Source of the DNA: Frankiaceae bacterium
GTDB lineage: Bacteria > Actinomycetota > Actinomycetes > BP-191
Length of the DNA: 64,000 nucleotides
Assembly (NCBI GenBank): GCA_030840645.1
Contig: JAVEEC010000042.1
Span: 62,001-126,000 of the forward strand
Direction: 5' to 3'
In this document: piece after piece, positions 1 to 64,000 of the stretch
Layout of the letters: every line of letters begins with the position of its first letter
How positions within the stretch are numbered: position 1 is the stretch's first letter
Translations under genes and position numbers: made by a program
Notes under the pieces: generated by a model
The model's input: the letters and a program-made list of their open reading frames with translations, nothing else
What the model was told of the DNA's origin: nothing
The model's database searches: none

Positions 1-359
1 ACCACGCAGACCTCACCCCCGCAGACCGCGAGGACCACCGGCAGCGCCGGGAGCCCGAGCGGCCCGACCGCGACGGCGAGCGCCGCGGCCAGCAGGGCGA
101 TCCGCACCGGCATGGCGAGGAGCACCGTTCCGGGGCCGATCCGGCGGCGCGTCCGGCCGGTCCGGGCCGAGACCCAGGCGGCGGCAGCGCCGTTCGTGCC
201 TACCGATCCGACGCCCCAGAGGGCGCCGGCCGTCCCGCTGCGCCCCGCCACCGCGTACCCGAGCGCCGCCGCCGGCACCGCGACCGCCAGGGCGGTCCAC
301 AGCGCGACGGTGACGAGCCGGGAGTCGGTCAGCAGGTCGACGCGGTCAGCCGGCCGCAC
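1..359 (-). CDS. ATP synthase subunit I-like membrane protein (partial)
   Basis: Small hydrophobic protein at the head of the ATP synthase operon, probably an AtpI-like assembly or Mg2+/Ca2+-handling factor of the F0 sector. The GTG start at 359 overlaps the end of the upstream atpZ-like gene. I translated 119 codons without a stop, and the C-terminus runs off the left edge of the window. Four hydrophobic stretches are visible, at roughly residues 15-37, 41-62, 80-98 and 100-118, with an Arg-rich loop (TGRTRRR) between the second and third. Families of this type are poorly conserved, so the call rests mostly on position between wecA/atpZ and where atpB would be expected. The function is inferred. 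Confidence 0.6.
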   Translation of the reverse strand, partial: MRPADRVDLLTDSRLVTVALWTALAVAVPAAALGYAVAGRSGTAGALWGVGSVGTNGAAAAWVSARTGRTRRRIGPGTVLLAMPVRIALLAAALAVAVGPLGLPALPVVLAVCGGEVCV

Positions 360-603
360 GGTCCGCACGCCTCGCCGCGAGGTGCTCCCGCTCGGCCTGG
401 TCGGTCCTCTTCACGATGATGTAGAGGCCGAGCCCCATGCCGAGCAGGAGTCCACCGAGGAACAGGACGTGACCGGTGTGCAGCCACTTGTCGGCGTAAT
501 AGCCTCCGACGCCGTAGACGGCCAGCGCTGCCGAGAACTCGATGACGGCGTTCCACGCCGTCCCCAGGTCCTGCCACTGCGTGGGTCCCGATGTCTTGGC
601 CAT
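346..603 (-). CDS. AtpZ/AtpI-family ATP synthase accessory protein
   Basis: This 85-residue protein has two predicted membrane helices (about residues 17-37 and 46-64) and a charged C-terminal tail, the architecture of the AtpZ/AtpI family encoded first in many F1F0-ATPase operons. Its likely role is ATP synthase assembly or ion supply to the c-ring. The start is ATG at 603, only a few bases downstream of the inferred transcription start, so the mRNA is nearly leaderless. The stop overlaps the start of the next, atpI-like gene, which makes the two translationally coupled. A promoter and a Rex-like operator lie directly upstream. Confidence 0.72.
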   Translation of the reverse strand: MAKTSGPTQWQDLGTAWNAVIEFSAALAVYGVGGYYADKWLHTGHVLFLGGLLLGMGLGLYIIVKRTDQAEREHLAARRADRAAG

Positions 604-612
604 GACCGGCGC

Positions 613-642
613 AGCCTAGCAACGCGGCGTTGACGGGGTCAA
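613..642 (-). promoter_or_regulatory. Sigma-A-type promoter of the ATP synthase operon
   Basis: On the minus strand there is TTGACC (642-637), an 18-base spacer, then TAGGCT (618-613), a good actinobacterial -35/-10 pair. Transcription would begin near 606, three bases before the ATG at 603, so the message should be leaderless or almost so. This agrees with the lack of a Shine-Dalgarno sequence there. The hexamers are seen directly; the start site is inferred. Confidence 0.65.
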
Positions 643-701
643 AACGCGCCGGAACACAAAACCGCAGGTCAGAGGGGGTGCAGCCACCGACGCCCCGAAA
701 C

Positions 702-719
702 TTGTGAAAATTTTCACGA
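702..719. promoter_or_regulatory. Rex-type operator (ROP-like palindrome)
   Basis: TTGTGAAAATTTTCACGA differs at one position from the Rex consensus TTGTGAA-N4-TTCACAA. Its core, GTGAAAATTTTCAC (704-717), is a perfect 14-base palindrome and stands out as AT-rich in a very GC-rich region. It lies about 60 bases upstream of the -35 box of the ATP synthase promoter. Rex is the NADH/NAD+-sensing repressor that controls respiratory genes in actinobacteria. The match is seen; the binding is inferred. Confidence 0.6.
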
Positions 720-777
720 GCCGGTCGCGGGCGTGGCCCCACCCCGCCGACCGGTGGGCCCCGACCGGCGGCCACGT

Positions 778-815
778 GCTACCGGTGAGTACCGACGTCC
801 GTACCCACCGGTAGC
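778..815 (-). terminator. Hairpin terminator after wecA
   Basis: A strong inverted repeat begins about 28 bases after the wecA stop: 10-base arms GCTACCGGTG/CACCGGTAGC, one mismatch, then a further four pairs (GTAC/GTAC) around an 8-base loop. There is no T-tract, as is common for actinobacterial terminators. It separates the wecA operon from the ATP synthase promoter. Confidence 0.6.
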
Positions 816-842
816 AAGCGCGGGCGCGGGATATCGCGCGGG

Positions 843-2000
843 TCAGCCCGTGGGGCGGTGCTCGTCCAGGTCGATGACGTCGGCGTCCGGTGTCTCGGCG
901 GCCACAGCGGGCGAACGGCGCGGGCCGAGCAGGCTCAGCGCCGTTCCCGCCAGCGCCGCGACCCCCACCCCGGCTGCGACGTACGGTGCCCGGACGAACG
1001 ACGCCGCCACCCCGCCGAACGCCAGCACCGCGGACCAGTACCAGATCGTCAGCACCGCGCGGCGGTGGGTGTGGCCGATCTCGAGCAGCCGGTGGTGCAG
1101 GTGCTCCTTGTCCGGCGCGAACACCGACCGCCCGGTCCGCGTCCGCCGGAACACCGCGAGCAGCAGGTCGAAGAACGGCACCGCGAGCACCGTCAGCGGC
1201 AGCAGCACAGGGAAGAAGAACGTCGCCCCGCGCCGCCCGCTGATCGCCGTCGAGTCGAACGACGTCGTCCCCGACGTCACGGCCGCCGCCAGCAGCAGCC
1301 CGAGCAGCATCGAGCCGGAGTCGCCCATGAAGATGCGGGCCGGGCTGAAGTTGTGCGGCAGGAACCCGACGCAGACGCCCGCGACGATCGCGGCGAGCAG
1401 GGTGGCCGGCGTGACGCGGGTGTTCTGCTGGACGACGGAGAGCTGGTAGCAGAAGCCGAAGAACGCGACCGCCGCGATGCCGACGACGCCCGCGGCGAGG
1501 CCGTCGAGGCCGTCGATGAAGTTGATGGAGTTGACCATCACCAGGGTCAGGCAGACCGTCGCGACGACGGAGAGGTTCGGGTCGAGGGCGAAGTTGCTGC
1601 CGCTCGTTCCCGGCAGCGTGAGGAACTGCAGCTGCACGCCGAGCAGCACGAGGAGGCCGGCCGCGAGCGCCTGCCCCGCGAGCTTGGTGAACGCGTCGAG
1701 CTGCCACTTGTCGTCCACCATGCCGACGACGCAGATGAGCGCGCCCGCGACGAGCACGGCCTTCGGCTCCGGCGTCGCGCGGACCAGCTGCAACGACGGG
1801 AGCGACCGGGCGACGAACATCGCCGCCACGACACCGCCGAGCATCGCGATCCCGCCGAGGTACGGCGTGGGGATCGCGTGCACGTCGCGGTCGCGCGGCC
1901 GGGCGAGCGTCGACGTCGCGACGGCGACCCGGCGCGCGATCGGCGTGAGCAGGTACGTCACCGCCGCGGCGACGAAGAAGACGAGCGCGTACTCGCGCAC
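843..2000 (-). CDS. wecA: Polyprenyl-phosphate GlcNAc-1-phosphate transferase (WecA/Rfe family)
   Basis: This integral membrane enzyme transfers GlcNAc-1-phosphate from UDP-GlcNAc to a polyprenyl phosphate, the first step in building the arabinogalactan linker or another wall glycan. It is 385 residues with about ten membrane helices and the MraY/WecA signatures in order: a DDKWQLDAF Asp pair, NSINFIDGLDGLAAG, the GDSGSMLLG substrate/Mg loop, and the His-rich DKEHLHHRL loop near the end. The start chosen is GTG at 2000, 11 bases after the glyA stop, because glyA occupies the upstream sequence. A glyA-wecA-atp order is common in actinobacteria. The C-terminus is a hydrophilic tail (DVIDLDEHRPTG). 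Confidence 0.92.
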   Translation of the reverse strand: MREYALVFFVAAAVTYLLTPIARRVAVATSTLARPRDRDVHAIPTPYLGGIAMLGGVVAAMFVARSLPSLQLVRATPEPKAVLVAGALICVVGMVDDKWQLDAFTKLAGQALAAGLLVLLGVQLQFLTLPGTSGSNFALDPNLSVVATVCLTLVMVNSINFIDGLDGLAAGVVGIAAVAFFGFCYQLSVVQQNTRVTPATLLAAIVAGVCVGFLPHNFSPARIFMGDSGSMLLGLLLAAAVTSGTTSFDSTAISGRRGATFFFPVLLPLTVLAVPFFDLLLAVFRRTRTGRSVFAPDKEHLHHRLLEIGHTHRRAVLTIWYWSAVLAFGGVAASFVRAPYVAAGVGVAALAGTALSLLGPRRSPAVAAETPDADVIDLDEHRPTG

Positions 2001-2011
2001 GGCTCCGTGCC

Positions 2012-3280
2012 TCAACCGCGGGGGTACGCCGGGTGTGCCTGCACGAGCGCCGTGACCGCGGACCTGACCTCGTCGAGGACCGCCTGCGACGAGCCGTCGC
2101 GGACCGCGCGCGCGATGAGGGAGGCGACCTCCTTCATCTCGCCCTCCCCCATGCCCTGCGTCGTGACCGACGGCGAGCCGACCCGGATGCCGGACGCGAC
2201 CGAGGGCGGCTGCGGGTCGAACGGGATGGCGTTCTTGTTCAGGACGATGCCCGCCGCGTCGCAACGGTTCTCGGCCTCGGCGCCGGTGACGTTCAACGCC
2301 TGGAGGTCGAGCAGCGCGAGGTGAGTGTCGGTGCCGCCGGACACCGCGCGCATGCCCTCGGCGACGAGGCCGTCGGTGAGGACCTGGGCGTTCGCGATGA
2401 CCTGCCGCGCATACGCCTGGTACTTGGGCGTCGCGGCCTCCTTGAGCGCGACGGCCTTCGCCGCGACCGCGTGCATCAGCGGCCCGCCCTGCATCATCGG
2501 GAACACCGCCTTGTCGAGCTTCGCGGCATGCTCGGCCTTGCAGACGAACGCGCCGCCGCGCGGCCCGCGCAGCACCTTGTGCGTCGTGAACGTCACCACG
2601 TCGGCGTACGGCACCGGGCTCGGGATCGCCTGTCCCGCAACGAGTCCGATGAAGTGCGCCGCGTCGACCATGAGGATCGCGCCGACCTCGTCGGCGATCT
2701 CGCGGAACGCCGCGAAGTCGATCAGCCGCGGGATCGCGGACCCGCCGCAGATGATCATCTTCGGGTGGTTGGCGCGGGCCAGGTCGCGGACCTGGTCGTA
2801 GTCGATGTGCTCGGTCGTCTTGCTGACGCCGTAGTGCACGGGGTTGAACCACTTGCCGCTGAACGACACCTTCGAGCCGTGGGTGAGGTGGCCGCCGTGC
2901 GGGAGGCTCATGCCGAGGTAGGTGTCGCCGGGCGTGAGGAACGCGCCGTACACCGCCTGGTTGGCGCTGGCGCCGCTGTGCGGCTGGAGGTTCGCGTGGT
3001 CGGCGCCGAAGAGCGCCTTGGCCCGCTCGATGCCGATGTTCTCGGCCTTGTCGACCTCGGCGCAGCCGCCGTAGTACCGCTTGCCTGGATACCCCTCGGC
3101 GTACTTGTTCGACAGCGTGCTGCCGAGCGCGGCGAGGACCGCCGGCGAGGTGAAGTTCTCGGCCGCGATGAGCTGGAGGCCGGAGCGGAGCCGGTCCAGC
3201 TCGGAGAGCAGGACCCCCGCGATCTCCGGGTCGGTCTCCTGCAGCGCATCGAAGTCTGGACCCCAGAACGTGTCGGTCAT
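2012..3280 (-). CDS. glyA: Serine hydroxymethyltransferase
   Basis: This PLP-dependent cytosolic enzyme converts serine and tetrahydrofolate to glycine and 5,10-methylene-tetrahydrofolate, supplying one-carbon units. At 422 residues it has the normal family length. The PLP-binding lysine is K235 in TTHKVLRGPRGG, and the upstream LIAAENFTS and NKYAEGYPGKRYYGG segments are classic SHMT sequence. The start is ATG at 3280. It sits in a minus-strand run with a tyrosine phosphatase (10 bases upstream) and wecA (11 bases downstream), so it is probably cotranscribed with the rpmE-prfA-prmC-tsaC genes. Confidence 0.96.
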   Translation of the reverse strand: MTDTFWGPDFDALQETDPEIAGVLLSELDRLRSGLQLIAAENFTSPAVLAALGSTLSNKYAEGYPGKRYYGGCAEVDKAENIGIERAKALFGADHANLQPHSGASANQAVYGAFLTPGDTYLGMSLPHGGHLTHGSKVSFSGKWFNPVHYGVSKTTEHIDYDQVRDLARANHPKMIICGGSAIPRLIDFAAFREIADEVGAILMVDAAHFIGLVAGQAIPSPVPYADVVTFTTHKVLRGPRGGAFVCKAEHAAKLDKAVFPMMQGGPLMHAVAAKAVALKEAATPKYQAYARQVIANAQVLTDGLVAEGMRAVSGGTDTHLALLDLQALNVTGAEAENRCDAAGIVLNKNAIPFDPQPPSVASGIRVGSPSVTTQGMGEGEMKEVASLIARAVRDGSSQAVLDEVRSAVTALVQAHPAYPRG

Positions 3281-3290
3281 GGCCCAGACT

Positions 3291-3848
3291 CTAGACGCCC
3301 GCGAGCCGCTCCAGGGGCAGCCGGAGCGCCTCGGCGATCTCGGCGGCGGCCCGGTCGTACGCCTTCGGGCCGAGGCCGTAGGGGTCGTCGATGTCGTCGG
3401 CCTCCGGCGGGACCCAGACCCGGCCGCGCTGCGCGGCGGCCGCGGCGACCAGTGCCCGGCCGCGCTCCGCGAGGTCGTCGCCGGGCAGGCCCTCGACGTG
3501 CTCGACCAGCCGCGCGAACTCCCGCAGCGTGAACGTCCGCGGCAGCGCGCTCGGCACCAGCGTCACGACGGCGGTGCGGTGTTCGCGGGTGGCGACCAGC
3601 ACCAGGTCCGCGCCCTCGACCTGCTCGGCGGTGAGGCGGCGGGCCCGGAAGGCGTCGTACGCGATCCCGAGGTCCTGCAACGGGCGCGCCGCGCCGGGCT
3701 CGATCGGGTACCCCTCGAGCCCGTACGTCCCCGCGCTGTGCACGCGGAACGACTCCGGCGGGAGCCGGTGCGCGGCGACCAGCTCGGCGGTGGGCGACCG
3801 GCAGATGTTGCCGGTGCAGACCATCAGGATGTCGAACGGGTCGCTCAT
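3291..3848 (-). CDS. Low-molecular-weight protein tyrosine phosphatase
   Basis: Cytosolic phosphatase of 185 residues. The catalytic P-loop CTGNICRSPT is at residues 11-20 (C11 nucleophile, R17), and the general-acid loop DIDDPYGLG lies in the C-terminal third. These are the two defining motifs of the low-molecular-weight class. The ATG at 3848 overlaps the tsaC stop as ATGA, which fixes the start. Actinobacterial members often act on tyrosine kinases of polysaccharide synthesis; the proximity to wecA fits that, but the substrate is unknown. Confidence 0.88.
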   Translation of the reverse strand: MSDPFDILMVCTGNICRSPTAELVAAHRLPPESFRVHSAGTYGLEGYPIEPGAARPLQDLGIAYDAFRARRLTAEQVEGADLVLVATREHRTAVVTLVPSALPRTFTLREFARLVEHVEGLPGDDLAERGRALVAAAAAQRGRVWVPPEADDIDDPYGLGPKAYDRAAAEIAEALRLPLERLAGV

Positions 3849-4483
3849 CCGAGGCCCGGCACGACCTCGGCGAGCCGCGCGGCCGGGATCGCCCCCTCGC
3901 GCAGGACGACCGGCGCGGGCCCGGTCAGGTCGACGATCGTCGACGGCGTGCGGTCCGCGGCCGGGCCGCCGTCGAGGTAGACGGCGACAGACGAGCCGAG
4001 CTGCGACTGCGCCTCGTTCATGGTCAGCGCCGGCTCGGCGCCGTGGCGGTTCGCGCTGGAGACGGCGAGCGGCCCGGTCTCGGCCAGCAGCTCGATGGCA
4101 ACCGGGTGCAACGGCATCCGCACGGCGACCGTGCCGCGCGCGTCGCCGAGGTCCCACGTCAGCCCCGCGCCCTGCCGCAGCACCAGCGTCAGCGCCCCCG
4201 GCCAGAACGCCGCGATCAGGTCCTTCGCGGTGTCGGACAGCGTGTCGACCAGGCCGTTGACGGTCCGCCACGACCCGACGAGGACGGGGACGGGGACGTC
4301 GCGGCCGCGGCCCTTCGCGTCGAGCAGGCGGCGGACGGCGTTCGGCGAGAACGCGTCCGCTCCGATGCCGTAGACGGTGTCGGTCGGCAGCACGACGAGG
4401 TCGCCGCGGCGGATGGCCGTGGCGGCCTCGGCGATCGCGCCCGCGCGGCCCGCCTGGTCGGTGCAGTCGAAGGTGCGGCTCAC
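3845..4483 (-). CDS. tsaC: L-threonylcarbamoyladenylate synthase (Sua5/YrdC family)
   Basis: This enzyme makes threonylcarbamoyl-AMP from threonine, bicarbonate and ATP, the first step of t6A modification at position 37 of ANN-decoding tRNAs. It is 212 residues long, a single YrdC domain without the Sua5 extension. Visible motifs are LVVLPTDTVYGIG near the N-terminus (nucleotide-binding pocket) and SSANRHG in the middle. The GTG start at 4483 overlaps the prmC stop as GTGA, and the stop overlaps the phosphatase start as ATGA. The prfA-prmC-tsaC order is widely conserved. Confidence 0.93.
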   Translation of the reverse strand: MSRTFDCTDQAGRAGAIAEAATAIRRGDLVVLPTDTVYGIGADAFSPNAVRRLLDAKGRGRDVPVPVLVGSWRTVNGLVDTLSDTAKDLIAAFWPGALTLVLRQGAGLTWDLGDARGTVAVRMPLHPVAIELLAETGPLAVSSANRHGAEPALTMNEAQSQLGSSVAVYLDGGPAADRTPSTIVDLTGPAPVVLREGAIPAARLAEVVPGLG

Positions 4484-5355
4484 AGCACCATCTTCGTCGC
4501 GACGGTGTACCTCGGCCGGCCGGCGAGGTCCGGGTGGTCCTGCACACCTGCCCAGCCCCCCGCGCTGTCGAACAGCGCGGGCACGCTCTCGCCCTGCCGG
4601 TCGCTGTGCTCGACGACGACGACGCCGCCGTTCCTGAGCAGGCGCTTCGCGGTGCGCTCGACCTCGGCGATCACGTCCAGCCCGTCGCGGCCCGCGACCA
4701 GCGCAAGGCGCGGGTCGTGGTCGGCGACCTCCGGCTCGACGTGCGCCATCTCGTGCTCGGCGACGTACGGCGGGTTGCTCACGACGACGTCGACCGTGCC
4801 GTCCAGCTCCGGCACCGCGTGGCTCACGTCCGCATGGTGCAGCGTGACCGTCGAGTCGCCTGCGCGTCGGCGGGCGGAGGCGTTGCGCCGCAGCCACTCC
4901 AGGGCGTCAGGGTCGATCTCGACGGCGTGCACCTCGGCGTTCGGGACCTCGTGCGCGACCGCGAGCGCGATCGCGCCGGAGCCCGAGCAGAGGTCCACCA
5001 CGACGGGCTTCGGCGTACCCGCCCGCCGCGCCTCCTCGACGGCACGGCCGGCGACCGACTCCGTCTCGGGCCGCGGGACGAAGACGCCCGGCCCGACCGC
5101 CAGCTCGATGTAGCGGAAGCCGACGCTGCCGACGATGTGCTGCAACGGCTCCCGGCTCGCGCGCCGCGCGACCAGTGCCTGGAGTGCGTCGTACTGCGCC
5201 GCGTCGAGGTTCGGCACGACCGGCAGCGACGTCCGCGCGACGCCGAGGACGTGCGCGACGAGCTGCTCGGCGTCCCAGCGCGCGGACTCGACGCCCGCCG
5301 CGGCGAGGCGTTCGACGGCGTCGGCGAGGGCGGGGCGGAGCGCGACGTCAGTCAT
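4480..5355 (-). CDS. prmC: Release-factor glutamine methyltransferase
   Basis: This enzyme methylates the glutamine of the GGQ motif in release factors RF1 and RF2 using S-adenosylmethionine. It has 291 residues: a helical N-terminal substrate-binding domain, then the methyltransferase fold with SAM motif [11 protein letters not shown] (121-131) and catalytic NPPY (194-197). The ATG at 5355 lies inside the end of prfA (8-base overlap), so the enzyme is translationally coupled to its substrate. Confidence 0.95.
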
Positions 5356-6406
5356 CGGTCCCGGCGAGCCGGGCGGCGTTGTCCGCGTCGACCAGCGACT
5401 GGATGACGCCGTCGAGGTCGCCGTCGAGGATCTGGTCGAGGTTGTAGGACTTGAACCCGGTGCGGTGGTCGGAGAGGCGGTTCTCCGGATAGTTGTAGGT
5501 CCGGACCCGCTCGCTGCGGTCGACGGTACGGACCTGCGCGCCGCGCTGCGCCGAGGCCTCGGCCTGCTGCGCCTCGATCGCCTGGGCGAGGAGGCGGGCG
5601 CGCAGGACGCGCATGCCGGCCTCCTTGTTCTGGAACTGGCTCTTCTCGTTCTGCATCGACACGACGGTGCCGGTGGGGACGTGCGTGATGCGTACGGCGG
5701 AGTCGGTGGTGTTGACGCTCTGGCCGCCGGGGCCGGACGAGCGGTAGACGTCGATGCGGAGGTCGTTCGGGTCGATGGTCACGTCGACGTCCTCGGCCTC
5801 CGGCATGACGAGAACGCCGGCCGCGCTGGTGTGGATCCGGCCCTGCGACTCGGTCGCGGGGACGCGCTGCACCCGGTGCACGCCGCCCTCGTACTTGAGC
5901 CGGCGCCAGACGCCGCCGTTCTTAGCCTTCACGGCGACGCTGACGTCCTTGTAGCCGCCGAGGTCGGACTCGGTCGCGTCCAGCACCTCGGTCTTCCAGC
6001 CGTGCCGCTCGGCGTAGCGCAGGTACATGCGCAGCAGGTCGCCCGCGAACAGCGCGCTCTCGTCGCCGCCCTCGCCCGCTTTCACCTCGAGGATGACGTT
6101 CTTCGCGTCGTTCGGGTCGCTCGGGATGAGGGCGTTGCGCAGAGTGCCCATCAGCTCCTCGCGCCGTGCCTCCAGTACGGGTACCTCGTCGCGGAACGAC
6201 TGGTCGTCCTCGGCCAGCTCCTTGGCCGTGCCGAGGTCGTCCTCGACCGCCTTGAGGGCGTTGTACGCCTCGACGACGGGAGTCAGCTCGGCGTAGCGCT
6301 TGCCGAGGTCGCGGGCCTTGTTCTGGTCCGCGTGGATGCCGGGATCGCCGAGCTGGGTCTCCAGCGCGGCGTGCTCGGCCAGGATGTTGTCGAGCTTGTC
6401 GAACAT
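5348..6406 (-). CDS. prfA: Peptide chain release factor 1
   Basis: RF1 recognises UAA and UAG in the ribosomal A site and triggers peptidyl-tRNA hydrolysis. It is 352 residues, full length. The codon-recognition tripeptide PAT is at residues 183-185 ([10 protein letters not shown]), and the catalytic GGQ is at 227-229 ([14 protein letters not shown]). The PxT type of recognition loop distinguishes RF1 from RF2. It lies 49 bases downstream of rpmE and leads into prmC, tsaC and glyA. Confidence 0.97.
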
Positions 6407-6455
6407 GCTCTGCTCTCGGGTCGGCGGGCGCTCGGACCGGTGCTGCGCCCGGACG

Positions 6456-6683
6456 CTAACCCTGAGCGGCGTCGCCCTTCGGCGTGCGCTTGCCGAACCG
6501 CTTCTCGAACTTCTCGACGCGGCCGCCGACGTCCATGATCTTCTGCTTGCCGGTGTAGAACGGGTGGCACTTGGAGCAGACGTCCGCGTGGATGTCGCTC
6601 ACGGTGCTGCGCGTCTGGAACGTCTCGCCGCACGAGCAGTGCACGGTGGCGTCGACGTAGGTCGGGTGGATGCCGGTCTTCAC
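6456..6683 (-). CDS. rpmE: 50S ribosomal protein L31 (zinc-ribbon form)
   Basis: A 75-residue L31 of the C+ type: the zinc ligands are HCSCGETF and [11 protein letters not shown], so it should hold a structural zinc, and it need not be the zinc-starvation paralogue. The start is GTG at 6683, supported by an AGAGGA Shine-Dalgarno six bases upstream. It is the first gene of the prfA-prmC operon; rpmE next to prfA and rho is a common actinobacterial arrangement. Confidence 0.96.
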
Positions 6684-6750
6684 GGGGTTCCTCTTTCTCA
6701 GGTGGCGCCGGGTCGTCGCGAACGACGGGAACCGGACCGGGATTCGTTGC

Positions 6751-6781
6751 AGTGTGCCAGAACGGCGTACGCAGGGTCCAA
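6751..6781 (-). promoter_or_regulatory. Possible rpmE-prfA promoter
   Basis: Minus-strand TTGGAC (6781-6776) and CACACT (6756-6751) are separated by 19 bases, about 67 bases before the rpmE start. The spacing is slightly long and the -10 is imperfect, so this is a weak call. It is the best candidate in the 121-base gap between the Fic gene and rpmE. Confidence 0.3.
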
Positions 6782-6804
6782 CGCAGGAAGGCGTCCCGGT
6801 ATGC

Positions 6805-7797
6805 CTACGCGCGCCTTCGATGCTTGTTCTTCAGGTACTCGTCCACCCAGTTGCGGCTGCTACGCCACTGGCCGTCAGGGCCTTTCGTCGCCTGGAGCCG
6901 CCCGCGCACCGCGGCGGCGCGGAGGGCGCTCGCCCCGATCTGCGGTGAGGAGAGTGCGGCTATCGGGACCAGGCGGGCCGGCCCCGCGACGGCCGGCACG
7001 ACGAACTTGTAGAGGTTGTCGAGGACGGCGCGGGCGAGCAGTTCACCCAGCGCGCCATATTCGCCGGTGTCAGCCCGACGGAGCGCGGCCAGGTAGTTGG
7101 CCCGGTCGTTCTTGTAGACGATCGCCGGGGGGTAGCCGAGCCGGACGAGAACGAGGTTCAGGACGAGGCGGCCGGTCCGGCCATTGCCGTCGAGGAACGG
7201 GTGGATGCTCTCGAAGCCGCAGTGCAGCCGGGCGAGCACCTCGGGGAAGTCGGGGGCGCGCGGGTCGAGACGGTTCGCCTCCGCGACCCACGACTTCATG
7301 GCCGGCGGAACGAGCGGCCAGGTCGGCGGCCGCATCCCACCGGGGAACGGGTGGATGTCGTGCTCCCGGAAGCTGCCGGGACCCTCGCGGTCCGTCGCCT
7401 CGGGATGGGGTGACACGTTCCACACCGGACCCATCGCAGCGGCGTGGACGCGCCGTATCTCCGTGAGGGAGATCCGGTCGGAGGATCCGGCAGGTCGGTT
7501 GTGCGCCTGGCCGTAGACCCACTCCGCCGCATCGGCGTAGCCCCGTACCTCCATGTACTCGCCGAGCGCCTTGTCCCCGACGGCCCGTCCCTCGGCCAGC
7601 AGCCGCTCGACCTGCTTCATGACCAGCGTGTTGCCCTCGATCGCGGTCGAGTGGTGCGCCTCCTCGTACCAGATGCCTTGCCAGATGTCGGCGGCTTCGA
7701 GCGGGTTCGGGAGCCCGCCCATGCGCTGCCAGAGCTCATCGATCTGGGTCCGGAGCCGGTGGTAGACGACCTCGCGCGGCGGGCGTCCGGGCGGCAC
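6805..7797 (-). CDS. Fic-domain protein with N-terminal inhibitory motif and C-terminal HTH
   Basis: Probable AMP-transferase (AMPylator) of the class II Fic family. The catalytic [12 protein letters not shown] motif is intact. An upstream helix carries STAIEGN, matching the (S/T)xxxE(G/N) self-inhibitory motif, whose Glu blocks ATP positioning. The last ~45 residues ([21 protein letters not shown] onward) look like a winged or excisionase-type helix-turn-helix. I chose GTG at 7797 (330 residues), which has GGAG five bases upstream. A longer frame continues to 7929 but runs through repeated operator-like DNA with no good start. It stands alone between rho and rpmE, with no antitoxin gene beside it. 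Whether it is a housekeeping regulator or an orphan toxin-like gene is open. Confidence 0.85.
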
Positions 7798-7804
7798 GGT
7801 GACT

Positions 7805-7899
7805 CCGAAGTTGTTGAGGTAGGGGCAGAGCGAATCGTACCGTACAACTTCGGAAGTTGTTGAGGTGAGGCCCGATCGAATTGAACAGTACAACTTCGG
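7805..7899. repeat. Tandem palindromic operator-like repeats upstream of the Fic gene
   Basis: Two diverged ~46-base direct repeats (read on the minus strand) each begin CGAAGTTGTAC and end ACCTCAACAACTTC. At their junction ACAACTTCGGAAGTTGT (7844-7860) forms an 8-base inverted repeat around one central base. GTACAACTTCGG occurs at 7842-7853 and 7888-7899, and the inverted CCGAAGTTGTTGAGGT at 7805-7820. The region is AT-richer than its surroundings. It looks like a multi-site operator, probably for the Fic protein's own HTH. Confidence 0.6.
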
Positions 7900-7913
7900 G
7901 GTTCCGCACGAAC

Positions 7914-7950
7914 GAAGGCCCGGCACCACCGGTAGGTGGGCCGGGCCTTC
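7914..7950 (-). terminator. Rho-gene intrinsic terminator
   Basis: A long hairpin begins 21 bases after the rho stop: 11-base arms GAAGGCCCGGC/GCCGGGCCTTC, one bulged base, then CCACC/GGTGG around a GGTA tetraloop. It also isolates the Fic operator from rho transcription. No T-tract follows, as is usual here. Confidence 0.7.
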
Positions 7951-7970
7951 GGGACGTGCGTCGAGGTCCG

Positions 7971-9785
7971 CTACTCGTTCGGGCCGACGGTCGTCTTCTG
8001 GATCTGCATCAGGAACTCGATGTTGCTCTTGGTCGCCTTCATCTTGTCGATGAGCAGCTCCAGTGCCTGGCCCGACTCGAGCGCGTGCAGGACGCGGCGG
8101 AGCTTCCAGGTGATGGCGAGCTCCTCGGCGGACATGAGCAGCTCCTCCTTGCGGGTGCCGGAGGCGTCCACGTCCACGGCCGGGAAGATGCGCTTGTCCG
8201 CGAGCTTGCGGTCGAGCTTCAGCTCCATGTTCCCGGTGCCCTTGAACTCCTCGAAGATGACCTCGTCCATCCGGCTGCCGGTCTCGACCAGCGCCGTCGC
8301 GAGGATCGTCAGGGAGCCGCCGTTCTCGATGTTGCGGGCGGCGCCGAAGAACCGCTTCGGCGGGTAGAGCGCCGTCGAGTCGACACCACCGGACAGGATG
8401 CGGCCGGAGGCGGGGGCCGCGAGGTTGTACGCGCGCCCGAGCCGGGTGATCGAGTCGAGCAGGACAACGACGTCGTGGCCGAGCTCGACCAGCCGCTTGG
8501 CACGTTCGATGGACAGCTCGGCGACCGTCGTGTGGTCCTCGGCCGGGCGGTCGAACGTCGACGCGATGACCTCGCCCTTCACCGACCGCTGCATGTCGGT
8601 GACCTCCTCCGGCCGCTCGTCGACGAGCACGACCATGAGGTGGACCTCGGGGTTGTTGCGGGTGATCGCGTTCGCGATCGACTGCAGCACCATCGTCTTG
8701 CCGGCCTTCGGCGGGCTGACGATGAGGCCGCGCTGGCCCTTACCGATCGGCGCGATCAGGTCGATGATCCGCGTGGTCAGCTGGGTCGGGTCATTCTCCA
8801 GGCGGAGCCGGTCCTGCGGGTACAACGGCGTGAGCTTGGTGAACTCGACGCGGTTGCGCGCGGTCTCCGGGTCGGTGCCGTTGACGGTGTCCAGGCGGAC
8901 CAGCGCGTTGAACTTCTCCTTGCGCTCCCCCTCGGCCGGCTGGCGGACGGCGCCGGTGACGGCGTCGCCCTTGCGCAGGCCGTGGCGACGGACCTGGGAG
9001 AGGGAGACGTACACGTCGTTCGGGCCGGGGAGGTAGCCGCTCGTCCGGACGAACGCGTAGCTGTCCAGGATGTCGAGGATGCCCGCGACGGGGACGAGGA
9101 CGTCGTCCTCGCGGATGACGGGGTCGGGCTCGTTGGCGAAGCCGGGGGCGCCACCACCGCGGTTGCGGTTACGGCCGCGCTCGCGGAACCGGCCGCGCTG
9201 CCGCCGGCCGCCCTCGCCCCACTGCTCGTCGTTGCGGGGGCCGCCGCCGCCCTGGTTCTGCTGCTGCTGCTGCTGCTGGCCGCCCTGGCTCTGCTGGCCG
9301 CCTTGGCTCTGCTGGCCTTGGGGGCGGTCGCCGCGCTGGCGCTCGCGGAAGCGCTGGCCGTCGCGCTGCTGCCCGCCCTGCTGCTGCTGGCCGCCGCCGT
9401 CGCGGGGCTCTCTCGGCTCGCGGGGCTCGCGCGGCTGGCGGGGCTCGCGGGCCTCGCCGTCGGTCGCGGCGGGGCGTTCGACGGAGATCCGCGGCTCGCG
9501 CGGCTCCTCCTGGCGCTCCGGCGACTCGGCGCGCTCGGTCCGCTCGGTCCGCTCGGCGGCGTGGCCGTTGCGCTGGCCACCGCCCTGGGCGGCCTGGATG
9601 GCGGAGACCAGCTCGGCCTTCTTCATGCCGCCGGCGCTGATGCCGAGCCCGCTCGCGACCTGCTTGAGCTCGGGCAGCAGCATGGTGCTGAGGCCGCCGC
9701 CGCGGGCGCGACGGGGCTTGGCGCCGTCGGCGGGCTGGTCGGCGGCGGGTGACGAGGTCGGGGTGACCTCGGTGGTGTCGGTCAA
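7971..9785 (-). CDS. rho: Transcription termination factor Rho (with long disordered insert)
   Basis: Hexameric RNA helicase that terminates transcription. It has 604 residues, about 185 more than E. coli Rho. The Rho_N helical domain is at residues 33-66; an insert at 68-215 is almost entirely Arg, Gly, Gln, Glu and Pro, including QQQQQQQ and repeated REP/RQP tripeptides. The RNA-binding domain and the ATPase P-loop (SPPKAGKT, 357-364) follow. The start is TTG at 9785, with AGAGGA six bases upstream; the sequence further up is a leader. Actinobacterial Rho proteins commonly carry such inserts, which bind RNA and may drive condensation. It is preceded by its own promoter and a ~220-base leader. 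Confidence 0.96.
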
Positions 9786-10013
9786 GGTGGTTCCTCTCAC
9801 TGCGTGGCTTGCGCCACGTCCCCCGCTGGAAGCGGGAGTGGTCTGGCCGGGCGGCGCGCGTGACGAGGCTGCGGGCGGATGGCCGCGCCACCGTCGGCGG
9901 AACACCGGGCGGGTGGCTCGCGCCGAACGGCGCGGGCGGTGCGTGGGGCTCAGAGGAGCGGCCGGAGGGCCGCGAGACGCGGAGCCCCGGACGAGGCGGG
10001 CTCGGCAAGACAC

Positions 10014-10042
10014 AGCGTAACCAGCCCAGCACCAGGGAGCAA
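10014..10042 (-). promoter_or_regulatory. rho: rho promoter with a long leader
   Basis: Minus-strand TTGCTC (10042-10037), a 17-base spacer and TACGCT (10019-10014) form a good promoter in the 290-base gap between kynA and rho. Transcription would start near 10007, leaving a ~220-base untranslated leader before the TTG at 9785. No riboswitch class is recognisable in the leader. Rho genes are often autoregulated by termination in the leader, so this is where such a site would lie. Confidence 0.55.
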
Positions 10043-10052
10043 CACACGCCAC

Positions 10053-10074
10053 GCCCCGGGAATTTCGCCGGGGC
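10053..10074 (-). terminator. Hairpin directly after kynA
   Basis: A perfect 7-base stem GCCCCGG/CCGGGGC with an 8-base loop begins one base after the kynA stop codon and just before the rho promoter. Its placement suits a terminator for the pruA/kynA genes. Confidence 0.5.
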
Positions 10075-10075
10075 C

Positions 10076-10864
10076 TCAGAGGTACGAGCGCAGCTCCCAC
10101 AGCTCGGGGAAGAACCGCACCCCGAGCGAGCGCCGCAGGTACGGCGCGCCGGTCGAGCCGCCGGTCCCGGACTTGGTGCCGATCTGGCGTTCGACCATGT
10201 CGACGTGCCGCGCCCGCCACTGCCCGACCAGCTCGTCGTGGGAGACCAGCGCCTCGGCGACGTCCCAGAGGTCGCCGTACGCGGCCCGGTCCCGCGCGAC
10301 CGCGAGCAATGACTCGCGACGGGTCTCCTCGCCGTCGACCGGCAGGCCCCGCGTCGCGAGGAGGGCGCAGAACGCGTCCCAGAGCGACGGCTCGGCGAGG
10401 CGGCGGTCGAGGCGGGCGCGTTCGGCGTCGGAGAGGTGCAGGCGGGCGACGAGGGCCGGGTCGCGCCGGCCGGAGAGGAACTCCAGCTCGCGGAACTGCA
10501 CCGACTGGAACCCGCTCGCAGGCGCGAGCAGCGAACGGAACGCGAGGAAGTCCTGCGGCGTCATCGTCTCGAGTACGGCGACCTGCTCGACGAGCACGCG
10601 TTCGATGACGTGGCAGCGGCCGAGGGCGTGGCGGGGGGCGTACGTCTCACCATTCACCATCGCGTCACGGGCGTAGGTCAGCTCGTGCAGCAGCTGCTTG
10701 AACCAGAGCTCGTACACCTGGTGGATGGTGATGAACAGCAGCTCGTCGTGCGCCGCCGGGTCGCTCGCCAGCACCTGCTGGGCGAGCAGGTCGTCGACGC
10801 GCAGGTAGGAGCCGTACGACAGCGTGCCGCCCTCTTCGCCGAACCGGCGCTCGCGCTCCTCCAC
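10076..10864 (-). CDS. kynA: Tryptophan 2,3-dioxygenase
   Basis: Haem enzyme that opens the indole ring of L-tryptophan to N-formylkynurenine, the first step of the kynurenine route. It is 262 residues. Family hallmarks are [11 protein letters not shown] near the N-terminus, [19 protein letters not shown] at about 39-57, and the C-terminal [19 protein letters not shown] segment, which carries the proximal haem His and the substrate-binding loop. The start is uncertain: GTG at 10864 is the only usual start codon between the upstream gene's stop and the first conserved residues, and it lacks a clear Shine-Dalgarno. No kynB or kynU follows in the window. Confidence 0.9.
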
Positions 10865-10881
10865 GAGCGCGAGAGTAGCCG

Positions 10882-11691
10882 TTACGCGGCGGGCGGCAGC
10901 AGCGACGCGACCGGGGCGAGCAGCGTCTCGGCGCTGGTCGTGTCGAGGACGTCGCGCACCAGCATCGCCGCGACGACGCCGAGGCAGACGGCGAGCACCG
11001 CGCGGTCCTCGTCGTCGGCGACCCGCGCGCAGGGGCCGCAGGCGCGGTCGTACCCTTCCTGCGCGCTGCGGCTGGCGAGGAACCAGAGCCGCCGCCGGCC
11101 GGTCAGCACCGCGGCCTGCCAGGCCGACTCGACGGCGCGGGCGTGCGCGTCCGGGTCGAGGCCGCGGGCGTGGAGCAGCAGGTTCGCGAACAGCGTTGCG
11201 GACTCCGGGTCGTGGCGGTGGCAGGACAGGCCAGGGACCGACGTGAGCAGCGCGAGCACCTCGTGGTGCTGCGGGCCGAAGTCCGGCATCTGCATCCGGC
11301 GGTCCGGGTAGACGGCGTGCCAGGGCGCGGACAGCTCCGCGTAGTCCTGCGGCGTGAGGATCGGCCGGGCGTACGCCGCCGCGATCGCGTCGCGCACCGC
11401 CTTGAGCGCCAGCGCCGTCGTGGGGGCGGGAAGGGTGACGTACGGCGCCGTTCCGGCCAGGTCGTCGGCGAACAGTCCGGCCAGCGAGTCGAACGCCGCC
11501 AGCACCTCGAGGATCAACGGCGTGTCCGGCTGCAGCGCCTTGTCGCGCGCGCGGGACACCTCGGGGGTGTCCTGCCACGCCAGCGCGAGGCGGCGCAGCC
11601 CCTCGTCGTCGAGGTGCACGACCTGCGCGAGCACCCCGAGGATCTCGGCACAGTGCGGATGGGTCTCGGTGCTCGTGATCGCGACCGCCAT
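10882..11691 (-). CDS. Uncharacterised protein upstream of kynA
   Basis: Not recognised. It has 269 residues; the ATG at 11691 has GGAGGTG four bases upstream. The protein is mostly helical and soluble-looking, rich in Ala and Leu, with conserved-looking clusters YPDRRMQMPDFGPQHHEVL, HDPESATLFANLLLHARGLDPD and a Cys pair CGPCARV, and a hydrophobic C-terminal stretch (AVLAVCLGVVAAMLV). It ends 17 bases before kynA and lies 128 bases after pruA, so it is probably cotranscribed with kynA and may serve amino-acid catabolism. This is context only; no catalytic motif is evident. Confidence 0.6.
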   Translation of the reverse strand: MAVAITSTETHPHCAEILGVLAQVVHLDDEGLRRLALAWQDTPEVSRARDKALQPDTPLILEVLAAFDSLAGLFADDLAGTAPYVTLPAPTTALALKAVRDAIAAAYARPILTPQDYAELSAPWHAVYPDRRMQMPDFGPQHHEVLALLTSVPGLSCHRHDPESATLFANLLLHARGLDPDAHARAVESAWQAAVLTGRRRLWFLASRSAQEGYDRACGPCARVADDEDRAVLAVCLGVVAAMLVRDVLDTTSAETLLAPVASLLPPAA

Positions 11692-11819
11692 CGCCCACCT
11701 CCGCGTCGCCGGCCAGCGGCCGGTGCTGAGGCGATTGTCGGGAACGACGGGGCGCGACTGTGGGTTTCCGCGCGCAATTGACCCGAAGTGACTATGTCGG
11801 GACGGTGACGCCGAGGTGG

Positions 11820-13445
11820 CTACCCCATGTGCGGGTAGCGGTGGTCGGTCGGCGGGACGAACGTCTCCTTCACGGTCCGCGGGCTGACCCAGCGGACCAG
11901 GTTGAGGTACGAGCCCGCCTTGTCGTTGGTGCCGCTGGCCCGCGCGCCGCCGAACGGCTGCTGCCCGACCACCGCGCCGGTGGGCTTGTCGTTGATGTAG
12001 ACGTTGCCCGCGGAGTAGCGCAGCACGTCCATCGCGTGCGCGACCGCGACGCGGTCGTCGGCCCAGATGGCGCCGGTCAGCGCGTACGGCGCGATGTCCG
12101 CGGCCTGCCGCAGGACGTCCTCGTAGTCGGCGTCGGCGAACACGTTGACGCCGAGGATCGGGCCGAAGTACTCGGTCGTGAAGATCTCGTGCTCGCGGTC
12201 GTCGGACCGGAAGATCGTGGGCCGGACGAAGTACCCCTCGCTGCCGTCGTACGAGCCGCCGGCCAGCAGCGTCAGCGCGCTGTCGTCCTTGGCCCGGTCG
12301 ATGACGCCGGACAGGCGGGAGAACGCGCGCTGGTCGATGACGGCGCCCATGAAGTTGGTGAAGTCGGTGACGTCGCCGACCTTCAGCGCCTCGGTCTCGG
12401 CGACGAGGTCGTCGCCGATCTGCCGCCAGAGCGACTCGGGGACGTAGGCCCGGCTGGCCGCCGAGCACTTCTGCCCCTGGTACTCGAACGCGCCGCGGAT
12501 CAGCGCGGTCCGCAGGCCGGCCGGGTCGGCCGACGGGTGCGCGACGACGAAGTCCTTGCCGCCGGTCTCGCCGACCAGCCGCGGGTACGAGCGGTAGCCG
12601 GCGATACCGGTGCCGACGGCCTGCCAGAGGTGCTGGAACGTCGCCGTCGAGCCGGTGAAGTGGATGCCCGCGAGGTCGCGGTGCGGGACGGCGACCTCGC
12701 TGACCGCCTTGCCGTCGCCGGTGACGAGGTTGATGACGCCGGGCGGCAGGCCCGCCTCCTCGAACAGCCGCATCGTCAGGTGAGCGGCGAGCTGCTGGGT
12801 CGGGCTCGGCTTCCAGACAACGGTGTTGCCCATGAGGGCCGGAGCGGCGGGGAGGTTCGCCGCGATGGCCGTGAAGTTGAACGGCGTGATCGCGAGGACG
12901 AACCCCTCCAGCGGCCGGTAGTCCATCCGGTTCCAGATGCCGGGCGAGGAGTGCGGCTGCTCGGCGAGGACGTGGCGGCCGAACGCGACGTTGAAGCGCA
13001 GGAAGTCGATCAGCTCGCAGGCCGCGTCGATCTCGGCCTGGATCACGGTCTTGCTCTGGCCGAGCATCGTGGCGGCGTTGATCGTGTCCCGCCACGGTCC
13101 GGCCAGGAGGTCGGCGGCGCGGAGGAACACCGCGGCGCGGTCGTCGTACGACAGCCGCGACCACGCGGGGTGTGCGCGGAGGCTGGCGTCGACGGCGGCC
13201 TGCACGTCGCCGTTGGTCGCGTTGCGCATCGTGCCGAGGACGTGGGCGTGCCGGTGCGGCATCACCGTGTCGATCGGCTCGCCGCCGCCGAGGCGTTGCT
13301 CGCCGTCGATCGTCTGCGTCAGCTCGACCTGCTCGGCGGCCAGCTCCTTGAGCCGCGCCTCCAGGCGGGTGCGCTCGGCCGAGCCGGGCGCGTACTGGCG
13401 GACCGGCTCGTTGACCGGCGTGGGTACGGAGGTGACGGCGTCCAT
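11820..13445 (-). CDS. pruA: L-glutamate gamma-semialdehyde (P5C) dehydrogenase
   Basis: NAD-dependent aldehyde dehydrogenase converting pyrroline-5-carboxylate/glutamate semialdehyde to glutamate, the second step of proline breakdown. It is 541 residues from ATG at 13445. I preferred this start to the ATG at 13454 because GGGAGG abuts the earlier codon with no spacing but lies nine bases from the later one. Catalytic residues are E293 (VGETGGKDF) and C327 (GQKCSAASRA); the oxyanion Asn region TPFNFTAIAANLP and the GGARASGTNDKAG C-terminal signature are typical of PruA. No proline dehydrogenase is present in the window. Confidence 0.95.
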   Translation of the reverse strand: MDAVTSVPTPVNEPVRQYAPGSAERTRLEARLKELAAEQVELTQTIDGEQRLGGGEPIDTVMPHRHAHVLGTMRNATNGDVQAAVDASLRAHPAWSRLSYDDRAAVFLRAADLLAGPWRDTINAATMLGQSKTVIQAEIDAACELIDFLRFNVAFGRHVLAEQPHSSPGIWNRMDYRPLEGFVLAITPFNFTAIAANLPAAPALMGNTVVWKPSPTQQLAAHLTMRLFEEAGLPPGVINLVTGDGKAVSEVAVPHRDLAGIHFTGSTATFQHLWQAVGTGIAGYRSYPRLVGETGGKDFVVAHPSADPAGLRTALIRGAFEYQGQKCSAASRAYVPESLWRQIGDDLVAETEALKVGDVTDFTNFMGAVIDQRAFSRLSGVIDRAKDDSALTLLAGGSYDGSEGYFVRPTIFRSDDREHEIFTTEYFGPILGVNVFADADYEDVLRQAADIAPYALTGAIWADDRVAVAHAMDVLRYSAGNVYINDKPTGAVVGQQPFGGARASGTNDKAGSYLNLVRWVSPRTVKETFVPPTDHRYPHMG

Positions 13446-13485
13446 GCCACGCATCCTCCCACCCGCGCTCGGGGCCGCGCGACCG

Positions 13486-13971
13486 TCAGCCGAGCAGCGT
13501 GCCGGCCTCCTGCGTGGCGAACCACATCAGCTCCCACGCGTCCGCCTCGTCGACCGTGAAGCGCGCGTCGTCGTCGCCTGCCTGGGCGGCGGCGTACGCC
13601 GCGGCGGCCGCCTCGATCGTCGCCGCCGCGGCCGGGTCGTCGGCGTGCAGCGCGTCGACGGACCGCCACGGGATGGCGGCGGGAACGACGACGCCGGACG
13701 GGCCGGCCTCTGGGTCGTACGTGACGTCGGGGACCTCGGCCGCGACCACGAAGCGCCGCCGCGGCTCGGCCGGCGCGGCGTGCAGCAGCGGCAGCGCCGA
13801 GTCGGCGGCGGCCGTCAGCGCGACGTACTCGAGCTCCTCCGCGTCGGCGGTGGCGTACGACTCGCGCAGCGCCGGCGTGACCGCGTGCGCGGCGAGCGGC
13901 GCGGGACCGACCTCGCCGGTCGCCAGTGCGTTCGCGAGCGCGGAGCGCACGAGGCCGACGTAGACGCGCAT
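13486..13971 (-). CDS. Conserved actinobacterial protein (DUF6912-like)
   Basis: 161 residues beginning MRVYVGLV. The pattern, an Ala-rich N-terminus then GEVGPAPLAAHAVTPALRE and DAEELEYVALTAAA, resembles a small uncharacterised family that I associate with DUF6912; I cannot verify the match. It has no signal peptide or membrane helix and is strongly acidic. The ATG at 13971 overlaps the patatin gene's stop as ATGA, so it is cotranslated with the lipid genes upstream. The function is unknown. Confidence 0.6.
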   Translation of the reverse strand: MRVYVGLVRSALANALATGEVGPAPLAAHAVTPALRESYATADAEELEYVALTAAADSALPLLHAAPAEPRRRFVVAAEVPDVTYDPEAGPSGVVVPAAIPWRSVDALHADDPAAAATIEAAAAAYAAAQAGDDDARFTVDEADAWELMWFATQEAGTLLG

Positions 13972-14942
13972 CAGCCCGCGGCCGCGAGGTCGCCGTAGTG
14001 CTTCACCAACGCCGCCGCGCTGGTCCGCAGCGACGTCTCCAGGACGGCGGTACGGCGGGTCGCGTCCATCAGGTTCGCGCCGATCGCCTCCAGGTCCTCG
14101 GCGCCCGGGCCGAGCATCACGACGGCGGTGCCGGACTGCCTGACCTTGACCGCCTCGCGGATCAGGCGGCGGGTGACGATGCGGCGGAACTGGCGTTCCA
14201 GCCGAGCCATCCGCGAGGCCGGCCGGTCGTAGTCGAACGACGTCATCGGCGACAGCACGAACACCTCGTCCAGGTCCAGCGGGATGACCAGGTCGAGCGA
14301 GGTCGGCGAGCAGGCGCCGCCGTCGACGTAACGACGCCCGCCGATCGTCACCGGCGCGTACCAGCCGGGGATGGCGCACGACGCCATCACCGCCTCGGAC
14401 AGCCCGGCGGGCGGCGAGCCGGCGCGGCCGAACGGGATCCGCTTGCCGGTGTCGTAGTCCATCGCGACGACCCAGGTGTTCGGGTGCGGCGCCCACTCGC
14501 CGGCCGGGCAGACCGCCTCGACCAGGCCGCGTACCGGCTCCAGCGAGCCGCGGCCGCGCGGCAGGATCGAGACCATCGCGGCCATCGGCGTGATGCGGTT
14601 CGGGTGGCGGGCGACGGTGCTCAGCAGCTTCGTCGAGCCGAGGCCGAAGCGCGGTAGCTGCGGCAGTGACCGCGTCGAGTCGGCGTCGTACTCGATCACC
14701 GGGTCGCCGGGCACGATGATGCCGCGCTGGTGGTTGAGCAGCTGCTCGGTGCCGATGCCGCTGCCGACGAACGCCGCCAGCACCGACCCCGCCGACGTCC
14801 CGACGATGACCTCGGCAGAACGCGGGTCCCAGCCGGTCGCTTCCTCGACGGCGGCGAGCGCGCCGATCGTCCACGACGCCCCGAGCACGCCGCCCGCGCC
14901 GAGGACGAGCCCGCGCCGCTTCGCCTGCTGCCGCGGGCTCAA
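13971..14942 (-). CDS. Patatin-like phospholipase
   Basis: Predicted lipid acyl hydrolase of 323 residues. The patatin catalytic elements are all present: the glycine-rich oxyanion loop GLVLGAGGVLG (11-21), the nucleophile elbow GTSAG with Ser50, and the Asp of DGGA (207-210). The TTG start at 14942 overlaps the TGA of the WS/DGAT gene (TTGA), with GGAG 12 bases upstream. There is no signal peptide, so it acts in the cytoplasm or at the membrane. Pairing with an acyltransferase suggests turnover or remodelling of storage lipids. Confidence 0.88.
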   Translation of the reverse strand: MSPRQQAKRRGLVLGAGGVLGASWTIGALAAVEEATGWDPRSAEVIVGTSAGSVLAAFVGSGIGTEQLLNHQRGIIVPGDPVIEYDADSTRSLPQLPRFGLGSTKLLSTVARHPNRITPMAAMVSILPRGRGSLEPVRGLVEAVCPAGEWAPHPNTWVVAMDYDTGKRIPFGRAGSPPAGLSEAVMASCAIPGWYAPVTIGGRRYVDGGACSPTSLDLVIPLDLDEVFVLSPMTSFDYDRPASRMARLERQFRRIVTRRLIREAVKVRQSGTAVVMLGPGAEDLEAIGANLMDATRRTAVLETSLRTSAAALVKHYGDLAAAG

Positions 14943-16327
14943 CGCACGGTCTCCACGAGCTCGGCGAGCGACTCCTCGATGCACTGCGCGAGCACGTCCA
15001 CGTCGGGCATCGCGTCGCGGTCGGCGTTGAGGCCGTAGTAGACCCCGCCGTTGTACGACGTCAGCCCGATCGACACCGCCTGCCCCCTGGCGAGCGGTAC
15101 GACGGGGAACACCTCGAGCATCTCCGCGCCCGCCGCGTACAGCGGGATCTGCGGGCCTGGGACGTTCGTGACGACGACGTTGAACAGCCGCTTGGTCAGC
15201 GCCGCGGCGGCCCGCGCCCCCATCGCGTGCAGCGTCGGCGCGACGAAGCCGGCCATCGACACGAGCGCCTCGGCGCCGACCGACTGGCCGGAGTCCTTGT
15301 GGCCCGACATGGCGTAGGACACCTGCGAGAGCCGCAGCACCGGCGACGGCTCCCCGACGGGCAGGTCGACGAAGTACGCGGAGACGCGGTTGCCGAGCGC
15401 GCCGCGCTCGTCGTCGGAGCGCACGCTGACGGGGACCATCGCGCGGATCACCGTGTCGTTGACGCTCTCGCCGCGCGTCAGCAGCCAGGTCCGCAACGCG
15501 CCCGCGACCGTCGCGAGGACGACGTCGTTGACCGTGCCGCCGTGCGTCTTGCGGACCCGCTTGTAGTCGTCCAGCTCGGTCCGCGCCATGCCAAAGCGGC
15601 GCTGTGCACCGATCTCGACGTTGAGCGGCGAGTCCGGCGCGGACCGCGCGGTGACCTTCAACGTCGCCGCGAGCCCGGCCGCGATGCCCGCCGCGCGACC
15701 CGCGACGCGGCGCGCGTCGGCGACGGCGTTGCGCGCGGTCGTCACGATCTCGGCCGGCTTGCGGACCAGCTCGCCGACCGCGTCGGCGACGAGCGCGACG
15801 CCGGACGGCTCGGGCTCCGGGTCCCACTCGTCCGGCACCGTCTCGCGCGGCTCGCGGGTGAGGTCGAGGATCACCGCGCCGATGTCGACGGCGCTGATCC
15901 CGTCGACCATCGCGTGGTGGGTCTTGGTGATGATGGCGTTGCGGCCGTCGGCGAGTCCCTCGACGAGGTAGATCTCCCAGAGCGGGCGGCTGCGGTCGAG
16001 CAGCCGCGACTGGACTCGGCCGGTCAGCTCCTTGAGCTGCTCCTCGGTGCCGGGCTTGGGCAGGGCGGAGCGGCGGACGTGGTACGTCACGTCGAAGTCG
16101 GGGTCGTCCACCCAGACCGGGTTGCCGAGATGCCCTGGTACCCAACGGATCTTCTGCCGGAACCGTGGCACCAGCGCGATGCGGTCGCCGATGATCCGGA
16201 CCAGCCGGTCGTAGTCGAAGCCCTCCGGCGCAGGCTCCAGGACACAGACGCCGCCGACGTGCATCGGGGTCGTCTCGCTCTCCAGGTAGAGGAACGAGAC
16301 GTCGAGCGGGCTCAACCGGTCCGGCAT
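14939..16327 (-). CDS. Wax ester synthase/acyl-CoA:diacylglycerol acyltransferase
   Basis: Bifunctional WS/DGAT that esterifies fatty alcohols or diacylglycerol with acyl-CoA to make wax esters or triacylglycerol storage lipid. It is 462 residues, the normal length. The N-terminus (LSPLDVSFLYLESETTPMHV) and the active-site HHAMVDG at 137-143 (HHxxxDG) are diagnostic; a late ATVAGALRTWLL region matches the C-terminal domain. The start is ATG at 16327. Its stop overlaps the patatin start, and it lies 18 bases after the HAD gene. Confidence 0.94.
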   Translation of the reverse strand: MPDRLSPLDVSFLYLESETTPMHVGGVCVLEPAPEGFDYDRLVRIIGDRIALVPRFRQKIRWVPGHLGNPVWVDDPDFDVTYHVRRSALPKPGTEEQLKELTGRVQSRLLDRSRPLWEIYLVEGLADGRNAIITKTHHAMVDGISAVDIGAVILDLTREPRETVPDEWDPEPEPSGVALVADAVGELVRKPAEIVTTARNAVADARRVAGRAAGIAAGLAATLKVTARSAPDSPLNVEIGAQRRFGMARTELDDYKRVRKTHGGTVNDVVLATVAGALRTWLLTRGESVNDTVIRAMVPVSVRSDDERGALGNRVSAYFVDLPVGEPSPVLRLSQVSYAMSGHKDSGQSVGAEALVSMAGFVAPTLHAMGARAAAALTKRLFNVVVTNVPGPQIPLYAAGAEMLEVFPVVPLARGQAVSIGLTSYNGGVYYGLNADRDAMPDVDVLAQCIEESLAELVETVR

Positions 16328-16345
16328 GCGCTGATCGTCCCACGC

Positions 16346-16978
16346 CTACCCGAGCGCCACCCCGAACAGCGTCTCCAGCTCCAGCAGGGTGGCCGCCGTG
16401 TCGGTGTGGTGCACGCCGACCATGCCAGCAGCCACGGCGCCGCGGACGTTCGCCGCGATGTCGTCGACGAACACGCACTGCTCCGGCGGCACGCCGACCT
16501 CGCGGGCCGCGAGCGCGTAGATGCCGGGGTCCGGCTTGCGCATCCCGACCTCGCCGGAGATGACGACCGCATCGAACAGCGTGTCGAAGTGCTCGAACGC
16601 GTACGAGTCGCGGTTGCCCCACGAGTTGCTGAGTAGCGCCGTCCGCAGCCCCGACTCGCGGGCCTTGCGAACCGCGCCGAGCATCCGGCCGTCGGCCCCG
16701 GCGCCCGCGAACATCCTGCGTACCAGGCCCTCCGCCGCGACCGGGTCGCCGCTCGTGGTCTTGAGCCGGGCCGCCAGCTCGCGCTCGAACTCCTCCATCG
16801 TCACGGCCCCGGTCTCGACGCCGTGGACCAGCGTGCCCTCGCCGTAGTCGCCGAACAGCACCGTGTGCAGGTGCTCGCCGTCGACGTCCTCGGCCTTGAC
16901 GAACTCGGTGAACGACTCGCGCATCGACGTCGTCAGCACGCCGCCGAAGTCGACGACGAGTGCGGTCAGCTCAGGCAC
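16346..16978 (-). CDS. HAD-family hydrolase (ACAD10 N-domain type)
   Basis: 210-residue HAD subfamily IA protein. Motif I is VVDFGGVLT: the nucleophile Asp is present, but the usual second Asp is Gly, as in the soluble-epoxide-hydrolase phosphatase-like subgroup. Motif II is LLSNSWGN, motif III KPDPGIY and motif IV VFVDDIAANV. The GTG start at 16978 overlaps the end of the APH kinase gene by 8 bases. In mammalian ACAD10 a HAD domain of this kind is fused to APH and acyl-CoA dehydrogenase domains, and the same three activities are adjacent here. The substrate is unknown. Confidence 0.85.
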   Translation of the reverse strand: MPELTALVVDFGGVLTTSMRESFTEFVKAEDVDGEHLHTVLFGDYGEGTLVHGVETGAVTMEEFERELAARLKTTSGDPVAAEGLVRRMFAGAGADGRMLGAVRKARESGLRTALLSNSWGNRDSYAFEHFDTLFDAVVISGEVGMRKPDPGIYALAAREVGVPPEQCVFVDDIAANVRGAVAAGMVGVHHTDTAATLLELETLFGVALG

Positions 16979-17981
16979 CGGCGATCCTCCTGGCGCGGGC
17001 GAGCAGCGCGGGCACGCCCTTGTCGAGCAGGGCGAAGAACGGGTCGTCGGTCGTCCCCGCGAGGTGCCGCGCGTACGACGCCTCCAACAGGATCGCGAGC
17101 TTCCAGATCGCGAGGACGACGTACGCGGTGAGGTCGCTCACGTCGCGGCCGGAGCGTTCGGCGTAGCGCGCGACCATCTCGTCGCGGGTCGGGAAGCCGG
17201 GGTTGGTGGTGACGTTGCCCGCGACCGCGGCGAAGTCGTCGTGCTCGCCGGGCTCGATCCAGAACGACATGAGGTAGCCGAGGTCCGCGAGCGGGTCGCC
17301 GACCGTCGCCATCTCCCAGTCGAGGATCGCGGTGACACGCGGCCCCTCGGGCGAGACGGCGGCGTTGTCGAGCTTGTAGTCGCCGTGCACGACGCTAGCG
17401 CCGGACTGCGCGGGCAGGTGGTCGCCGAGCCATGTCGAGAGGGCGTCGTAGTCGGGCAGCTCGCGGGTCTCGGCGCCCTCGCGCTGGCCGCGCCAGCGCC
17501 GGAGCTGGCGTTCCAGGTAGCCCTCGGCCTTGCCGATCCCCGCGGCCACGAACGGCTCGACGGGAACGGCGTGCAGCTCGGCGAGCGCGTCGACCAGCTC
17601 GAAGCCGATGGCCCGCCGCTCGGCCTCCCCGGCCCACTCCGGGAGGCTGGCGCGGATCACCTCGCCGTCGACGCGTTCCATCAGGTAGAACGGCGCGCCG
17701 ATCACCGCGGGGTCGGTGCAGGCCAGCGTGACCCGCGGCACGCGGACGCGGGTTCCGCTGCGCCCCAGCAGGTCCAGCACGTTGTACTCGCGGATGACGT
17801 CGTGCGCGGTCGGCAGCAGCGGGCCGCGCGGGGGCCGGCGGAGGATCCACTCGTCGTTGCCTCGGCGGACGGTGAACGTGAGGTTCGAGTGCCCGGCGGA
17901 GAGGCGCTCGACGGTCAGCGGTCCTTCGCCGGGCAGCGAGCCGGCGGCGTAGGCGGTCAGTGCGGCGGGGTCAACGAGCAC
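16971..17981 (-). CDS. APH-family phosphotransferase (ACAD10/11-type kinase)
   Basis: Kinase of the aminoglycoside-phosphotransferase fold, 336 residues. The catalytic loop is VVHGDYKLDN (HGD at 199-201) and the metal-binding Asp is in DWEMATVGDP (from 221). The sequence, including SAGHSNLTFTVRRG at the N-terminus, resembles the kinase half of ACAD10/ACAD11 and LvaA-like proteins rather than drug-resistance enzymes. The GTG start is at 17981, 26 bases from the divergent acyl-CoA dehydrogenase. The likely role, by family, is phosphorylating a hydroxyl on an acyl-CoA before elimination. Confidence 0.87.
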   Translation of the reverse strand: MLVDPAALTAYAAGSLPGEGPLTVERLSAGHSNLTFTVRRGNDEWILRRPPRGPLLPTAHDVIREYNVLDLLGRSGTRVRVPRVTLACTDPAVIGAPFYLMERVDGEVIRASLPEWAGEAERRAIGFELVDALAELHAVPVEPFVAAGIGKAEGYLERQLRRWRGQREGAETRELPDYDALSTWLGDHLPAQSGASVVHGDYKLDNAAVSPEGPRVTAILDWEMATVGDPLADLGYLMSFWIEPGEHDDFAAVAGNVTTNPGFPTRDEMVARYAERSGRDVSDLTAYVVLAIWKLAILLEASYARHLAGTTDDPFFALLDKGVPALLARARRIAGA

Positions 17982-18007
17982 AGCGGTGATCCTGACAGAC
18001 TGCGGTC

Positions 18008-19222
18008 ATGGACTTCGCTTTCGGCCCGGTGGCAACGGAGTGGCAGCAGCGGGTGGGGGGTTTCATGGACGAGCGCGTGTTCCCCGCCGAGCCGGTGTAC
18101 GCGGCGCAGCGGGCCGCGTTGATCGCCGAGGGCAGGGCGCACGACCTGCCGCCCGTTGTCGAGGAGCTGAAGGCCGAGGCGCGCGCGCGCGGCCTCTGGA
18201 ACCTCTTCCTCCCGGCCGTCTCCGGGCTGTCGAACCTGGAGTACGCGCCGTTGGCCGAGCTGTCCGGGTGGTCCCCCTGGCTCGCGCCCGAGGCGATGAA
18301 CTGCTCCGCGCCGGACACCGGCAACATGGAGGTGCTGCACCTGTTCGGCACGCGCGAGCAGAAGGAACGCTGGCTGGCGCCGTTGCTCGACGGGGCGATC
18401 CGCTCCTGCTTCGCGATGACCGAGCCGGACGTCGCGTCGTCGGACGCGACGAACATCGCGACGTCCATCGTCCGCGACGGCGACGAGTACGTGGTCGACG
18501 GCCGCAAGTGGTGGATCACCGGCGCCGCCGACCCGCGCTGCCGCGTCGCGATCGTGATGGGCAAGACGAACGTCGACGCGCCTGTCCACCAGCAGCAGTC
18601 GATGGTGCTCGTACCGTTGGATGCGCCCGGCGTGGAGATCGTGCGGGCGCTGCCGGTGTTCGGCTACCACGACCAGGAGGGGCACTGCGAGGTGCGCTTC
18701 TCGTCGGTGCGCGTGCCGGTGTCGAACCTCGTCGGCGAGGAGGGCGGCGGCTTCGCGATCGCGCAGGCGCGGCTCGGCCCCGGCCGCATCCACCACTGCA
18801 TGCGCGCGATCGGCATGGCCGAGCGCGCCGTACGGCTGATATGCGAGCGCGCGGTCTCGCGGGTCGCCTTCGGGCGGCCGCTGGCCGCGCAGGGCGTCGT
18901 CCGCGAGTGGATCGCGGAGGCGCGGATGGAGATCGAGCAGGCGCGGCTGCTCGTCCTCAAGACGGCGTGGCTGATCGACACCGTCGGCGCGCGTTCGGCG
19001 GCCACGGAGATCGCGGCGATCAAGGTGGTCGTCCCGCGGATGGCCTGCCGCATCCTCGACCGCGCGATCCAGGTGCACGGCGGCGGCGGGGTCTCCGACG
19101 ACTTCCCGCTGGCGCAGATGTACGCGGGTGCGCGGACGCTGCGGATCGCGGACGGGCCCGACGAGGTGCACCTGCGCACGGTCGGCCGGCGCGAGCTGCG
19201 GAAGTACGCGCCTACCGCCTGA
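18008..19222 (+). CDS. Acyl-CoA dehydrogenase (ACAD10/11-like)
   Basis: FAD-dependent acyl-CoA dehydrogenase family protein of 404 residues. The FAD/substrate signatures are [16 protein letters not shown] and [12 protein letters not shown], and the C-terminal [11 protein letters not shown] (379-389) is the form seen in ACAD11-like members. It diverges from the APH kinase with only 26 bases between start codons, so the two promoters must overlap each other or the coding ends. Together with the HAD and APH genes it forms an unfused ACAD10. Its 3' end overlaps the convergent CpaE-like gene by 11 bases. Confidence 0.93.
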
Positions 19223-20405
19223 CCTCCACGCCGGCGAGGCGGCCGGCGTACGCCCGGATCGCTTGGCGCAGTGGGGATCGCGGCGCCGACTCGGTGAGCG
19301 ACAGGCCGCGCATCGTGGCCTCGTCGGCCGAGACGCGGTCGTACGGCAGGAACGCCCGTGGCTCGACGCCCGCGTAGCGCTTCAGCGCGGCCGCGATCTC
19401 GGTCTCCGGGTTGCCGGGCATGACGCCGTTGCGGACGCGGTTGACGACGACCTCGGGCGCGACGGCGGGCAGGTCGGCGAGGCCGCGGACCAGGCGCTGC
19501 AACGACACCGGGTCGGCGGAGCCGACGGCGACGACGGTGTCGGCGGCGTCGATCGCCGTCAGGGTTGCGCCGTTGCGGCGGGCCGCCGTCTGGTCGTACG
19601 ACAGCTCCTCGTCCTGCTCCAGGCCGAAGCCGCAATCGACGACCGTGAACGCCGTCAGCCCGCGGCAGAGCGCGAGTACCTCGGCGACGCCGTTGGGCCG
19701 CAGCTCCGGCCAGCGGTCGGCGCGGGTGATGCCGGTGAGGACGCGGAGGTTCTCGGTGACGGCGCGGGCCAGCTCGGCGAGGGCGGCGCGGTCGAGGAGG
19801 CCGTTGGTGGCGAGGCGTACGGCGGCCGCGAGGCCCGGCGCCTCGTCGAGCAGGCCGAGGGTCTGCGCGACGGCGCCGCCGTAGACGTCCGCGTCGACCA
19901 GGGTGGTCGTGACGCCGAGGCCGGCCAGCTCGGTGGCGAGGGTGACGGCGAACGTCGTCCGCCCCGGCGCGCCGGTCGGGCCCCAGACCGCGACGACGTG
20001 GCCGGTGCCCTCGGGCTCCTCGGCCGGTCGTTCCGCCCGCGGGGGCAGCGCCGTGACGGCGACGGCCGCGACGGCGGCGATGACGGCGTTCGCGATGCCG
20101 GCGGGCTCGGCAACGGCAGCGACGACGTGCAGGACGCCGAGCCGGTCCAACCGCTCGCGGTCGCCGACGCCGATGACGGCGACGCCCGCGACGGCGAGCC
20201 TGGCCAGCGCCTCGCGGTCGAGGCGGCGCAGGTCGGCGGAGAGCAGCACGGCGCGCGCGGTCCCCGCGGCGGCCGTCGCCAGGAGGTCGGCGAGGTCGAC
20301 GCAGCGCCGGACGACGGCGACGCCGTGGTCGCCGTTCTCGAACGCCTGCACCAGCCCCGCCTCCCACCGCGCGTCGGTGACGGCGGTTAGGACGGGGACC
20401 TTCAC
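19212..20405 (-). CDS. CpaE-like ParA/MinD-superfamily ATPase
   Basis: 397 residues. An N-terminal receiver-like segment (to about 125) lacks a clear phosphoacceptor. A MinD/ParA ATPase domain follows, with a deviant Walker [19 protein letters not shown], then [17 protein letters not shown] and [14 protein letters not shown]. CpaE proteins position type IV/Flp (tad) pilus machinery at the pole. The GTG start at 20405 overlaps the stop of the SAF gene as GTGA. No cpaF, tadB/C or pilin gene is in this window, so either the locus is split or the pair has another job. Confidence 0.75.
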
Positions 20406-21103
20406 GGCCGCGCCGCGCCGGTGACCAGTGGCTTGGCGCCGACGTCGCCCGGCCCGTCCGCCCCCGGCACGACGAGCGAGAGGTCCAGCTCGGCGCTCTG
20501 CAACGCCGCGAGCACCGGCAGCGCGAGGTCGGGCGCGACCTCGACCATGACGACCAGGTCGTTGCGGCCCGCGCCGAAGCCGTTCGCCGGCTTCGCGACG
20601 TCCACGACGCGGACCCGGCGGACGACGGCGTAGGTGGTGAACGCGCCGTTCGCCGTCTTGCGGGTCGCCACGACGTCGACCACGTCGCCGCGCCGTACGC
20701 CGCCGCCGAGCGCGTGCGCCCGGCTCATCGGCAGGCCGATCACCCGGGCGGCGCGGGCGGCGTTCGGGTCGCCGAGGGCGGAGACCGGGAGCAGGTCGCC
20801 GGCGCCGAGGTCGCGGGTCAGCGGGCGGCCGGTCGGGTCGCCGCGGCGGACGTCGACGTAGCGCGCCGCGTCGGCGCCGTAGAGGCGGACCTTGCGCGCG
20901 ACGAGGTCGGCCCGCTCGACGGTCGTGCCGGCGGCGAGGGCGCGGCGGACCGCCCAGACGCGGGCGGACCGGTCGGCGCCGTTGACGACGGCGGAGCCGA
21001 TGACGACGGAGAGCAGCACCATCAGGACCCCCGCGACCAGGCGCGCGTCGGTCCACGACGGCTGCCGCAACCGGGTCGCGGCGGGCGAGGTGGGATCGGC
21101 CAC
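20402..21103 (-). CDS. SAF-domain membrane protein (CpaB/RcpC-like)
   Basis: 233 residues: one N-terminal membrane helix (LVAGVLMVLLSVVIGSAVVNG), then an SAF-type domain (AAGTTVERADLVARKVRLYG and RPLTRDLGAGDLLPVSAL) resembling Flp pilus assembly protein CpaB. I chose GTG at 21103 because upstream sequence carries no signal-like residues; no Shine-Dalgarno is visible, so the message may be leaderless. It is coupled to the CpaE-like ATPase, which supports a membrane assembly pair. Confidence 0.72.
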   Translation of the reverse strand: MADPTSPAATRLRQPSWTDARLVAGVLMVLLSVVIGSAVVNGADRSARVWAVRRALAAGTTVERADLVARKVRLYGADAARYVDVRRGDPTGRPLTRDLGAGDLLPVSALGDPNAARAARVIGLPMSRAHALGGGVRRGDVVDVVATRKTANGAFTTYAVVRRVRVVDVAKPANGFGAGRNDLVVMVEVAPDLALPVLAALQSAELDLSLVVPGADGPGDVGAKPLVTGAARP

Positions 21104-21178
21104 GGGCGGGACGGTATGACATGTCCGGTTCCGCGGCCAGTGGTTGTCCACAGGTACCGCGGGCAAACGTCCGCTATC

Positions 21179-21195
21179 GGCGGCATACTGCCGCC
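21179..21195 (+). promoter_or_regulatory. Palindromic operator overlapping the -10 of the HTH gene
   Basis: GGCGGCATACTGCCGCC is a perfect inverted repeat with 7-base arms around TAC. Its centre contains the -10-like CATACT (21184-21189), and it ends one base before the ATG at 21196, so transcription should start at or next to the ATG (leaderless). A repressor bound here would cover the promoter; the natural candidate is the small HTH protein itself. Confidence 0.55.
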
Positions 21196-21408
21196 ATGGC
21201 GCGTTTCCTGCAGCTCGCCGACGTCGCGGAGATCCTCAGCATCTCGGCCGCGCAGACGTACGCGCTGGTGCGTTCCGGGGACCTTCCCGCCATCAAGGTC
21301 GGCGGCCGCGGGCAGTGGCGCGTCGAGGAGTCGGAGCTGGAGTCGTACATCCAGCGGATGTACGCGAAGACGCGCGAGTTCGTGGCCGAGCACCCGCTCG
21401 GGGGCTAG
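21196..21408 (+). CDS. Small excisionase-family HTH DNA-binding protein
   Basis: 70-residue protein that is essentially one winged-helix/excisionase DNA-binding domain: FLQLADVAEILSISAAQTYA (helix-turn-helix), then LPAIKVGGRGQWRVEESELESY (wing). It resembles a widely conserved actinobacterial HTH protein and is distantly related to the BldC/MerR type. I chose ATG at 21196 over an upstream in-frame ATG at 21121, because the -10 and palindrome lie between them. The stop shares a CTAG with the convergent gene's stop. Its targets are unknown; its own promoter is palindromic. Confidence 0.85.
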   Translation: MARFLQLADVAEILSISAAQTYALVRSGDLPAIKVGGRGQWRVEESELESYIQRMYAKTREFVAEHPLGG

Positions 21409-21938
21409 CGCGCCCGGACCGTCGCGATCGCGGCGAACGGGATCGTCCGCGTGCCGGTGACGTTGTCCGGGCGGCGGGGCTCACCCGGCGGGTGGACCGC
21501 CAGCTCCGCGTGGTCGGCGCCGACCCGGTCGAGGGTGCCGTCGAGGCTCAGCCCATCGGTGAGCGTGATCGCGACCGGGACGCGGCGGCGGGCGAGGGCG
21601 CGCAGCGCGTAGCCGATCGTCAGCGCCCGCCGGACCGCTCCCGGCGCGTCGGCGTACGGGCCGAGGCCCTGGATCGACGTGACGGCGGCCTCCGCGACGA
21701 GCGTGTCGCCGACCAGCAGCCAGCCGGGCCCGGCGTCGGCGAGCGTGCCGCTCGTGGCGCCGGCCCTCGTCGTCACGGTGACCTCAGCGCCGAGCGCGGC
21801 CACCAGGCGGCCGGCGAGCGGGACGCGCGCCAGCTCGCGGCGCGTGCGGTCACGTATCTCGGCGTCCGTCTCCGCCGCCTCGGCCGCGTCGAGCTCGGCC
21901 GCCAGGTCCGCGAACAGCGCCGCCCACCGGTCCCCCAT
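21405..21938 (-). CDS. Uncharacterised conserved protein
   Basis: Not recognised. 177 residues from ATG at 21938. An acidic helical N-terminus (FADLAAELDAAEAAETDAEI) leads to a beta-rich middle (GAEVTVTTRAGATSGTLADAG and WLLVGDTLVAEAAVTSIQGLG) that looks like a small barrel, then a second similar stretch (VAITLTDGLSLDGTLDRVGADH). The two halves read like repeated PRC/LSm-type strands. There is no signal peptide or membrane helix. It lies between the HTH gene and the LysM operon, a neighbourhood kept near secA in many actinobacteria. Confidence 0.65.
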   Translation of the reverse strand: MGDRWAALFADLAAELDAAEAAETDAEIRDRTRRELARVPLAGRLVAALGAEVTVTTRAGATSGTLADAGPGWLLVGDTLVAEAAVTSIQGLGPYADAPGAVRRALTIGYALRALARRRVPVAITLTDGLSLDGTLDRVGADHAELAVHPPGEPRRPDNVTGTRTIPFAAIATVRAR

Positions 21939-21978
21939 GGCGGCACTGTCGCAGGTATCCACAGGCAACCGCAATATG

Positions 21979-22007
21979 TTGACCGCAAACGAACAATGGC
22001 GTAGACA
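21979..22007 (+). promoter_or_regulatory. Promoter of the LysM/Rv3235 operon
   Basis: TTGACC (21979-21984), a 17-base spacer and TAGACA (22002-22007) form a strong actinobacterial promoter. Transcription should start near 22014, and GGAGG (22025-22029) precedes the ATG at 22037 by seven bases. Confidence 0.65.
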
Positions 22008-22036
22008 CGCCAACGTCGGCAAACGGAGGCAAACTC

Positions 22037-22600
22037 ATGGATCTACGACGTGTGCTACGGCTGCTCGTGACGCTCGGACTGCTGGTGCTCGCGGCCGCGG
22101 TGCTGGCCAGGCTCGGGCCGCGCGACTGGCCGTCGTCGTTGCGCGACGCCGGGCCGTGGCTCGCCGCGCCGCCGCCGGAGGCGCGGGTGGTGGCGTTCGC
22201 CGTCGTGGCGGCGTACGGCTGCCTGGCCTGGCTCGGGTACGCGCTGCTCGCGGTCGCCGCGGGGCAGGCGCGGTGGGTGCCCGGCGCGGCCCGGCGCCTC
22301 GCCGAGCGCGCCCTCGGCGTCACCCTGGTCGGCGCTGCCGCGGGCGTGCTGGCGGCCGGCAGCGCGGCGGCGGACGGGCCGTTCGACCGGCCGGCTCCCC
22401 CGGCGAGGGCGTCACCCGCGACCCGGCCGGCGGCGACCGGCGGCGGTCACGTCGTCGTCGTACGGCCCGGGGACACGTTGTGGGACCTGGCCGGCGCGGA
22501 CTGGCCGCGCTGGTACGCCGCCAACCGTTCGGTCGTCGGCCCCGACCCGGGCCTGATCCACCCGGGCCAGCGGCTCGTACCACCGGGGGGCGTGCCGTGA
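22037..22600 (+). CDS. LysM-domain membrane protein
   Basis: 187 residues. Three hydrophobic segments (about 8-26, 50-75 and 92-112) anchor a Pro/Ala-rich linker and a C-terminal LysM domain (VVVVRPGDTLWDLAGADWPRW ... LIHPGQRLVPP). LysM domains bind GlcNAc in peptidoglycan, so it likely tethers the membrane to the wall. GGAGG sits seven bases before the ATG. Its TGA overlaps the GTG of the Rv3235-family gene. Confidence 0.85.
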   Translation: MDLRRVLRLLVTLGLLVLAAAVLARLGPRDWPSSLRDAGPWLAAPPPEARVVAFAVVAAYGCLAWLGYALLAVAAGQARWVPGAARRLAERALGVTLVGAAAGVLAAGSAAADGPFDRPAPPARASPATRPAATGGGHVVVVRPGDTLWDLAGADWPRWYAANRSVVGPDPGLIHPGQRLVPPGGVP

Positions 22601-23136
22601 CCGCGGCGACCGTCCTCGCTTACCGGCCGCTCCTGCGGGTCGTCGCGCGACGCGTCCCGGACGCGGAGGCGCCGTACGACGACGGCCTGCCGCCGCGCCT
22701 CGGCGCGACGTGGGCGCTGCCGGAGCACGTACCCGTACCGCCCAGCCCGATGCTGCGGCTGGTGGCGGCACTCGAGGAGGAGGACGACGTGGCCTTCGAC
22801 TACGTGCGCACGCCACGCGACGAGCTGGACGACCCGCGGGCCCGGGCGGCGACGTTCGTGCGGGCACTGCTCGAAGCGCTCGCCGGCGACCGCCCGGTCG
22901 CGCAGTTCCTGCGGTGGACGACGCCGAGCGTGTTCGACGACCTCGAACCGTTGGTCGCCGCGCGCGCCGGCCGGCCGGGCCGGATCTCGTTGCGCCGCCT
23001 CTACGTCGCCGAGCCGGCGCCCGGGGTGGCCGAGGTGACGGCGGTGGTGCAGCAGGGTCCCCGGGCCGGGGCGATGGCGTTGCGCCTGGAGGGCCTCGAC
23101 GGGCGCTGGCTCGTCACGGCCCTCCAGGTGGGTTAG
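22597..23136 (+). CDS. Rv3235-family protein
   Basis: 179-residue cytosolic protein. The second half (RARAATFVRALLEALAGDRPVAQFLRWTTPSVFDDL ... RRLYVAEPAPGVAEVTAVVQ ... RGWLVTALQVG-like end) matches the Rv3235 family, small conserved actinobacterial proteins that precede secA1. The biochemical function is unknown. The GTG at 22597 overlaps the LysM stop (GTGA). Only eight bases separate it from the convergent secA stop. Confidence 0.8.
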   Translation: MTAATVLAYRPLLRVVARRVPDAEAPYDDGLPPRLGATWALPEHVPVPPSPMLRLVAALEEEDDVAFDYVRTPRDELDDPRARAATFVRALLEALAGDRPVAQFLRWTTPSVFDDLEPLVAARAGRPGRISLRRLYVAEPAPGVAEVTAVVQQGPRAGAMALRLEGLDGRWLVTALQVG

Positions 23137-23144
23137 CGAGTCCT

Positions 23145-26216
<3,072 letters not shown>

Positions 26217-26297
26217 CGGGTGTTCGCACTCCTCGTCGGTGTCCCACGACCGCGGGAGGGCAGCCGTAGGGGACGGCGGTGGCCCGCCGACCCGGTC

Positions 26298-26303
26298 ATG
26301 GTA
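26298..26303 (-). promoter_or_regulatory. Possible secA -10 element
   Basis: TACCAT on the minus strand (26303-26298) in the 156-base divergent gap upstream of secA. No convincing -35 is visible at the right distance. It would give a leader of about 75 bases containing GAGGAG 12 bases before the ATG. This is a weak call. Confidence 0.3.
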
Positions 26304-26372
26304 GGCGGTCGCGGGAGTCGCCCGTGACCTCGTGCCCGCAGAAACGTCTCAGGGGGCCCGTAAGGTGCCCGG

Positions 26373-27542
26373 ATGGACGAGCTGAGTGCGGACGAGGCGC
26401 GGCGGCTGGCGGTCTGGTCGCAGGGCCTGTCCGGACCCGCTGCCGCGCGCCGGGCGGGCGGGGTGCCGGGCATGCTGGGGCGCCTCGGCGCGGTACAGCT
26501 CGACACGATCTCGGTGCTCGCGCGCTCGCACGAGCTGGTCGCGTACGCCCGGCTCGGGCCGGTCCCCCGGGCGGCCGTGGAGGCGGCGTACTGGTCCTCG
26601 CCGGCCGTGGCGTTCGAGTACTGGTCGCACGCCGCGTGCGTGCTGCCGCTGGCCGCGTGGCCGTTGTACGGCGTCGTCCGGCGCGCCCAGGCCACGCGCG
26701 AGCACCCGCGGCGGCGAGCCGGAGCGGCCGCCAGGAAGTCGGTGCTCGCGGCGTTGCACGACCGCGGGCCGCTGACGGCGACCGAGCTCGGCGGGGCGAA
26801 GCGCGGCGGACCCTGGTGGGACTGGTCGGAGGTCAAGATCGCCGCGGAGGACCTGTTCCGGTGGGGTGAGGTCGTGGTGACCCGCAGGGCCGGCTGGCGG
26901 CGCGTGTACGACCTGCCGTCGCGCGCGATCCCCGCCCCGCTGCTCGTCGCGGAGCCCGACGACGAGACCTGCCGGCTCGCGCTGCTCGCCATGGCCGGCG
27001 CGGCGCTCGGGGCGGGGACGGCGGCGGACCTCGCGCGGTACTTCTCGTCGCCGTTCTCCGTGGCGTCGGCCGGTGCGCTGGCCGAGCCGGCCGGCCTGGT
27101 GCCGGTGCGGGTCTCGGGGTGGAAGGACCGCGCGTGGGCGGCGCCTGCTGCGCTGGCCGCGCTGTCGGCCGGCGCGGTGCCGGCGCGCTCGCGCGTGACG
27201 CTGCTATCGCCGTTCGACTCGCTGATCTGGCACCGCGAACGCATGGAGCGCGTGTTCGGCCTGCGGCACCGGCTCGAGGCGTACGTACCCAAGCCGCTGC
27301 GCGAGCACGGCTACTTCGCGATGCCCGTCCTCGCTGGCGGGCGGCTGGTCGGGCGGGTCGACCCGGCGCGGTCGGGGTCGACGTTCGTGGCGCGGCAGGT
27401 GTCGCTGCTGTCGCCGTCAGCGCTCGGCTCGGTGGCGGCGGCGCTGCGCGAGGCGGCCGCGTGGGTCGGCTGCTCGGCGATCGCGGTCGAACGCGTGTCG
27501 CCGCCCGAGCTGGCCGCACCGTTGGCGGTGGCGGTCTCGTGA
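26373..27542 (+). CDS. AlkZ/YcaQ-family DNA glycosylase (winged-helix)
   Basis: 389 residues of the HTH_42 family, monofunctional DNA glycosylases built from three winged helices that excise alkylated bases or unhook interstrand crosslinks. The catalytic motif is AVQLDTISVLARSHELV with Q42-x-D44. The Q-x-D form is that of YcaQ/AlkX-type enzymes, whereas the antibiotic-resistance AlkZ type has Q-x-Q. WYF-like strands near LLSPFDSLIWHRERMERVFG form the conserved C-terminal domain. The start is ATG at 26373. It is transcribed away from secA and converges on the NarL regulator. Confidence 0.85.
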   Translation: MDELSADEARRLAVWSQGLSGPAAARRAGGVPGMLGRLGAVQLDTISVLARSHELVAYARLGPVPRAAVEAAYWSSPAVAFEYWSHAACVLPLAAWPLYGVVRRAQATREHPRRRAGAAARKSVLAALHDRGPLTATELGGAKRGGPWWDWSEVKIAAEDLFRWGEVVVTRRAGWRRVYDLPSRAIPAPLLVAEPDDETCRLALLAMAGAALGAGTAADLARYFSSPFSVASAGALAEPAGLVPVRVSGWKDRAWAAPAALAALSAGAVPARSRVTLLSPFDSLIWHRERMERVFGLRHRLEAYVPKPLREHGYFAMPVLAGGRLVGRVDPARSGSTFVARQVSLLSPSALGSVAAALREAAAWVGCSAIAVERVSPPELAAPLAVAVS

Positions 27543-27561
27543 CCTGCTTGCGCGAGCGTCG

Positions 27562-27614
27562 CGTTCTGTGCAGGAATCTCGGCCCCGCTCGAGCGTGGTG
27601 ATCTTCACAGAACG
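27562..27614. terminator. Inverted repeat between convergent genes
   Basis: CGTTCTGTG (27562-27570) pairs with CACAGAACG (27606-27614), enclosing 35 bases that contain the small palindrome CGCTCGAGCG. It lies between the convergent glycosylase and response-regulator stops, where a shared terminator would be expected. The long loop makes this only moderately convincing. Confidence 0.35.
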
Positions 27615-27659
27615 AGCCGGGCGGGTGGTGGGGTTCGGGACCCGTTGCGCGGATCCCTA

Positions 27660-28367
27660 CTAGGTGATCTCGAGGAGCTTCTCGCGGACGGCGTAGACGA
27701 CCGCCTCCATCCGGGAGTGGAGCTGGAGCTTCTCCAGGATGTTGCGGATGTGGTTCTTGACGGTGTTCTCCGAGATGAACAGCTGCTTGGCGATGTCGCG
27801 GTTGTTCAGGCCCTTGGCGACGAGCTTCAGGACCTCCATCTCACGGTCGGTGAGCCGCGGCGTCGGCACCTGCTGGCGGTCGTCGGTGCGCTTGATCATC
27901 GAGGCGAACTCGGTGAGCAGCTTCGACGCCATCGACGGGGAGATCAGCGACTGGCCCTCGTTCACCGCGCGGATCGCCGAGGCGACCTCCTCGATCGAGA
28001 TCTCCTTGAGCAGGTAGCCGGAGGCGCCGGCCTTGATCGCGTCGTAGAGGTCGGCCTCCTCGTCGCTGATCGTCAGCATGATGATCTTGGTGCTCGGTAC
28101 GGCGTCCTTGATCGCGGTGCACGCGTCGATGCCGCCGCGCTTCGGCATGCGGACGTCCATCAGGACGATGTCGGGCATCGTGTCGGTGGCGCGTTCGACG
28201 GCCTCGGCGCCGTCGCCGGCCTCGCCGACGACCTCGATGTCCGGCTCCTGCTCGAGGACCATCTGCAGGCCGCGACGGAACAGCGCGTGGTCGTCGACGA
28301 CGAGTACCCGGATCGGTTCGCCCGTGCCGGCGCTCGGCGGCTTGGCAGCCGCCTCGTCCTCCGTCAC
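27660..28367 (-). CDS. NarL/FixJ-family response regulator (orphan)
   Basis: 235 residues: a receiver domain with phosphoacceptor D71 (VLMDVRMP) and acidic pair DD near 25-26, then a C-terminal LuxR-type HTH (LTDREMEVLKLVAKGLNNRDIAKQLFISENTVKNH). The GTG start at 28367 has an AGGAGG upstream. No histidine kinase gene is adjacent, so its partner must be encoded elsewhere. It follows hpf by 34 bases on the same strand and may be cotranscribed with that ribosome-hibernation gene, suggesting a starvation or stress role. That is inference. Confidence 0.92.
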   Translation of the reverse strand: MTEDEAAAKPPSAGTGEPIRVLVVDDHALFRRGLQMVLEQEPDIEVVGEAGDGAEAVERATDTMPDIVLMDVRMPKRGGIDACTAIKDAVPSTKIIMLTISDEEADLYDAIKAGASGYLLKEISIEEVASAIRAVNEGQSLISPSMASKLLTEFASMIKRTDDRQQVPTPRLTDREMEVLKLVAKGLNNRDIAKQLFISENTVKNHIRNILEKLQLHSRMEAVVYAVREKLLEIT

Positions 28368-28401
28368 ACGCCCTCCTAGGACGATCGGACGCGTACCGAC
28401 C

Positions 28402-29007
28402 TCACCGGGCGAGGCGGATCACGCCGTAGTCGTAGCCCTTACGCCGGTAGACGACGCTGGGGAGGCCGGTGACGGCGTCGGGGAACAGGAAGAAGTCGTG
28501 GCCCACGAGCTCCATCTGGAACAGGGCCTCGTCGAGGGTCATCGGAACGCCCTCGAACTGCTTCTCCCGTACGACGACGCCGGCTGGCTCCTCCTCGTCC
28601 GGACTACCGGCAGCGTTCGCGTCCGGTTCGTGCCCTTGGGAGGGCTCTGACCCGTTCGCGTGCGCTGTGGGCGAGTGTATCGAGTCAGGCGTCCGCAATC
28701 CGTGATGCACGCGACGCTTGTCCGCCGCGCGGCGGAGCCGCGCCTCGAGCTTGTCCAGGGCGAGGTCGAGCGCGACGTACGGGTCGCTCGACGCCGCCTC
28801 GGCCCGGATGACCGGCCCCTTGGACAGGCAGGTGACCTCGACGCGGTCCTTGACGGAGGACAGCCGGGGGTTGTGCTCCGCGCAGAGCTCGACCTCGAGC
28901 CGGAAGATGCGGTGGTCGAGCCGCTCGACCTTCGAGAGCTTCTCGGTGGCGTGCTGCCGGAACTTGTCCGAGACCTCGACCTTGCGGCCCTTGACCACGA
29001 TGTCCAT
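28402..29007 (-). CDS. hpf: Ribosome hibernation promoting factor, long form
   Basis: 201-residue long-form HPF that dimerises 70S ribosomes into inactive 100S particles in stationary phase. The N-terminal YfiA/HPF domain (MDIVVKGRKVEVSDKFRQHATEKL) is joined by an acidic linker to the C-terminal dimerisation domain (LDEALFQMELVGHDFFLFPDA and RRKGYDYGVIRL). I chose ATG at 29007, which has GGGGAG five bases upstream, over an adjacent TTG. The position between comF and secA is standard for actinobacteria. Confidence 0.95.
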   Translation of the reverse strand: MDIVVKGRKVEVSDKFRQHATEKLSKVERLDHRIFRLEVELCAEHNPRLSSVKDRVEVTCLSKGPVIRAEAASSDPYVALDLALDKLEARLRRAADKRRVHHGLRTPDSIHSPTAHANGSEPSQGHEPDANAAGSPDEEEPAGVVVREKQFEGVPMTLDEALFQMELVGHDFFLFPDAVTGLPSVVYRRKGYDYGVIRLAR

Positions 29008-29169
29008 CAAGCTCCCCTTGCTGCCGGCGGGCGTGCAGCCGCGGCCTCGGGGCTCTCGATGGGGGCAGTCGCCCCAGCGGCGCGCATCGGGGGACGTGCG
29101 TCCCGTGCGCGCACTGCTCGCATCGTTGTCCTCACGACGGCCACGTAGCCGGACGGAGTCCGGACCCCC

Positions 29170-29175
29170 ACGCTA
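29170..29175 (-). promoter_or_regulatory. Possible hpf -10 element in a 281-base leader region
   Basis: TAGCGT (minus strand, 29175-29170) lies in the 281-base gap between comF and hpf, which is otherwise G+C-rich and holds several short hairpins (for example GGGGC-AGTC-GCCCC near 29062). No convincing -35, riboswitch or small gene is recognisable. If real, it gives hpf a ~160-base leader. Confidence 0.3.
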
Positions 29176-29288
29176 TCCCGCCGCCGCCCGCGCGTGCAGG
29201 CGTTTGGCGGGCCGGACGGGACCGGTTGCGTCTCCGCGCGAAGCGGCCGTCGCGCCGGTCGGCGCGAGGGTGTCGGTGGTGCCGGTGG

Positions 29289-30152
29289 TCACGGCGGCGC
29301 GCGTGCGGTCACGGCACGTCCGGCCAGCGCGGGAACGGGCCGGCGCGGGCGGTGCGGCGGGTGCGGCGACGGGTCGTCCGGCGGTGAGCCGGCGGCCGCA
29401 CCGGGCGGCGCGTGGCGGCGACGGCGGCGCGACGTGGGCCCGGGGTCCCGGCGTACGCCGGCCGCCACGACGGCGGCGCCGACGACGTCGAGCCCTTCGG
29501 CGCGGAGCGCGCGGGCGGCCTCGGCGAGTGTTGCGCCGGTGGTCATGACGTCGTCGACCACGACGATCCGCCGGCCGGCGAGCGAGAGCGCGACGTGCGA
29601 GTCGACGCGGAACGCGCCGGCCAGGTTGGCGGCGCGGTCGGCGGCGTTCAGGCCGGACTGGTCGGCGAGGCGGCGGGCGACGAGGACGGCCGGAACGGCG
29701 GGTACGCCGAGCCGTCGCGCGGCGCGGATGGCGAGGCGGCGGGCGTGGTCGTACCCGCGCGAACGGATCGCGGCCCGCCGCGACGGCACCCAGACGAGGA
29801 CGTCGGGCGCGCCGGCCGAGGCCGCCCGGGCGAGCGCGTCGGCGAGGGGACCGGAGAGGGCGAGGCGGCCGCGCTCCTTGTGGGCGAGGACCAGGGCGCG
29901 GACGGGCCCGTCGTACGGCGCGATGGCCCAGGTCCGCGGGAGGCCGCGGGGCGCGGGGACGGGAACGGCGCGGGTCGGCCCCGCGGCGAGCAAGGCCGCG
30001 CAGCGCGCGCAGATCGGCGACCGGCACGGCCGAGCCTGCCCTGCGCCGCTCGCGGACCGGGCGGCGCGGGACGTGGCGCCGCGCCAGGGCAGCGGCGTGC
30101 CACAGCCCGGGCAGGTGCGCGGGAGGAGGAGGTCGAGGAGAGCGTTCAGCAC
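29289..30152 (-). CDS. comF: ComF-family phosphoribosyltransferase-like protein
   Basis: 287 residues. Zinc ligands CPGCGTPL and ICARCAAL sit near the N-terminus, followed by the phosphoribosyltransferase domain with PRPP-binding loop VVVDDVMTTGATLAEAA and upstream SRRAAIRSRGYDHA. ComF proteins are linked to DNA uptake and replication-fork processing. The last ~55 residues are an unusual Arg/Pro/His-rich tail (RRRRRHAPPG ...) beyond the usual end. The GTG start is at 30152. It lies between lpqB and hpf, the conserved location. Confidence 0.88.
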   Translation of the reverse strand: MLNALLDLLLPRTCPGCGTPLPWRGATSRAARSASGAGQARPCRSPICARCAALLAAGPTRAVPVPAPRGLPRTWAIAPYDGPVRALVLAHKERGRLALSGPLADALARAASAGAPDVLVWVPSRRAAIRSRGYDHARRLAIRAARRLGVPAVPAVLVARRLADQSGLNAADRAANLAGAFRVDSHVALSLAGRRIVVVDDVMTTGATLAEAARALRAEGLDVVGAAVVAAGVRRDPGPTSRRRRRHAPPGAAAGSPPDDPSPHPPHRPRRPVPALAGRAVTARAPP

Positions 30153-30201
30153 GGGTACGACGATGGCGCGCGCGCGACCCCAGGAACGGACGCGTCACGA
30201 T

Positions 30202-30244
30202 CTGTGGACGGCGCGGCCGGCCTGTGGACGACGAGCTGTGGACG
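30202..30244. repeat. Three direct repeats of CTGTGGACG between comF and lpqB
   Basis: CTGTGGACG occurs at 30202-30210, 30222-30230 and 30236-30244 (spacings of 20 and 14 bases) in the 113-base gap after lpqB and before comF. The complement, CGTCCACAG, shares its core with actinobacterial DnaA boxes (TTGTCCACA) but not the ends. It may be an operator or a chance feature of a GC-rich spacer. Confidence 0.4.
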
Positions 30245-30265
30245 ACGCCGGCCCCGGGAAGCAGC

Positions 30266-31999
30266 TCAGCCCGCGAAGACGCCGCCCGCCCCGCGCCCCG
30301 GCAGGGCCCGCCAGTCGCCCCCGGGGGAACGCAGCCAGATCCCGGTGCCGACGGACGCGGCGCGGTCGGCGGGCGTTGCCGCGGATGCGGACACCGTCGA
30401 GACGGCGGCAGCCGGGAGGGACTCGTCGCGCTGGCGGACGAGGTCGTAGCCGTCGAGGTCGGCGCGGTAGACGGCAGGGCGGCGGCCGTCGTAGGCGGCG
30501 AACAACACCTGTGCCGCGCCCTCGAACGCCGCCGCCGTGACGCCGCGGACGGACGGCGCGACCGCGCGCGGGTCGGCGAGGACGCGGCCGCCGGCGGCGG
30601 GGCGTTCGACCCGCGCCAGCCAGAGCGCGGACGCGGCGCCGGCACCGGCGACCAGGGCGACGCGCGACCCGTCGGGCGAGAGCCGCAGCGACGACACGGG
30701 TCCGGGCAGCGTCGCCGCCACGGCCGACACCGCGTCGCGCGCGGAGTCGGCGGACACGGCGACGACCTGCTGGATGCCGCCGGACGAGTGCGCGACCCAG
30801 ACCACGTCGCCGGCGGGCTCCCACGCCGGCGCGGTGATCCGGTTGCTCGTGAGCGTCGTCCGCGCGCGCCCCGAGGCGAGGTCGACGAAGACGAGCGACT
30901 GCCGCCCGCCGACGGGCAGCGTGACGCCGGCGAGGCGGGTGCCCGCGCGGTTGACGGCGATCGACGCAAACGACTGCGCGACAGGGATGCGCGTCTCGCG
31001 GCCGGCGTCGTCGCGCGCGTACGCGCCGCCGTCGCGGACGAAGAAGAGCCGCGTGTCGGCGGTCTCGGGAACGGGCGCGTACTCGCTCCAGTCGATCCGC
31101 CGGTGGTCCCGCAGCCCCGGCCGGCCGGGGACGACGAGCTGCTCGCCCTCGACCTGGACGTGCACCGCGTCGACGGCGAACACCGGCTCGGTCAGGGTCC
31201 AGACGACCTGCGCGACGAGCGCGCCCAGGGTCTCCTGCGGCGCGAGCCTGATCTCCCGGGAGAGGTTCACGGTGGCGACGTGGTCGACGACGGACGGCTC
31301 GTCGAGCAGCTCCGTGTTGGCGGGGATCGCGGAACGCACCGCGGGCGCGACCCACCCGCGCGGCCCGCCGAGCAGCGCGCGAACGGCCGTGCCGACCGGC
31401 TGGTCGGTCGCCGGCAGGAAGACGGTGTCGGGAACGAGGCGGCGCGCCTGGTTGGGGAAGTACAACGTCGTCCGCTCGAACGTCCCCCTGAGCTCGTCGC
31501 GGCCGAGGACGAGGCCCGCGGGCGCGCCGGAGAGCCGCCAGCCGAGACCCGGAACGCGGCGCAGCCGGAACGTGACCGTCTGCCGCGCCGGGAGGGGCGC
31601 CGGCCGGAACTCGCCTCGCGGCGAGATCGTGCCGACCCGGTCGATGGCGGTCCTGACGGAGGCGACGTCGCCGGCGATCGACGGGGTCCCGACGCGGGTC
31701 GCGGCGACGGTGACGCCGGCATGGTCGTTCCACGTCACGTCCGGCGCGAGGTACCTGCGGGCGACGGCGTGGTCGTTGCGCGGGTCGACCTGCGCGACGA
31801 GGAAGCCGCGCAGGATCTCGTCGGGCGGCGCGTCCTCCTTGGGGGCCGGCGCGGGCAGCCGGAACACGCGCGGCTCCGGCAGCTCAGGACCCTCCGCGGT
31901 GACGTGGCGTACGACGTTGACACCGCCGGGCGCGGGCACGCCGGTGCAGCCGGCTAGCAGCAGCACCGCCGCGGGCAACGACCACAGCCGCCTAGCCAC
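30266..31999 (-). CDS. lpqB: Lipoprotein LpqB
   Basis: Cell-surface lipoprotein that modulates the MtrB sensor. It is 577 residues. The signal peptide ends in lipobox LLAGC (C18), so the mature protein is lipid-anchored. A GerMN/sporulation-type domain occupies roughly residues 130-270 (TTLYFPNQARRLVPDTVFLP), and a degenerate beta-propeller follows. The GTG start at 31999 overlaps the mtrB stop by 8 bases, as expected for the mtrA-mtrB-lpqB operon. Confidence 0.93.
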   Translation of the reverse strand: MARRLWSLPAAVLLLAGCTGVPAPGGVNVVRHVTAEGPELPEPRVFRLPAPAPKEDAPPDEILRGFLVAQVDPRNDHAVARRYLAPDVTWNDHAGVTVAATRVGTPSIAGDVASVRTAIDRVGTISPRGEFRPAPLPARQTVTFRLRRVPGLGWRLSGAPAGLVLGRDELRGTFERTTLYFPNQARRLVPDTVFLPATDQPVGTAVRALLGGPRGWVAPAVRSAIPANTELLDEPSVVDHVATVNLSREIRLAPQETLGALVAQVVWTLTEPVFAVDAVHVQVEGEQLVVPGRPGLRDHRRIDWSEYAPVPETADTRLFFVRDGGAYARDDAGRETRIPVAQSFASIAVNRAGTRLAGVTLPVGGRQSLVFVDLASGRARTTLTSNRITAPAWEPAGDVVWVAHSSGGIQQVVAVSADSARDAVSAVAATLPGPVSSLRLSPDGSRVALVAGAGAASALWLARVERPAAGGRVLADPRAVAPSVRGVTAAAFEGAAQVLFAAYDGRRPAVYRADLDGYDLVRQRDESLPAAAVSTVSASAATPADRAASVGTGIWLRSPGGDWRALPGRGAGGVFAG

Positions 32000-33584
32000 G
32001 GAACGTCACCGCACCGGGTTCGAGCGGCAGCGGCGAGGACCGGACGTCCCCGCCCACCTGCCGCGGCAGCGTGACGCGGAACGCCGAGCCGCGCCCCGGC
32101 TCGCCCCACGCCTGCAGCCAGCCGCCGTGCAGCCGGACGTCCTCCAGCGCGATGGACAGGCCGAGCCCGGTGCCGCCGGTGTGGCGCGCGCGGGACGGGT
32201 CACCGCGCCAGAACCGCGAGAACACCCGGCTCGCCTCGCCGGGCCGCAGGCCGACGCCGCGGTCGCGGACGACGATCGCGACGACCTCCGCGTCGCCGCC
32301 GAAGGCGACGTCGATCGGCAGCCCCTCGCCGTGTTCGATGGCGTTCGCGAGCAGGTTGCGGAGGACGCGTTCGACCCGCCGCGGGTCCGCCTCCAGCAGC
32401 ACGTCGGTCCCGGCCGCCGCCCGCACCGTCACCTCGGAGCCGCGGCGCGCGGCCAGCGGGCCCAACGCCGTGACGACACGGTGCAGCAGCGCAGACACGT
32501 CGAACACCTCGGCGTCGAGCACGGCCGCGCCCGCGTCGAACCGGCTGATCTCCAGCAGGTCGACGAGCAGCGACTCGAACCGGTCCAGCTCGTTCTGCAG
32601 CAGCTCGGCGGAACGCGCCACCTCGACGGGGAACGTCCCCCGCGACGAGTGCAGCACGTCGGCCGCCATGCGAACGGTCGTCAACGGCGTCCGCAGCTCG
32701 TGCGACACGTCGGACACGAACCGCTGCTGGAGCCGCGACAGTCCCTGGAGCTGGTCGATCTTCTGCTGCAACGACACCGCCATCGCATTGAACGCCTCCC
32801 CGAGCCGCGCGATCTCGTCGTCGCCCTTCACCTGCATCCGCGACTCCAGCCGCCCGCCCGCGAACTGGTCGGCGACGCGGGCGGCAGCGCGCACCGGCGA
32901 CACGACCTGCTTCGCGACCAGCCACGTGACGCCCGCGACCAGCAGTGCCAGCGCGAGGCCGCCGCCGAGCAGCGCGCTGCGGACGGAGCTCAGCGTCGAC
33001 GTCTCGAGGTTCAGCGGGAAGAAGAAGTAGAGCTCGTACCGCCTGCTCGGCGCGTACAGCGGCGCGCCCACGACGAGCCGGCGCGACACCCGCTTGCCGG
33101 AGCGGAGGTCGGAGTACGCGTACGCCATGTTGCTGCCCCCGCGGACCGCCTCGCGCAGCGAGTTCGGAACGGTCGTCACGTCCGGCCCCTGGAGGCTGCT
33201 GACGAGGTCGCCGAGGGGGCCGCCGAGCAGCGCGACGTCGTACGTCCCCGCCGCGCCGGCGCGGATCGCGAGCTGCTGGATCAGCTCGCGGAGGCGTTGG
33301 TCGACGGCCTCGGGGTTGGCGTCGGTCTCGACGGTCGACAGCGTCGCGCTGGCGTACTGGAGGCTGGAGTCCACCTCGGCGAGCGCGCGCTGGCGCTGCG
33401 TCGTGACGAGGCCGCGCGCGACCCGGTCGAACACCAGCACGCCGAGCAGCGCGACGACGACCATCGAGATGATCAGCGTCGACGTGACGACGCGGAGCTG
33501 CAGCGAGCGCCGCCACCGGCCGGCCGCCTCGCGCAGCAGTGAACGCGGCGTGCGGACCCGCCCGAGAGCCTGGCGAACGGTCAG
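31992..33584 (-). CDS. mtrB: Sensor histidine kinase MtrB
   Basis: Membrane sensor of the MtrAB system, which controls cell-wall turnover, septation and osmotic response. It is about 530 residues: two membrane helices flank an extracellular domain of ~130 residues, then come a HAMP domain (AARVADQFAGGRLESRM), the phosphoacceptor His in SHELRTPLTTVRMAAD, N-box RNLLANAIEHG and G boxes DRGVGLRPGE and GTGLGLSIAL. No ATG, GTG or TTG lies near the expected start. The best site is a CTG at 33584 that overlaps the mtrA stop (CTGA), so either a non-standard start or coupled reinitiation is used. Confidence 0.93.
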   Translation of the reverse strand: MTVRQALGRVRTPRSLLREAAGRWRRSLQLRVVTSTLIISMVVVALLGVLVFDRVARGLVTTQRQRALAEVDSSLQYASATLSTVETDANPEAVDQRLRELIQQLAIRAGAAGTYDVALLGGPLGDLVSSLQGPDVTTVPNSLREAVRGGSNMAYAYSDLRSGKRVSRRLVVGAPLYAPSRRYELYFFFPLNLETSTLSSVRSALLGGGLALALLVAGVTWLVAKQVVSPVRAAARVADQFAGGRLESRMQVKGDDEIARLGEAFNAMAVSLQQKIDQLQGLSRLQQRFVSDVSHELRTPLTTVRMAADVLHSSRGTFPVEVARSAELLQNELDRFESLLVDLLEISRFDAGAAVLDAEVFDVSALLHRVVTALGPLAARRGSEVTVRAAAGTDVLLEADPRRVERVLRNLLANAIEHGEGLPIDVAFGGDAEVVAIVVRDRGVGLRPGEASRVFSRFWRGDPSRARHTGGTGLGLSIALEDVRLHGGWLQAWGEPGRGSAFRVTLPRQVGGDVRSSPLPLEPGAVTFRG

Positions 33585-34351
33585 GGCGGCCCCGCCTTGT
33601 AGCCGACGCCGCGAACGGTGAGGACGACGTCGGGGTGCTCCGGGTCGCGCTCGACCTTCGCGCGCAGCCGCTGGACGTGCACGTTGACCAGCCTCGTGTC
33701 GGCGGCGTGCCGGTACCCCCACACCTGCTCCAGCAGCACCTCGCGGGTGAACACCTGGCGCGGCTTGCGCGCCAGCGCCACAAGCAGGTCGAACTCCAAC
33801 GGCGTCAGCCCGATCTGCGCGCCCTCGCGCAGGACGCGGTGGCCCGCGACGTCGATCTCGACGTCGCCGATGTGCAACGGTTCGGCGGGCACGTCCTCGT
33901 TGCGCCGCAGCCGCGCGCGGACCCGCGCAATCAGCTCCTTCGGCTTGAACGGCTTGACGACGTAGTCGTCGGCACCCGACTCCAGGCCGAGGACGACGTC
34001 GATGGTGTCGCTCTTGGCGGTGAGCATGACGATGGGTACGCCGGACTCCGCGCGGATCGCGCGGCAGACCTCGAGCCCGTCCTTGCCCGGCAGCATGATG
34101 TCGAGGAGGACGAGGTCCGGCTTGGTGTCGTGGAACGCCGCGAGCGCCCGCTCGCCGTCGGCGACGAACGACGGGTCGAACCCCTCGCTGCGCAGCACGA
34201 TGCCGAGCATCTCGGCGAGAGCGGGGTCGTCGTCGACGACGAGGACACGGCCCTTCAACGGGTAGCCCGCTGGCGGGAGCGGCGGGCGTGCGAGCGCGCG
34301 CGGGTCATACGTCCATTGTGCCTGCCAGGCGGGTGCGGGCGCGGTAGTCAT
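33581..34351 (-). CDS. mtrA: DNA-binding response regulator MtrA
   Basis: OmpR-family regulator, 256 residues as drawn. The receiver has acidic residues VLVVDDDP and phosphoacceptor D84 in LLDIMLPG; the winged-helix domain ends VVLTVRGVGYKAGPP, nearly identical to mycobacterial MtrA. The mycobacterial protein is 228 residues, and the extra 31 N-terminal residues here (Pro-rich) are unlike the family. An in-frame TTG at 34258 would give a 225-residue protein starting LKGRVLVVDD. Neither start has a clear Shine-Dalgarno, so the true N-terminus is undecided. Confidence 0.95.
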   Translation of the reverse strand: MTTAPAPAWQAQWTYDPRALARPPLPPAGYPLKGRVLVVDDDPALAEMLGIVLRSEGFDPSFVADGERALAAFHDTKPDLVLLDIMLPGKDGLEVCRAIRAESGVPIVMLTAKSDTIDVVLGLESGADDYVVKPFKPKELIARVRARLRRNEDVPAEPLHIGDVEIDVAGHRVLREGAQIGLTPLEFDLLVALARKPRQVFTREVLLEQVWGYRHAADTRLVNVHVQRLRAKVERDPEHPDVVLTVRGVGYKAGPP

Positions 34352-34511
34352 GGCCCGATGGTGCGGCCGGGTTGTCGCGGTGCGGTACCGGCCGGGTCAC
34401 GGATGGGTCCGCAGCGGCCACGGGGCGACCCCGGGTCCGGACCGGCCGGCGGCTCCGCGCGCCCTGCGCGAAGCGGTGCATACCCCCGCAGACGCGCGGT
34501 CGCCGCGTTGC

Positions 34512-34517
34512 TACATT
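34512..34517 (+). promoter_or_regulatory. Possible -10 of the secreted-protein gene
   Basis: TACATT lies 56 bases before the ATG at 34574 in the 222-base divergent gap from mtrA. No good -35 accompanies it. CTGGAGGG at 34561-34568 provides the ribosome-binding site. A minus-strand promoter for mtrA is expected in the same gap, but I could not pick one out. Confidence 0.35.
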
Positions 34518-34573
34518 GCCGCCGCGGCAGGGTGCCGCGATCGGCGCGGGTGCGCCGGGGCTGGAGGGTACAC

Positions 34574-35353
34574 ATGTCCAGACGTTGGACCTTGCGCGCG
34601 TTCCTTGTGAGCGCGACGCTGGTCATCAGCCAGGCGGTGCTGCCCGGGGCGGCGCGGGCGAGCGGCAGCTGCGGCGACGGCACGCTGTTCCTCGGGACGA
34701 CGGCCGGCACCATCGCGCCGTACGACCACCACTGGTACGAGACTCCGAGCACCGGCGAGACGACGATCACGCTCCAGTCCCCGTCGGGCTACCCGCTGGA
34801 GCTGCGGGTGTTCACGGGGAACTGCAGCTCACCGGCGTGCGATGTCTGGATATCCCCGACGCTGACCTGCACCGTCGAGCACACCGGGCTGCTGTACGTC
34901 GACGTGTGGGCCGCCTACGGCAACTACACGCCCTACACGCTCACCTCGTCGGCGTTTGCGGGCGTCCTCCCGTCGTGCGACGGGCTGGTCTGCCTCTCGG
35001 TGACGCCGGGCGAGCGGATCCAGACGGTGTCCGTGGGCGGAGTCACCACCGTTCCCGGCCTTGCGAACCACGTCGTCGGGAGCGTGGACCTGTTCCGGTT
35101 CGACCTGCCCACTGGCGGCTCGGCCGTGCTGCCGTGCGCCGAGGTGACGTTCAACGCGACGGTGGTCAGCCCGTGCCGGACCGCGGGCGGCACCTTCGTC
35201 GGCCACGTCGCGACGCTGTACGACGGCCCGCTCGACGTACCGAGCGTCTCGGTTGGCGTGCCGCTCGTGTCGGCCGGGCTCTGCGAGGCGCTGGTGACCG
35301 CGAAGGTCGCGGGCATCGGCGTCGAGGACGTCCCGGCGTACACGCTCTGCTAG
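34574..35353 (+). CDS. Secreted Cys-rich protein of unknown function
   Basis: Not recognised. 259 residues from ATG at 34574, with a strong Shine-Dalgarno. A Sec signal peptide (MSRRWTLRAFLVSATLVISQ ... ARA) ends near residue 30. The mature part is beta-rich, low in charge, and has an even number of scattered Cys (SCGDG, GNCSSPACDVW, LTCTV, SCDGLVCLS, LPCAEV, SPCRT, GLCEA, TLC at the very end), which should form disulfides outside the cell. It reads as two or three related ~80-residue segments. It diverges from mtrA, so it could belong to the MtrA regulon. Its stop codon shares a CTAG with mtnA. Confidence 0.75.
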   Translation: MSRRWTLRAFLVSATLVISQAVLPGAARASGSCGDGTLFLGTTAGTIAPYDHHWYETPSTGETTITLQSPSGYPLELRVFTGNCSSPACDVWISPTLTCTVEHTGLLYVDVWAAYGNYTPYTLTSSAFAGVLPSCDGLVCLSVTPGERIQTVSVGGVTTVPGLANHVVGSVDLFRFDLPTGGSAVLPCAEVTFNATVVSPCRTAGGTFVGHVATLYDGPLDVPSVSVGVPLVSAGLCEALVTAKVAGIGVEDVPAYTLC

Positions 35354-36315
35354 AACGCGGCCGGGGTCGCGCCGGTCACCGGGCGGGTGACGCCCCGCTC
35401 GGTCACCAGCGCGGTGACGAGGCGCGCCGGGGTCACGTCGAACGCCGGGTTGTACGCGCCGCCGAACGCCGTCACCTCGGCCGGGTCGCGCTGCTCGATC
35501 ACCACGTCCACACCGAGCGACGCCGGGTCGACGGTCGAGACCGGCGCGACGACGACGAACGGCACGCCGTGTGCCCGCGCCAGCACCGCGAGCGGGTACG
35601 TGCCGACCTTGTTCGCGACGCTGCCGTCGGCGCAGACGCGGTCGGCGCCGACGACGACCAGGTCGACCAGGCCGTTCGCGAACAGCGACCCGGCCGCGTT
35701 GTCCGCCAGCACGGTGAACGGCAGGCCGTCGCGCCGCGCCTCCCACGCCGTCAGCCGGGCGCCCTGCAGCAGCGGCCGCGTCTCGTCGACCCAGAGCATT
35801 GCCAGCCGTCCGGCGCGGTGCGCGGCGGTCACGACGGCGTAGGCGGTGCCGCCGCCCGCCGACACGAGCGAGCCGGTGTTGCAGTGGGTCAGGACGCGCG
35901 CGCCGTCGGGGACGAGGTCGAGGCCGTACGCCGCCATGGCGTCGCTCGCGGCGGCGTCCTCGGCGGCGATGCGGTCCGCCTCGGCGACCGCCGCGCCGAC
36001 CGCGTCGTCGGGCGAGCCGAGAGCGGCGGCCAGCGCGCCTTCGACGCCCCACCGGAGGTTGACGGCGGTCGGCCGCGCGCTCGCGAGCCGTTCGGCGGAC
36101 GCGCGGAGGTCGCCGCCCTCGGCGGCCGCGAGCGCCACGCCGTACGCGCCCGCGACGCCGAGCAACGGCGCGCCGCGGACGACGAGTCGCCGGATCGCGT
36201 CGACCAGCGCGTCGACCGTCGTGCAGCGGACGACGACCTCGTCGGCGGGCAGGCGGGTCTGGTCGAGCAGCACGACGCAGCCCGGCTGCCAGGCAAGGGG
36301 CGGGACGCGTTCCAC
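35350..36315 (-). CDS. mtnA: Methylthioribose-1-phosphate isomerase
   Basis: Isomerises 5-methylthioribose-1-phosphate to the ribulose form in the methionine salvage pathway. It is 321 residues from GTG at 36315. Signatures are RGAPLLGVAGAYGVALA, THCNTGSL with the active-site Cys, and VVVGADRVCADGSVANKVGTY with the catalytic Asp. The related eIF2B-like proteins lack the full set. The start codon sits six bases after a TACCCT (-10), so the message is probably leaderless. No other salvage gene is nearby; ahcY is 18 kb away. Confidence 0.93.
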   Translation of the reverse strand: MERVPPLAWQPGCVVLLDQTRLPADEVVVRCTTVDALVDAIRRLVVRGAPLLGVAGAYGVALAAAEGGDLRASAERLASARPTAVNLRWGVEGALAAALGSPDDAVGAAVAEADRIAAEDAAASDAMAAYGLDLVPDGARVLTHCNTGSLVSAGGGTAYAVVTAAHRAGRLAMLWVDETRPLLQGARLTAWEARRDGLPFTVLADNAAGSLFANGLVDLVVVGADRVCADGSVANKVGTYPLAVLARAHGVPFVVVAPVSTVDPASLGVDVVIEQRDPAEVTAFGGAYNPAFDVTPARLVTALVTERGVTRPVTGATPAAF

Positions 36316-36321
36316 CGGGCG

Positions 36322-36327
36322 AGGGTA
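36322..36327 (-). promoter_or_regulatory. mtnA: -10 of a leaderless mtnA transcript
   Basis: TACCCT on the minus strand, followed by six bases and then the GTG start at 36315. The spacing places the transcription start on the start codon. The -35 region is weak. Confidence 0.4.
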
Positions 36328-36338
36328 CGTTGCCCGAC

Positions 36339-37301
36339 ATGAGCGACATGCCTGGGTGGACCCCGCCGACCGAGCCGGGCGCGCAGCCCGGGTACGGTCC
36401 GCCACCACCCGGCTACGGCTCCGGCCCGCCGCCCGGGTACGGCCCCCCTCCGGGGTACGGCTGGGGCATGGGCGCCGCGCCGAAGCCGGGCGTCATCCCG
36501 CTGCGCCCGCTGGGCCTCGGCGAGATCCTCGACGGCGGGTTCAGCCTGCTCCGCGAGTACCCCAAGGTCACCCTCGGCCTGTCCGCGATCGTGGTGACGT
36601 CGACCAACCTGCTGTCGTTCGCGGTCAACGCGAGCGACCGGCTGAACGGCGGCGGCGCGAACCTGTTCGGCGGCGGCGGCTTCACCTGGGGGACCGTCGC
36701 CGCGTGGGCAATCGGCGCGACCGGGCTGATGATCCTCGGCGGCATGATCACCGCCGTCGCCGGGGAGGCGGTCCTCGGCCGCCCGGCCACCCTCGGCGCG
36801 ACGTGGGCGAGGGTGCGGCCGCTGTTCTGGCGGCTGCTCGTCGCGGGCAGCATCGCGGGCATCGTGCCGTACCTCGCGAGCTGCCTGTTCCTGATCCCCG
36901 GCGTCTTCCTGTGGGGGGCGTGGGCACTGACGACGCCCGCGCTCGTCCTCGAACGCCTTGGCGTCTCCGAGTCGTTGCGGCGCTCGTGGCGGCTCGCGGT
37001 ACCTGACTGGTGGCGGGTCTGGGGCATCCGCGCGCTGTCGACGCTGATCGCGTTCGCCGTGCAGGCGGTCATCGTCGTCCCGGCGTACCTCATCGCGAGC
37101 GCCTGGGCCGGCTGGAACCTCGAACGCGTCTCCGTCGACATCGTGCCGCTGGTGATCATCACGGTCGGCGGCATCGTCGCCGGGACGATCACCGCGCCGT
37201 TCACGTCGGGGGTCCTCGCGCTGCTCTACATCGACCGGCGGATGCGCGTGGAGGGGCTCGACGTGACGTTGACGCAGGCCGCCGCCGCGGGTACGGGCTG
37301 A
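36339..37301 (+). CDS. Pro/Gly/Tyr-rich N-terminal polytopic membrane protein (Rv3689-like)
   Basis: 320 residues. The first ~50 are a PGYGPPP-type low-complexity cytoplasmic tail; a membrane domain with about six helices follows (first near 85-100, last near 275-305), resembling the glycerophosphoryl diester phosphodiesterase membrane-domain/DUF7847 group. The start could be TTG at 36330 or ATG at 36339 or 36348; GAGGG lies nearest the first. It begins the cluster with DUF4129, DUF4350, MoxR and DUF58, in the same order as Rv3689-Rv3693 of M. tuberculosis. The function is unknown. Confidence 0.8.
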   Translation: MSDMPGWTPPTEPGAQPGYGPPPPGYGSGPPPGYGPPPGYGWGMGAAPKPGVIPLRPLGLGEILDGGFSLLREYPKVTLGLSAIVVTSTNLLSFAVNASDRLNGGGANLFGGGGFTWGTVAAWAIGATGLMILGGMITAVAGEAVLGRPATLGATWARVRPLFWRLLVAGSIAGIVPYLASCLFLIPGVFLWGAWALTTPALVLERLGVSESLRRSWRLAVPDWWRVWGIRALSTLIAFAVQAVIVVPAYLIASAWAGWNLERVSVDIVPLVIITVGGIVAGTITAPFTSGVLALLYIDRRMRVEGLDVTLTQAAAAGTG

Positions 37302-37303
37302 CC

Positions 37304-37948
37304 GTGCGACTGCTGTACCTGCTGGCGCAGGACCCGGGCGGCATCACGCGCTCCGGCGCGCGCGACGAGGCGCGCCGCGAACTGCGGAAGGCGGTCTACC
37401 ACCGGGGCGGCGAGTCGCTCGCGGCCCGCGTGATGAACTGGGTGTTCGACCGGCTCGGCCGCGTCGTCGACAAGCTGATCAGCGTCCTGCCCGGCGGGCT
37501 GCCGTCGCTCGTGGTCATCGTCGTTCTCGTCGTCCTGCTGGTCGTCGCCGTCCGGCTCGGTCTCGGGCCGTTACGGCTGCGCGACGCGCTCACCGACCGG
37601 CGCCGCGACGCGCGGTCGCGCACCGCCGCCGAGTACCGCGCGGAGGCCGAGTCGCTGGCCGCGCGGGGCGAGTACAAGGAGGCGGTGCGCGCGCGGTTCC
37701 GCGCGATCATCCGCGAGCTGGAGGAACGCGGCGTGCTCGACCCGCGCGCCGGCCGGACCGCCGGGGAGATCGCGCGCGAGGGCGGCGCGGCCGTGCCGTC
37801 CGTCGCGCACCACCTCGCCGACGCCGCGGCGGCGTTCGACAGCGCGTGGTACAGCCGCAGGCGGCCGGGGCCCGCGGAGTACGAGCGGGTGCGCGTCGCC
37901 GACGACGCGATCCGCACCGCCCGCCTGGTCACGGTGACACCGCAGTGA
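37304..37948 (+). CDS. DUF4129-domain membrane protein
   Basis: 214 residues with one central membrane helix (about 66-87, VVIVVLVVLLVVAVRLGLG). The cytosolic C-terminal DUF4129 segment runs EYRAEAESLAARGEYKEAVRARFRAIIRELEERG and then AGEIAREGG. The GTG start at 37304 is two bases after the previous stop. DUF4129 proteins are regularly encoded with MoxR ATPases and DUF58 proteins and are thought to act together at the membrane. The molecular role is not established. Confidence 0.85.
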   Translation: MRLLYLLAQDPGGITRSGARDEARRELRKAVYHRGGESLAARVMNWVFDRLGRVVDKLISVLPGGLPSLVVIVVLVVLLVVAVRLGLGPLRLRDALTDRRRDARSRTAAEYRAEAESLAARGEYKEAVRARFRAIIRELEERGVLDPRAGRTAGEIAREGGAAVPSVAHHLADAAAAFDSAWYSRRRPGPAEYERVRVADDAIRTARLVTVTPQ

Positions 37949-39123
37949 GCCTCCTCGACACCGGCCCGCTCGACGTCGACGCGGTTCCCGCGACGTCCGC
38001 GCGCGCCACGACGACGCCGCGCGCGGCGTGGCGCAAGGCCCGCCTCCCGGTGCTGCTCGGGGCGTTCGTCGTCGGGGCGGCGGTGCTGCAGACCGTTCTC
38101 ACCGGTCACGTCGGTGCGAACCGGCTCGACCCCGACGCCGCCGCGCCCGAGGGAGCGCGGGCGCTGGCCACGCTGCTGCGCGCGCACGGGGTCGACGTCC
38201 GCAAGGTCGACGTGCCGAGCGGCGCGGACGACACGACGGTGTTCATCCCCGACCCGTTCCTCGTCAACGCGAGCCGCCCGGAGACGCTCTCCGCCGTCGC
38301 CGTCGCGAGCGAGGTCGTCGTCGCCGAGGCGGAGGACGCGCACCTCACCGCGCTCGGCGTCGACGCGAAGGCGACCGGCGTCATCCCGGAGCGCAGCGTC
38401 GACCCGGGCTGCACGCACCCGGACGCCGTTGCGGCGGGGTCGGTGTACCTCGGCGGCCTCACCTACTCGGCGGGTCAGGACGCGGTCGCGTGCTACGCCC
38501 TCGGCGGCGAGCCGGCGTTCCTCGAGCTGCGCTCGCCGGGCCGGCGCGTGACGCTGCTCGGGTCGGCGGCGTTCATGACGAACGACCGCCTCGGCGACGA
38601 CGGCAACGCCGCTCTCGCGCTGCGCCTCCTGGCCCGGCACCGCACCGTTGAGTGGGTCTACCCGAGCAGCCTCCTGCCGGCTTCTCCCGAGGAGGAGCAG
38701 AGCCTCACCGACCTGCTGCCGCGGCGGCTGGTCCTCGCGGTCGACGAGCTGCTGGTCGCCGTCCTGCTGCTCGCGCTGTGGCGCGGGCGGCGGCTCGGTC
38801 CTGTCGTCACCGAGCCGCTGCCGGTCGTCGTCCGCGCGGCCGAGACGATCGAGGGCCGGGCCAGGCTCTACGAGTCCGCCGGCGCCCGCGACCAGGCCGC
38901 CAACGCCCTGCGCGCGGGGCTGCGCGACCGGCTGGTCCGCGTCCTCGGGCTCGCGCCGGACGCGGGGCGCGAGACGCTCGTCGCCGCGGTGACGAGCCGT
39001 ACGGTCAAGGACGGCCCCACCGTCGACGCTCTCCTGTACGGTCCCCCACCGGCCGACGACGCGGCGCTGGTGCGCCTCGCCGACGGCCTCGACTCTCTCG
39101 ACTCCGAGGTGCGTGCCCAGTGA
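37945..39123 (+). CDS. DUF4350-domain membrane protein
   Basis: 392 residues: a membrane helix near 35-53 (LPVLLGAFVVGAAVLQTVL), an external DUF4350 domain with a GATase-like fold (PEGARALATLLRAHGVDVRKV ... LLGSAAFMTNDRLGDDGNAALALRLL), and a second helix near 270-285. Two Cys in the external domain (PGCTHP, VACYAL) may pair. The GTG at 37945 overlaps the DUF4129 stop, and its own stop overlaps moxR (GTGA). It is the counterpart of Rv3691. Confidence 0.85.
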   Translation: MSLLDTGPLDVDAVPATSARATTTPRAAWRKARLPVLLGAFVVGAAVLQTVLTGHVGANRLDPDAAAPEGARALATLLRAHGVDVRKVDVPSGADDTTVFIPDPFLVNASRPETLSAVAVASEVVVAEAEDAHLTALGVDAKATGVIPERSVDPGCTHPDAVAAGSVYLGGLTYSAGQDAVACYALGGEPAFLELRSPGRRVTLLGSAAFMTNDRLGDDGNAALALRLLARHRTVEWVYPSSLLPASPEEEQSLTDLLPRRLVLAVDELLVAVLLLALWRGRRLGPVVTEPLPVVVRAAETIEGRARLYESAGARDQAANALRAGLRDRLVRVLGLAPDAGRETLVAAVTSRTVKDGPTVDALLYGPPPADDAALVRLADGLDSLDSEVRAQ

Positions 39124-40121
39124 CCGAGACCCCCTCCGCCCCGCGCCGCAGGACGGCCGCCCGCCGCGCGCCGGCCAACCCGCGACAGGCGCTCGTCGAC
39201 CTGCGCGCCGAGGTCGCCAAGGCCGTCGTCGGCCAGGACGCCGCCGTCACCGGCCTGGTCATCGCGCTGCTCTGCCGCGGCCACGTCCTGCTCGAAGGCG
39301 TGCCCGGCGTCGCCAAGACGCTGCTCGTCCGCGCGCTGGCGGCGGCGCTGGACGTCGAGACGAAGCGGGTGCAGTTCACGCCGGACCTGATGCCGGGCGA
39401 CGTCACGGGCTCGCTGGTGTACGACGCCAGGACGGCGGAGTTCTCGTTCCGCGAAGGTCCCGTCTTCACCAACCTGCTGCTCGCCGACGAGATCAACCGC
39501 ACGCCCCCCAAGACGCAGGCGTCGCTGCTCGAAGCGATGGAGGAGCGGCAGGTCACCGTGGACGGCGTGCCGCGGCCGCTGCCGGAGCCGTTCGTCGTCG
39601 CCGCGACGCAGAACCCGGTCGAGTACGAGGGCACGTACCCGCTGCCGGAGGCGCAGCTCGACCGGTTCCTGCTGAAGCTCACGATGCCGCTGCCGAGCCG
39701 CGACGACGAGGTCGTCGTCCTGCAGCGCCACGATCGGGGGTTCAACCCGCGCGACCTCGCGGCGGCCGGCGTCACTGCCGTCGCGAGCACGGCCGACCTC
39801 GCGGCCGGGCGGGCGGCCGTCGCGGCCGTCACCGTCGAGCCCGCGGTGATCGGCTACGTCGTCGACGTCGCCCGCGCGACCCGGCAGTCGCCGTCGCTGT
39901 CACTCGGCGTCTCGCCCCGCGGCGCGACCGGCCTGATGAACGCCGCCAAGGCCTGGGCCTGGCTGTCGGGCCGCGACTTCGTCACCCCGGACGACGTGAA
40001 GGCGCTCGCCCGGCCCGCGCTGCGGCACCGCGTCGCCGTCCGCCCCGAGGCGGAACTGGAGGGCGTCACCGCCGACGGCGTCCTCGACACCGTTCTCGGC
40101 TCCGTCCCGGTCCCCCGCTGA
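39120..40121 (+). CDS. MoxR-family AAA+ ATPase
   Basis: 333-residue chaperone-like ATPase. Walker A GVPGVAKT is at 60-67, Walker B is LLLADEINRTPPKTQ, sensor 1 is AATQNPVEYEGTYPLPEAQLDRF, and sensor 2 is SPRGATGLMNAAKAWA. MoxR proteins help mature or activate VWA/DUF58 partners, and one (DUF58) is encoded four bases downstream. The GTG at 39120 overlaps the DUF4350 stop. It corresponds to moxR2 (Rv3692) by neighbourhood. Confidence 0.94.
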   Translation: MTETPSAPRRRTAARRAPANPRQALVDLRAEVAKAVVGQDAAVTGLVIALLCRGHVLLEGVPGVAKTLLVRALAAALDVETKRVQFTPDLMPGDVTGSLVYDARTAEFSFREGPVFTNLLLADEINRTPPKTQASLLEAMEERQVTVDGVPRPLPEPFVVAATQNPVEYEGTYPLPEAQLDRFLLKLTMPLPSRDDEVVVLQRHDRGFNPRDLAAAGVTAVASTADLAAGRAAVAAVTVEPAVIGYVVDVARATRQSPSLSLGVSPRGATGLMNAAKAWAWLSGRDFVTPDDVKALARPALRHRVAVRPEAELEGVTADGVLDTVLGSVPVPR

Positions 40122-40125
40122 CCTC

Positions 40126-41424
40126 ATGGCACTGACCGGGCGGCTCGCCGTCCTCGCCGCCGTCGTGGCCGGGTCGTTCCTGGCCGTGCCCGGCGTCGAC
40201 CGCCGCGCGTTCTGGCTGGCCAACGCCGCCCTCCTCGCGCTCGCCGCGCTCGACCTCGCGCTCGCGGCGAGCGTCCGGCGGCTGGCGCTCGCCCGCTCCG
40301 GCGCGACGTCGGTCCGGCTCGGCGAGGCGGCCGTCGTCCTGCTCACCGTCGCCAACGGCTCAGGCCGCACCGCGCGGCTGTCGATCCGCGACGCCTGGCC
40401 GCCGTCCGCGGGCGCGACGCCGCGCGTCCACCGCGTCCGCGTCCCCGGCGGCGAACGCCGCCGCCTCACGACGGAGCTGCTCCCCACCCGCCGCGGCGAC
40501 CGGCGGCCGGAACGCGTCACCGTGCGTTCGGCCGGCCCGCTCGGCCTCGCCGCGCGGCAGGGCCGCCACGTCGCGCCGTGGCAGGTGCGGGTGCTGCCGC
40601 CGTTCACGTCGCGGAAGTTCCTCCCCGAACGCCTCAACCGGCTGCGCCAGCTCGACGGCGCGGTGCTGGTCCGCGGCCGCGGGCAGGGCACGGAGTTCGA
40701 CTCGCTGCGCGAGTACGTCGGCGGCGACGACGTACGCTCCATCGACTGGCGCGCAACGGCTCGGCGGGACACCGTCGTCGTCCGCACCTGGCGGCCCGAG
40801 CGCGACCGCCGCGTCGTCATCGTCCTCGACACCGGGCGTACGTCCGCGGGCCGCGTCGGCGACACGCCGCGCCTCGACCACGCGCTCGACGCCGCGCTGC
40901 TGCTGGCCGCGCTCGCGTCGCGCGCCGGGGACCAGGTCGAGCTGCTCGCGTACGACCGGGTCCAGCGCGCCCGCGTCTCCGGCGGCTCGCGCGCCGACGT
41001 CCTTCCGCGGCTGGTCAACGCGATGGCGACGCTCGAGCCGGTCCTGCTCGAAGCCGACCACCAGGGCATCGTCGCCGCGGTGCTGCGCCGCGTCCGGCGG
41101 CGGGCGCTGGTCGTGCTGTTCACCGAGCTGAACACCGCCGTCGTCGAGGAGGGCCTGCTGCCCAACCTCGGCCCGCTCACGTCGCGGCACACCGTCGTCG
41201 TCGCGTCGGTCGCGGACCCGCGCGTCGGCGAGCTGCTGCACGGCCGCGGCTCGGCCCGCGCGGTCTACGGAGCCGCCGCCGCCGAGCGCGCGACCGCGGA
41301 ACGCCGCCGCCTCGTCGCGCTGCTGCGCCGCCGCGGCGTCGAGGTGGTCGACGCGGCGCCGGAGTCGTTCGCGCCGTCCGTCGCCGACGCGTACCTCGCG
41401 TTGAAGGCCGAGGGCCGGCTCTAG
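40126..41424 (+). CDS. DUF58-domain (VWA-like) membrane protein
   Basis: 432 residues: two N-terminal hydrophobic helices (about 7-25 and 30-48), a beta-sandwich, then the DUF58 core GTEFDSLREYVGGDDVRSIDWRATARR and a VWA-like fold (VVIVLDTGRTSAG). It is a likely client of the adjacent MoxR ATPase. The stop codon TAG (41422-41424) is formed by the first bases of a palindromic repeat element, so the original C-terminus may have been altered by it. SpoIIM and RDD genes, its usual next neighbours, are found 10 kb away. Confidence 0.9.
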   Translation: MALTGRLAVLAAVVAGSFLAVPGVDRRAFWLANAALLALAALDLALAASVRRLALARSGATSVRLGEAAVVLLTVANGSGRTARLSIRDAWPPSAGATPRVHRVRVPGGERRRLTTELLPTRRGDRRPERVTVRSAGPLGLAARQGRHVAPWQVRVLPPFTSRKFLPERLNRLRQLDGAVLVRGRGQGTEFDSLREYVGGDDVRSIDWRATARRDTVVVRTWRPERDRRVVIVLDTGRTSAGRVGDTPRLDHALDAALLLAALASRAGDQVELLAYDRVQRARVSGGSRADVLPRLVNAMATLEPVLLEADHQGIVAAVLRRVRRRALVVLFTELNTAVVEEGLLPNLGPLTSRHTVVVASVADPRVGELLHGRGSARAVYGAAAAERATAERRRLVALLRRRGVEVVDAAPESFAPSVADAYLALKAEGRL

Positions 41425-41585
41425 GGCGTGTCTCCCAATCCGCTGACCTGCTGCGCGACGCCCAGCACGGCGCCTCGCGGCGTTGTCGTCGGCGCCGAGA
41501 GCGCTGCTCTCGACCCCTCCTCCGCCTGGCGATGCACCGCCCTGGACGCCGCTCGCGACGATCGCGGATTGAGAGACGCGCCCTA
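41422..41585. repeat. Palindromic repeat element, copy 1 (164 bp)
   Basis: It begins TAGGGCGTGTCTCCCAATCC and ends with the near-perfect reverse complement (GCGGATTGAGAGACGCGCCCTA); 18 of 20 terminal bases pair. Inside are a 7-base-arm palindrome (CGAGAGC-GCT-GCTCTCG) and GGCGCC repeats. Both ends form the stop codons of the convergent flanking genes (TAG for DUF58, TAG for the lipase). A second, shorter copy in opposite orientation is at 63185-63305. There is no coding capacity. It looks like a MITE- or REP-like non-autonomous element that may also act as a two-way terminator. Confidence 0.8.
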
Positions 41586-42506
41586 ACGCTTGACGCCGCG
41601 CTCCGCGGTCTCCAGGAACGTCCGGTACGCCGTCACGATCGCCGGGTCGAGGCGCAGGTCGTTGTGGTACGTGTACGGGTACTGCTTGTTCGTAGCGCCC
41701 TTCAACGCCGGCGACTGTGCGTACGTAGGACCGGTGTAGCCGGGGTCGCCCGCGCCGGTGCCGTCGTAGACCGTCATCCACTTCGCCGGCTTGTACGTCT
41801 CGTCGTTGCCTCCCGGGCCGTTCAACGCAGCCAGCCACGCCGACCCGGCGGAGATCTCGTTGCACGACGCGAGCTGACCCTCGGACCCGGGCGGGCAGAA
41901 CGTCGTGCCGTGGTTCGCCCCCGCGATGCCCACGAACGCGACCAGGTCCTTCCGCAGCTCGGGGTGCACCTTCAGCACCTTGCGCGCGACCGTGACGCCG
42001 AGCGAGTGGCCGACGATGGAGAACTTCGCCGACCCGGTGTAGGTGCGCACCGCCTTGATGAACGCGTACAGGTCGGGCACGTTCACGTCGTCGGACGTGA
42101 CGCGCGTCGTGCCGTCCCAGCCCATCGCCGTGTGCTCGGAGTCGCGCTCCGGGTTCGCGGTGTGCAGCGCGGTGCCGTTGTTGCCGCCGAGGCCGTTGTA
42201 CGACACCGCCCAGAGCTCCTGCGCGGTCCACCCGGCCTTCGTGAACTGGTCGCGGACGGGGTACCAGTCGGCGGCGTCGACGTTGTTGCCGTGAACCAGG
42301 ATGACGGGGACGTGCTTGCGCGCGGCGCGTGGCCTGACCCCGCCGAAGCCGCCGAGCCGGAACTTCCACTCCGCGTCGTTCAGGACCGGGAAGCCGGTAC
42401 CGAAGCGGACCTTCGCCGGGCCCTGCGGCTTGCCGCGCACCTCCGCCCGCGCGGGCGGCGCGACGGCGGCGAGCGCGACGAGCGCCACCGCCACGAGCCG
42501 CCTCAC
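41583..42506 (-). CDS. Secreted alpha/beta-hydrolase (lipase-like)
   Basis: 307 residues with a signal peptide (MRRLVAVALVALAAVAPPARA, cleaved after 21). The fold begins with HVPVILVHGNNVDAADW; the nucleophile elbow is GHSLG (S168), followed by ANHGT and a C-terminal His near YHNDLRLD. It resembles secreted lipase/polyester-hydrolase proteins and has two Cys pairs' worth of residues (FCPPG, SCNEI). The GTG start at 42506 overlaps the stop of the hydrolase gene (GTGA). Its TAG stop comes from the repeat element. It may release acids for the transporter operon it belongs to. Confidence 0.82.
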   Translation of the reverse strand: MRRLVAVALVALAAVAPPARAEVRGKPQGPAKVRFGTGFPVLNDAEWKFRLGGFGGVRPRAARKHVPVILVHGNNVDAADWYPVRDQFTKAGWTAQELWAVSYNGLGGNNGTALHTANPERDSEHTAMGWDGTTRVTSDDVNVPDLYAFIKAVRTYTGSAKFSIVGHSLGVTVARKVLKVHPELRKDLVAFVGIAGANHGTTFCPPGSEGQLASCNEISAGSAWLAALNGPGGNDETYKPAKWMTVYDGTGAGDPGYTGPTYAQSPALKGATNKQYPYTYHNDLRLDPAIVTAYRTFLETAERGVKR

Positions 42507-43402
42507 GGCAGCACCTTGCGTACGGCGTCCGCGAGGACCGCCGCACCCACGGGCGCGAAGTTGACCGAGTAGTGGTTGGTGCCGGGGACCGTCTCGACGG
42601 TGAGCTGCGGCAGCGCCGTCGCGAACTCCTCCACGGCCGCCTCCGTCATCATCGGCTCCATCGTCTGCGGCGAGATCGCGAAGCCGTGGGCCGCGCGGAC
42701 GAGATGTACCGGGCAGGTCACGAGACCGAGGTCGGCCTTCACGTACGGGCTCCCCGCGGGGACGAAGTAGTCGACCGAGTCGGCCTCCGCCGCCACGTCC
42801 GAGCAGGCCGACCGGACGCCGCCCTCGACGTCGACGAGCCCCGCGTCCAGCAGCGCGTCCACGTCAGGACCCCACCAGCCGTCGAACGCCGGCAGCGACT
42901 TGTAGAGACCGAGGACGACGTCCCGCGACGGCACCGTCATCCGCAGCCGGTCCAGCCAGCCGGGACCCATGATGTTCGCGACCGCGGTCGACGGATCGAG
43001 GCCGGCGGGCAGGTCCTGGAAGTAGCCGCCGTCGCCGAGCACCAGCGCGCGGACCGACGACGGGTCGTGCGCGGCAAGCTGCAGCCCGACCCACGCGCCC
43101 ATCGACTGCCCGAGGACGACCACGTCGCTGACACCGAGGTGTTCGAGAACGGCGCGCGCGTCCTCCGCGTTGCGCCGGTGGCCGTAGCTCGACCGGTCCC
43201 CCGGCTTGTCCGACAGGCCGCGCCCGCGCGCGTCGAAGCAGACGAAGTCCGCGTCGCCGTCGAGCGCGCGGATGACCGGGAGGAACGCTTTGCGGTTGCC
43301 GGTGATCCCGTGCAGCCCGAGGACGACGGGCGCGCCGGGACGGCCTGGCCAGCGTTCGCCGACCAGGCGTACGCCGTCGTCGGTGAGGACGTCGAAAGTC
43401 AC
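42503..43402 (-). CDS. Alpha/beta-fold hydrolase
   Basis: 299-residue cytoplasmic hydrolase. Oxyanion region LGLHGITGNRKAF, nucleophile elbow GQSMG (S100), and catalytic His in GTNHYSVNF at the end. It is of the type found in degradation of esters or ring-cleavage products. The GTG start at 43402 overlaps the acyl-CoA ligase stop, and the gene is coupled at both ends, so it is part of the ligase-transporter operon. The substrate is unknown. Confidence 0.87.
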   Translation of the reverse strand: MTFDVLTDDGVRLVGERWPGRPGAPVVLGLHGITGNRKAFLPVIRALDGDADFVCFDARGRGLSDKPGDRSSYGHRRNAEDARAVLEHLGVSDVVVLGQSMGAWVGLQLAAHDPSSVRALVLGDGGYFQDLPAGLDPSTAVANIMGPGWLDRLRMTVPSRDVVLGLYKSLPAFDGWWGPDVDALLDAGLVDVEGGVRSACSDVAAEADSVDYFVPAGSPYVKADLGLVTCPVHLVRAAHGFAISPQTMEPMMTEAAVEEFATALPQLTVETVPGTNHYSVNFAPVGAAVLADAVRKVLP

Positions 43403-44955
43403 GGCAGCTCCTTGTCGGCCAGCTGGGCGCGGATCGCCTTCTTGTCGAACTTGCCGACGCTGGTCTTCGGGATCTCGTCCACGACGATCACGTCGTCGGG
43501 CAGCCACCACTTCGCGACCCGCCCGGCCAGGTGCGCGTGCAGCTCGGCCAGCGTCGGCGCGACGCCGTTGACCGGCGCGACGACCGCGACAGGCCGCTCG
43601 TCCCACTTCGCCGAACGCACGCCGACGACCGCCGCCTCGCGGACCAGCGGGTGCGACATGATCGCGGCTTCGAGGTCGAGCGAGGAGATCCACTCGCCAC
43701 CGGACTTCACCAGGTCCTTCGACCGGTCCACGATCTTGAAGTACCCGTCCGGCTCCATGAACGCCATGTCGCCGGTCCGCAGCCACCCGTCGTGGAACCG
43801 GTCGCCGAGCCCGGGGTCGTCGTAGTAGCCGGTCGCGACCCACGGCCCGCGGCACTCCAGCTCGCCGACGGACGCGCCGTCCCACGGCAGCTCCGTACCG
43901 TCGTCGCCGACGATCCGGGCTTCGAGCCCCGCGAAGATGGTGCCGGTCTTGAGCCGTACCGCGCGCTGCTCCTCGACTGAGAGCGAACGGTGGGCGCGGC
44001 GCGGTCGCGACGTGCACGCGACGGGCGCGGTCTCGGTCATGCCCCAGATCTGCAGGATGGGCACGCCGAGCGCGTCCCACGCCTCCATCAACGGCCCGGG
44101 TGTCGCCGCGCCGCCGATGCCGAGCGTCCGCAGCGACGAGTAGTCGAAGGAACCGTTCTCCGCCAACGGAAGCAGCCCGGTCCAGATCGTCGGCACGCCC
44201 GCCGCGAACGTCACCCGCTCGCGTTCGATGATCCGCGCGAGGTTCTCCGGCGACGTGTCGGCACCGGCGAACACCAGCTCCGCCCCGGTGAACGGCGCGA
44301 TGTACGGCAGCCCCCACCCGCACGCGTGGAACAGCGGCACGACCGGCAGGACGCGGTCGCGTTCGGAGATCGCGAGGTGGTCGACCATGCACGCCGCCAT
44401 CGCGTGCAGGTACGTCGCCCGGTGGCTGAACACCACGCCCTTCGGCATCCCCGTCGTCCCCGACGTGTAGCAGATGCCGCAAGGGTCCTCCTCGTCCAGG
44501 TCAGGCAGGTCGGCGCACGGCGACGCGGCGTCCACGCGGGCCGCGAGGTCGTCCATGCCGAGCACGTGCTTCAGCCCCGTCAGGTCGACGGACGCGAGCC
44601 GGTCCAGCAGGTCGTCGTCCGCGACGAGAACGGTGTCGCCCGCGTGCCCGACGACGTACGCGATCTGGTCGTCGTGCAGGCGGATGTTCACCATGTGCAG
44701 CACCGCCCCCGCGAGCGGGACGGCGTAGTAGAGCTCGACGTGCCGCGCGCTGTTGTTCGCGAACGACGCCACGCGGTCGCCTGGCCGTACGCCGAGGTCG
44801 TGCAGCACCGTGACGAGCCGCAGGACGCGGTCGGCCAGGTCGCCGTACGTCGTCCGCCCGCGCGCGTCCACGACCTCGCCGTCGCGGTACACCGTCCGCA
44901 TCCGGTCGAAGATCGTCCGTACGGTCAGCGGCTGGCCGCCGATCAGCCCCCTCAC
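43399..44955 (-). CDS. Fatty acid-type acyl-CoA ligase (AMP-binding)
   Basis: 518-residue ANL-superfamily enzyme that activates a carboxylic acid with ATP and CoA. The AMP-binding motif YTSGTTGMPKG is at 163-173, with GMTETAPV, the hinge GWLRTGDMAFMEPDGYF, and the C-terminal catalytic Lys in PKTSVGKFDKKAIR. It resembles medium/long-chain acyl-CoA ligases. The GTG at 44955 overlaps the PucR gene. Placement in an operon with a Liv-type importer suggests the imported compound is an acid activated on entry. Confidence 0.92.
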   Translation of the reverse strand: MRGLIGGQPLTVRTIFDRMRTVYRDGEVVDARGRTTYGDLADRVLRLVTVLHDLGVRPGDRVASFANNSARHVELYYAVPLAGAVLHMVNIRLHDDQIAYVVGHAGDTVLVADDDLLDRLASVDLTGLKHVLGMDDLAARVDAASPCADLPDLDEEDPCGICYTSGTTGMPKGVVFSHRATYLHAMAACMVDHLAISERDRVLPVVPLFHACGWGLPYIAPFTGAELVFAGADTSPENLARIIERERVTFAAGVPTIWTGLLPLAENGSFDYSSLRTLGIGGAATPGPLMEAWDALGVPILQIWGMTETAPVACTSRPRRAHRSLSVEEQRAVRLKTGTIFAGLEARIVGDDGTELPWDGASVGELECRGPWVATGYYDDPGLGDRFHDGWLRTGDMAFMEPDGYFKIVDRSKDLVKSGGEWISSLDLEAAIMSHPLVREAAVVGVRSAKWDERPVAVVAPVNGVAPTLAELHAHLAGRVAKWWLPDDVIVVDEIPKTSVGKFDKKAIRAQLADKELP

Positions 44956-46118
44956 GGCGCGATCCCGAGGCCGAGGACGAGCAGCGCCGCGTCGACGGGG
45001 ACGCGCGGGTCGAGCCCGGTCAGGTCGCGAACCCGGCCGAGCCGGTACGCGACGGTGTTCGCGTGCACCACCTCGCGCCGCGCGGTCTCGGGGACCGACC
45101 CGGTGGCGAGGTACGCGCGCAGCGTCGAGACGATCGCGCCGCCCGGGTCGCGCGCGGCGAGCACGTCGCCGACACGGCGGCGCAGGGCGGCGGCGACCCG
45201 CTCGTTGCCGAGCAGCAACTGCTCCACCAGCAGGTCGTCGGGGCCGTACGCACCGGCCGTCCTGCCCTCTGCCACAGCGGCTTCGAGCAGCGCCTCGACC
45301 TGGCCCACCTCGTGCAGCAGCGCGGCGCCGGGTGCGGCCGGGCGGCCCCACGCGACCAGCGCCTCGTGCGACGCGAGCGGTGTCACGTCGGCAACCCCCT
45401 CGGGCACGAGCAGCAGCACGCGGTCGCCGCGGTGCCCGCCGAGGGTCCTGGCGGGGGCGGTCGCGATCAGCGCGTCGATCCGGCTCGCGACGCCGGCGCC
45501 CGACACGAGCACCGGGACGTACGAGCCCGCGAGGATGGTCGAGAACCGCAGGGAGACAGCGGCGACCTCGCCCGGGTCGGTCGCGGTGAGCAGCGCCTCG
45601 ACCAGTTCGCGGCGGCGCGCGTCGAGCGAGCGGAGGCGTTCGGCAGAGGCGCTCATGTACGCCTTGGCGACGGCCGACGACGCGAGGTCGATGTAGTCCA
45701 TCCACTGCGCGGCGAGCCCGGCGAGCAGGTGCTCCTCGCCGGGGCGGATCGCGTCGCTCACGGCGTTCCAGGTCACGCGGCCGGCGATCCGGTACGCGTG
45801 CAGCATCGACTCCAGCGGCACGCCCATCTCGAGGCGCGCGCGACCGGACTCCTCGAACGACTTCACCACGCGCGCGCCGACCGGCGCGCCGGTGACGACC
45901 GCGTCGAAGAACGACGTGACGACGCGGCGGGTGACCGGCAGCACGTCCTCGGTCATCTGCGCGGGCGACATCGACTCGTACTCGGGGATCTCGTCGCGCA
46001 GCGCGACGCCGATCGTCGCGACGAGCGCGTCGAGGTCGGCGAGGACGCGCGACGCGATCGCGCGGACGGTGGCGTTCGACGCGCGCCCGGCGAGCGGGCG
46101 GACGTTGCTCTCGGTCAC
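44952..46118 (-). CDS. PucR/CdaR-family transcriptional regulator
   Basis: 388 residues. The C-terminal HTH is LRAYLATGSVPETARREVVHANTVAYRLGRVRDLTG, the PucR/CdaR HTH_30 type, preceded by a GGDEF-like sensor fold (ALLHEVGQVEALLEAAVAEG). The N-terminal ~180 residues are helical (DEIPEYESMSPAQMTEDVLP, the RsbRD/PucR N-terminal kind). It probably activates the operon it sits in when the substrate is present. The GTG start at 46118 overlaps livF, and the stop overlaps the ligase. Confidence 0.88.
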   Translation of the reverse strand: MTESNVRPLAGRASNATVRAIASRVLADLDALVATIGVALRDEIPEYESMSPAQMTEDVLPVTRRVVTSFFDAVVTGAPVGARVVKSFEESGRARLEMGVPLESMLHAYRIAGRVTWNAVSDAIRPGEEHLLAGLAAQWMDYIDLASSAVAKAYMSASAERLRSLDARRRELVEALLTATDPGEVAAVSLRFSTILAGSYVPVLVSGAGVASRIDALIATAPARTLGGHRGDRVLLLVPEGVADVTPLASHEALVAWGRPAAPGAALLHEVGQVEALLEAAVAEGRTAGAYGPDDLLVEQLLLGNERVAAALRRRVGDVLAARDPGGAIVSTLRAYLATGSVPETARREVVHANTVAYRLGRVRDLTGLDPRVPVDAALLVLGLGIAP

Positions 46119-46933
46119 TTGGCCACCGCCTTGCGCGGCGCGCGTTTCCGCGGCGCCGCCTTCTTCGCCGGCTTGCGCGCCTCGATGGTCGACGTGACGC
46201 CCGCGCCGAGCAAGCGGCCGACGCCGAGGTAGGACGCCACCGCCGCCTGGTCGAGGTCCGCGACCGCGCCGGAGTGCACGATCCGGCCGACCTGGAGGAT
46301 GTGCGCGGTCGTCGCGAGCTGGAGGCCGAACGCGACGTTCTGCTCGACCAGCACCATCGTCACGCCGCTCGCCGCGACCTCGCGCAGCGTCGCGAACAGC
46401 TCCCGCACGACGAGCGGCGCGAGCCCCGCCGACGGCTCGTCCACGAGCATCAGCAACGGTTCCGCCATCAGCGCCCGCGCGACCGCGAGCGACGCCTGCT
46501 GGCCGCCGGACATCGTCCCTGCGACCTGCGTACGGCGTTCGCGCAGCAGCGGGAAGCGGTCGTAGACGCCGTCGAGGACGGCCTGGTAACGCCGGGAGTC
46601 CCTGCGGCGCAGCGTGTACGCGCCGAGCCGGAGGTTCTGCTCGACGGTGAGCGCGGCGAACACCTGGCGGCCCTGCGGGACGTGCGCCATGCCCTTCGCG
46701 ACGCGTTCCTCGGCGGACATCCGCGTGATGTCCACACCGTCGAACGTGATGCGTCCGGACCGCACCGGAACGACGCCCGCGAGCACCTTCATCGAGACGC
46801 TCTTGCCCGCGCCGTTCAGGCCGAAGATGCCGGCGATCTCGCCCCTGTTCACCTCGTACGAGAGGCCGTGCAGGACGGTCGTCGCGCCGAAGCCGGCGAC
46901 GAGCTCCTCCACGCCGAGCAGCGGGTGACTCAT
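46115..46933 (-). CDS. livF: Branched-chain amino acid-type ABC transporter ATPase LivF
   Basis: 272-residue ATPase of a Liv-type importer. Walker A GLNGAGKS is at 38-45, signature MSGGQQASLAVARAL, Walker B LLMLVDEPSAGLAP and switch VLVEQNV. The C-terminus carries a Lys/Arg-rich tail (RKPAKKAAPRKRAPRKAVAK) that is not part of the ATPase fold and is unusual for LivF. The ATG at 46933 overlaps the livMG stop (ATGA). Confidence 0.92.
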   Translation of the reverse strand: MSHPLLGVEELVAGFGATTVLHGLSYEVNRGEIAGIFGLNGAGKSVSMKVLAGVVPVRSGRITFDGVDITRMSAEERVAKGMAHVPQGRQVFAALTVEQNLRLGAYTLRRRDSRRYQAVLDGVYDRFPLLRERRTQVAGTMSGGQQASLAVARALMAEPLLMLVDEPSAGLAPLVVRELFATLREVAASGVTMVLVEQNVAFGLQLATTAHILQVGRIVHSGAVADLDQAAVASYLGVGRLLGAGVTSTIEARKPAKKAAPRKRAPRKAVAK

Positions 46934-48774
46934 ACCAGCACCGCCTCGCCGAGGTAGGCGCCGACGACCTCGGGCAGCGCGGCGACCTCGCGCGCCGGGC
47001 CGCTCGCGATGACGCGACCGGCGTCGAGGACGTACAGGTCGTCGCAGAGGTCGAGGACGAGCGGGATGTTGTGCTCGATGACGAGCACCGTCCGGCCGAG
47101 CTGGTCGCGGATGTCGGCGAGGCGGACCGCGAGGTTCTCGGCCGCACCCGGCGACATGCCCGCCGACGGCTCGTCCAGCATCACCAGCTCGGGTGCCGTG
47201 ACGAGGACGCAGCCGAGCTCGACGATGCGCTGCTGGCCGTGCGACAGGTACTTGACCGCCGTGTCCGCGTACCGCTCGAAGCCCAGCGCCGCAACGGCTT
47301 CCGCCGCCCGCGCGCGCAACTCGCGTTCCATCTTCGGTGTGCGTCCGGTCCAGACCAGCGCCTCGGGTGCGGTGTACCCCGCGACGGTGTGCTGGGCGAG
47401 CAGCAGGTTCTCCGTGACCGACAGGTCCTTGGCCAGGCCGATGAGCTGGAACGTCCGCCCTACGCCCGCCGCCGCGCGGACGTGCGGCGCGGACCGCGTG
47501 ACGTCGCGGCCCAGCAGCTCGACCCGGCCGGAGTCGGTCCTCACGAGTCCGGAGACGGCGTTGAACAACGTCGTCTTGCCTGCGCCGTTCGGACCGATCA
47601 GGCCGACGATCCGGCCGCGGTGCACCTCGAGCGACGCCTTGTCGACGGCCTGCAACCCGCCGAACGACACCGACACCTCGGTGACCCGCAGCAGCGGCTG
47701 ACCGGGCGCCTCGCGGGGTCGGTCGGCGAGCCCGGTCGGGCGCGGCATGTCGGGCAGCGTCGGCAGTCCTGGCTCGGGCTCGCCGGACTTCGCGCGCTGC
47801 TTGACCAGCTTCTTCTCGCGGGCGTCCGCGACCGCCTCGGGGAAGCCGCCCGGGTGTCGCGCGACAGCGAACATCAGCAGCACGCCACCGGCGATCAGGT
47901 CCCAGCCCTTCAACGCCGTCAGCAGCCGCGGCATCGCCGCGAACAGCAGCGCCGCCGTGACGACGCCGCCCCGGCTGCCGAGCCCGCCGACGACCACGAT
48001 GATGACGAGCAGCAGCGACCAGCGGAGCTCGAACTGCTCGGAGTTCGCGAAGTTGAACAGCGAGCCGTACATCGCGCCGGCCACTCCCGCGAACGCGCCC
48101 GAGAGGACGAACGCGAGCAGCTTGTAGCGCGCGACGTCGATGCCGTACGCCTGCGCCATCGGCTCGTCCGCGCGGATCGCCTGGAACGCCCGGCCCAAGC
48201 GGGTGCGGGTGACGTTGCGGTCGATCAGCCAAAGTCCGGCGAGCAGCAGCAGGACCACGGCGAGGTAGTCGGCGTTGCGGAGCAGCTCGAAGTCGCCGAA
48301 CCACGGCCGGGGCACCGGCAGCGCCGAGCCGCCACCGGTCAGCGAGCGGATGCGGAACGCCCACTCGAACATCGCGTACGAGAAGCCGAGCGTCGCGATC
48401 GCGAGGTACAGGCCGCGCAGCCGCAACGCCGGCAACCCGATGAGGAACGCCACCGCCGCGCCCGCCAGCGCGGCCAGCGGCACGGCCACCATGAACGGCA
48501 GGCCGAGCTTCGTCGGACCCGCGAGCAGGCCGGTCGTGAACGACCCGACGCCGACGAGCGCGTACTGCCCGAGCGAGATCTGGCCCGCGTACCCCATGAG
48601 CAGGTTGAGCGAGAGCGCGGCGGCGGCGACGCAGACGCCGTAGCCGATGATCAGGGCGTTCGACTCGTCGAGCAGCCCGGGCGTCGCGCGGCCGAGGACC
48701 GGCGGCACGACGGCGAACGCCAGGAGCACCAGCGCGATGCGCACCGGCGAGGGGATGCGATGCAGGTACGTCAT
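46930..48774 (-). CDS. Fused LivM permease-LivG ATPase
   Basis: 614 residues in one frame. The first ~310 are a LivM-type permease with about nine helices (SLNLLMGYAGQISLGQYALV; LRGLYLAIATLGF). A ~45-residue Pro/Lys linker follows, then a LivG ATPase: Walker A GPNGAGKT at 394-401, signature LSHGQQR and Walker B LVMLDEPSAG. The fusion fixes permease:ATPase stoichiometry; the second permease (LivH) and ATPase (LivF) are separate genes. The ATG at 48774 overlaps the livH stop. Such LivM-LivG fusions are known in actinobacteria. Confidence 0.92.
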   Translation of the reverse strand: MTYLHRIPSPVRIALVLLAFAVVPPVLGRATPGLLDESNALIIGYGVCVAAAALSLNLLMGYAGQISLGQYALVGVGSFTTGLLAGPTKLGLPFMVAVPLAALAGAAVAFLIGLPALRLRGLYLAIATLGFSYAMFEWAFRIRSLTGGGSALPVPRPWFGDFELLRNADYLAVVLLLLAGLWLIDRNVTRTRLGRAFQAIRADEPMAQAYGIDVARYKLLAFVLSGAFAGVAGAMYGSLFNFANSEQFELRWSLLLVIIVVVGGLGSRGGVVTAALLFAAMPRLLTALKGWDLIAGGVLLMFAVARHPGGFPEAVADAREKKLVKQRAKSGEPEPGLPTLPDMPRPTGLADRPREAPGQPLLRVTEVSVSFGGLQAVDKASLEVHRGRIVGLIGPNGAGKTTLFNAVSGLVRTDSGRVELLGRDVTRSAPHVRAAAGVGRTFQLIGLAKDLSVTENLLLAQHTVAGYTAPEALVWTGRTPKMERELRARAAEAVAALGFERYADTAVKYLSHGQQRIVELGCVLVTAPELVMLDEPSAGMSPGAAENLAVRLADIRDQLGRTVLVIEHNIPLVLDLCDDLYVLDAGRVIASGPAREVAALPEVVGAYLGEAVLV

Positions 48775-49640
48775 GCCGGTGCCTTCCCGAGCAGGCCGCG
48801 CGGCCGGACGAGCAGCACCAGCAGGATCAGCGCGAACATCGCCAGCGTCGAGAGGCCCGAGACGGTCGACGTCAGCGTCTTCTGGTTCACGTACGCCTCG
48901 ATGACGCCGACGACGATGCCGCCCGCGAAAGCGCCTGGGAGGCTCGATAACCCGCCGACCAACGCCGCCACGAGCCCCGCGACGAAGAGCCGGCCCGCGT
49001 AGTCGGGCGAGAACGTTCGGATCGTCGGCTCCAGCAGCAGCGCCGCGACCGCGGCGAGCGCGGCCCCCGCGCCCCAGGTGAACGACGTCACCCGCGACAG
49101 CCGCACGCCGACGAGCCGTACGGCGGTCGGGTCGTCCGCGGCGGCGAGGACGCCGAGGCCGAAGTCGGTGGACCGCAGCAGCCAGGCCAGCGCCACTCCG
49201 GTCCCCGCGAGGACGGCGAGTGAGATCATCTGCGTCGGCGTGACGTAGACGACACCGACCTTCACCCCGTCCCCGGCGACCGGCCCGCGCAGCGACCGCA
49301 GCGTGATGCCCCAGACCTTCAGCTCGACGGCGGCGAGCACCGACGCGAGCCCGATGGTCGCGACCGCGACGGAGACGCGGCTCGCCGCCACCATCCGGCG
49401 TACGACGAGGAACTCGAACGCCATCCCGATCAGCGTCGCGCCGCCGACCGCCGCGACCGCACCGACCCACCACGGCAGGCCGTGCTCGGTCGTGAGGAAC
49501 CACGCGAGGTAGAGCGAGAACGTGCCGATCTCGCCCTGCGCGAAGTTGATGACCTTGGTGCCCCGGTAGATCAACACGATGCCGACGGCGATCAGGCCGT
49601 ACATGGCACCGGAGACGATGCCGAGCGTCAGGACGGTCAT
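48771..49640 (-). CDS. livH: ABC transporter permease LivH
   Basis: 289-residue inner-membrane permease with about eight helices and the family start GIVSGAMYGLIAVGIVLIYRGTKVINFAQGE. The conserved loop GGLSSLPGAFAGGIVVGVIE, which contacts the ATPase, is present. ATG at 49640, one base before the substrate-binding-protein stop; its own stop overlaps livMG. Confidence 0.94.
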   Translation of the reverse strand: MTVLTLGIVSGAMYGLIAVGIVLIYRGTKVINFAQGEIGTFSLYLAWFLTTEHGLPWWVGAVAAVGGATLIGMAFEFLVVRRMVAASRVSVAVATIGLASVLAAVELKVWGITLRSLRGPVAGDGVKVGVVYVTPTQMISLAVLAGTGVALAWLLRSTDFGLGVLAAADDPTAVRLVGVRLSRVTSFTWGAGAALAAVAALLLEPTIRTFSPDYAGRLFVAGLVAALVGGLSSLPGAFAGGIVVGVIEAYVNQKTLTSTVSGLSTLAMFALILLVLLVRPRGLLGKAPA

Positions 49641-49641
49641 G

Positions 49642-51099
49642 TCAGAAGTGCTCGACGCAGCGGCTGACCGGCTTCCAGCCGAGCTTGCCGCTCGGTCCCG
49701 TGTAGGTGTGGAACACGTTGACGGCCTGGCTGCCGAGGTGGCCGCCGTAGCGCGGGAAGTCGGCGGGGCAGTTCGGCGAGACGGTGCCCTTGTACTTCGT
49801 CATCAGCGTGGCGAAGTGGTTGCGGGTGCAGGCGGGGCCACAGAGCCGCAGCACGTCGGCGGTCGCCTTCTGCGCCACCCAGTTGAGGAACAGCAGGTCG
49901 CCGCCGAGGCTGGAGAGATCGGTGCTCGGCCGCCACTTCGCGTACTGCCGCTCGAACTCCTTGATGTCGGCCGCGTAGCTCGCGAACGGCCCGCTGTAGT
50001 CGTGGTAGCTGTACGCCGGCCAGGACGCGATGCCCCAGATGTCGGTGGTCTTGTCGGCAAGCGACTGCGTCGTGAGGTTGAACGGGAACACCATCCAGCT
50101 CGGGTGGTAGCCGGGCGGCGTCTGGTTGATCATCTCGGTCGCGGCGAGGGCGTTCTCCCACGCGAAGACGACCTGGATGCCCTTCTGCTGCATGTCGATC
50201 AGCTGCTGGCTGTAGTTCGCCTGGTTCTTGGGGGTGCCGTACGACGCGACGACGTTGAGGCCGTACGCCTTCGCGGCCTTGAGGAAAGCGTCGGACCCCG
50301 GCTTCCAGTAGTCGCTCGCGCGGTAGATCATGCCGATCTTCTTGCCGGCGAACTCCTTGCGCGCCAGCTCCGCGAACATCGAGCCGAGCTTCTCGACGGT
50401 CGGGATCGGCGTGAAGCTGTACTGCTTCCCGGCCAGCCCCTTCTCGGTCGCGTCGTGGTGGATGTAGAGCTCCTTGTGCGACTCCGCCCAGTCCCTGACG
50501 CCGGGGATCTGGTCGAAGCCGATGCCGCCGAGGATGGCGAACGGCGACTCCTTGGACACGCAGTCGGTCGCGGCCTGGATCGCCTGGGCGGGGTCGTAGC
50601 CGTCGTCCTTGTAGACCATCGAGACCTTGCGGCCGTTGATGCCGCCCTTGTCGTTCAGGTCGGTCCAGAAGACGTTGAAGTCCTCGGGCTTGGTCTGGAA
50701 CGCGTCGGCGTAGGTGAGCGCCGCGTGGGCGCAGAGCCTGATCTCGTCCCCGCTGATGCCGCGGGTGTTCAGGGCGCCGCTGAACAGGTTCAGGTCGCCG
50801 GCCACGTCGTGCGGGGTGACCGCGGGCCGGTTGGTGACGACCGGGCCGTACGTGCTGCCGGGGGTGCCGGGCTTGCTCGCGCCGGGCTTGCCCTTCGCGC
50901 CGGGCTTCGCGGCCGCCGCGCTCGCGGTGGCGCGCGCCGCCGCCGCGCTCGCGGATGCCGAGGCGGACGAGCCGGGGGCGAGGCTCCCCTGGGCCAGCGT
51001 GTCCGGGCCCGTGGCCCCCTTGAGCTGCGCCCCGCTGCACGCCGTCGTGGCGAACGCGAGGAGGAGCGCACCTGCTCTGCGCCGGGCGTACCGGGTCAT
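49642..51099 (-). CDS. Liv-type substrate-binding lipoprotein
   Basis: 485 residues from ATG at 51099 with AAGGGG upstream. The N-terminal signal ends near FATTAC (C21 as a probable, slightly weak lipobox), followed by a ~60-residue flexible Ala/Ser/Pro/Lys tether before a periplasmic-binding-protein type 1 fold (GDEIRLCAHAALTYADAF; VWTDLNDKGGINGRKVSMVYKDDGYDPAQAIQA). Five or more Cys in the mature part probably form disulfides. It lies first in the operon and is the specificity component. The ligand is unknown; the operon suggests a carboxylic acid. Confidence 0.9.
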   Translation of the reverse strand: MTRYARRRAGALLLAFATTACSGAQLKGATGPDTLAQGSLAPGSSASASASAAAARATASAAAAKPGAKGKPGASKPGTPGSTYGPVVTNRPAVTPHDVAGDLNLFSGALNTRGISGDEIRLCAHAALTYADAFQTKPEDFNVFWTDLNDKGGINGRKVSMVYKDDGYDPAQAIQAATDCVSKESPFAILGGIGFDQIPGVRDWAESHKELYIHHDATEKGLAGKQYSFTPIPTVEKLGSMFAELARKEFAGKKIGMIYRASDYWKPGSDAFLKAAKAYGLNVVASYGTPKNQANYSQQLIDMQQKGIQVVFAWENALAATEMINQTPPGYHPSWMVFPFNLTTQSLADKTTDIWGIASWPAYSYHDYSGPFASYAADIKEFERQYAKWRPSTDLSSLGGDLLFLNWVAQKATADVLRLCGPACTRNHFATLMTKYKGTVSPNCPADFPRYGGHLGSQAVNVFHTYTGPSGKLGWKPVSRCVEHF

Positions 51100-51148
51100 G
51101 TGTACCCCTTGTCGATCTCCCTGCCCGGGTCGTCGTCGGCCCGGGTGT

Positions 51149-51229
51149 CGTTGTGAGTTTCGACAGTCGGGTGGCGGACGCCTACCCCGTTCGCACGGAA
51201 ATCGGGCGGGCGGCGTTGTGGAAACGACA
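51149..51229. repeat. Direct repeats in the promoter region of the transporter operon
   Basis: CGTTGTG-N5-CGACA (51149-51165) and CGTTGTG-N4-CGACAA (51214-51229) lie 65 bases apart in the 169-base gap between the binding-protein gene and SpoIIM. The second copy also reads GTTGTGGAAACGACAAC, a near-palindrome. They are plausible operator half-sites for the operon's PucR regulator. Confidence 0.4.
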
Positions 51230-51268
51230 ACCTGGGTGGGTCTGCGACTCCTGCTCGAGCCCGCCCTA

Positions 51269-52276
51269 CTAGGTCGTGATCTCCCGGTCGCCACGGAGGT
51301 CGGCCAGCAGGTCGCCGGTCTCGCCGGCCCGCGCGGCGCGGCGGCCGAGGACGGTGACGTAGCCGAGGAACGCCAGCTCGATGGCGACGCCCCACGCGAC
51401 GCGCGCCCAGGTCGGCAGGCCGGACGGCGTGACGAACGCCTCCGTGAACCCGGCGACCGCGAACACCAGCACCAGGCCGAGCACGACCGCCACGCAGGCG
51501 CGCCCCTCCTCCGCGAGCGCGTCGGCGCGGCGGCGCGGCCCGGGGTCGATCACCGTCCAGCCGATCCGCATGCCGACGCCGGCGGCCACGAAGATCGCGG
51601 TCAGCTCGAGGAGGCCGTGCGGCAGGATCAGGCCGAAGAACAGCCCGAGCTTGTGGTGCGCGGCCATCAGCCCGGCCGCGACGCCGACGTTGGCGGCGTT
51701 CTGGAACAGCACCCAGACCGTCGGGAACGCCAGCAGGATGCCGACGGCGAACGCCAGGATGGCGACCCAGGCGTTGTTGAAGAAGACCCTCGCCCCGAAC
51801 GACGCCGCCGGCGCGCTGCTGTAGTAGTCCTCGAAGTCGTGCTCGACCAGCTGCCGGATCTCCGCCGGGGACGCGATCGACCGCTGGACCTCGGGGTGCG
51901 TGGCGATCCAGACGCCCATCGCCGTCGCGACGACGATCGTGAACACCGCCGCGCCGATCGCCCACCGCCGGCTCCGGTAGACCGCCGCAGGGAACGTCAC
52001 CGCGAAGAACCGCGCGACCTCCGGCCAGCCGCGGACCCGGCCGCCGGTGACGACACTGCGGGCGCGGATCGTCAGCGAGGAGAGCCGGTCCACGAGCGCC
52101 GGGTCGGGGGAGGACGTACGGACGACGCTGAGGTGCGTCGCGGTCCGCTGGTAGAGGTCGACCAGCTCGTCCAGCTCGTCGCCGCTGAGCCGCTTGGGGC
52201 GGCCGGCGCGCTTGACGAGGCGTTCGAGGCGGTACCAGGCGGGCGCGTGCGCGGCGACGAACGCGTCGATGTCCAC
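51269..52276 (-). CDS. Stage II sporulation protein M family membrane protein
   Basis: 335 residues. An N-terminal soluble helical part (FVAAHAPAWYRLERLVKRAG; LVDLYQRTATHLSVVR) precedes about six membrane helices, including FFNNAWVAILAFAVGILLAF and GLFFGLILPHGLLELTAIF. The SpoIIM core motif here is that of actinobacterial non-sporulation homologues such as Rv3694c. The GTG start at 52276 has GGGAGGAG upstream. It diverges from RDD and normally lies beside DUF58; here 9.8 kb separate them. Confidence 0.87.
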   Translation of the reverse strand: MDIDAFVAAHAPAWYRLERLVKRAGRPKRLSGDELDELVDLYQRTATHLSVVRTSSPDPALVDRLSSLTIRARSVVTGGRVRGWPEVARFFAVTFPAAVYRSRRWAIGAAVFTIVVATAMGVWIATHPEVQRSIASPAEIRQLVEHDFEDYYSSAPAASFGARVFFNNAWVAILAFAVGILLAFPTVWVLFQNAANVGVAAGLMAAHHKLGLFFGLILPHGLLELTAIFVAAGVGMRIGWTVIDPGPRRRADALAEEGRACVAVVLGLVLVFAVAGFTEAFVTPSGLPTWARVAWGVAIELAFLGYVTVLGRRAARAGETGDLLADLRGDREITT

Positions 52277-52299
52277 AGGTCTCCTCCCGTATCCACAGC

Positions 52300-52305
52300 A
52301 GGCTA
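52300..52305 (-). promoter_or_regulatory. -10 element for the SpoIIM gene
   Basis: TAGCCT on the minus strand (52305-52300), 24 bases before the GTG at 52276, within the 107-base divergent gap. The -35 is weak, as often with GGTAGCCTG-type actinobacterial promoters. Confidence 0.4.
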
Positions 52306-52383
52306 CCGTCACCGAATTTCGCCGGTGCGGGGTGGCAGACTCAGCCTCGTCGGCGTTCCGGTGCGGTCTTGAGGAGGTGAGCG

Positions 52384-53442
52384 GTGAGCAGCCAGCTGGT
52401 GACGGGCGAGGCGGTCGCGCTCGACCTGCGGCCCGCCCGCCTGCCGTCGCGGATGCTCGCGGCGCTGATCGACCTGGCGATCGAGTTCGTCGCGTTCGGC
52501 CTCGTGATGCAGCTGCTGACCATCGCGGTCGTCCTGTCGGACCCGGCGTTCGGGGCGGCGTTGACGATCCTCGTGCTCGTGGCGTTCTTCATCGGGTACC
52601 CGGTGGCGTTCGAGTCGCTCTGGCGCGGGCTCACGCCCGGCAAGGCGGCACTGGGCATCCGGGTCGTTCGTGACGACGGCGGGCCGATCCGGTTCCGGCA
52701 CGCGCTGACCCGCGCGATCTTCAACGTCGTCGAACGCCCCGGCATCACGCTCGGCGCCGGCGCCGTCATCGCGTCGTTGCTGAGCAGCAAGGGCAAGCGC
52801 ATCGGCGACCTGGTCGCGGGGACGTTCGTCGTGCGCGAACGCGTGCCCAGGCAGCAGATGCTGCCGGCGTTCATGCCGCCGCAGCTCGCGCACTGGGCCA
52901 CGTCGCTCGACCTGAGCCGCCTGCCCGACGACCTCGCGCTGGCCGCGCGGGGGTTCCTCGGCCGCGCGAGCCAGCTCCGCCCCGACGCGCGCGAGCGCCT
53001 CGGGTCCGAGCTCGCGGCCGCCGTCGCCGCCGCCGTCACGCCACCGCCCCCGCCGGGGACACCCGGGTGGGCGTACCTCTCCGCCGTCGTCGCCGAACGC
53101 CGCCGCCGCGACGAGGCCCGCATGCCGGCCGCGTACCGGCCCTCGGCCTGGCAGCCCGCCGCGCCCTCGCCGGGGTGGGGTCCGGCCCCGCCGGCGCCGA
53201 CCTGGGCCGCGTCCGCGCCACCGGTCGGGGCACCGCCCGGGGTCGGCCCGCCCCCGCGCGTCGGGCCACCACCCGCCGTTCCCGGGCCGCCGCGGATGCC
53301 GGCCGCGCCGTCGCCGCAGTGGGGCCCGCCACCGGTGCCACCGCCGATCCCGCCGTTGCCGCACCGTCCGTCAGGCGCGCCGGTGGCCGTCGAGCCGCCC
53401 GTCGAGCAGGTCACGGAGGGAGGCTTCGCGCTGCCCGGGTGA
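52384..53442 (+). CDS. RDD-family membrane protein with Pro-rich tail
   Basis: 352 residues. The RDD domain (residues ~20-155) has two to three helices with the RDD Arg at LPSRMLAALIDLAIEFVAF, LWRGLTPGKAALGIRVV and KGKRIGDLVAGTFVV. The last ~130 residues are a Pro/Ala/Gly-rich disordered tail with PGVGPPP-like repeats. The GTG start is at 52384 with GAGGAGG upstream. It is the partner of SpoIIM and counterpart of Rv3695. Its function is unknown; RDD proteins are sometimes ion transporters. Confidence 0.87.
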   Translation: MSSQLVTGEAVALDLRPARLPSRMLAALIDLAIEFVAFGLVMQLLTIAVVLSDPAFGAALTILVLVAFFIGYPVAFESLWRGLTPGKAALGIRVVRDDGGPIRFRHALTRAIFNVVERPGITLGAGAVIASLLSSKGKRIGDLVAGTFVVRERVPRQQMLPAFMPPQLAHWATSLDLSRLPDDLALAARGFLGRASQLRPDARERLGSELAAAVAAAVTPPPPPGTPGWAYLSAVVAERRRRDEARMPAAYRPSAWQPAAPSPGWGPAPPAPTWAASAPPVGAPPGVGPPPRVGPPPAVPGPPRMPAAPSPQWGPPPVPPPIPPLPHRPSGAPVAVEPPVEQVTEGGFALPG

Positions 53443-53445
53443 CGG

Positions 53446-54075
53446 CTACTGGGTGGGCGGTGACTCCAGGTTCGCCAGCTCGAGACCGGGGGCCTCCAGG
53501 ACCACGTCGCCCGCGAGGTGGACGACGCGGCGTTCGGCGGTGGCGAGGTCGGCGACCTCGTAGCGTTCGACGCGCAGCGGCGCGGTGTCCGTCGCGTGTT
53601 CCTCCACGTCCACGAGCGCCCACCCCTCGTCCACCGGCAACGCGACACACGCCGGCTCGGTCACGCCCACCAGCCGGACCCGGCGCCGGTCGAGCAGTCC
53701 GAGGCCGAGCAGCCGCGCGGTCGCGACAGCGAACGCCGGCGACCTCCCGGTGAACCCCGCCGCCGTCGCCGCCTGCTCCGCCGCCCCCGCCGCGTGCGCA
53801 CCCGGCCCCTCCGCGTCCTCGGCCGGCACCCGGACCCAGACCGCCTCGGGACCGGCGAGGCCGCCGCGCAGCGTCCACGCGCCCGACGTGACCTGCACGC
53901 GGACCTGCCGCCAGCGGTCGTCGACGGTGACGTCGACCCGGCCGAGCGGGCGGTTCTCGGCGTCGTAGGTCTGCGAGACGTAGCGCCACCCGGCAGGCCC
54001 CGGCGCGCACGAGAACACCTCGACCCCGGCGAGAGTCCCGCCGGGGTCGAGGTGGTGGTACGTACCGCGCGGCAT
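53446..54075 (-). CDS. Uncharacterised protein downstream of ahcY
   Basis: Not recognised. 209 residues from ATG at 54075 (MPRGTYHHLDPGG). The sequence is beta-rich with repeated RVDVTVDDRWRQVRVQVTSG- and VALPVDEGWALVDVEEH-like strands, no signal peptide, and an Ala-rich helical stretch at 95-115. It ends four bases before the convergent RDD gene and begins 21 bases after ahcY, so it is probably the second gene of the ahcY transcript. Confidence 0.6.
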   Translation of the reverse strand: MPRGTYHHLDPGGTLAGVEVFSCAPGPAGWRYVSQTYDAENRPLGRVDVTVDDRWRQVRVQVTSGAWTLRGGLAGPEAVWVRVPAEDAEGPGAHAAGAAEQAATAAGFTGRSPAFAVATARLLGLGLLDRRRVRLVGVTEPACVALPVDEGWALVDVEEHATDTAPLRVERYEVADLATAERRVVHLAGDVVLEAPGLELANLESPPTQ

Positions 54076-54095
54076 CAGCAGCCGTCGCCTACTGC

Positions 54096-55874
<1,779 letters not shown>

Positions 55875-57569
55875 CTACGACGACACGACCCGGCCGCCGT
55901 CGAGGACGACGACGCGGGTCGCGATGTCGAGGACGTGCGGGCGGTGGCTGACGAGCAGCGCGCTCCGGTACCCGCCCGCGACGAAGCGCTCCCACAGCCG
56001 CGTCTCGGTGTCGACGTCGAGGGCGCTCGAGATGTCGTCCACGACGACGAGGTCCGGGCGGCGGACGAACGCCCGCGCGGCGGCCGCGCGCTGCACCTGA
56101 CCGCCGGACAGGCGCAGCCCGCGCGGCCCGATGACGGTCGCCACGCCCTCGGGCATGGCAGCGACGTCGCCGTCGAGGCAGGCGAGCCAGACCGCCTCGT
56201 CCAGCCCCTCGGCGGGCAGGCCGAGCAGGATCGTCTCGGCGAGCGCCTCGCTGAACAGCCGCGGGACCTGCGGCAGGTACGCGACCCGCGGCGGGACGAG
56301 GAACGTCGACGGGTCGGCGACGGCGGCGCCGTTCCACGACACCGTCCCGCCCTCGGCGGCGAGCAGGCCGAGGACGCCGCGCAGCAGCGTCGACTTCCCG
56401 GCGCCGACCCGGCCGGTGACGACGACCAGCTCGCCGCGGCGGACGACGAGGTCGACGCCGGTGACGCCCTGTTCCGATCCCGGGTGCCGGACCGTGAGGC
56501 CGGAGACCGTGAGGGCGTCGAACGGCTCCGACGCCGCCGCCGGGCGCGCAAGCGCCGGCGGGCCGTGCCTGAGGTAGGTGCGGACCGGCTGCACGGCGGC
56601 CATCCGGTCGCGTGAGGGCATCAGCTCGGCGAGCCGGTCGACGGAGACGTCGGCCTGCCGGTGGTACGCGCCCATCCGGCCGACCCACTTCGGCAGGCCG
56701 GAGATGACGCTGACGACGTACGTTGCGAACAGCCCGATGTCGCCGACGCTCAGCGCGCCGCGCCGGAACCCGGCCGCGACGAGGAGCAGCACGATGCCGA
56801 CGGTGACCTCGCCGGTGCCGTAGCCGAGCGAGCGGACCAGCTCGGTGCCGACCTGGTCGCGACGCGCGACGGTGGCGCGCAGGGCGTTCAGGTCGGCGAA
56901 GCGCCGGTCCACGGCGGCCTCCGCGCCCGCGGTCTTGACCGCGAGCACGCCGCCGAACGTGTCGCCGATGAACGACGTGACCGCGGCCGTGGCCTCGCGC
57001 GCGGAACGCCGCCACTCGCGCAGCCGCGGCCCGAGCCAGACCGAGCCGAACAGCGCCGCCGCGATCGGGACCGCGACGGCGAGCGCTGCGCGCAGGTCGA
57101 TCGCGGCCATGATCGCGACGGCCACGGCCGAGGACACCAGCGCTCCGGACACGTCGAGCCAGACGTCGAGGACCAGCGCGACGTCCTCGACGTCGTCGCG
57201 GAACCGGCTCACGGCCTCGCCCGGCGAGCTCGGCAGCCGACCGACGGCGGGTCCCGGCGCGGTCGCGAGCGCGGTCAAGGCGTTGACCCGCGGAACGGTC
57301 TGCCAGCCGACCCACGCGCCGTGCCACTGCAGCACCGCCGACACGAACAGCGCCCACCGGCCCGCCTCGATGCCGAGGAGGACGGCGAGCAGCAGCCACG
57401 GCACGCCGGGCGCGCCGCCCGTCAGCCGGTCGAGGATCACCTTGAGGCACCAGCCGACGGCGAGCGGCGCGGAGTGGAACGCGACCCACTGCGTCCAGCC
57501 GAGCGCGTACGCCGGAACGTCGTTGCGCAGCAGCCGCCACGCGACGCGCGACGTGCTCGCGGTCGTCAC
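55875..57569 (-). CDS. ABC exporter half-transporter, degenerate site subunit (B)
   Basis: 564 residues: a six-helix membrane domain and one ATPase. Walker A GRVGAGKS is at 386-393, signature LSGGQ (487-491) is canonical, but Walker B reads LVVVDD (507-512), with Asp in place of the catalytic Glu. It therefore contributes the degenerate half of the ATP pair. The GTG start at 57569 overlaps the stop of the upstream exporter gene, and GGAGG precedes it. The two genes form a heterodimeric exporter of the TM287/288 type. The substrate is unknown. Confidence 0.9.
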   Translation of the reverse strand: MTTASTSRVAWRLLRNDVPAYALGWTQWVAFHSAPLAVGWCLKVILDRLTGGAPGVPWLLLAVLLGIEAGRWALFVSAVLQWHGAWVGWQTVPRVNALTALATAPGPAVGRLPSSPGEAVSRFRDDVEDVALVLDVWLDVSGALVSSAVAVAIMAAIDLRAALAVAVPIAAALFGSVWLGPRLREWRRSAREATAAVTSFIGDTFGGVLAVKTAGAEAAVDRRFADLNALRATVARRDQVGTELVRSLGYGTGEVTVGIVLLLVAAGFRRGALSVGDIGLFATYVVSVISGLPKWVGRMGAYHRQADVSVDRLAELMPSRDRMAAVQPVRTYLRHGPPALARPAAASEPFDALTVSGLTVRHPGSEQGVTGVDLVVRRGELVVVTGRVGAGKSTLLRGVLGLLAAEGGTVSWNGAAVADPSTFLVPPRVAYLPQVPRLFSEALAETILLGLPAEGLDEAVWLACLDGDVAAMPEGVATVIGPRGLRLSGGQVQRAAAARAFVRRPDLVVVDDISSALDVDTETRLWERFVAGGYRSALLVSHRPHVLDIATRVVVLDGGRVVSS

Positions 57570-59332
57570 GACACCTCCTCGGCCAGGCGGGCGTCGTGCG
57601 ACGCGCGGAGCAGCCGGGCGTACCGGCTCGCGGGGTCGGCCGCGAGCGCGTCGCGGGGGCCGTGCTCGACGACCTCGCCCGCGTCGACGACGGCGATCTC
57701 GTCGACCTGGTCCAGCGTCGCCAGCCGGTGCGCGACGACGACGGCGGTGCGGCCCGCGAGCAGCCTGCGGGTCGCCGCCATCACGTACGCCTCGGTCGTC
57801 GGGTCGAGCCGGCTCGACGCCTCGTCCAGAACGACGACGTCGGGGTCGGCGAGGAACGCCCGCGCGAACGCGAGCAGCTGCGCCTCCCCCGCCGACAGGC
57901 TCTGCCCGCCGCGCAGCTCGGTGTCGAGGCCCTCGAGCTGCGCGGCGTACCAGCCGCCGAGCCCCACCTGACGCAGGACCGCGACGAGGTCGTCGTCGGG
58001 CGACGGGCGCGCGCCGAACAGCGTGAGGTTGTCGCGCAACGACGCGCGGAACAGCTCCACGTCCTGCGTCACGACGGCGACCCGCGACCGCAGCGCGCCG
58101 AGCGCGAGGTCGCGGACGTCGACGCCGCCGACGCGGACGGCGCCCTCCTGCACGTCCCACAGCCGGACGACCAGGCGGCCGAGCGTCGTCTTGCCGCTGC
58201 CCGTACGCCCCACGACGCCGAGGTGCGTGCCGGGTGCGAGCCGCAGGTCGACACCGCGCAGCGCGGGCCCGGACGCGGCGTCGTACCGGAACGTCACGCC
58301 GTCGAGCTCCACCGCGAGCGCGCCGGGCGGCAGCGCGGACGCGTCGAGCGGCCCGTCCGCTACGGCTGGCTCGGTCGCGAGCAGCCGGGCCGCGCGCCTC
58401 GTCCCCGCGAGCGCCTTCTGGAACTCCTTGAGCTGCTCGGCGATGCGTTCGAGCGGCTCGCGGAGCATCTGGCTGTAGCGGAACAGCGCGAGTACCTCGC
58501 CGACCGAGACGAGGCCGCGCGCCCGCAGCGCGAAGCCCAGCGCGAGCGTCGCGACCGAGCCGACCGCGAACGTCGTCGCCGCGAACGCGTACGACCCGTC
58601 GCCGAGCAGCGCGGCCCGCCGCGCGGTCGACCACGAGCGCGCGGAGTTCGCGTGCAGCCGGTGCACTGCGTACGCCCCGGCACCGTTGGCGCGCAGGTCC
58701 TCCAGCCCGCCGAGGCGTTCCTCGAGGTCGCCGTAGAGGACGGCGTTCGCCTGCCGCTCGGCCTCGCGCGCGGGCACCGCCGCGGTGCGCAGCCGCAGCA
58801 GGACGTACGCCCCGAGGCCGCCGGACAGGAGCAGGAGCGCGCCCGCGCGCAGGTCGATCGCGAACGACACCGCGACCATCCCCAGGATCAGCACCACGCT
58901 GCCGAGGACATGGACGAGCGCGTTGGCGAAGAACACGCCGAGCGCGTTCACGTCGCCGTCGATGCGCTCGATGAGCTGGCCCGGCGCGTGGGAGCCGTGC
59001 CACGCCATGTCGAGCCGGACCGCGTGCCGGGCGAGCCGCTCGCGCAGCCGGTTGCTGGCGTTCCACGAGATCTGGACCGAGCCCCACATCACGGCGAGCT
59101 GGAGCAGCTCCGCGGTCAGCGCGGCGGCGACGTAGAGCGCGGCGACCTTCGTGAGTGCGGAGACCGGCCGGCGCGCGACCGCGTCGTCGACGAACCGGCC
59201 GAGCAGTGCCGGGGTCAGCAGCCGCAGGCCCAGGGCGATGACGAGGACGGCGACGACCGCGCCGACCCGGCGGCGTTCCGGGCGGAGGGTCACCGCGAGC
59301 AGGCGCGCGACGGGACCCGGGGAGCGCGACAT
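57566..59332 (-). CDS. ABC exporter half-transporter, catalytic site subunit (A)
   Basis: 588 residues with six membrane helices. Walker A GRTGSGKT is at 375-382, and Walker B VVVLDE (499-504) keeps the catalytic Glu. The signature LSAGEAQ (479-485) departs from LSGGQ. Together with its partner this gives one consensus and one degenerate ATP site: A's Walker motifs with B's LSGGQ, and B's Walker motifs with A's LSAGE. ATG at 59332. Divergent from nothing close; 43 bases separate it from the TfoX-like gene. Confidence 0.9.
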   Translation of the reverse strand: MSRSPGPVARLLAVTLRPERRRVGAVVAVLVIALGLRLLTPALLGRFVDDAVARRPVSALTKVAALYVAAALTAELLQLAVMWGSVQISWNASNRLRERLARHAVRLDMAWHGSHAPGQLIERIDGDVNALGVFFANALVHVLGSVVLILGMVAVSFAIDLRAGALLLLSGGLGAYVLLRLRTAAVPAREAERQANAVLYGDLEERLGGLEDLRANGAGAYAVHRLHANSARSWSTARRAALLGDGSYAFAATTFAVGSVATLALGFALRARGLVSVGEVLALFRYSQMLREPLERIAEQLKEFQKALAGTRRAARLLATEPAVADGPLDASALPPGALAVELDGVTFRYDAASGPALRGVDLRLAPGTHLGVVGRTGSGKTTLGRLVVRLWDVQEGAVRVGGVDVRDLALGALRSRVAVVTQDVELFRASLRDNLTLFGARPSPDDDLVAVLRQVGLGGWYAAQLEGLDTELRGGQSLSAGEAQLLAFARAFLADPDVVVLDEASSRLDPTTEAYVMAATRRLLAGRTAVVVAHRLATLDQVDEIAVVDAGEVVEHGPRDALAADPASRYARLLRASHDARLAEEVS

Positions 59333-59375
59333 GGCCGGACGAACCTACGGCCTGCGGCCGAGCGGCGCGACCAGT

Positions 59376-59738
59376 TTACGAACGGCCGCGCCTGGCCTTC
59401 GGCGTCTTCGCGCGCCGGCTCGCGTCGACCGCGTCCTCGGCCCAGGCGAGCAGCGTCGCCGGGTCGGCGAGGATGCCGGCCGGCACCGAACGGTACGTGT
59501 CCGACGGCGGCTCGCCCGGCGCGTAGCGGAAGCCGGTCGACTGCCGCGCGTCGTACCCGGGCCGGGTCTGCGCGTCGGTGCGGAAGTAGACGTTGCCGTC
59601 GTCGACGATGCCGAAGAACAGCCCCTCCTCGGCCCAGAGCCCGTACCCGCCGAACATCCCCTTGCTCCGCAGCCCGGCGAGCCCGTCGAGCTTCGCGACC
59701 ACGTCGTCGCGCAGCGCGGCGAGCGCCGGGTCCGCCAT
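59376..59738 (-). CDS. TfoX N-terminal domain protein
   Basis: 120 residues consisting of the TfoX_N fold (LRSKGMFGGYGLWAEEGLFFGIVDDGNVYFRTD) and a basic C-terminal tail. The full-length competence regulator TfoX has an additional C-terminal domain that is missing here. In actinobacteria this short form is common and of unknown role. The ATG at 59738 overlaps the SDR stop by one base. Confidence 0.85.
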   Translation of the reverse strand: MADPALAALRDDVVAKLDGLAGLRSKGMFGGYGLWAEEGLFFGIVDDGNVYFRTDAQTRPGYDARQSTGFRYAPGEPPSDTYRSVPAGILADPATLLAWAEDAVDASRRAKTPKARRGRS

Positions 59739-60511
59739 CAGAGCGCCGACGTCAGCGAGATGCCGCCGTCGACGGGGATGACCGCGCCGGTTACGTACGC
59801 GCCCGCCCGGCTCGCGAGGTAGACGACGGCGCCGGCCATGTCGTCGGGTCGGCCGATCCGCCGCAACGGCGCGTTCGCCGCGATCGCCTCGCCGAACGCG
59901 TCCAGCGTCGCGGCCATCATCTTCGACTCGAACGGTCCCGGCGCGACGGCGTTGACGGTGATCCGGCGCGGGCCGAGCTCGCGCGCGAGGACCTTCGTCA
60001 GGTGGTGCACGCCGGCCTTGCTCGCGGAGTAGGAGTAGGTCGGCATCGCGGGCGCGCGGAGGCCGTCGATGCTGCCGACGTTGACGACGCGCGCGGGGTC
60101 GTCATCGGTCGCGGCCGCCTCCAGCAACGGCAGGAACGCGCGAGTGAGGAAGAACGGCGCCTTGAGGTTGAGGTCGAGCACCTTGTCCCACGCCGACGCG
60201 GGGAACTCCTCCAGCGGCGCGCCCCACGTGGCGCCGGCGTTGTTGACGAGGACGTGCACGGCCGGCTCGCGCGCGGCAACCTCGGCCGCGACGGCGACCG
60301 CGCCGTCCTCGGTCGAGAGATCGGCGGCGAACGCCGTCACGTCGCCGTGTGCCGCCAGCGTCTCTGCGGCTGCGGCGCAAGCCTCGGCGCCGCGCGAGCA
60401 GACGTACACCCGCGCGCCCGCGTCGAGCAGCCCGCGCGCCATCATCAGGCCGATGCCGCGGGTGCCGCCGGTCACGACGGCGGTCTTGCCGGTCAGGTCG
60501 AAGAGGTCCAC
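59738..60511 (-). CDS. Short-chain dehydrogenase/reductase
   Basis: 257-residue NAD(P)-dependent oxidoreductase. The cofactor motif TGGTRGIG is near the N-terminus, NNAG in the middle, the catalytic Ser is in VGSIDG, and YSYSASK is the YxxxK pair. The C-terminus (GAVIPVDGGISL) is the family ending. I chose GTG at 60511 rather than 60520 because the earlier GTG lies in the -10 (TAGAGT) and would not be transcribed; the message is then leaderless. It resembles gluconate or 3-ketoacyl reductases, but the substrate is unknown. Confidence 0.9.
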   Translation of the reverse strand: MDLFDLTGKTAVVTGGTRGIGLMMARGLLDAGARVYVCSRGAEACAAAAETLAAHGDVTAFAADLSTEDGAVAVAAEVAAREPAVHVLVNNAGATWGAPLEEFPASAWDKVLDLNLKAPFFLTRAFLPLLEAAATDDDPARVVNVGSIDGLRAPAMPTYSYSASKAGVHHLTKVLARELGPRRITVNAVAPGPFESKMMAATLDAFGEAIAANAPLRRIGRPDDMAGAVVYLASRAGAYVTGAVIPVDGGISLTSAL

Positions 60512-60518
60512 GCGCCGC

Positions 60519-60524
60519 ACTCTA
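60519..60524 (-). promoter_or_regulatory. -10 for a leaderless SDR transcript
   Basis: TAGAGT on the minus strand (60524-60519), seven bases before the GTG at 60511. Only 23 bases separate this start from the divergent GNAT start, so the two promoters overlap. Confidence 0.4.
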
Positions 60525-60534
60525 GGATGCCGGT

Positions 60535-60975
60535 GTGGCGGACGTTCGCGTGGTCACGGCAGCGGACACGGCGGCGCTGCGGCAGGCCGTGCTCCGGCCG
60601 CACCAGACGGTCGACGAGGTGCTCGCCGCGAGCGACGACGCACCCGGCATCGCGGTCTACGAAGGCGGCCGAGCGGTTGCCTGCGCGTCGACCCGCGCGG
60701 AGCCGATGCCGGACGACCCGCGGCCCGGCGACTGGCGGCTGCGCGGGATGGCGAGCGACCCAGCCGTACGCGGTCAGGGGTACGGCGCCGCCGCGCTCGC
60801 CGCCGCCGTCGACTACGCGCGAGACCGTGGCGCGCAACGGGTCTGGTGCAACGCGCGCAAGCCCGCGCGCGGCTTCTACGAGCGGTACGGGTTCACCACG
60901 GTCGGCGACGAGTTCGGCATCGACGGCATCGGGCCGCACTACCTGATGGTGCGGTCCACGTCCGGCTCGACGTAG
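60535..60975 (+). CDS. GNAT-family N-acetyltransferase
   Basis: 146 residues with the acetyl-CoA binding motif VRGQGYG (about 78-84) and the family ending NARKPARGFYERYGFTTVGDEF. Cytoplasmic. The GTG start is at 60535 and no Shine-Dalgarno is visible. The last 37 bases overlap the convergent CDF gene in antisense. The substrate is unknown. Confidence 0.88.
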   Translation: MADVRVVTAADTAALRQAVLRPHQTVDEVLAASDDAPGIAVYEGGRAVACASTRAEPMPDDPRPGDWRLRGMASDPAVRGQGYGAAALAAAVDYARDRGAQRVWCNARKPARGFYERYGFTTVGDEFGIDGIGPHYLMVRSTSGST

Positions 60976-61856
60976 ACCAGCCGCGCGGCGGGAACGGCGG
61001 CGCGGACGCGTTCCTCGGCCGCGTCGATCCGCTCCGACAGCGTCTCCGACGGCACGCCGGGCGGGGTCGCGACCTTGGCGCCGACGAGCAGCTCGTCCGG
61101 GCCGAGGTGCATCGTCCGCAGGTGGATGACCCGGTCGAAGTCGCCGTTCGCGGTCAGCGCCGCGCGGATCGCCGCGACCTCGCCGGGCGCGGCGGCCTCG
61201 CCGATCAGCAGGCTGTGCATCTCGACGGCGAGGATGCCCGCGACGACGACGAGCAGCGCGCCGATCGTGACGGTACCGGCCGCGTCGAACGCCGGCTGCC
61301 CGGTCAGCGCGGTCAGGCTGACGCCGGCGAACGCGACGACCAGGCCGATCAGCGCGGCCGCGTCCTCCAGCAGGACGACCGGCAGCTCGGGGGTCTTGGA
61401 CTCGTGGATGAACCGCCAGTACGACCGGCCCGCGAGCGACGGGCGGGTCTCGCGGACGGCGGTGCGCAGCGAGAACGACTCGAGCACGATCGCGACGACC
61501 AGCACGCCGAGCGCGACCAGCGGCGCGTCGAGGTGGTGGGGGTGTCGAAGTTTCTCGACACCTTCGTAGAGCGCGAACGCGCCGCCGACCGTGAACAGCA
61601 CGACCGCGACGACGAACGCCCAGAAGTAGCGCGCCGTGCCGTGCCCGAACGGGTGGTCCTCGTCGGGTGCCAGCGTCGCGCGCTTCGCGCCGAACAGCAG
61701 CAGCCCCTGGTTGCCGCAGTCGGCGAGCGAGTGCACCGACTCGGCGAGCATCGACGACGACCGGGTGACGACGAACGCGACCAGCTTGGCGATCGCGATG
61801 CCGAGGTTTGCGAGCAGGGCGGCGATGACGGCCTTGCGGCCCCCGCCCGCGCTCAT
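60939..61856 (-). CDS. Cation diffusion facilitator-family transporter
   Basis: 305 residues, six helices and a cytosolic C-terminal domain. The metal-site pattern SVHSLADCGNQ (HxxxD) is in helix 2 and ED in LPVVLLEDAAALIGL in helix 5. It belongs to the ZnT9-like branch (ATLAPDEDHPFGHGTARYFWA). It probably exports Zn2+ or another divalent cation. ATG at 61856. Its 3' end overlaps the GNAT gene. Confidence 0.9.
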   Translation of the reverse strand: MSAGGGRKAVIAALLANLGIAIAKLVAFVVTRSSSMLAESVHSLADCGNQGLLLFGAKRATLAPDEDHPFGHGTARYFWAFVVAVVLFTVGGAFALYEGVEKLRHPHHLDAPLVALGVLVVAIVLESFSLRTAVRETRPSLAGRSYWRFIHESKTPELPVVLLEDAAALIGLVVAFAGVSLTALTGQPAFDAAGTVTIGALLVVVAGILAVEMHSLLIGEAAAPGEVAAIRAALTANGDFDRVIHLRTMHLGPDELLVGAKVATPPGVPSETLSERIDAAEERVRAAVPAARLVYVEPDVDRTIR

Positions 61857-61917
61857 CGCAGCCGCATCTCGGGGCCCCCGCGGCGGCGCGAGCGCAGCGA
61901 GCGGCGTCGTGGGGATT

Positions 61918-63015
61918 TCATTCAGCCAGCCGCTGCTTGAGCTGCACGATCGGCGCGATGACCGACGGGTCGACCCCGAGCAGGATGGCGAGGTACGTCG
62001 TCGTGAAGTCGACGGCCGCGACGAGCGACGCGAGCCGCGCGATCGGCGAGGCGCCCTCGGCGAGCACCTCGTCGAAGCCGATGCCGCGTTCGCGCGCCAG
62101 CTCCTGGCAGGCCGTGACGCGGCGCGCGACGGACGGCTGCTCCTCGGCGTCGCGGAGGAACAGCACCCGGATCCGGTCCGCCGCGTCCGGGTCGTCGAAC
62201 GGCACGACCTGGTTGTGGTTGGCCTCGGGCAGGACGCCCCACGTGGCGGGGCGCTTGGCGTTCTCGTTGAACTGGCAGGCGGTGCGGTACGCGGCGACGC
62301 CCGCGAGGGGCGACGTGCCCCACACGACGGGCAGCGGCTCGGCGAACGCGAGCGCGAGCGCCTTCGCGGGGTTGAGGAACGACTCCTTGGCGGCCTTGTA
62401 CCGCTCGGTCAGCACGTCGAGCAGGTCGGCGGTCGCGTCCAGCTCCTCGCGCGCGACGCGGCAGACGCCGAGCCCGTCGCCGAGGACGAGCAGCGGGACC
62501 GACAGCGCCCAGAGGCTGGCCCGCGGCAGGCGGCCGCCCGGCACGGGGACGTGCGCGCCGCGCCCGCGGGCGCCGAGGTCGGCGAGCGGCGAGGACTCGG
62601 CGCCGACGGTGACGACGCGCGCCCCGCGGCGGACCGCCTCCTCCGCGGCGGACAGCGTCTCCTCGGTCCGGCCGGAGCAGGACACGGCGACGACGACGTC
62701 GGCCGGGCCGACCCAGCCGGGCAGGCCGTAGCCGCGGTGGGTGAGAACGGGGGCCGGCGCGCCGAGCCCGGCGACGGCGCCGAGCACGTCGCCGGCGATG
62801 CCCGAGCCGCCCATGCCGGCGACGACGACCGCGCGCGGCCGGCCGCCGTCGGTGACCCGGCCGAGGTCGGCCTCGTACGCCGTCGTCACGGCCTCGCGGA
62901 ACTGCGCGGGCGCGCCCGCGACGGCGCGGAGCATGCCGTCCGGGTCGGCGGCCTCGATGCCCTCCGGGTCGTCGAGGAGGTCCTCGCGCGCGGCGGCGTC
63001 GTGCTGCGGGGTCAC
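61918..63015 (-). CDS. Bifunctional phosphoglucose/phosphomannose isomerase
   Basis: 365 residues of the archaeal/actinobacterial bifunctional PGI/PMI type. The SIS domain has MGGSGIAGDVLGA and SCSGRTEETLSAAEE, and the C-terminal half has EANHNQVVPFDD with catalytic Glu and His. It interconverts glucose-6-P or mannose-6-P with fructose-6-P. The GTG at 63015 overlaps the Trm112 stop (GTGA). With manB it makes mannose-1-phosphate for GDP-mannose and wall mannans. Confidence 0.9.
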   Translation of the reverse strand: MTPQHDAAAREDLLDDPEGIEAADPDGMLRAVAGAPAQFREAVTTAYEADLGRVTDGGRPRAVVVAGMGGSGIAGDVLGAVAGLGAPAPVLTHRGYGLPGWVGPADVVVAVSCSGRTEETLSAAEEAVRRGARVVTVGAESSPLADLGARGRGAHVPVPGGRLPRASLWALSVPLLVLGDGLGVCRVAREELDATADLLDVLTERYKAAKESFLNPAKALALAFAEPLPVVWGTSPLAGVAAYRTACQFNENAKRPATWGVLPEANHNQVVPFDDPDAADRIRVLFLRDAEEQPSVARRVTACQELARERGIGFDEVLAEGASPIARLASLVAAVDFTTTYLAILLGVDPSVIAPIVQLKQRLAE

Positions 63016-63182
63016 CGGGTCTGGACCGCCTCGTCGACCAGCAGGACGGGGATGTCGTCGCGCACCGGGTAGCGCAGGCCGCAGCCGGTGCAGTCGAGCG
63101 CCGACTCGGCGTCGTTGACCTCCAACGGCGCGTGGCAGGCCGGGCAGGCGAGGATCTCCAGCAGGGCGGGGTCGAGGTTCAC
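63012..63182 (-). CDS. Trm112-like zinc-finger protein
   Basis: A 56-residue protein missed by any length filter of 60. GTG at 63182. It is the bacterial Trm112/UPF0434 fold: a zinc knuckle ACPACHAPL and DCTGCGLRYPV supply four Cys, and RDDIPVLLVDEAV closes the sheet. It may activate a methyltransferase or support the neighbouring isomerase. Its ribosome-binding site (AGGAG) is in a palindromic repeat element. The stop overlaps the isomerase start, so the two are cotranslated. Confidence 0.9.
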   Translation of the reverse strand: MNLDPALLEILACPACHAPLEVNDAESALDCTGCGLRYPVRDDIPVLLVDEAVQTR

Positions 63183-63184
63183 GC

Positions 63185-63305
63185 GGGCGTGTCTCCTAGT
63201 CCGTGGCCGTCGCGAGCGACGTCTGGTGGGGTGGATCGCAGGGCGGAGGAGGAACGGACAGCAGCGCGCGTCGCGCAGCAGGCCGACGGGCTAGGAGACA
63301 CGCCC
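63185..63305. repeat. Palindromic repeat element, copy 2 (121 bp)
   Basis: GGGCGTGTCTCCTAGTCCG at the start and its near-perfect inverse CGGGCTAGGAGACACGCCC at the end (18 of 19 pair). The reverse complement aligns with the copy at 41422-41585 along its whole length, apart from a ~40-base deletion. Shared blocks include CTGCTGCGCGACGC, TCCTCCTCCGCC and GCTCGCGACG. Its right end codes the last residues and stop of manB; its left end holds the Trm112 ribosome-binding site. Confidence 0.8.
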
Positions 63306-64000
63306 ATTGCCTCTCACTAGGGCGAGCACGTCGTCGCGGACGCGCACCATGGTCGGCTCGTCGACGGCCTCGGCGTTGAGGCGCAGCAACGGCTCGGTGT
63401 TGGACGGCCGGAGGTTGAACCACCAGTCGGCCGCGTTGACGGTCAGGCCGTCGAGGTGGTCGATCTCGACGCCGTCGCGCGCGAGGTACGCCGCCTCGAC
63501 CCGCGCCATGGCGGCGAGCGGGTCGGCGACGGTGGAGTTGATCTCGCCGCTCGCCGCGTAGCGGTCGAACGGCTTCAGCAGCGCCGACAGCGGCGCGTCC
63601 TGCTGGCCGAGCTCGGCGAGGACGTGCAGCGCGGCGAGCATGCCGGAGTCGGCGCGCCAGAAGTCGCGGAAGTAGAAGTGCCCGCTGTGCTCGCCGCCGA
63701 AGATGGCGTTCGTCCGCGCCATCTCGGCCTTGATGAACGAGTGCCCGACGCGGGTGCGCACCGGCGTGCCGCCGTGCTCGCGGACCACCTCGGGGACGGT
63801 ACGCGAGCAGATCAGGTTGTGGATGACCGTCGCGCCCGGCTCGCGCCGCAGCTCGCGGACCGCGACCAGCGCGGTGATCGCGCTCGGCGAGACGACCGCG
63901 CCGCGCTCGTCCACGACGAAGCAGCGGTCCGCGTCGCCGTCGAACGCCAGCCCGAGGTCGGCGCCGGTGTCGAGCACGGCCTTCTGCAGGTCGACGAGGT
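63291..64000 (-). CDS. manB: Phosphomannomutase/phosphoglucomutase (3' part)
   Basis: 236 codons of a hexose-phosphate mutase whose 5' end lies beyond the right edge. Visible elements are the metal loop LAFDGDADRCFVVDE, the sugar-binding loop GEHSGHFYFRDFW and the phosphate-binding RPSNTEPLLRLNAEA. These are domains 3 and 4 of the phosphohexomutase fold. Product: mannose-1-phosphate, feeding GDP-mannose and thereby lipoarabinomannan-like glycans. The last residues GRVS and the TAG stop are coded by a repeat element, so the natural C-terminus may have been altered. Order manB-Trm112-PGI/PMI is standard in actinobacteria. Confidence 0.92.
   Translation of the reverse strand, partial: LVDLQKAVLDTGADLGLAFDGDADRCFVVDERGAVVSPSAITALVAVRELRREPGATVIHNLICSRTVPEVVREHGGTPVRTRVGHSFIKAEMARTNAIFGGEHSGHFYFRDFWRADSGMLAALHVLAELGQQDAPLSALLKPFDRYAASGEINSTVADPLAAMARVEAAYLARDGVEIDHLDGLTVNAADWWFNLRPSNTEPLLRLNAEAVDEPTMVRVRDDVLALVRGNGRVS

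Follow-up and report, generated by a model that had tools for sequence, protein, structure and literature searches.

The window analysed here, the whole stretch of 64,000 nucleotides, contains near one end two genes read from the minus strand, namely the C-terminal part of manB, a phosphomannomutase/phosphoglucomutase gene (63291..63998; PF02880, PF00408 and PF02879) that runs off the window, and downstream of it a gene for a Trm112p-like protein of 56 amino acids (63012..63182; Pfam PF03966, E = 1.5e-15). Their junction is split by a 121-bp repeat, copy 2 of the element described here, at 63185..63305 on the plus strand, which is the strand modelled as structured. Copy 1, a full element of 160 bp, lies at 41424..41583 on the minus strand between two convergent genes and matches covariance model R1 with 172.1 bits. 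Genes were called by a simple codon-usage score trained on the window, and the starts given are predictions of this score. The window also contains, at 7804-7895, a tandem 46-bp repeat whose two copies are 80% identical, start with TCnGAAGTTGTTGAGGT and have an AnAGTACAACT-like end.

Relative to the 160-bp family consensus, copy 2 lacks about 40 bp at the apex. Model R1, made from 41 other copies, matches it at 63181-63309, including 4 nt of flank on each side, with 74.2 bits and an E value of about 1e-15, which is beyond chance. The initial annotation had read the first bases of the element as the end of manB, and this reading holds: the frame closes as ...LVRGN-GRVS-stop, and the last four codons and the stop (GGG CGT GTC TCC TAG; 63305 to 63291, minus strand) lie wholly within the terminal stem of the element. 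The other arm of this stem carries AGGAG (63193..63197, minus strand), which is placed as had been annotated, 10 nt before the GTG of the Trm112-like gene (63182-63180, minus strand), and is its putative Shine-Dalgarno (SD) sequence.

The manB/Trm112 site is empty in two congeneric genomes, G001 and G002, whose manB orthologues are 81-83% identical. In these genomes manB ends with ...KGTP or RGTP and a TGA, the TGA overlaps the GTG of Trm112 (GTGA), and the ribosome-binding site of Trm112 sits within manB; in G002 an SD-like GAGAGGG lies inside manB, and the stretch immediately 5' of the GTG is GTGAGAGGGACGCC. The SD-like GAGAGG that corresponds to this stretch in the window (63310..63315, minus strand) has been shifted by about 120 bp by the element and lies about 127 nt away from the start of Trm112, and no SD besides the AGGAG of the element remains near the GTG. 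By inspection, the window without copy 2 would read GGC AAT GCG TGA, in frame and with a length equal to that in G002. A TA duplication is not visible at copy 2, which is flanked by CGC and ATT. Since the orthologues that lack the element differ in both the C-terminus and the ribosome-binding site, both are, by sequence comparison, new at copy 2 and were provided by it, in agreement with the earlier view that this copy was adopted as functional sequence.

At copy 1 the outcome is different. TA flanks the element on both sides, and these bases are host target sequence outside the element. The TAG stop of the DUF58 gene (41422..41424, plus strand) is composed of this TA and the first base of the element, G, and the lipase-like gene that converges on it ends with a TAG (41583..41585, minus strand) made of the other TA and the last base of the element, a C that is read as G on the minus strand. 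It had been proposed that the outermost bases of the element form both convergent stops; both codons indeed end in an element base, but their TA belongs to the host. The site is empty in G001 and G002, and the DUF58 orthologues of these genomes already end with ...GRL-TAG at the same codon. The stop thus existed beforehand, and on this comparison copy 1 landed in it and rebuilt the TAG with the protein unchanged. Comparison with orthologues therefore separates the manB C-terminus and the region upstream of Trm112, which differ, from the DUF58 C-terminus, which does not.

Both copies belong to a family with about 30 copies (about 26-34 places) in the same genome, where, with up to 3 mismatches allowed, the end motif TAGGGCGTGTCTCCCAATCCG matches 34 times and its reversed control not once. 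Several contigs of the genome terminate within copies, as is expected of a repeat that breaks the assembly. Canonical copies are 160 bp long and read GGGCGTGTCTCCCAATCCGC...GCGGATTGGGAGACACGCCC between CTA and TAG, with the TA duplicated on both sides; copy 2 and further divergent copies no longer have this duplication. Most copies measure 121-184 bp, and two versions in genome G017 (L254 814-1031 and L255 840-1057) have 218 bp, about 50 bp more than the others. The element is present in all three genomes of the order, and matches to R1 were found in 23 of the 98 genomes and 15 of the 63 genera sampled from the class, counts that are lower bounds owing to the stricter filters used. In a scan of a phylum sample with R1 the genome of the window was the sole match, and about 92 genomes of other classes yielded no element. 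Two copies, both at stop codons, are present in Pseudonocardia oroxyli, and partial matches occur on Streptomyces plasmids. The copies searched had no match among the covariance models of 4227 Rfam families, and a literature search returned no description of the family. A known structured RNA was accordingly rejected (HEARO had been considered). A cobalamin riboswitch (Rfam RF00174, above the gathering score) lies near an element of G002 at L179 695-764 on the minus strand.

An alignment of 41 copies from three species folds into a single long hairpin, in which compensatory changes support 47 of 58 pairs. Paired cells amount to 95.2%, as against 77.5% in shuffles and 31-51% with slid partners. 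Nearly all complete copies have a terminal stem of 20-24 bp with variable sequence, as expected of the terminal inverted repeats of a miniature inverted-repeat transposable element (MITE); the terminal 24 pairs are the most variable and are still complementary (for example GCCATGCCTCCC/GGGAGGCATGGC and GTGCCCCGTCCGG/CCGGACGGGGCAC), and the stem bears TCTCC/GGAGA. The core, GCAAGGCGGAGGAGG...CGACGACGACAACGC, keeps repeated GA/GA internal loops (tandem G.A mismatches), also across genera. Column identity is 0.90 in the core and 0.67-0.69 in the arms (0.81 and 0.65 across genera). On the modelled strand, G.U cells outnumber A.C cells by 179 to 28 and, for 50 copies belonging to other genera, by 225 to 43, and the structure is therefore strand-specific; as judged from the sequences, RNA and single-stranded DNA fit equally well.

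In a typical MITE the ends are better conserved than the interior; here the opposite holds. Together with the favoured strand and the loops kept across genera, this would suit an element whose main role is that of a functional structured RNA, or a single-stranded DNA structure, spreading and kept for its own activity, with its position at stops and starts being secondary. However, the orientation to the flanking genes is mixed (29 '--' and 15 '++' in the genus, 16 of each elsewhere), which argues against a fixed cis-acting RNA of the mRNA, and the absence of an Rfam match and of common insertion sites also weighs against this explanation. Congeneric genomes share almost no site among the copies compared, and no orthologous retained copy suitable for a selection test was found among them. 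We consider a primarily structural function to be doubtful. At the one locus pair shared between congeners (L138 in G000 and L146 105-270 in G001), the elements at the end of the orthologous gene point in opposite directions, which suggests independent insertions at one stop codon.

The combination of a short multicopy element too small to encode a transposase, a TA on both sides of the canonical copies, paired termini and sites that are empty in relatives leads us to conclude with considerable confidence that the repeat is a non-autonomous transposon (MITE) of actinobacteria, of which copy 1 was neutral and copy 2 split manB and Trm112. Either strand forms a very stable hairpin (-75 and -63 kcal/mol; z = -6.1 and -5.2), and of the 59 genus copies for which both neighbours were called, 13 are flanked by convergent genes, properties that would also be appropriate to a bidirectional transcription terminator between genes. 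Nevertheless, the hairpin has no U-tract, and no terminator-like site was detected at 63100-63400. Furthermore, 44 of the 59 copies have co-directional genes on either side, of which termination would silence the downstream one, and many of these pairs would overlap or abut (0-6 bp) if the element were removed. The suggestion that the element ends transcripts is not sustained at copy 2 either, as manB and Trm112 are co-directional, with no terminator signature and no promoter-like site found between them. A role as terminator is thus improbable.

Insertion occurs at TA, mostly within CTAG, and TA flanks were observed at 72 of 138 and 80 of 128 ends. In the genus, 48 of 61 complete copies have an end with a stop codon no more than 3 bp away, and seven have stops at both ends. 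The proposed insertion at gene ends therefore stands as a general tendency, the qualification being that copy 1 merely regenerated an existing DUF58 stop. TAG stops are common in the window (25 of the 62 called genes), so that the element meets many targets; at the genus loci they number 138 of 314, part of which may stem from the elements themselves. The agreement with stops and SD sequences might be a passive coincidence of a GC-rich, TA-targeting MITE, the SD being unused. Of the other non-coding CTAG sites of the genus, 36 of 66 are stops in any case, and the exact TA-G siting at stops (25 of 61 genus copies) shows no excess over this null. However, siting within 3 bp exceeds it (79% versus 55%, p = 8e-5), as it exceeds the null of non-coding TA in the genus (102 of 423, 24%; p = 4e-19), and in other genera 32 of 66 copies compare with 7 of 20 CTAG sites (p = 0.016). 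As siting within 3 bp goes beyond the CTAG null and exact siting stays at its level, target preference explains much, though not all, of the siting at stops.

The start codons bear on the same question. Among the outward-reading genes of the genus, 13 of 53 start 2 bp outside the element and 22 of 53 within 6 bp, and most of these starts have GGAG or AGGA in the last 15 bp of the element, that is, in its terminal arm. This clustering 2 bp outside the ends, and the fact that in copy 2 the ancestral GAGAGG is far removed and the GTG has no other SD nearby, are difficult to reconcile with coincidence alone, to which we assign only a minor share of the likelihood. At four further loci (L130, L131, L160 and L184) core genes, which we take to be cysN, pheT, nusA and nuoK, have their apparent SD in the ends of the element.

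The MITE interpretation offers a probable sequence of events. An imperfect hairpin of about 160 bp would insert at TA, preferably CTAG, and duplicate the TA. The first base of the element is G and its last is C, so that a TAG or TAA stop hit by an insertion would be rebuilt as TAG for a gene reading in from either side; insertion at gene ends would thus be close to neutral, and copies could accumulate there. The TCTCC/GGAGA of the terminal stem would at the same time present a ready SD to a gene starting just outside. At manB/Trm112, the apically deleted copy 2 would have split the GTGA stop/start, so that manB now stops at the internal TAG and Trm112 probably starts from the AGGAG of the element.

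Within the mRNA that spans manB and Trm112, the arm coding for GRVS and the stop (GGGCGUGUCUCCUAG) pairs exactly with the arm containing AGGAG (CUAGGAGACACGCCC), and the AGGAG is predicted to be fully paired with the stop-proximal arm in the free mRNA. The SD may thus be shut in the stem until a ribosome finishing manB occupies or opens the other arm, and coupling by overlap would have been replaced with coupling by a hairpin. The limited gain in accessibility in a crude model counts against such translational coupling: the unpaired probability of the SD rises only from 0.13 in free mRNA to 0.38 with a ribosome on the stop as the mean of 24 junctions, and from 0.00 to 0.20 for copy 2. A more far-reaching possibility, which we put forward tentatively and regard as unlikely, is that the whole family acts as a mobile translational-coupling cassette, with a stop upstream, an SD downstream and a linking stem, together with a conserved structured core serving an RNA or single-stranded DNA function of its own. 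If this were true, its spread through actinobacterial operons would repeatedly convert overlapping genes to hairpin-coupled genes. The MITE interpretation by itself explains how a mobile element can settle between packed operon genes without breakage, by offering a stop inward and a ribosome-binding site outward, and manB-Trm112 is a concrete, testable case in which transposition replaced the C-terminus of one gene together with the ribosome-binding site of its downstream neighbour.

Candidates for the transposase came from a Streptomyces-like genome, G039. It contains a 1.67-kb transposon with the ends TAGGGGGTGCCTGACAA and TTGTCAGACACCCCCTA and an IS5-family transposase (NF033580), and a 910-bp insertion sequence (IS) with TAGGTTCTGTCTGACAA ends and a transposase assigned to the IS5 family by similarity, both at CTAG. 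The IS5-family transposon ends of this genome, listed as TAGGGGGTGYCTGACAA and TAGGTTCTGTCTGACAA, resemble those of the element, which makes IS5-type transposases the best candidate movers on sequence grounds. For G039 an autonomous element with matching ends was found within the genome; for the genus of the window the search found none. The query used did not find the IS5_3 transposase in this genus, G041 or G009, and the pattern used did not find these ends in the IS5 homologues carried by two named Streptomyces plasmids. An IS630/Tc1-mariner mover was rejected, as the genome of the window has no match to DDE_3 (PF13358). The IS5-family transposon at L270 1032-2703 of G039 carries a class I SAM-dependent methyltransferase as a passenger gene, and the same transposase-methyltransferase pair is present on plasmids of Streptomyces anulatus and S. 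cyaneofuscatus.

The element resembles several known systems. ERIC (IRU, RU-1) of enterobacteria is a 127-bp intergenic imperfect palindrome with TA termini that is cotranscribed between genes and sometimes gives protein C-termini (PMC2229807, PMC2759123). The present element is likewise an intergenic imperfect palindrome with TA at its termini that supplies C-termini; however, no sequence or Rfam relation was seen, and here the end regenerates TAG and carries an SD, the G.A-rich core is kept and the terminal stem varies. Correia/NEMIS and RUP are, similarly, short non-autonomous elements with TA duplication and a long stem-loop, and as MITEs they have defined terminal repeats of 24 and 9 bp (PMC2229807), whereas here it is the interior that is conserved and the terminal stem that differs between copies. 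The TA duplication is also shared by IS630/Tc1-mariner elements and their MITEs, for which a CTAG preference has been reported (Tenzen and Ohtsubo, 1991, as cited in PMC2170065), but the genome of the window has no DDE_3 transposase and the ends of the element fit the IS5 examples instead. IS5-family elements (NF033580) of Streptomyces-like genomes have the common ends TAGG(N)4TGTCTGACAA and insert at CTAG, as at L270 and L286; unlike the present element, they encode a transposase, in one case also a SAM methyltransferase, and are without the hairpin core. The analysis thus uncovers a class-wide family of structured elements that is akin to ERIC and Correia and does not form a separate category.
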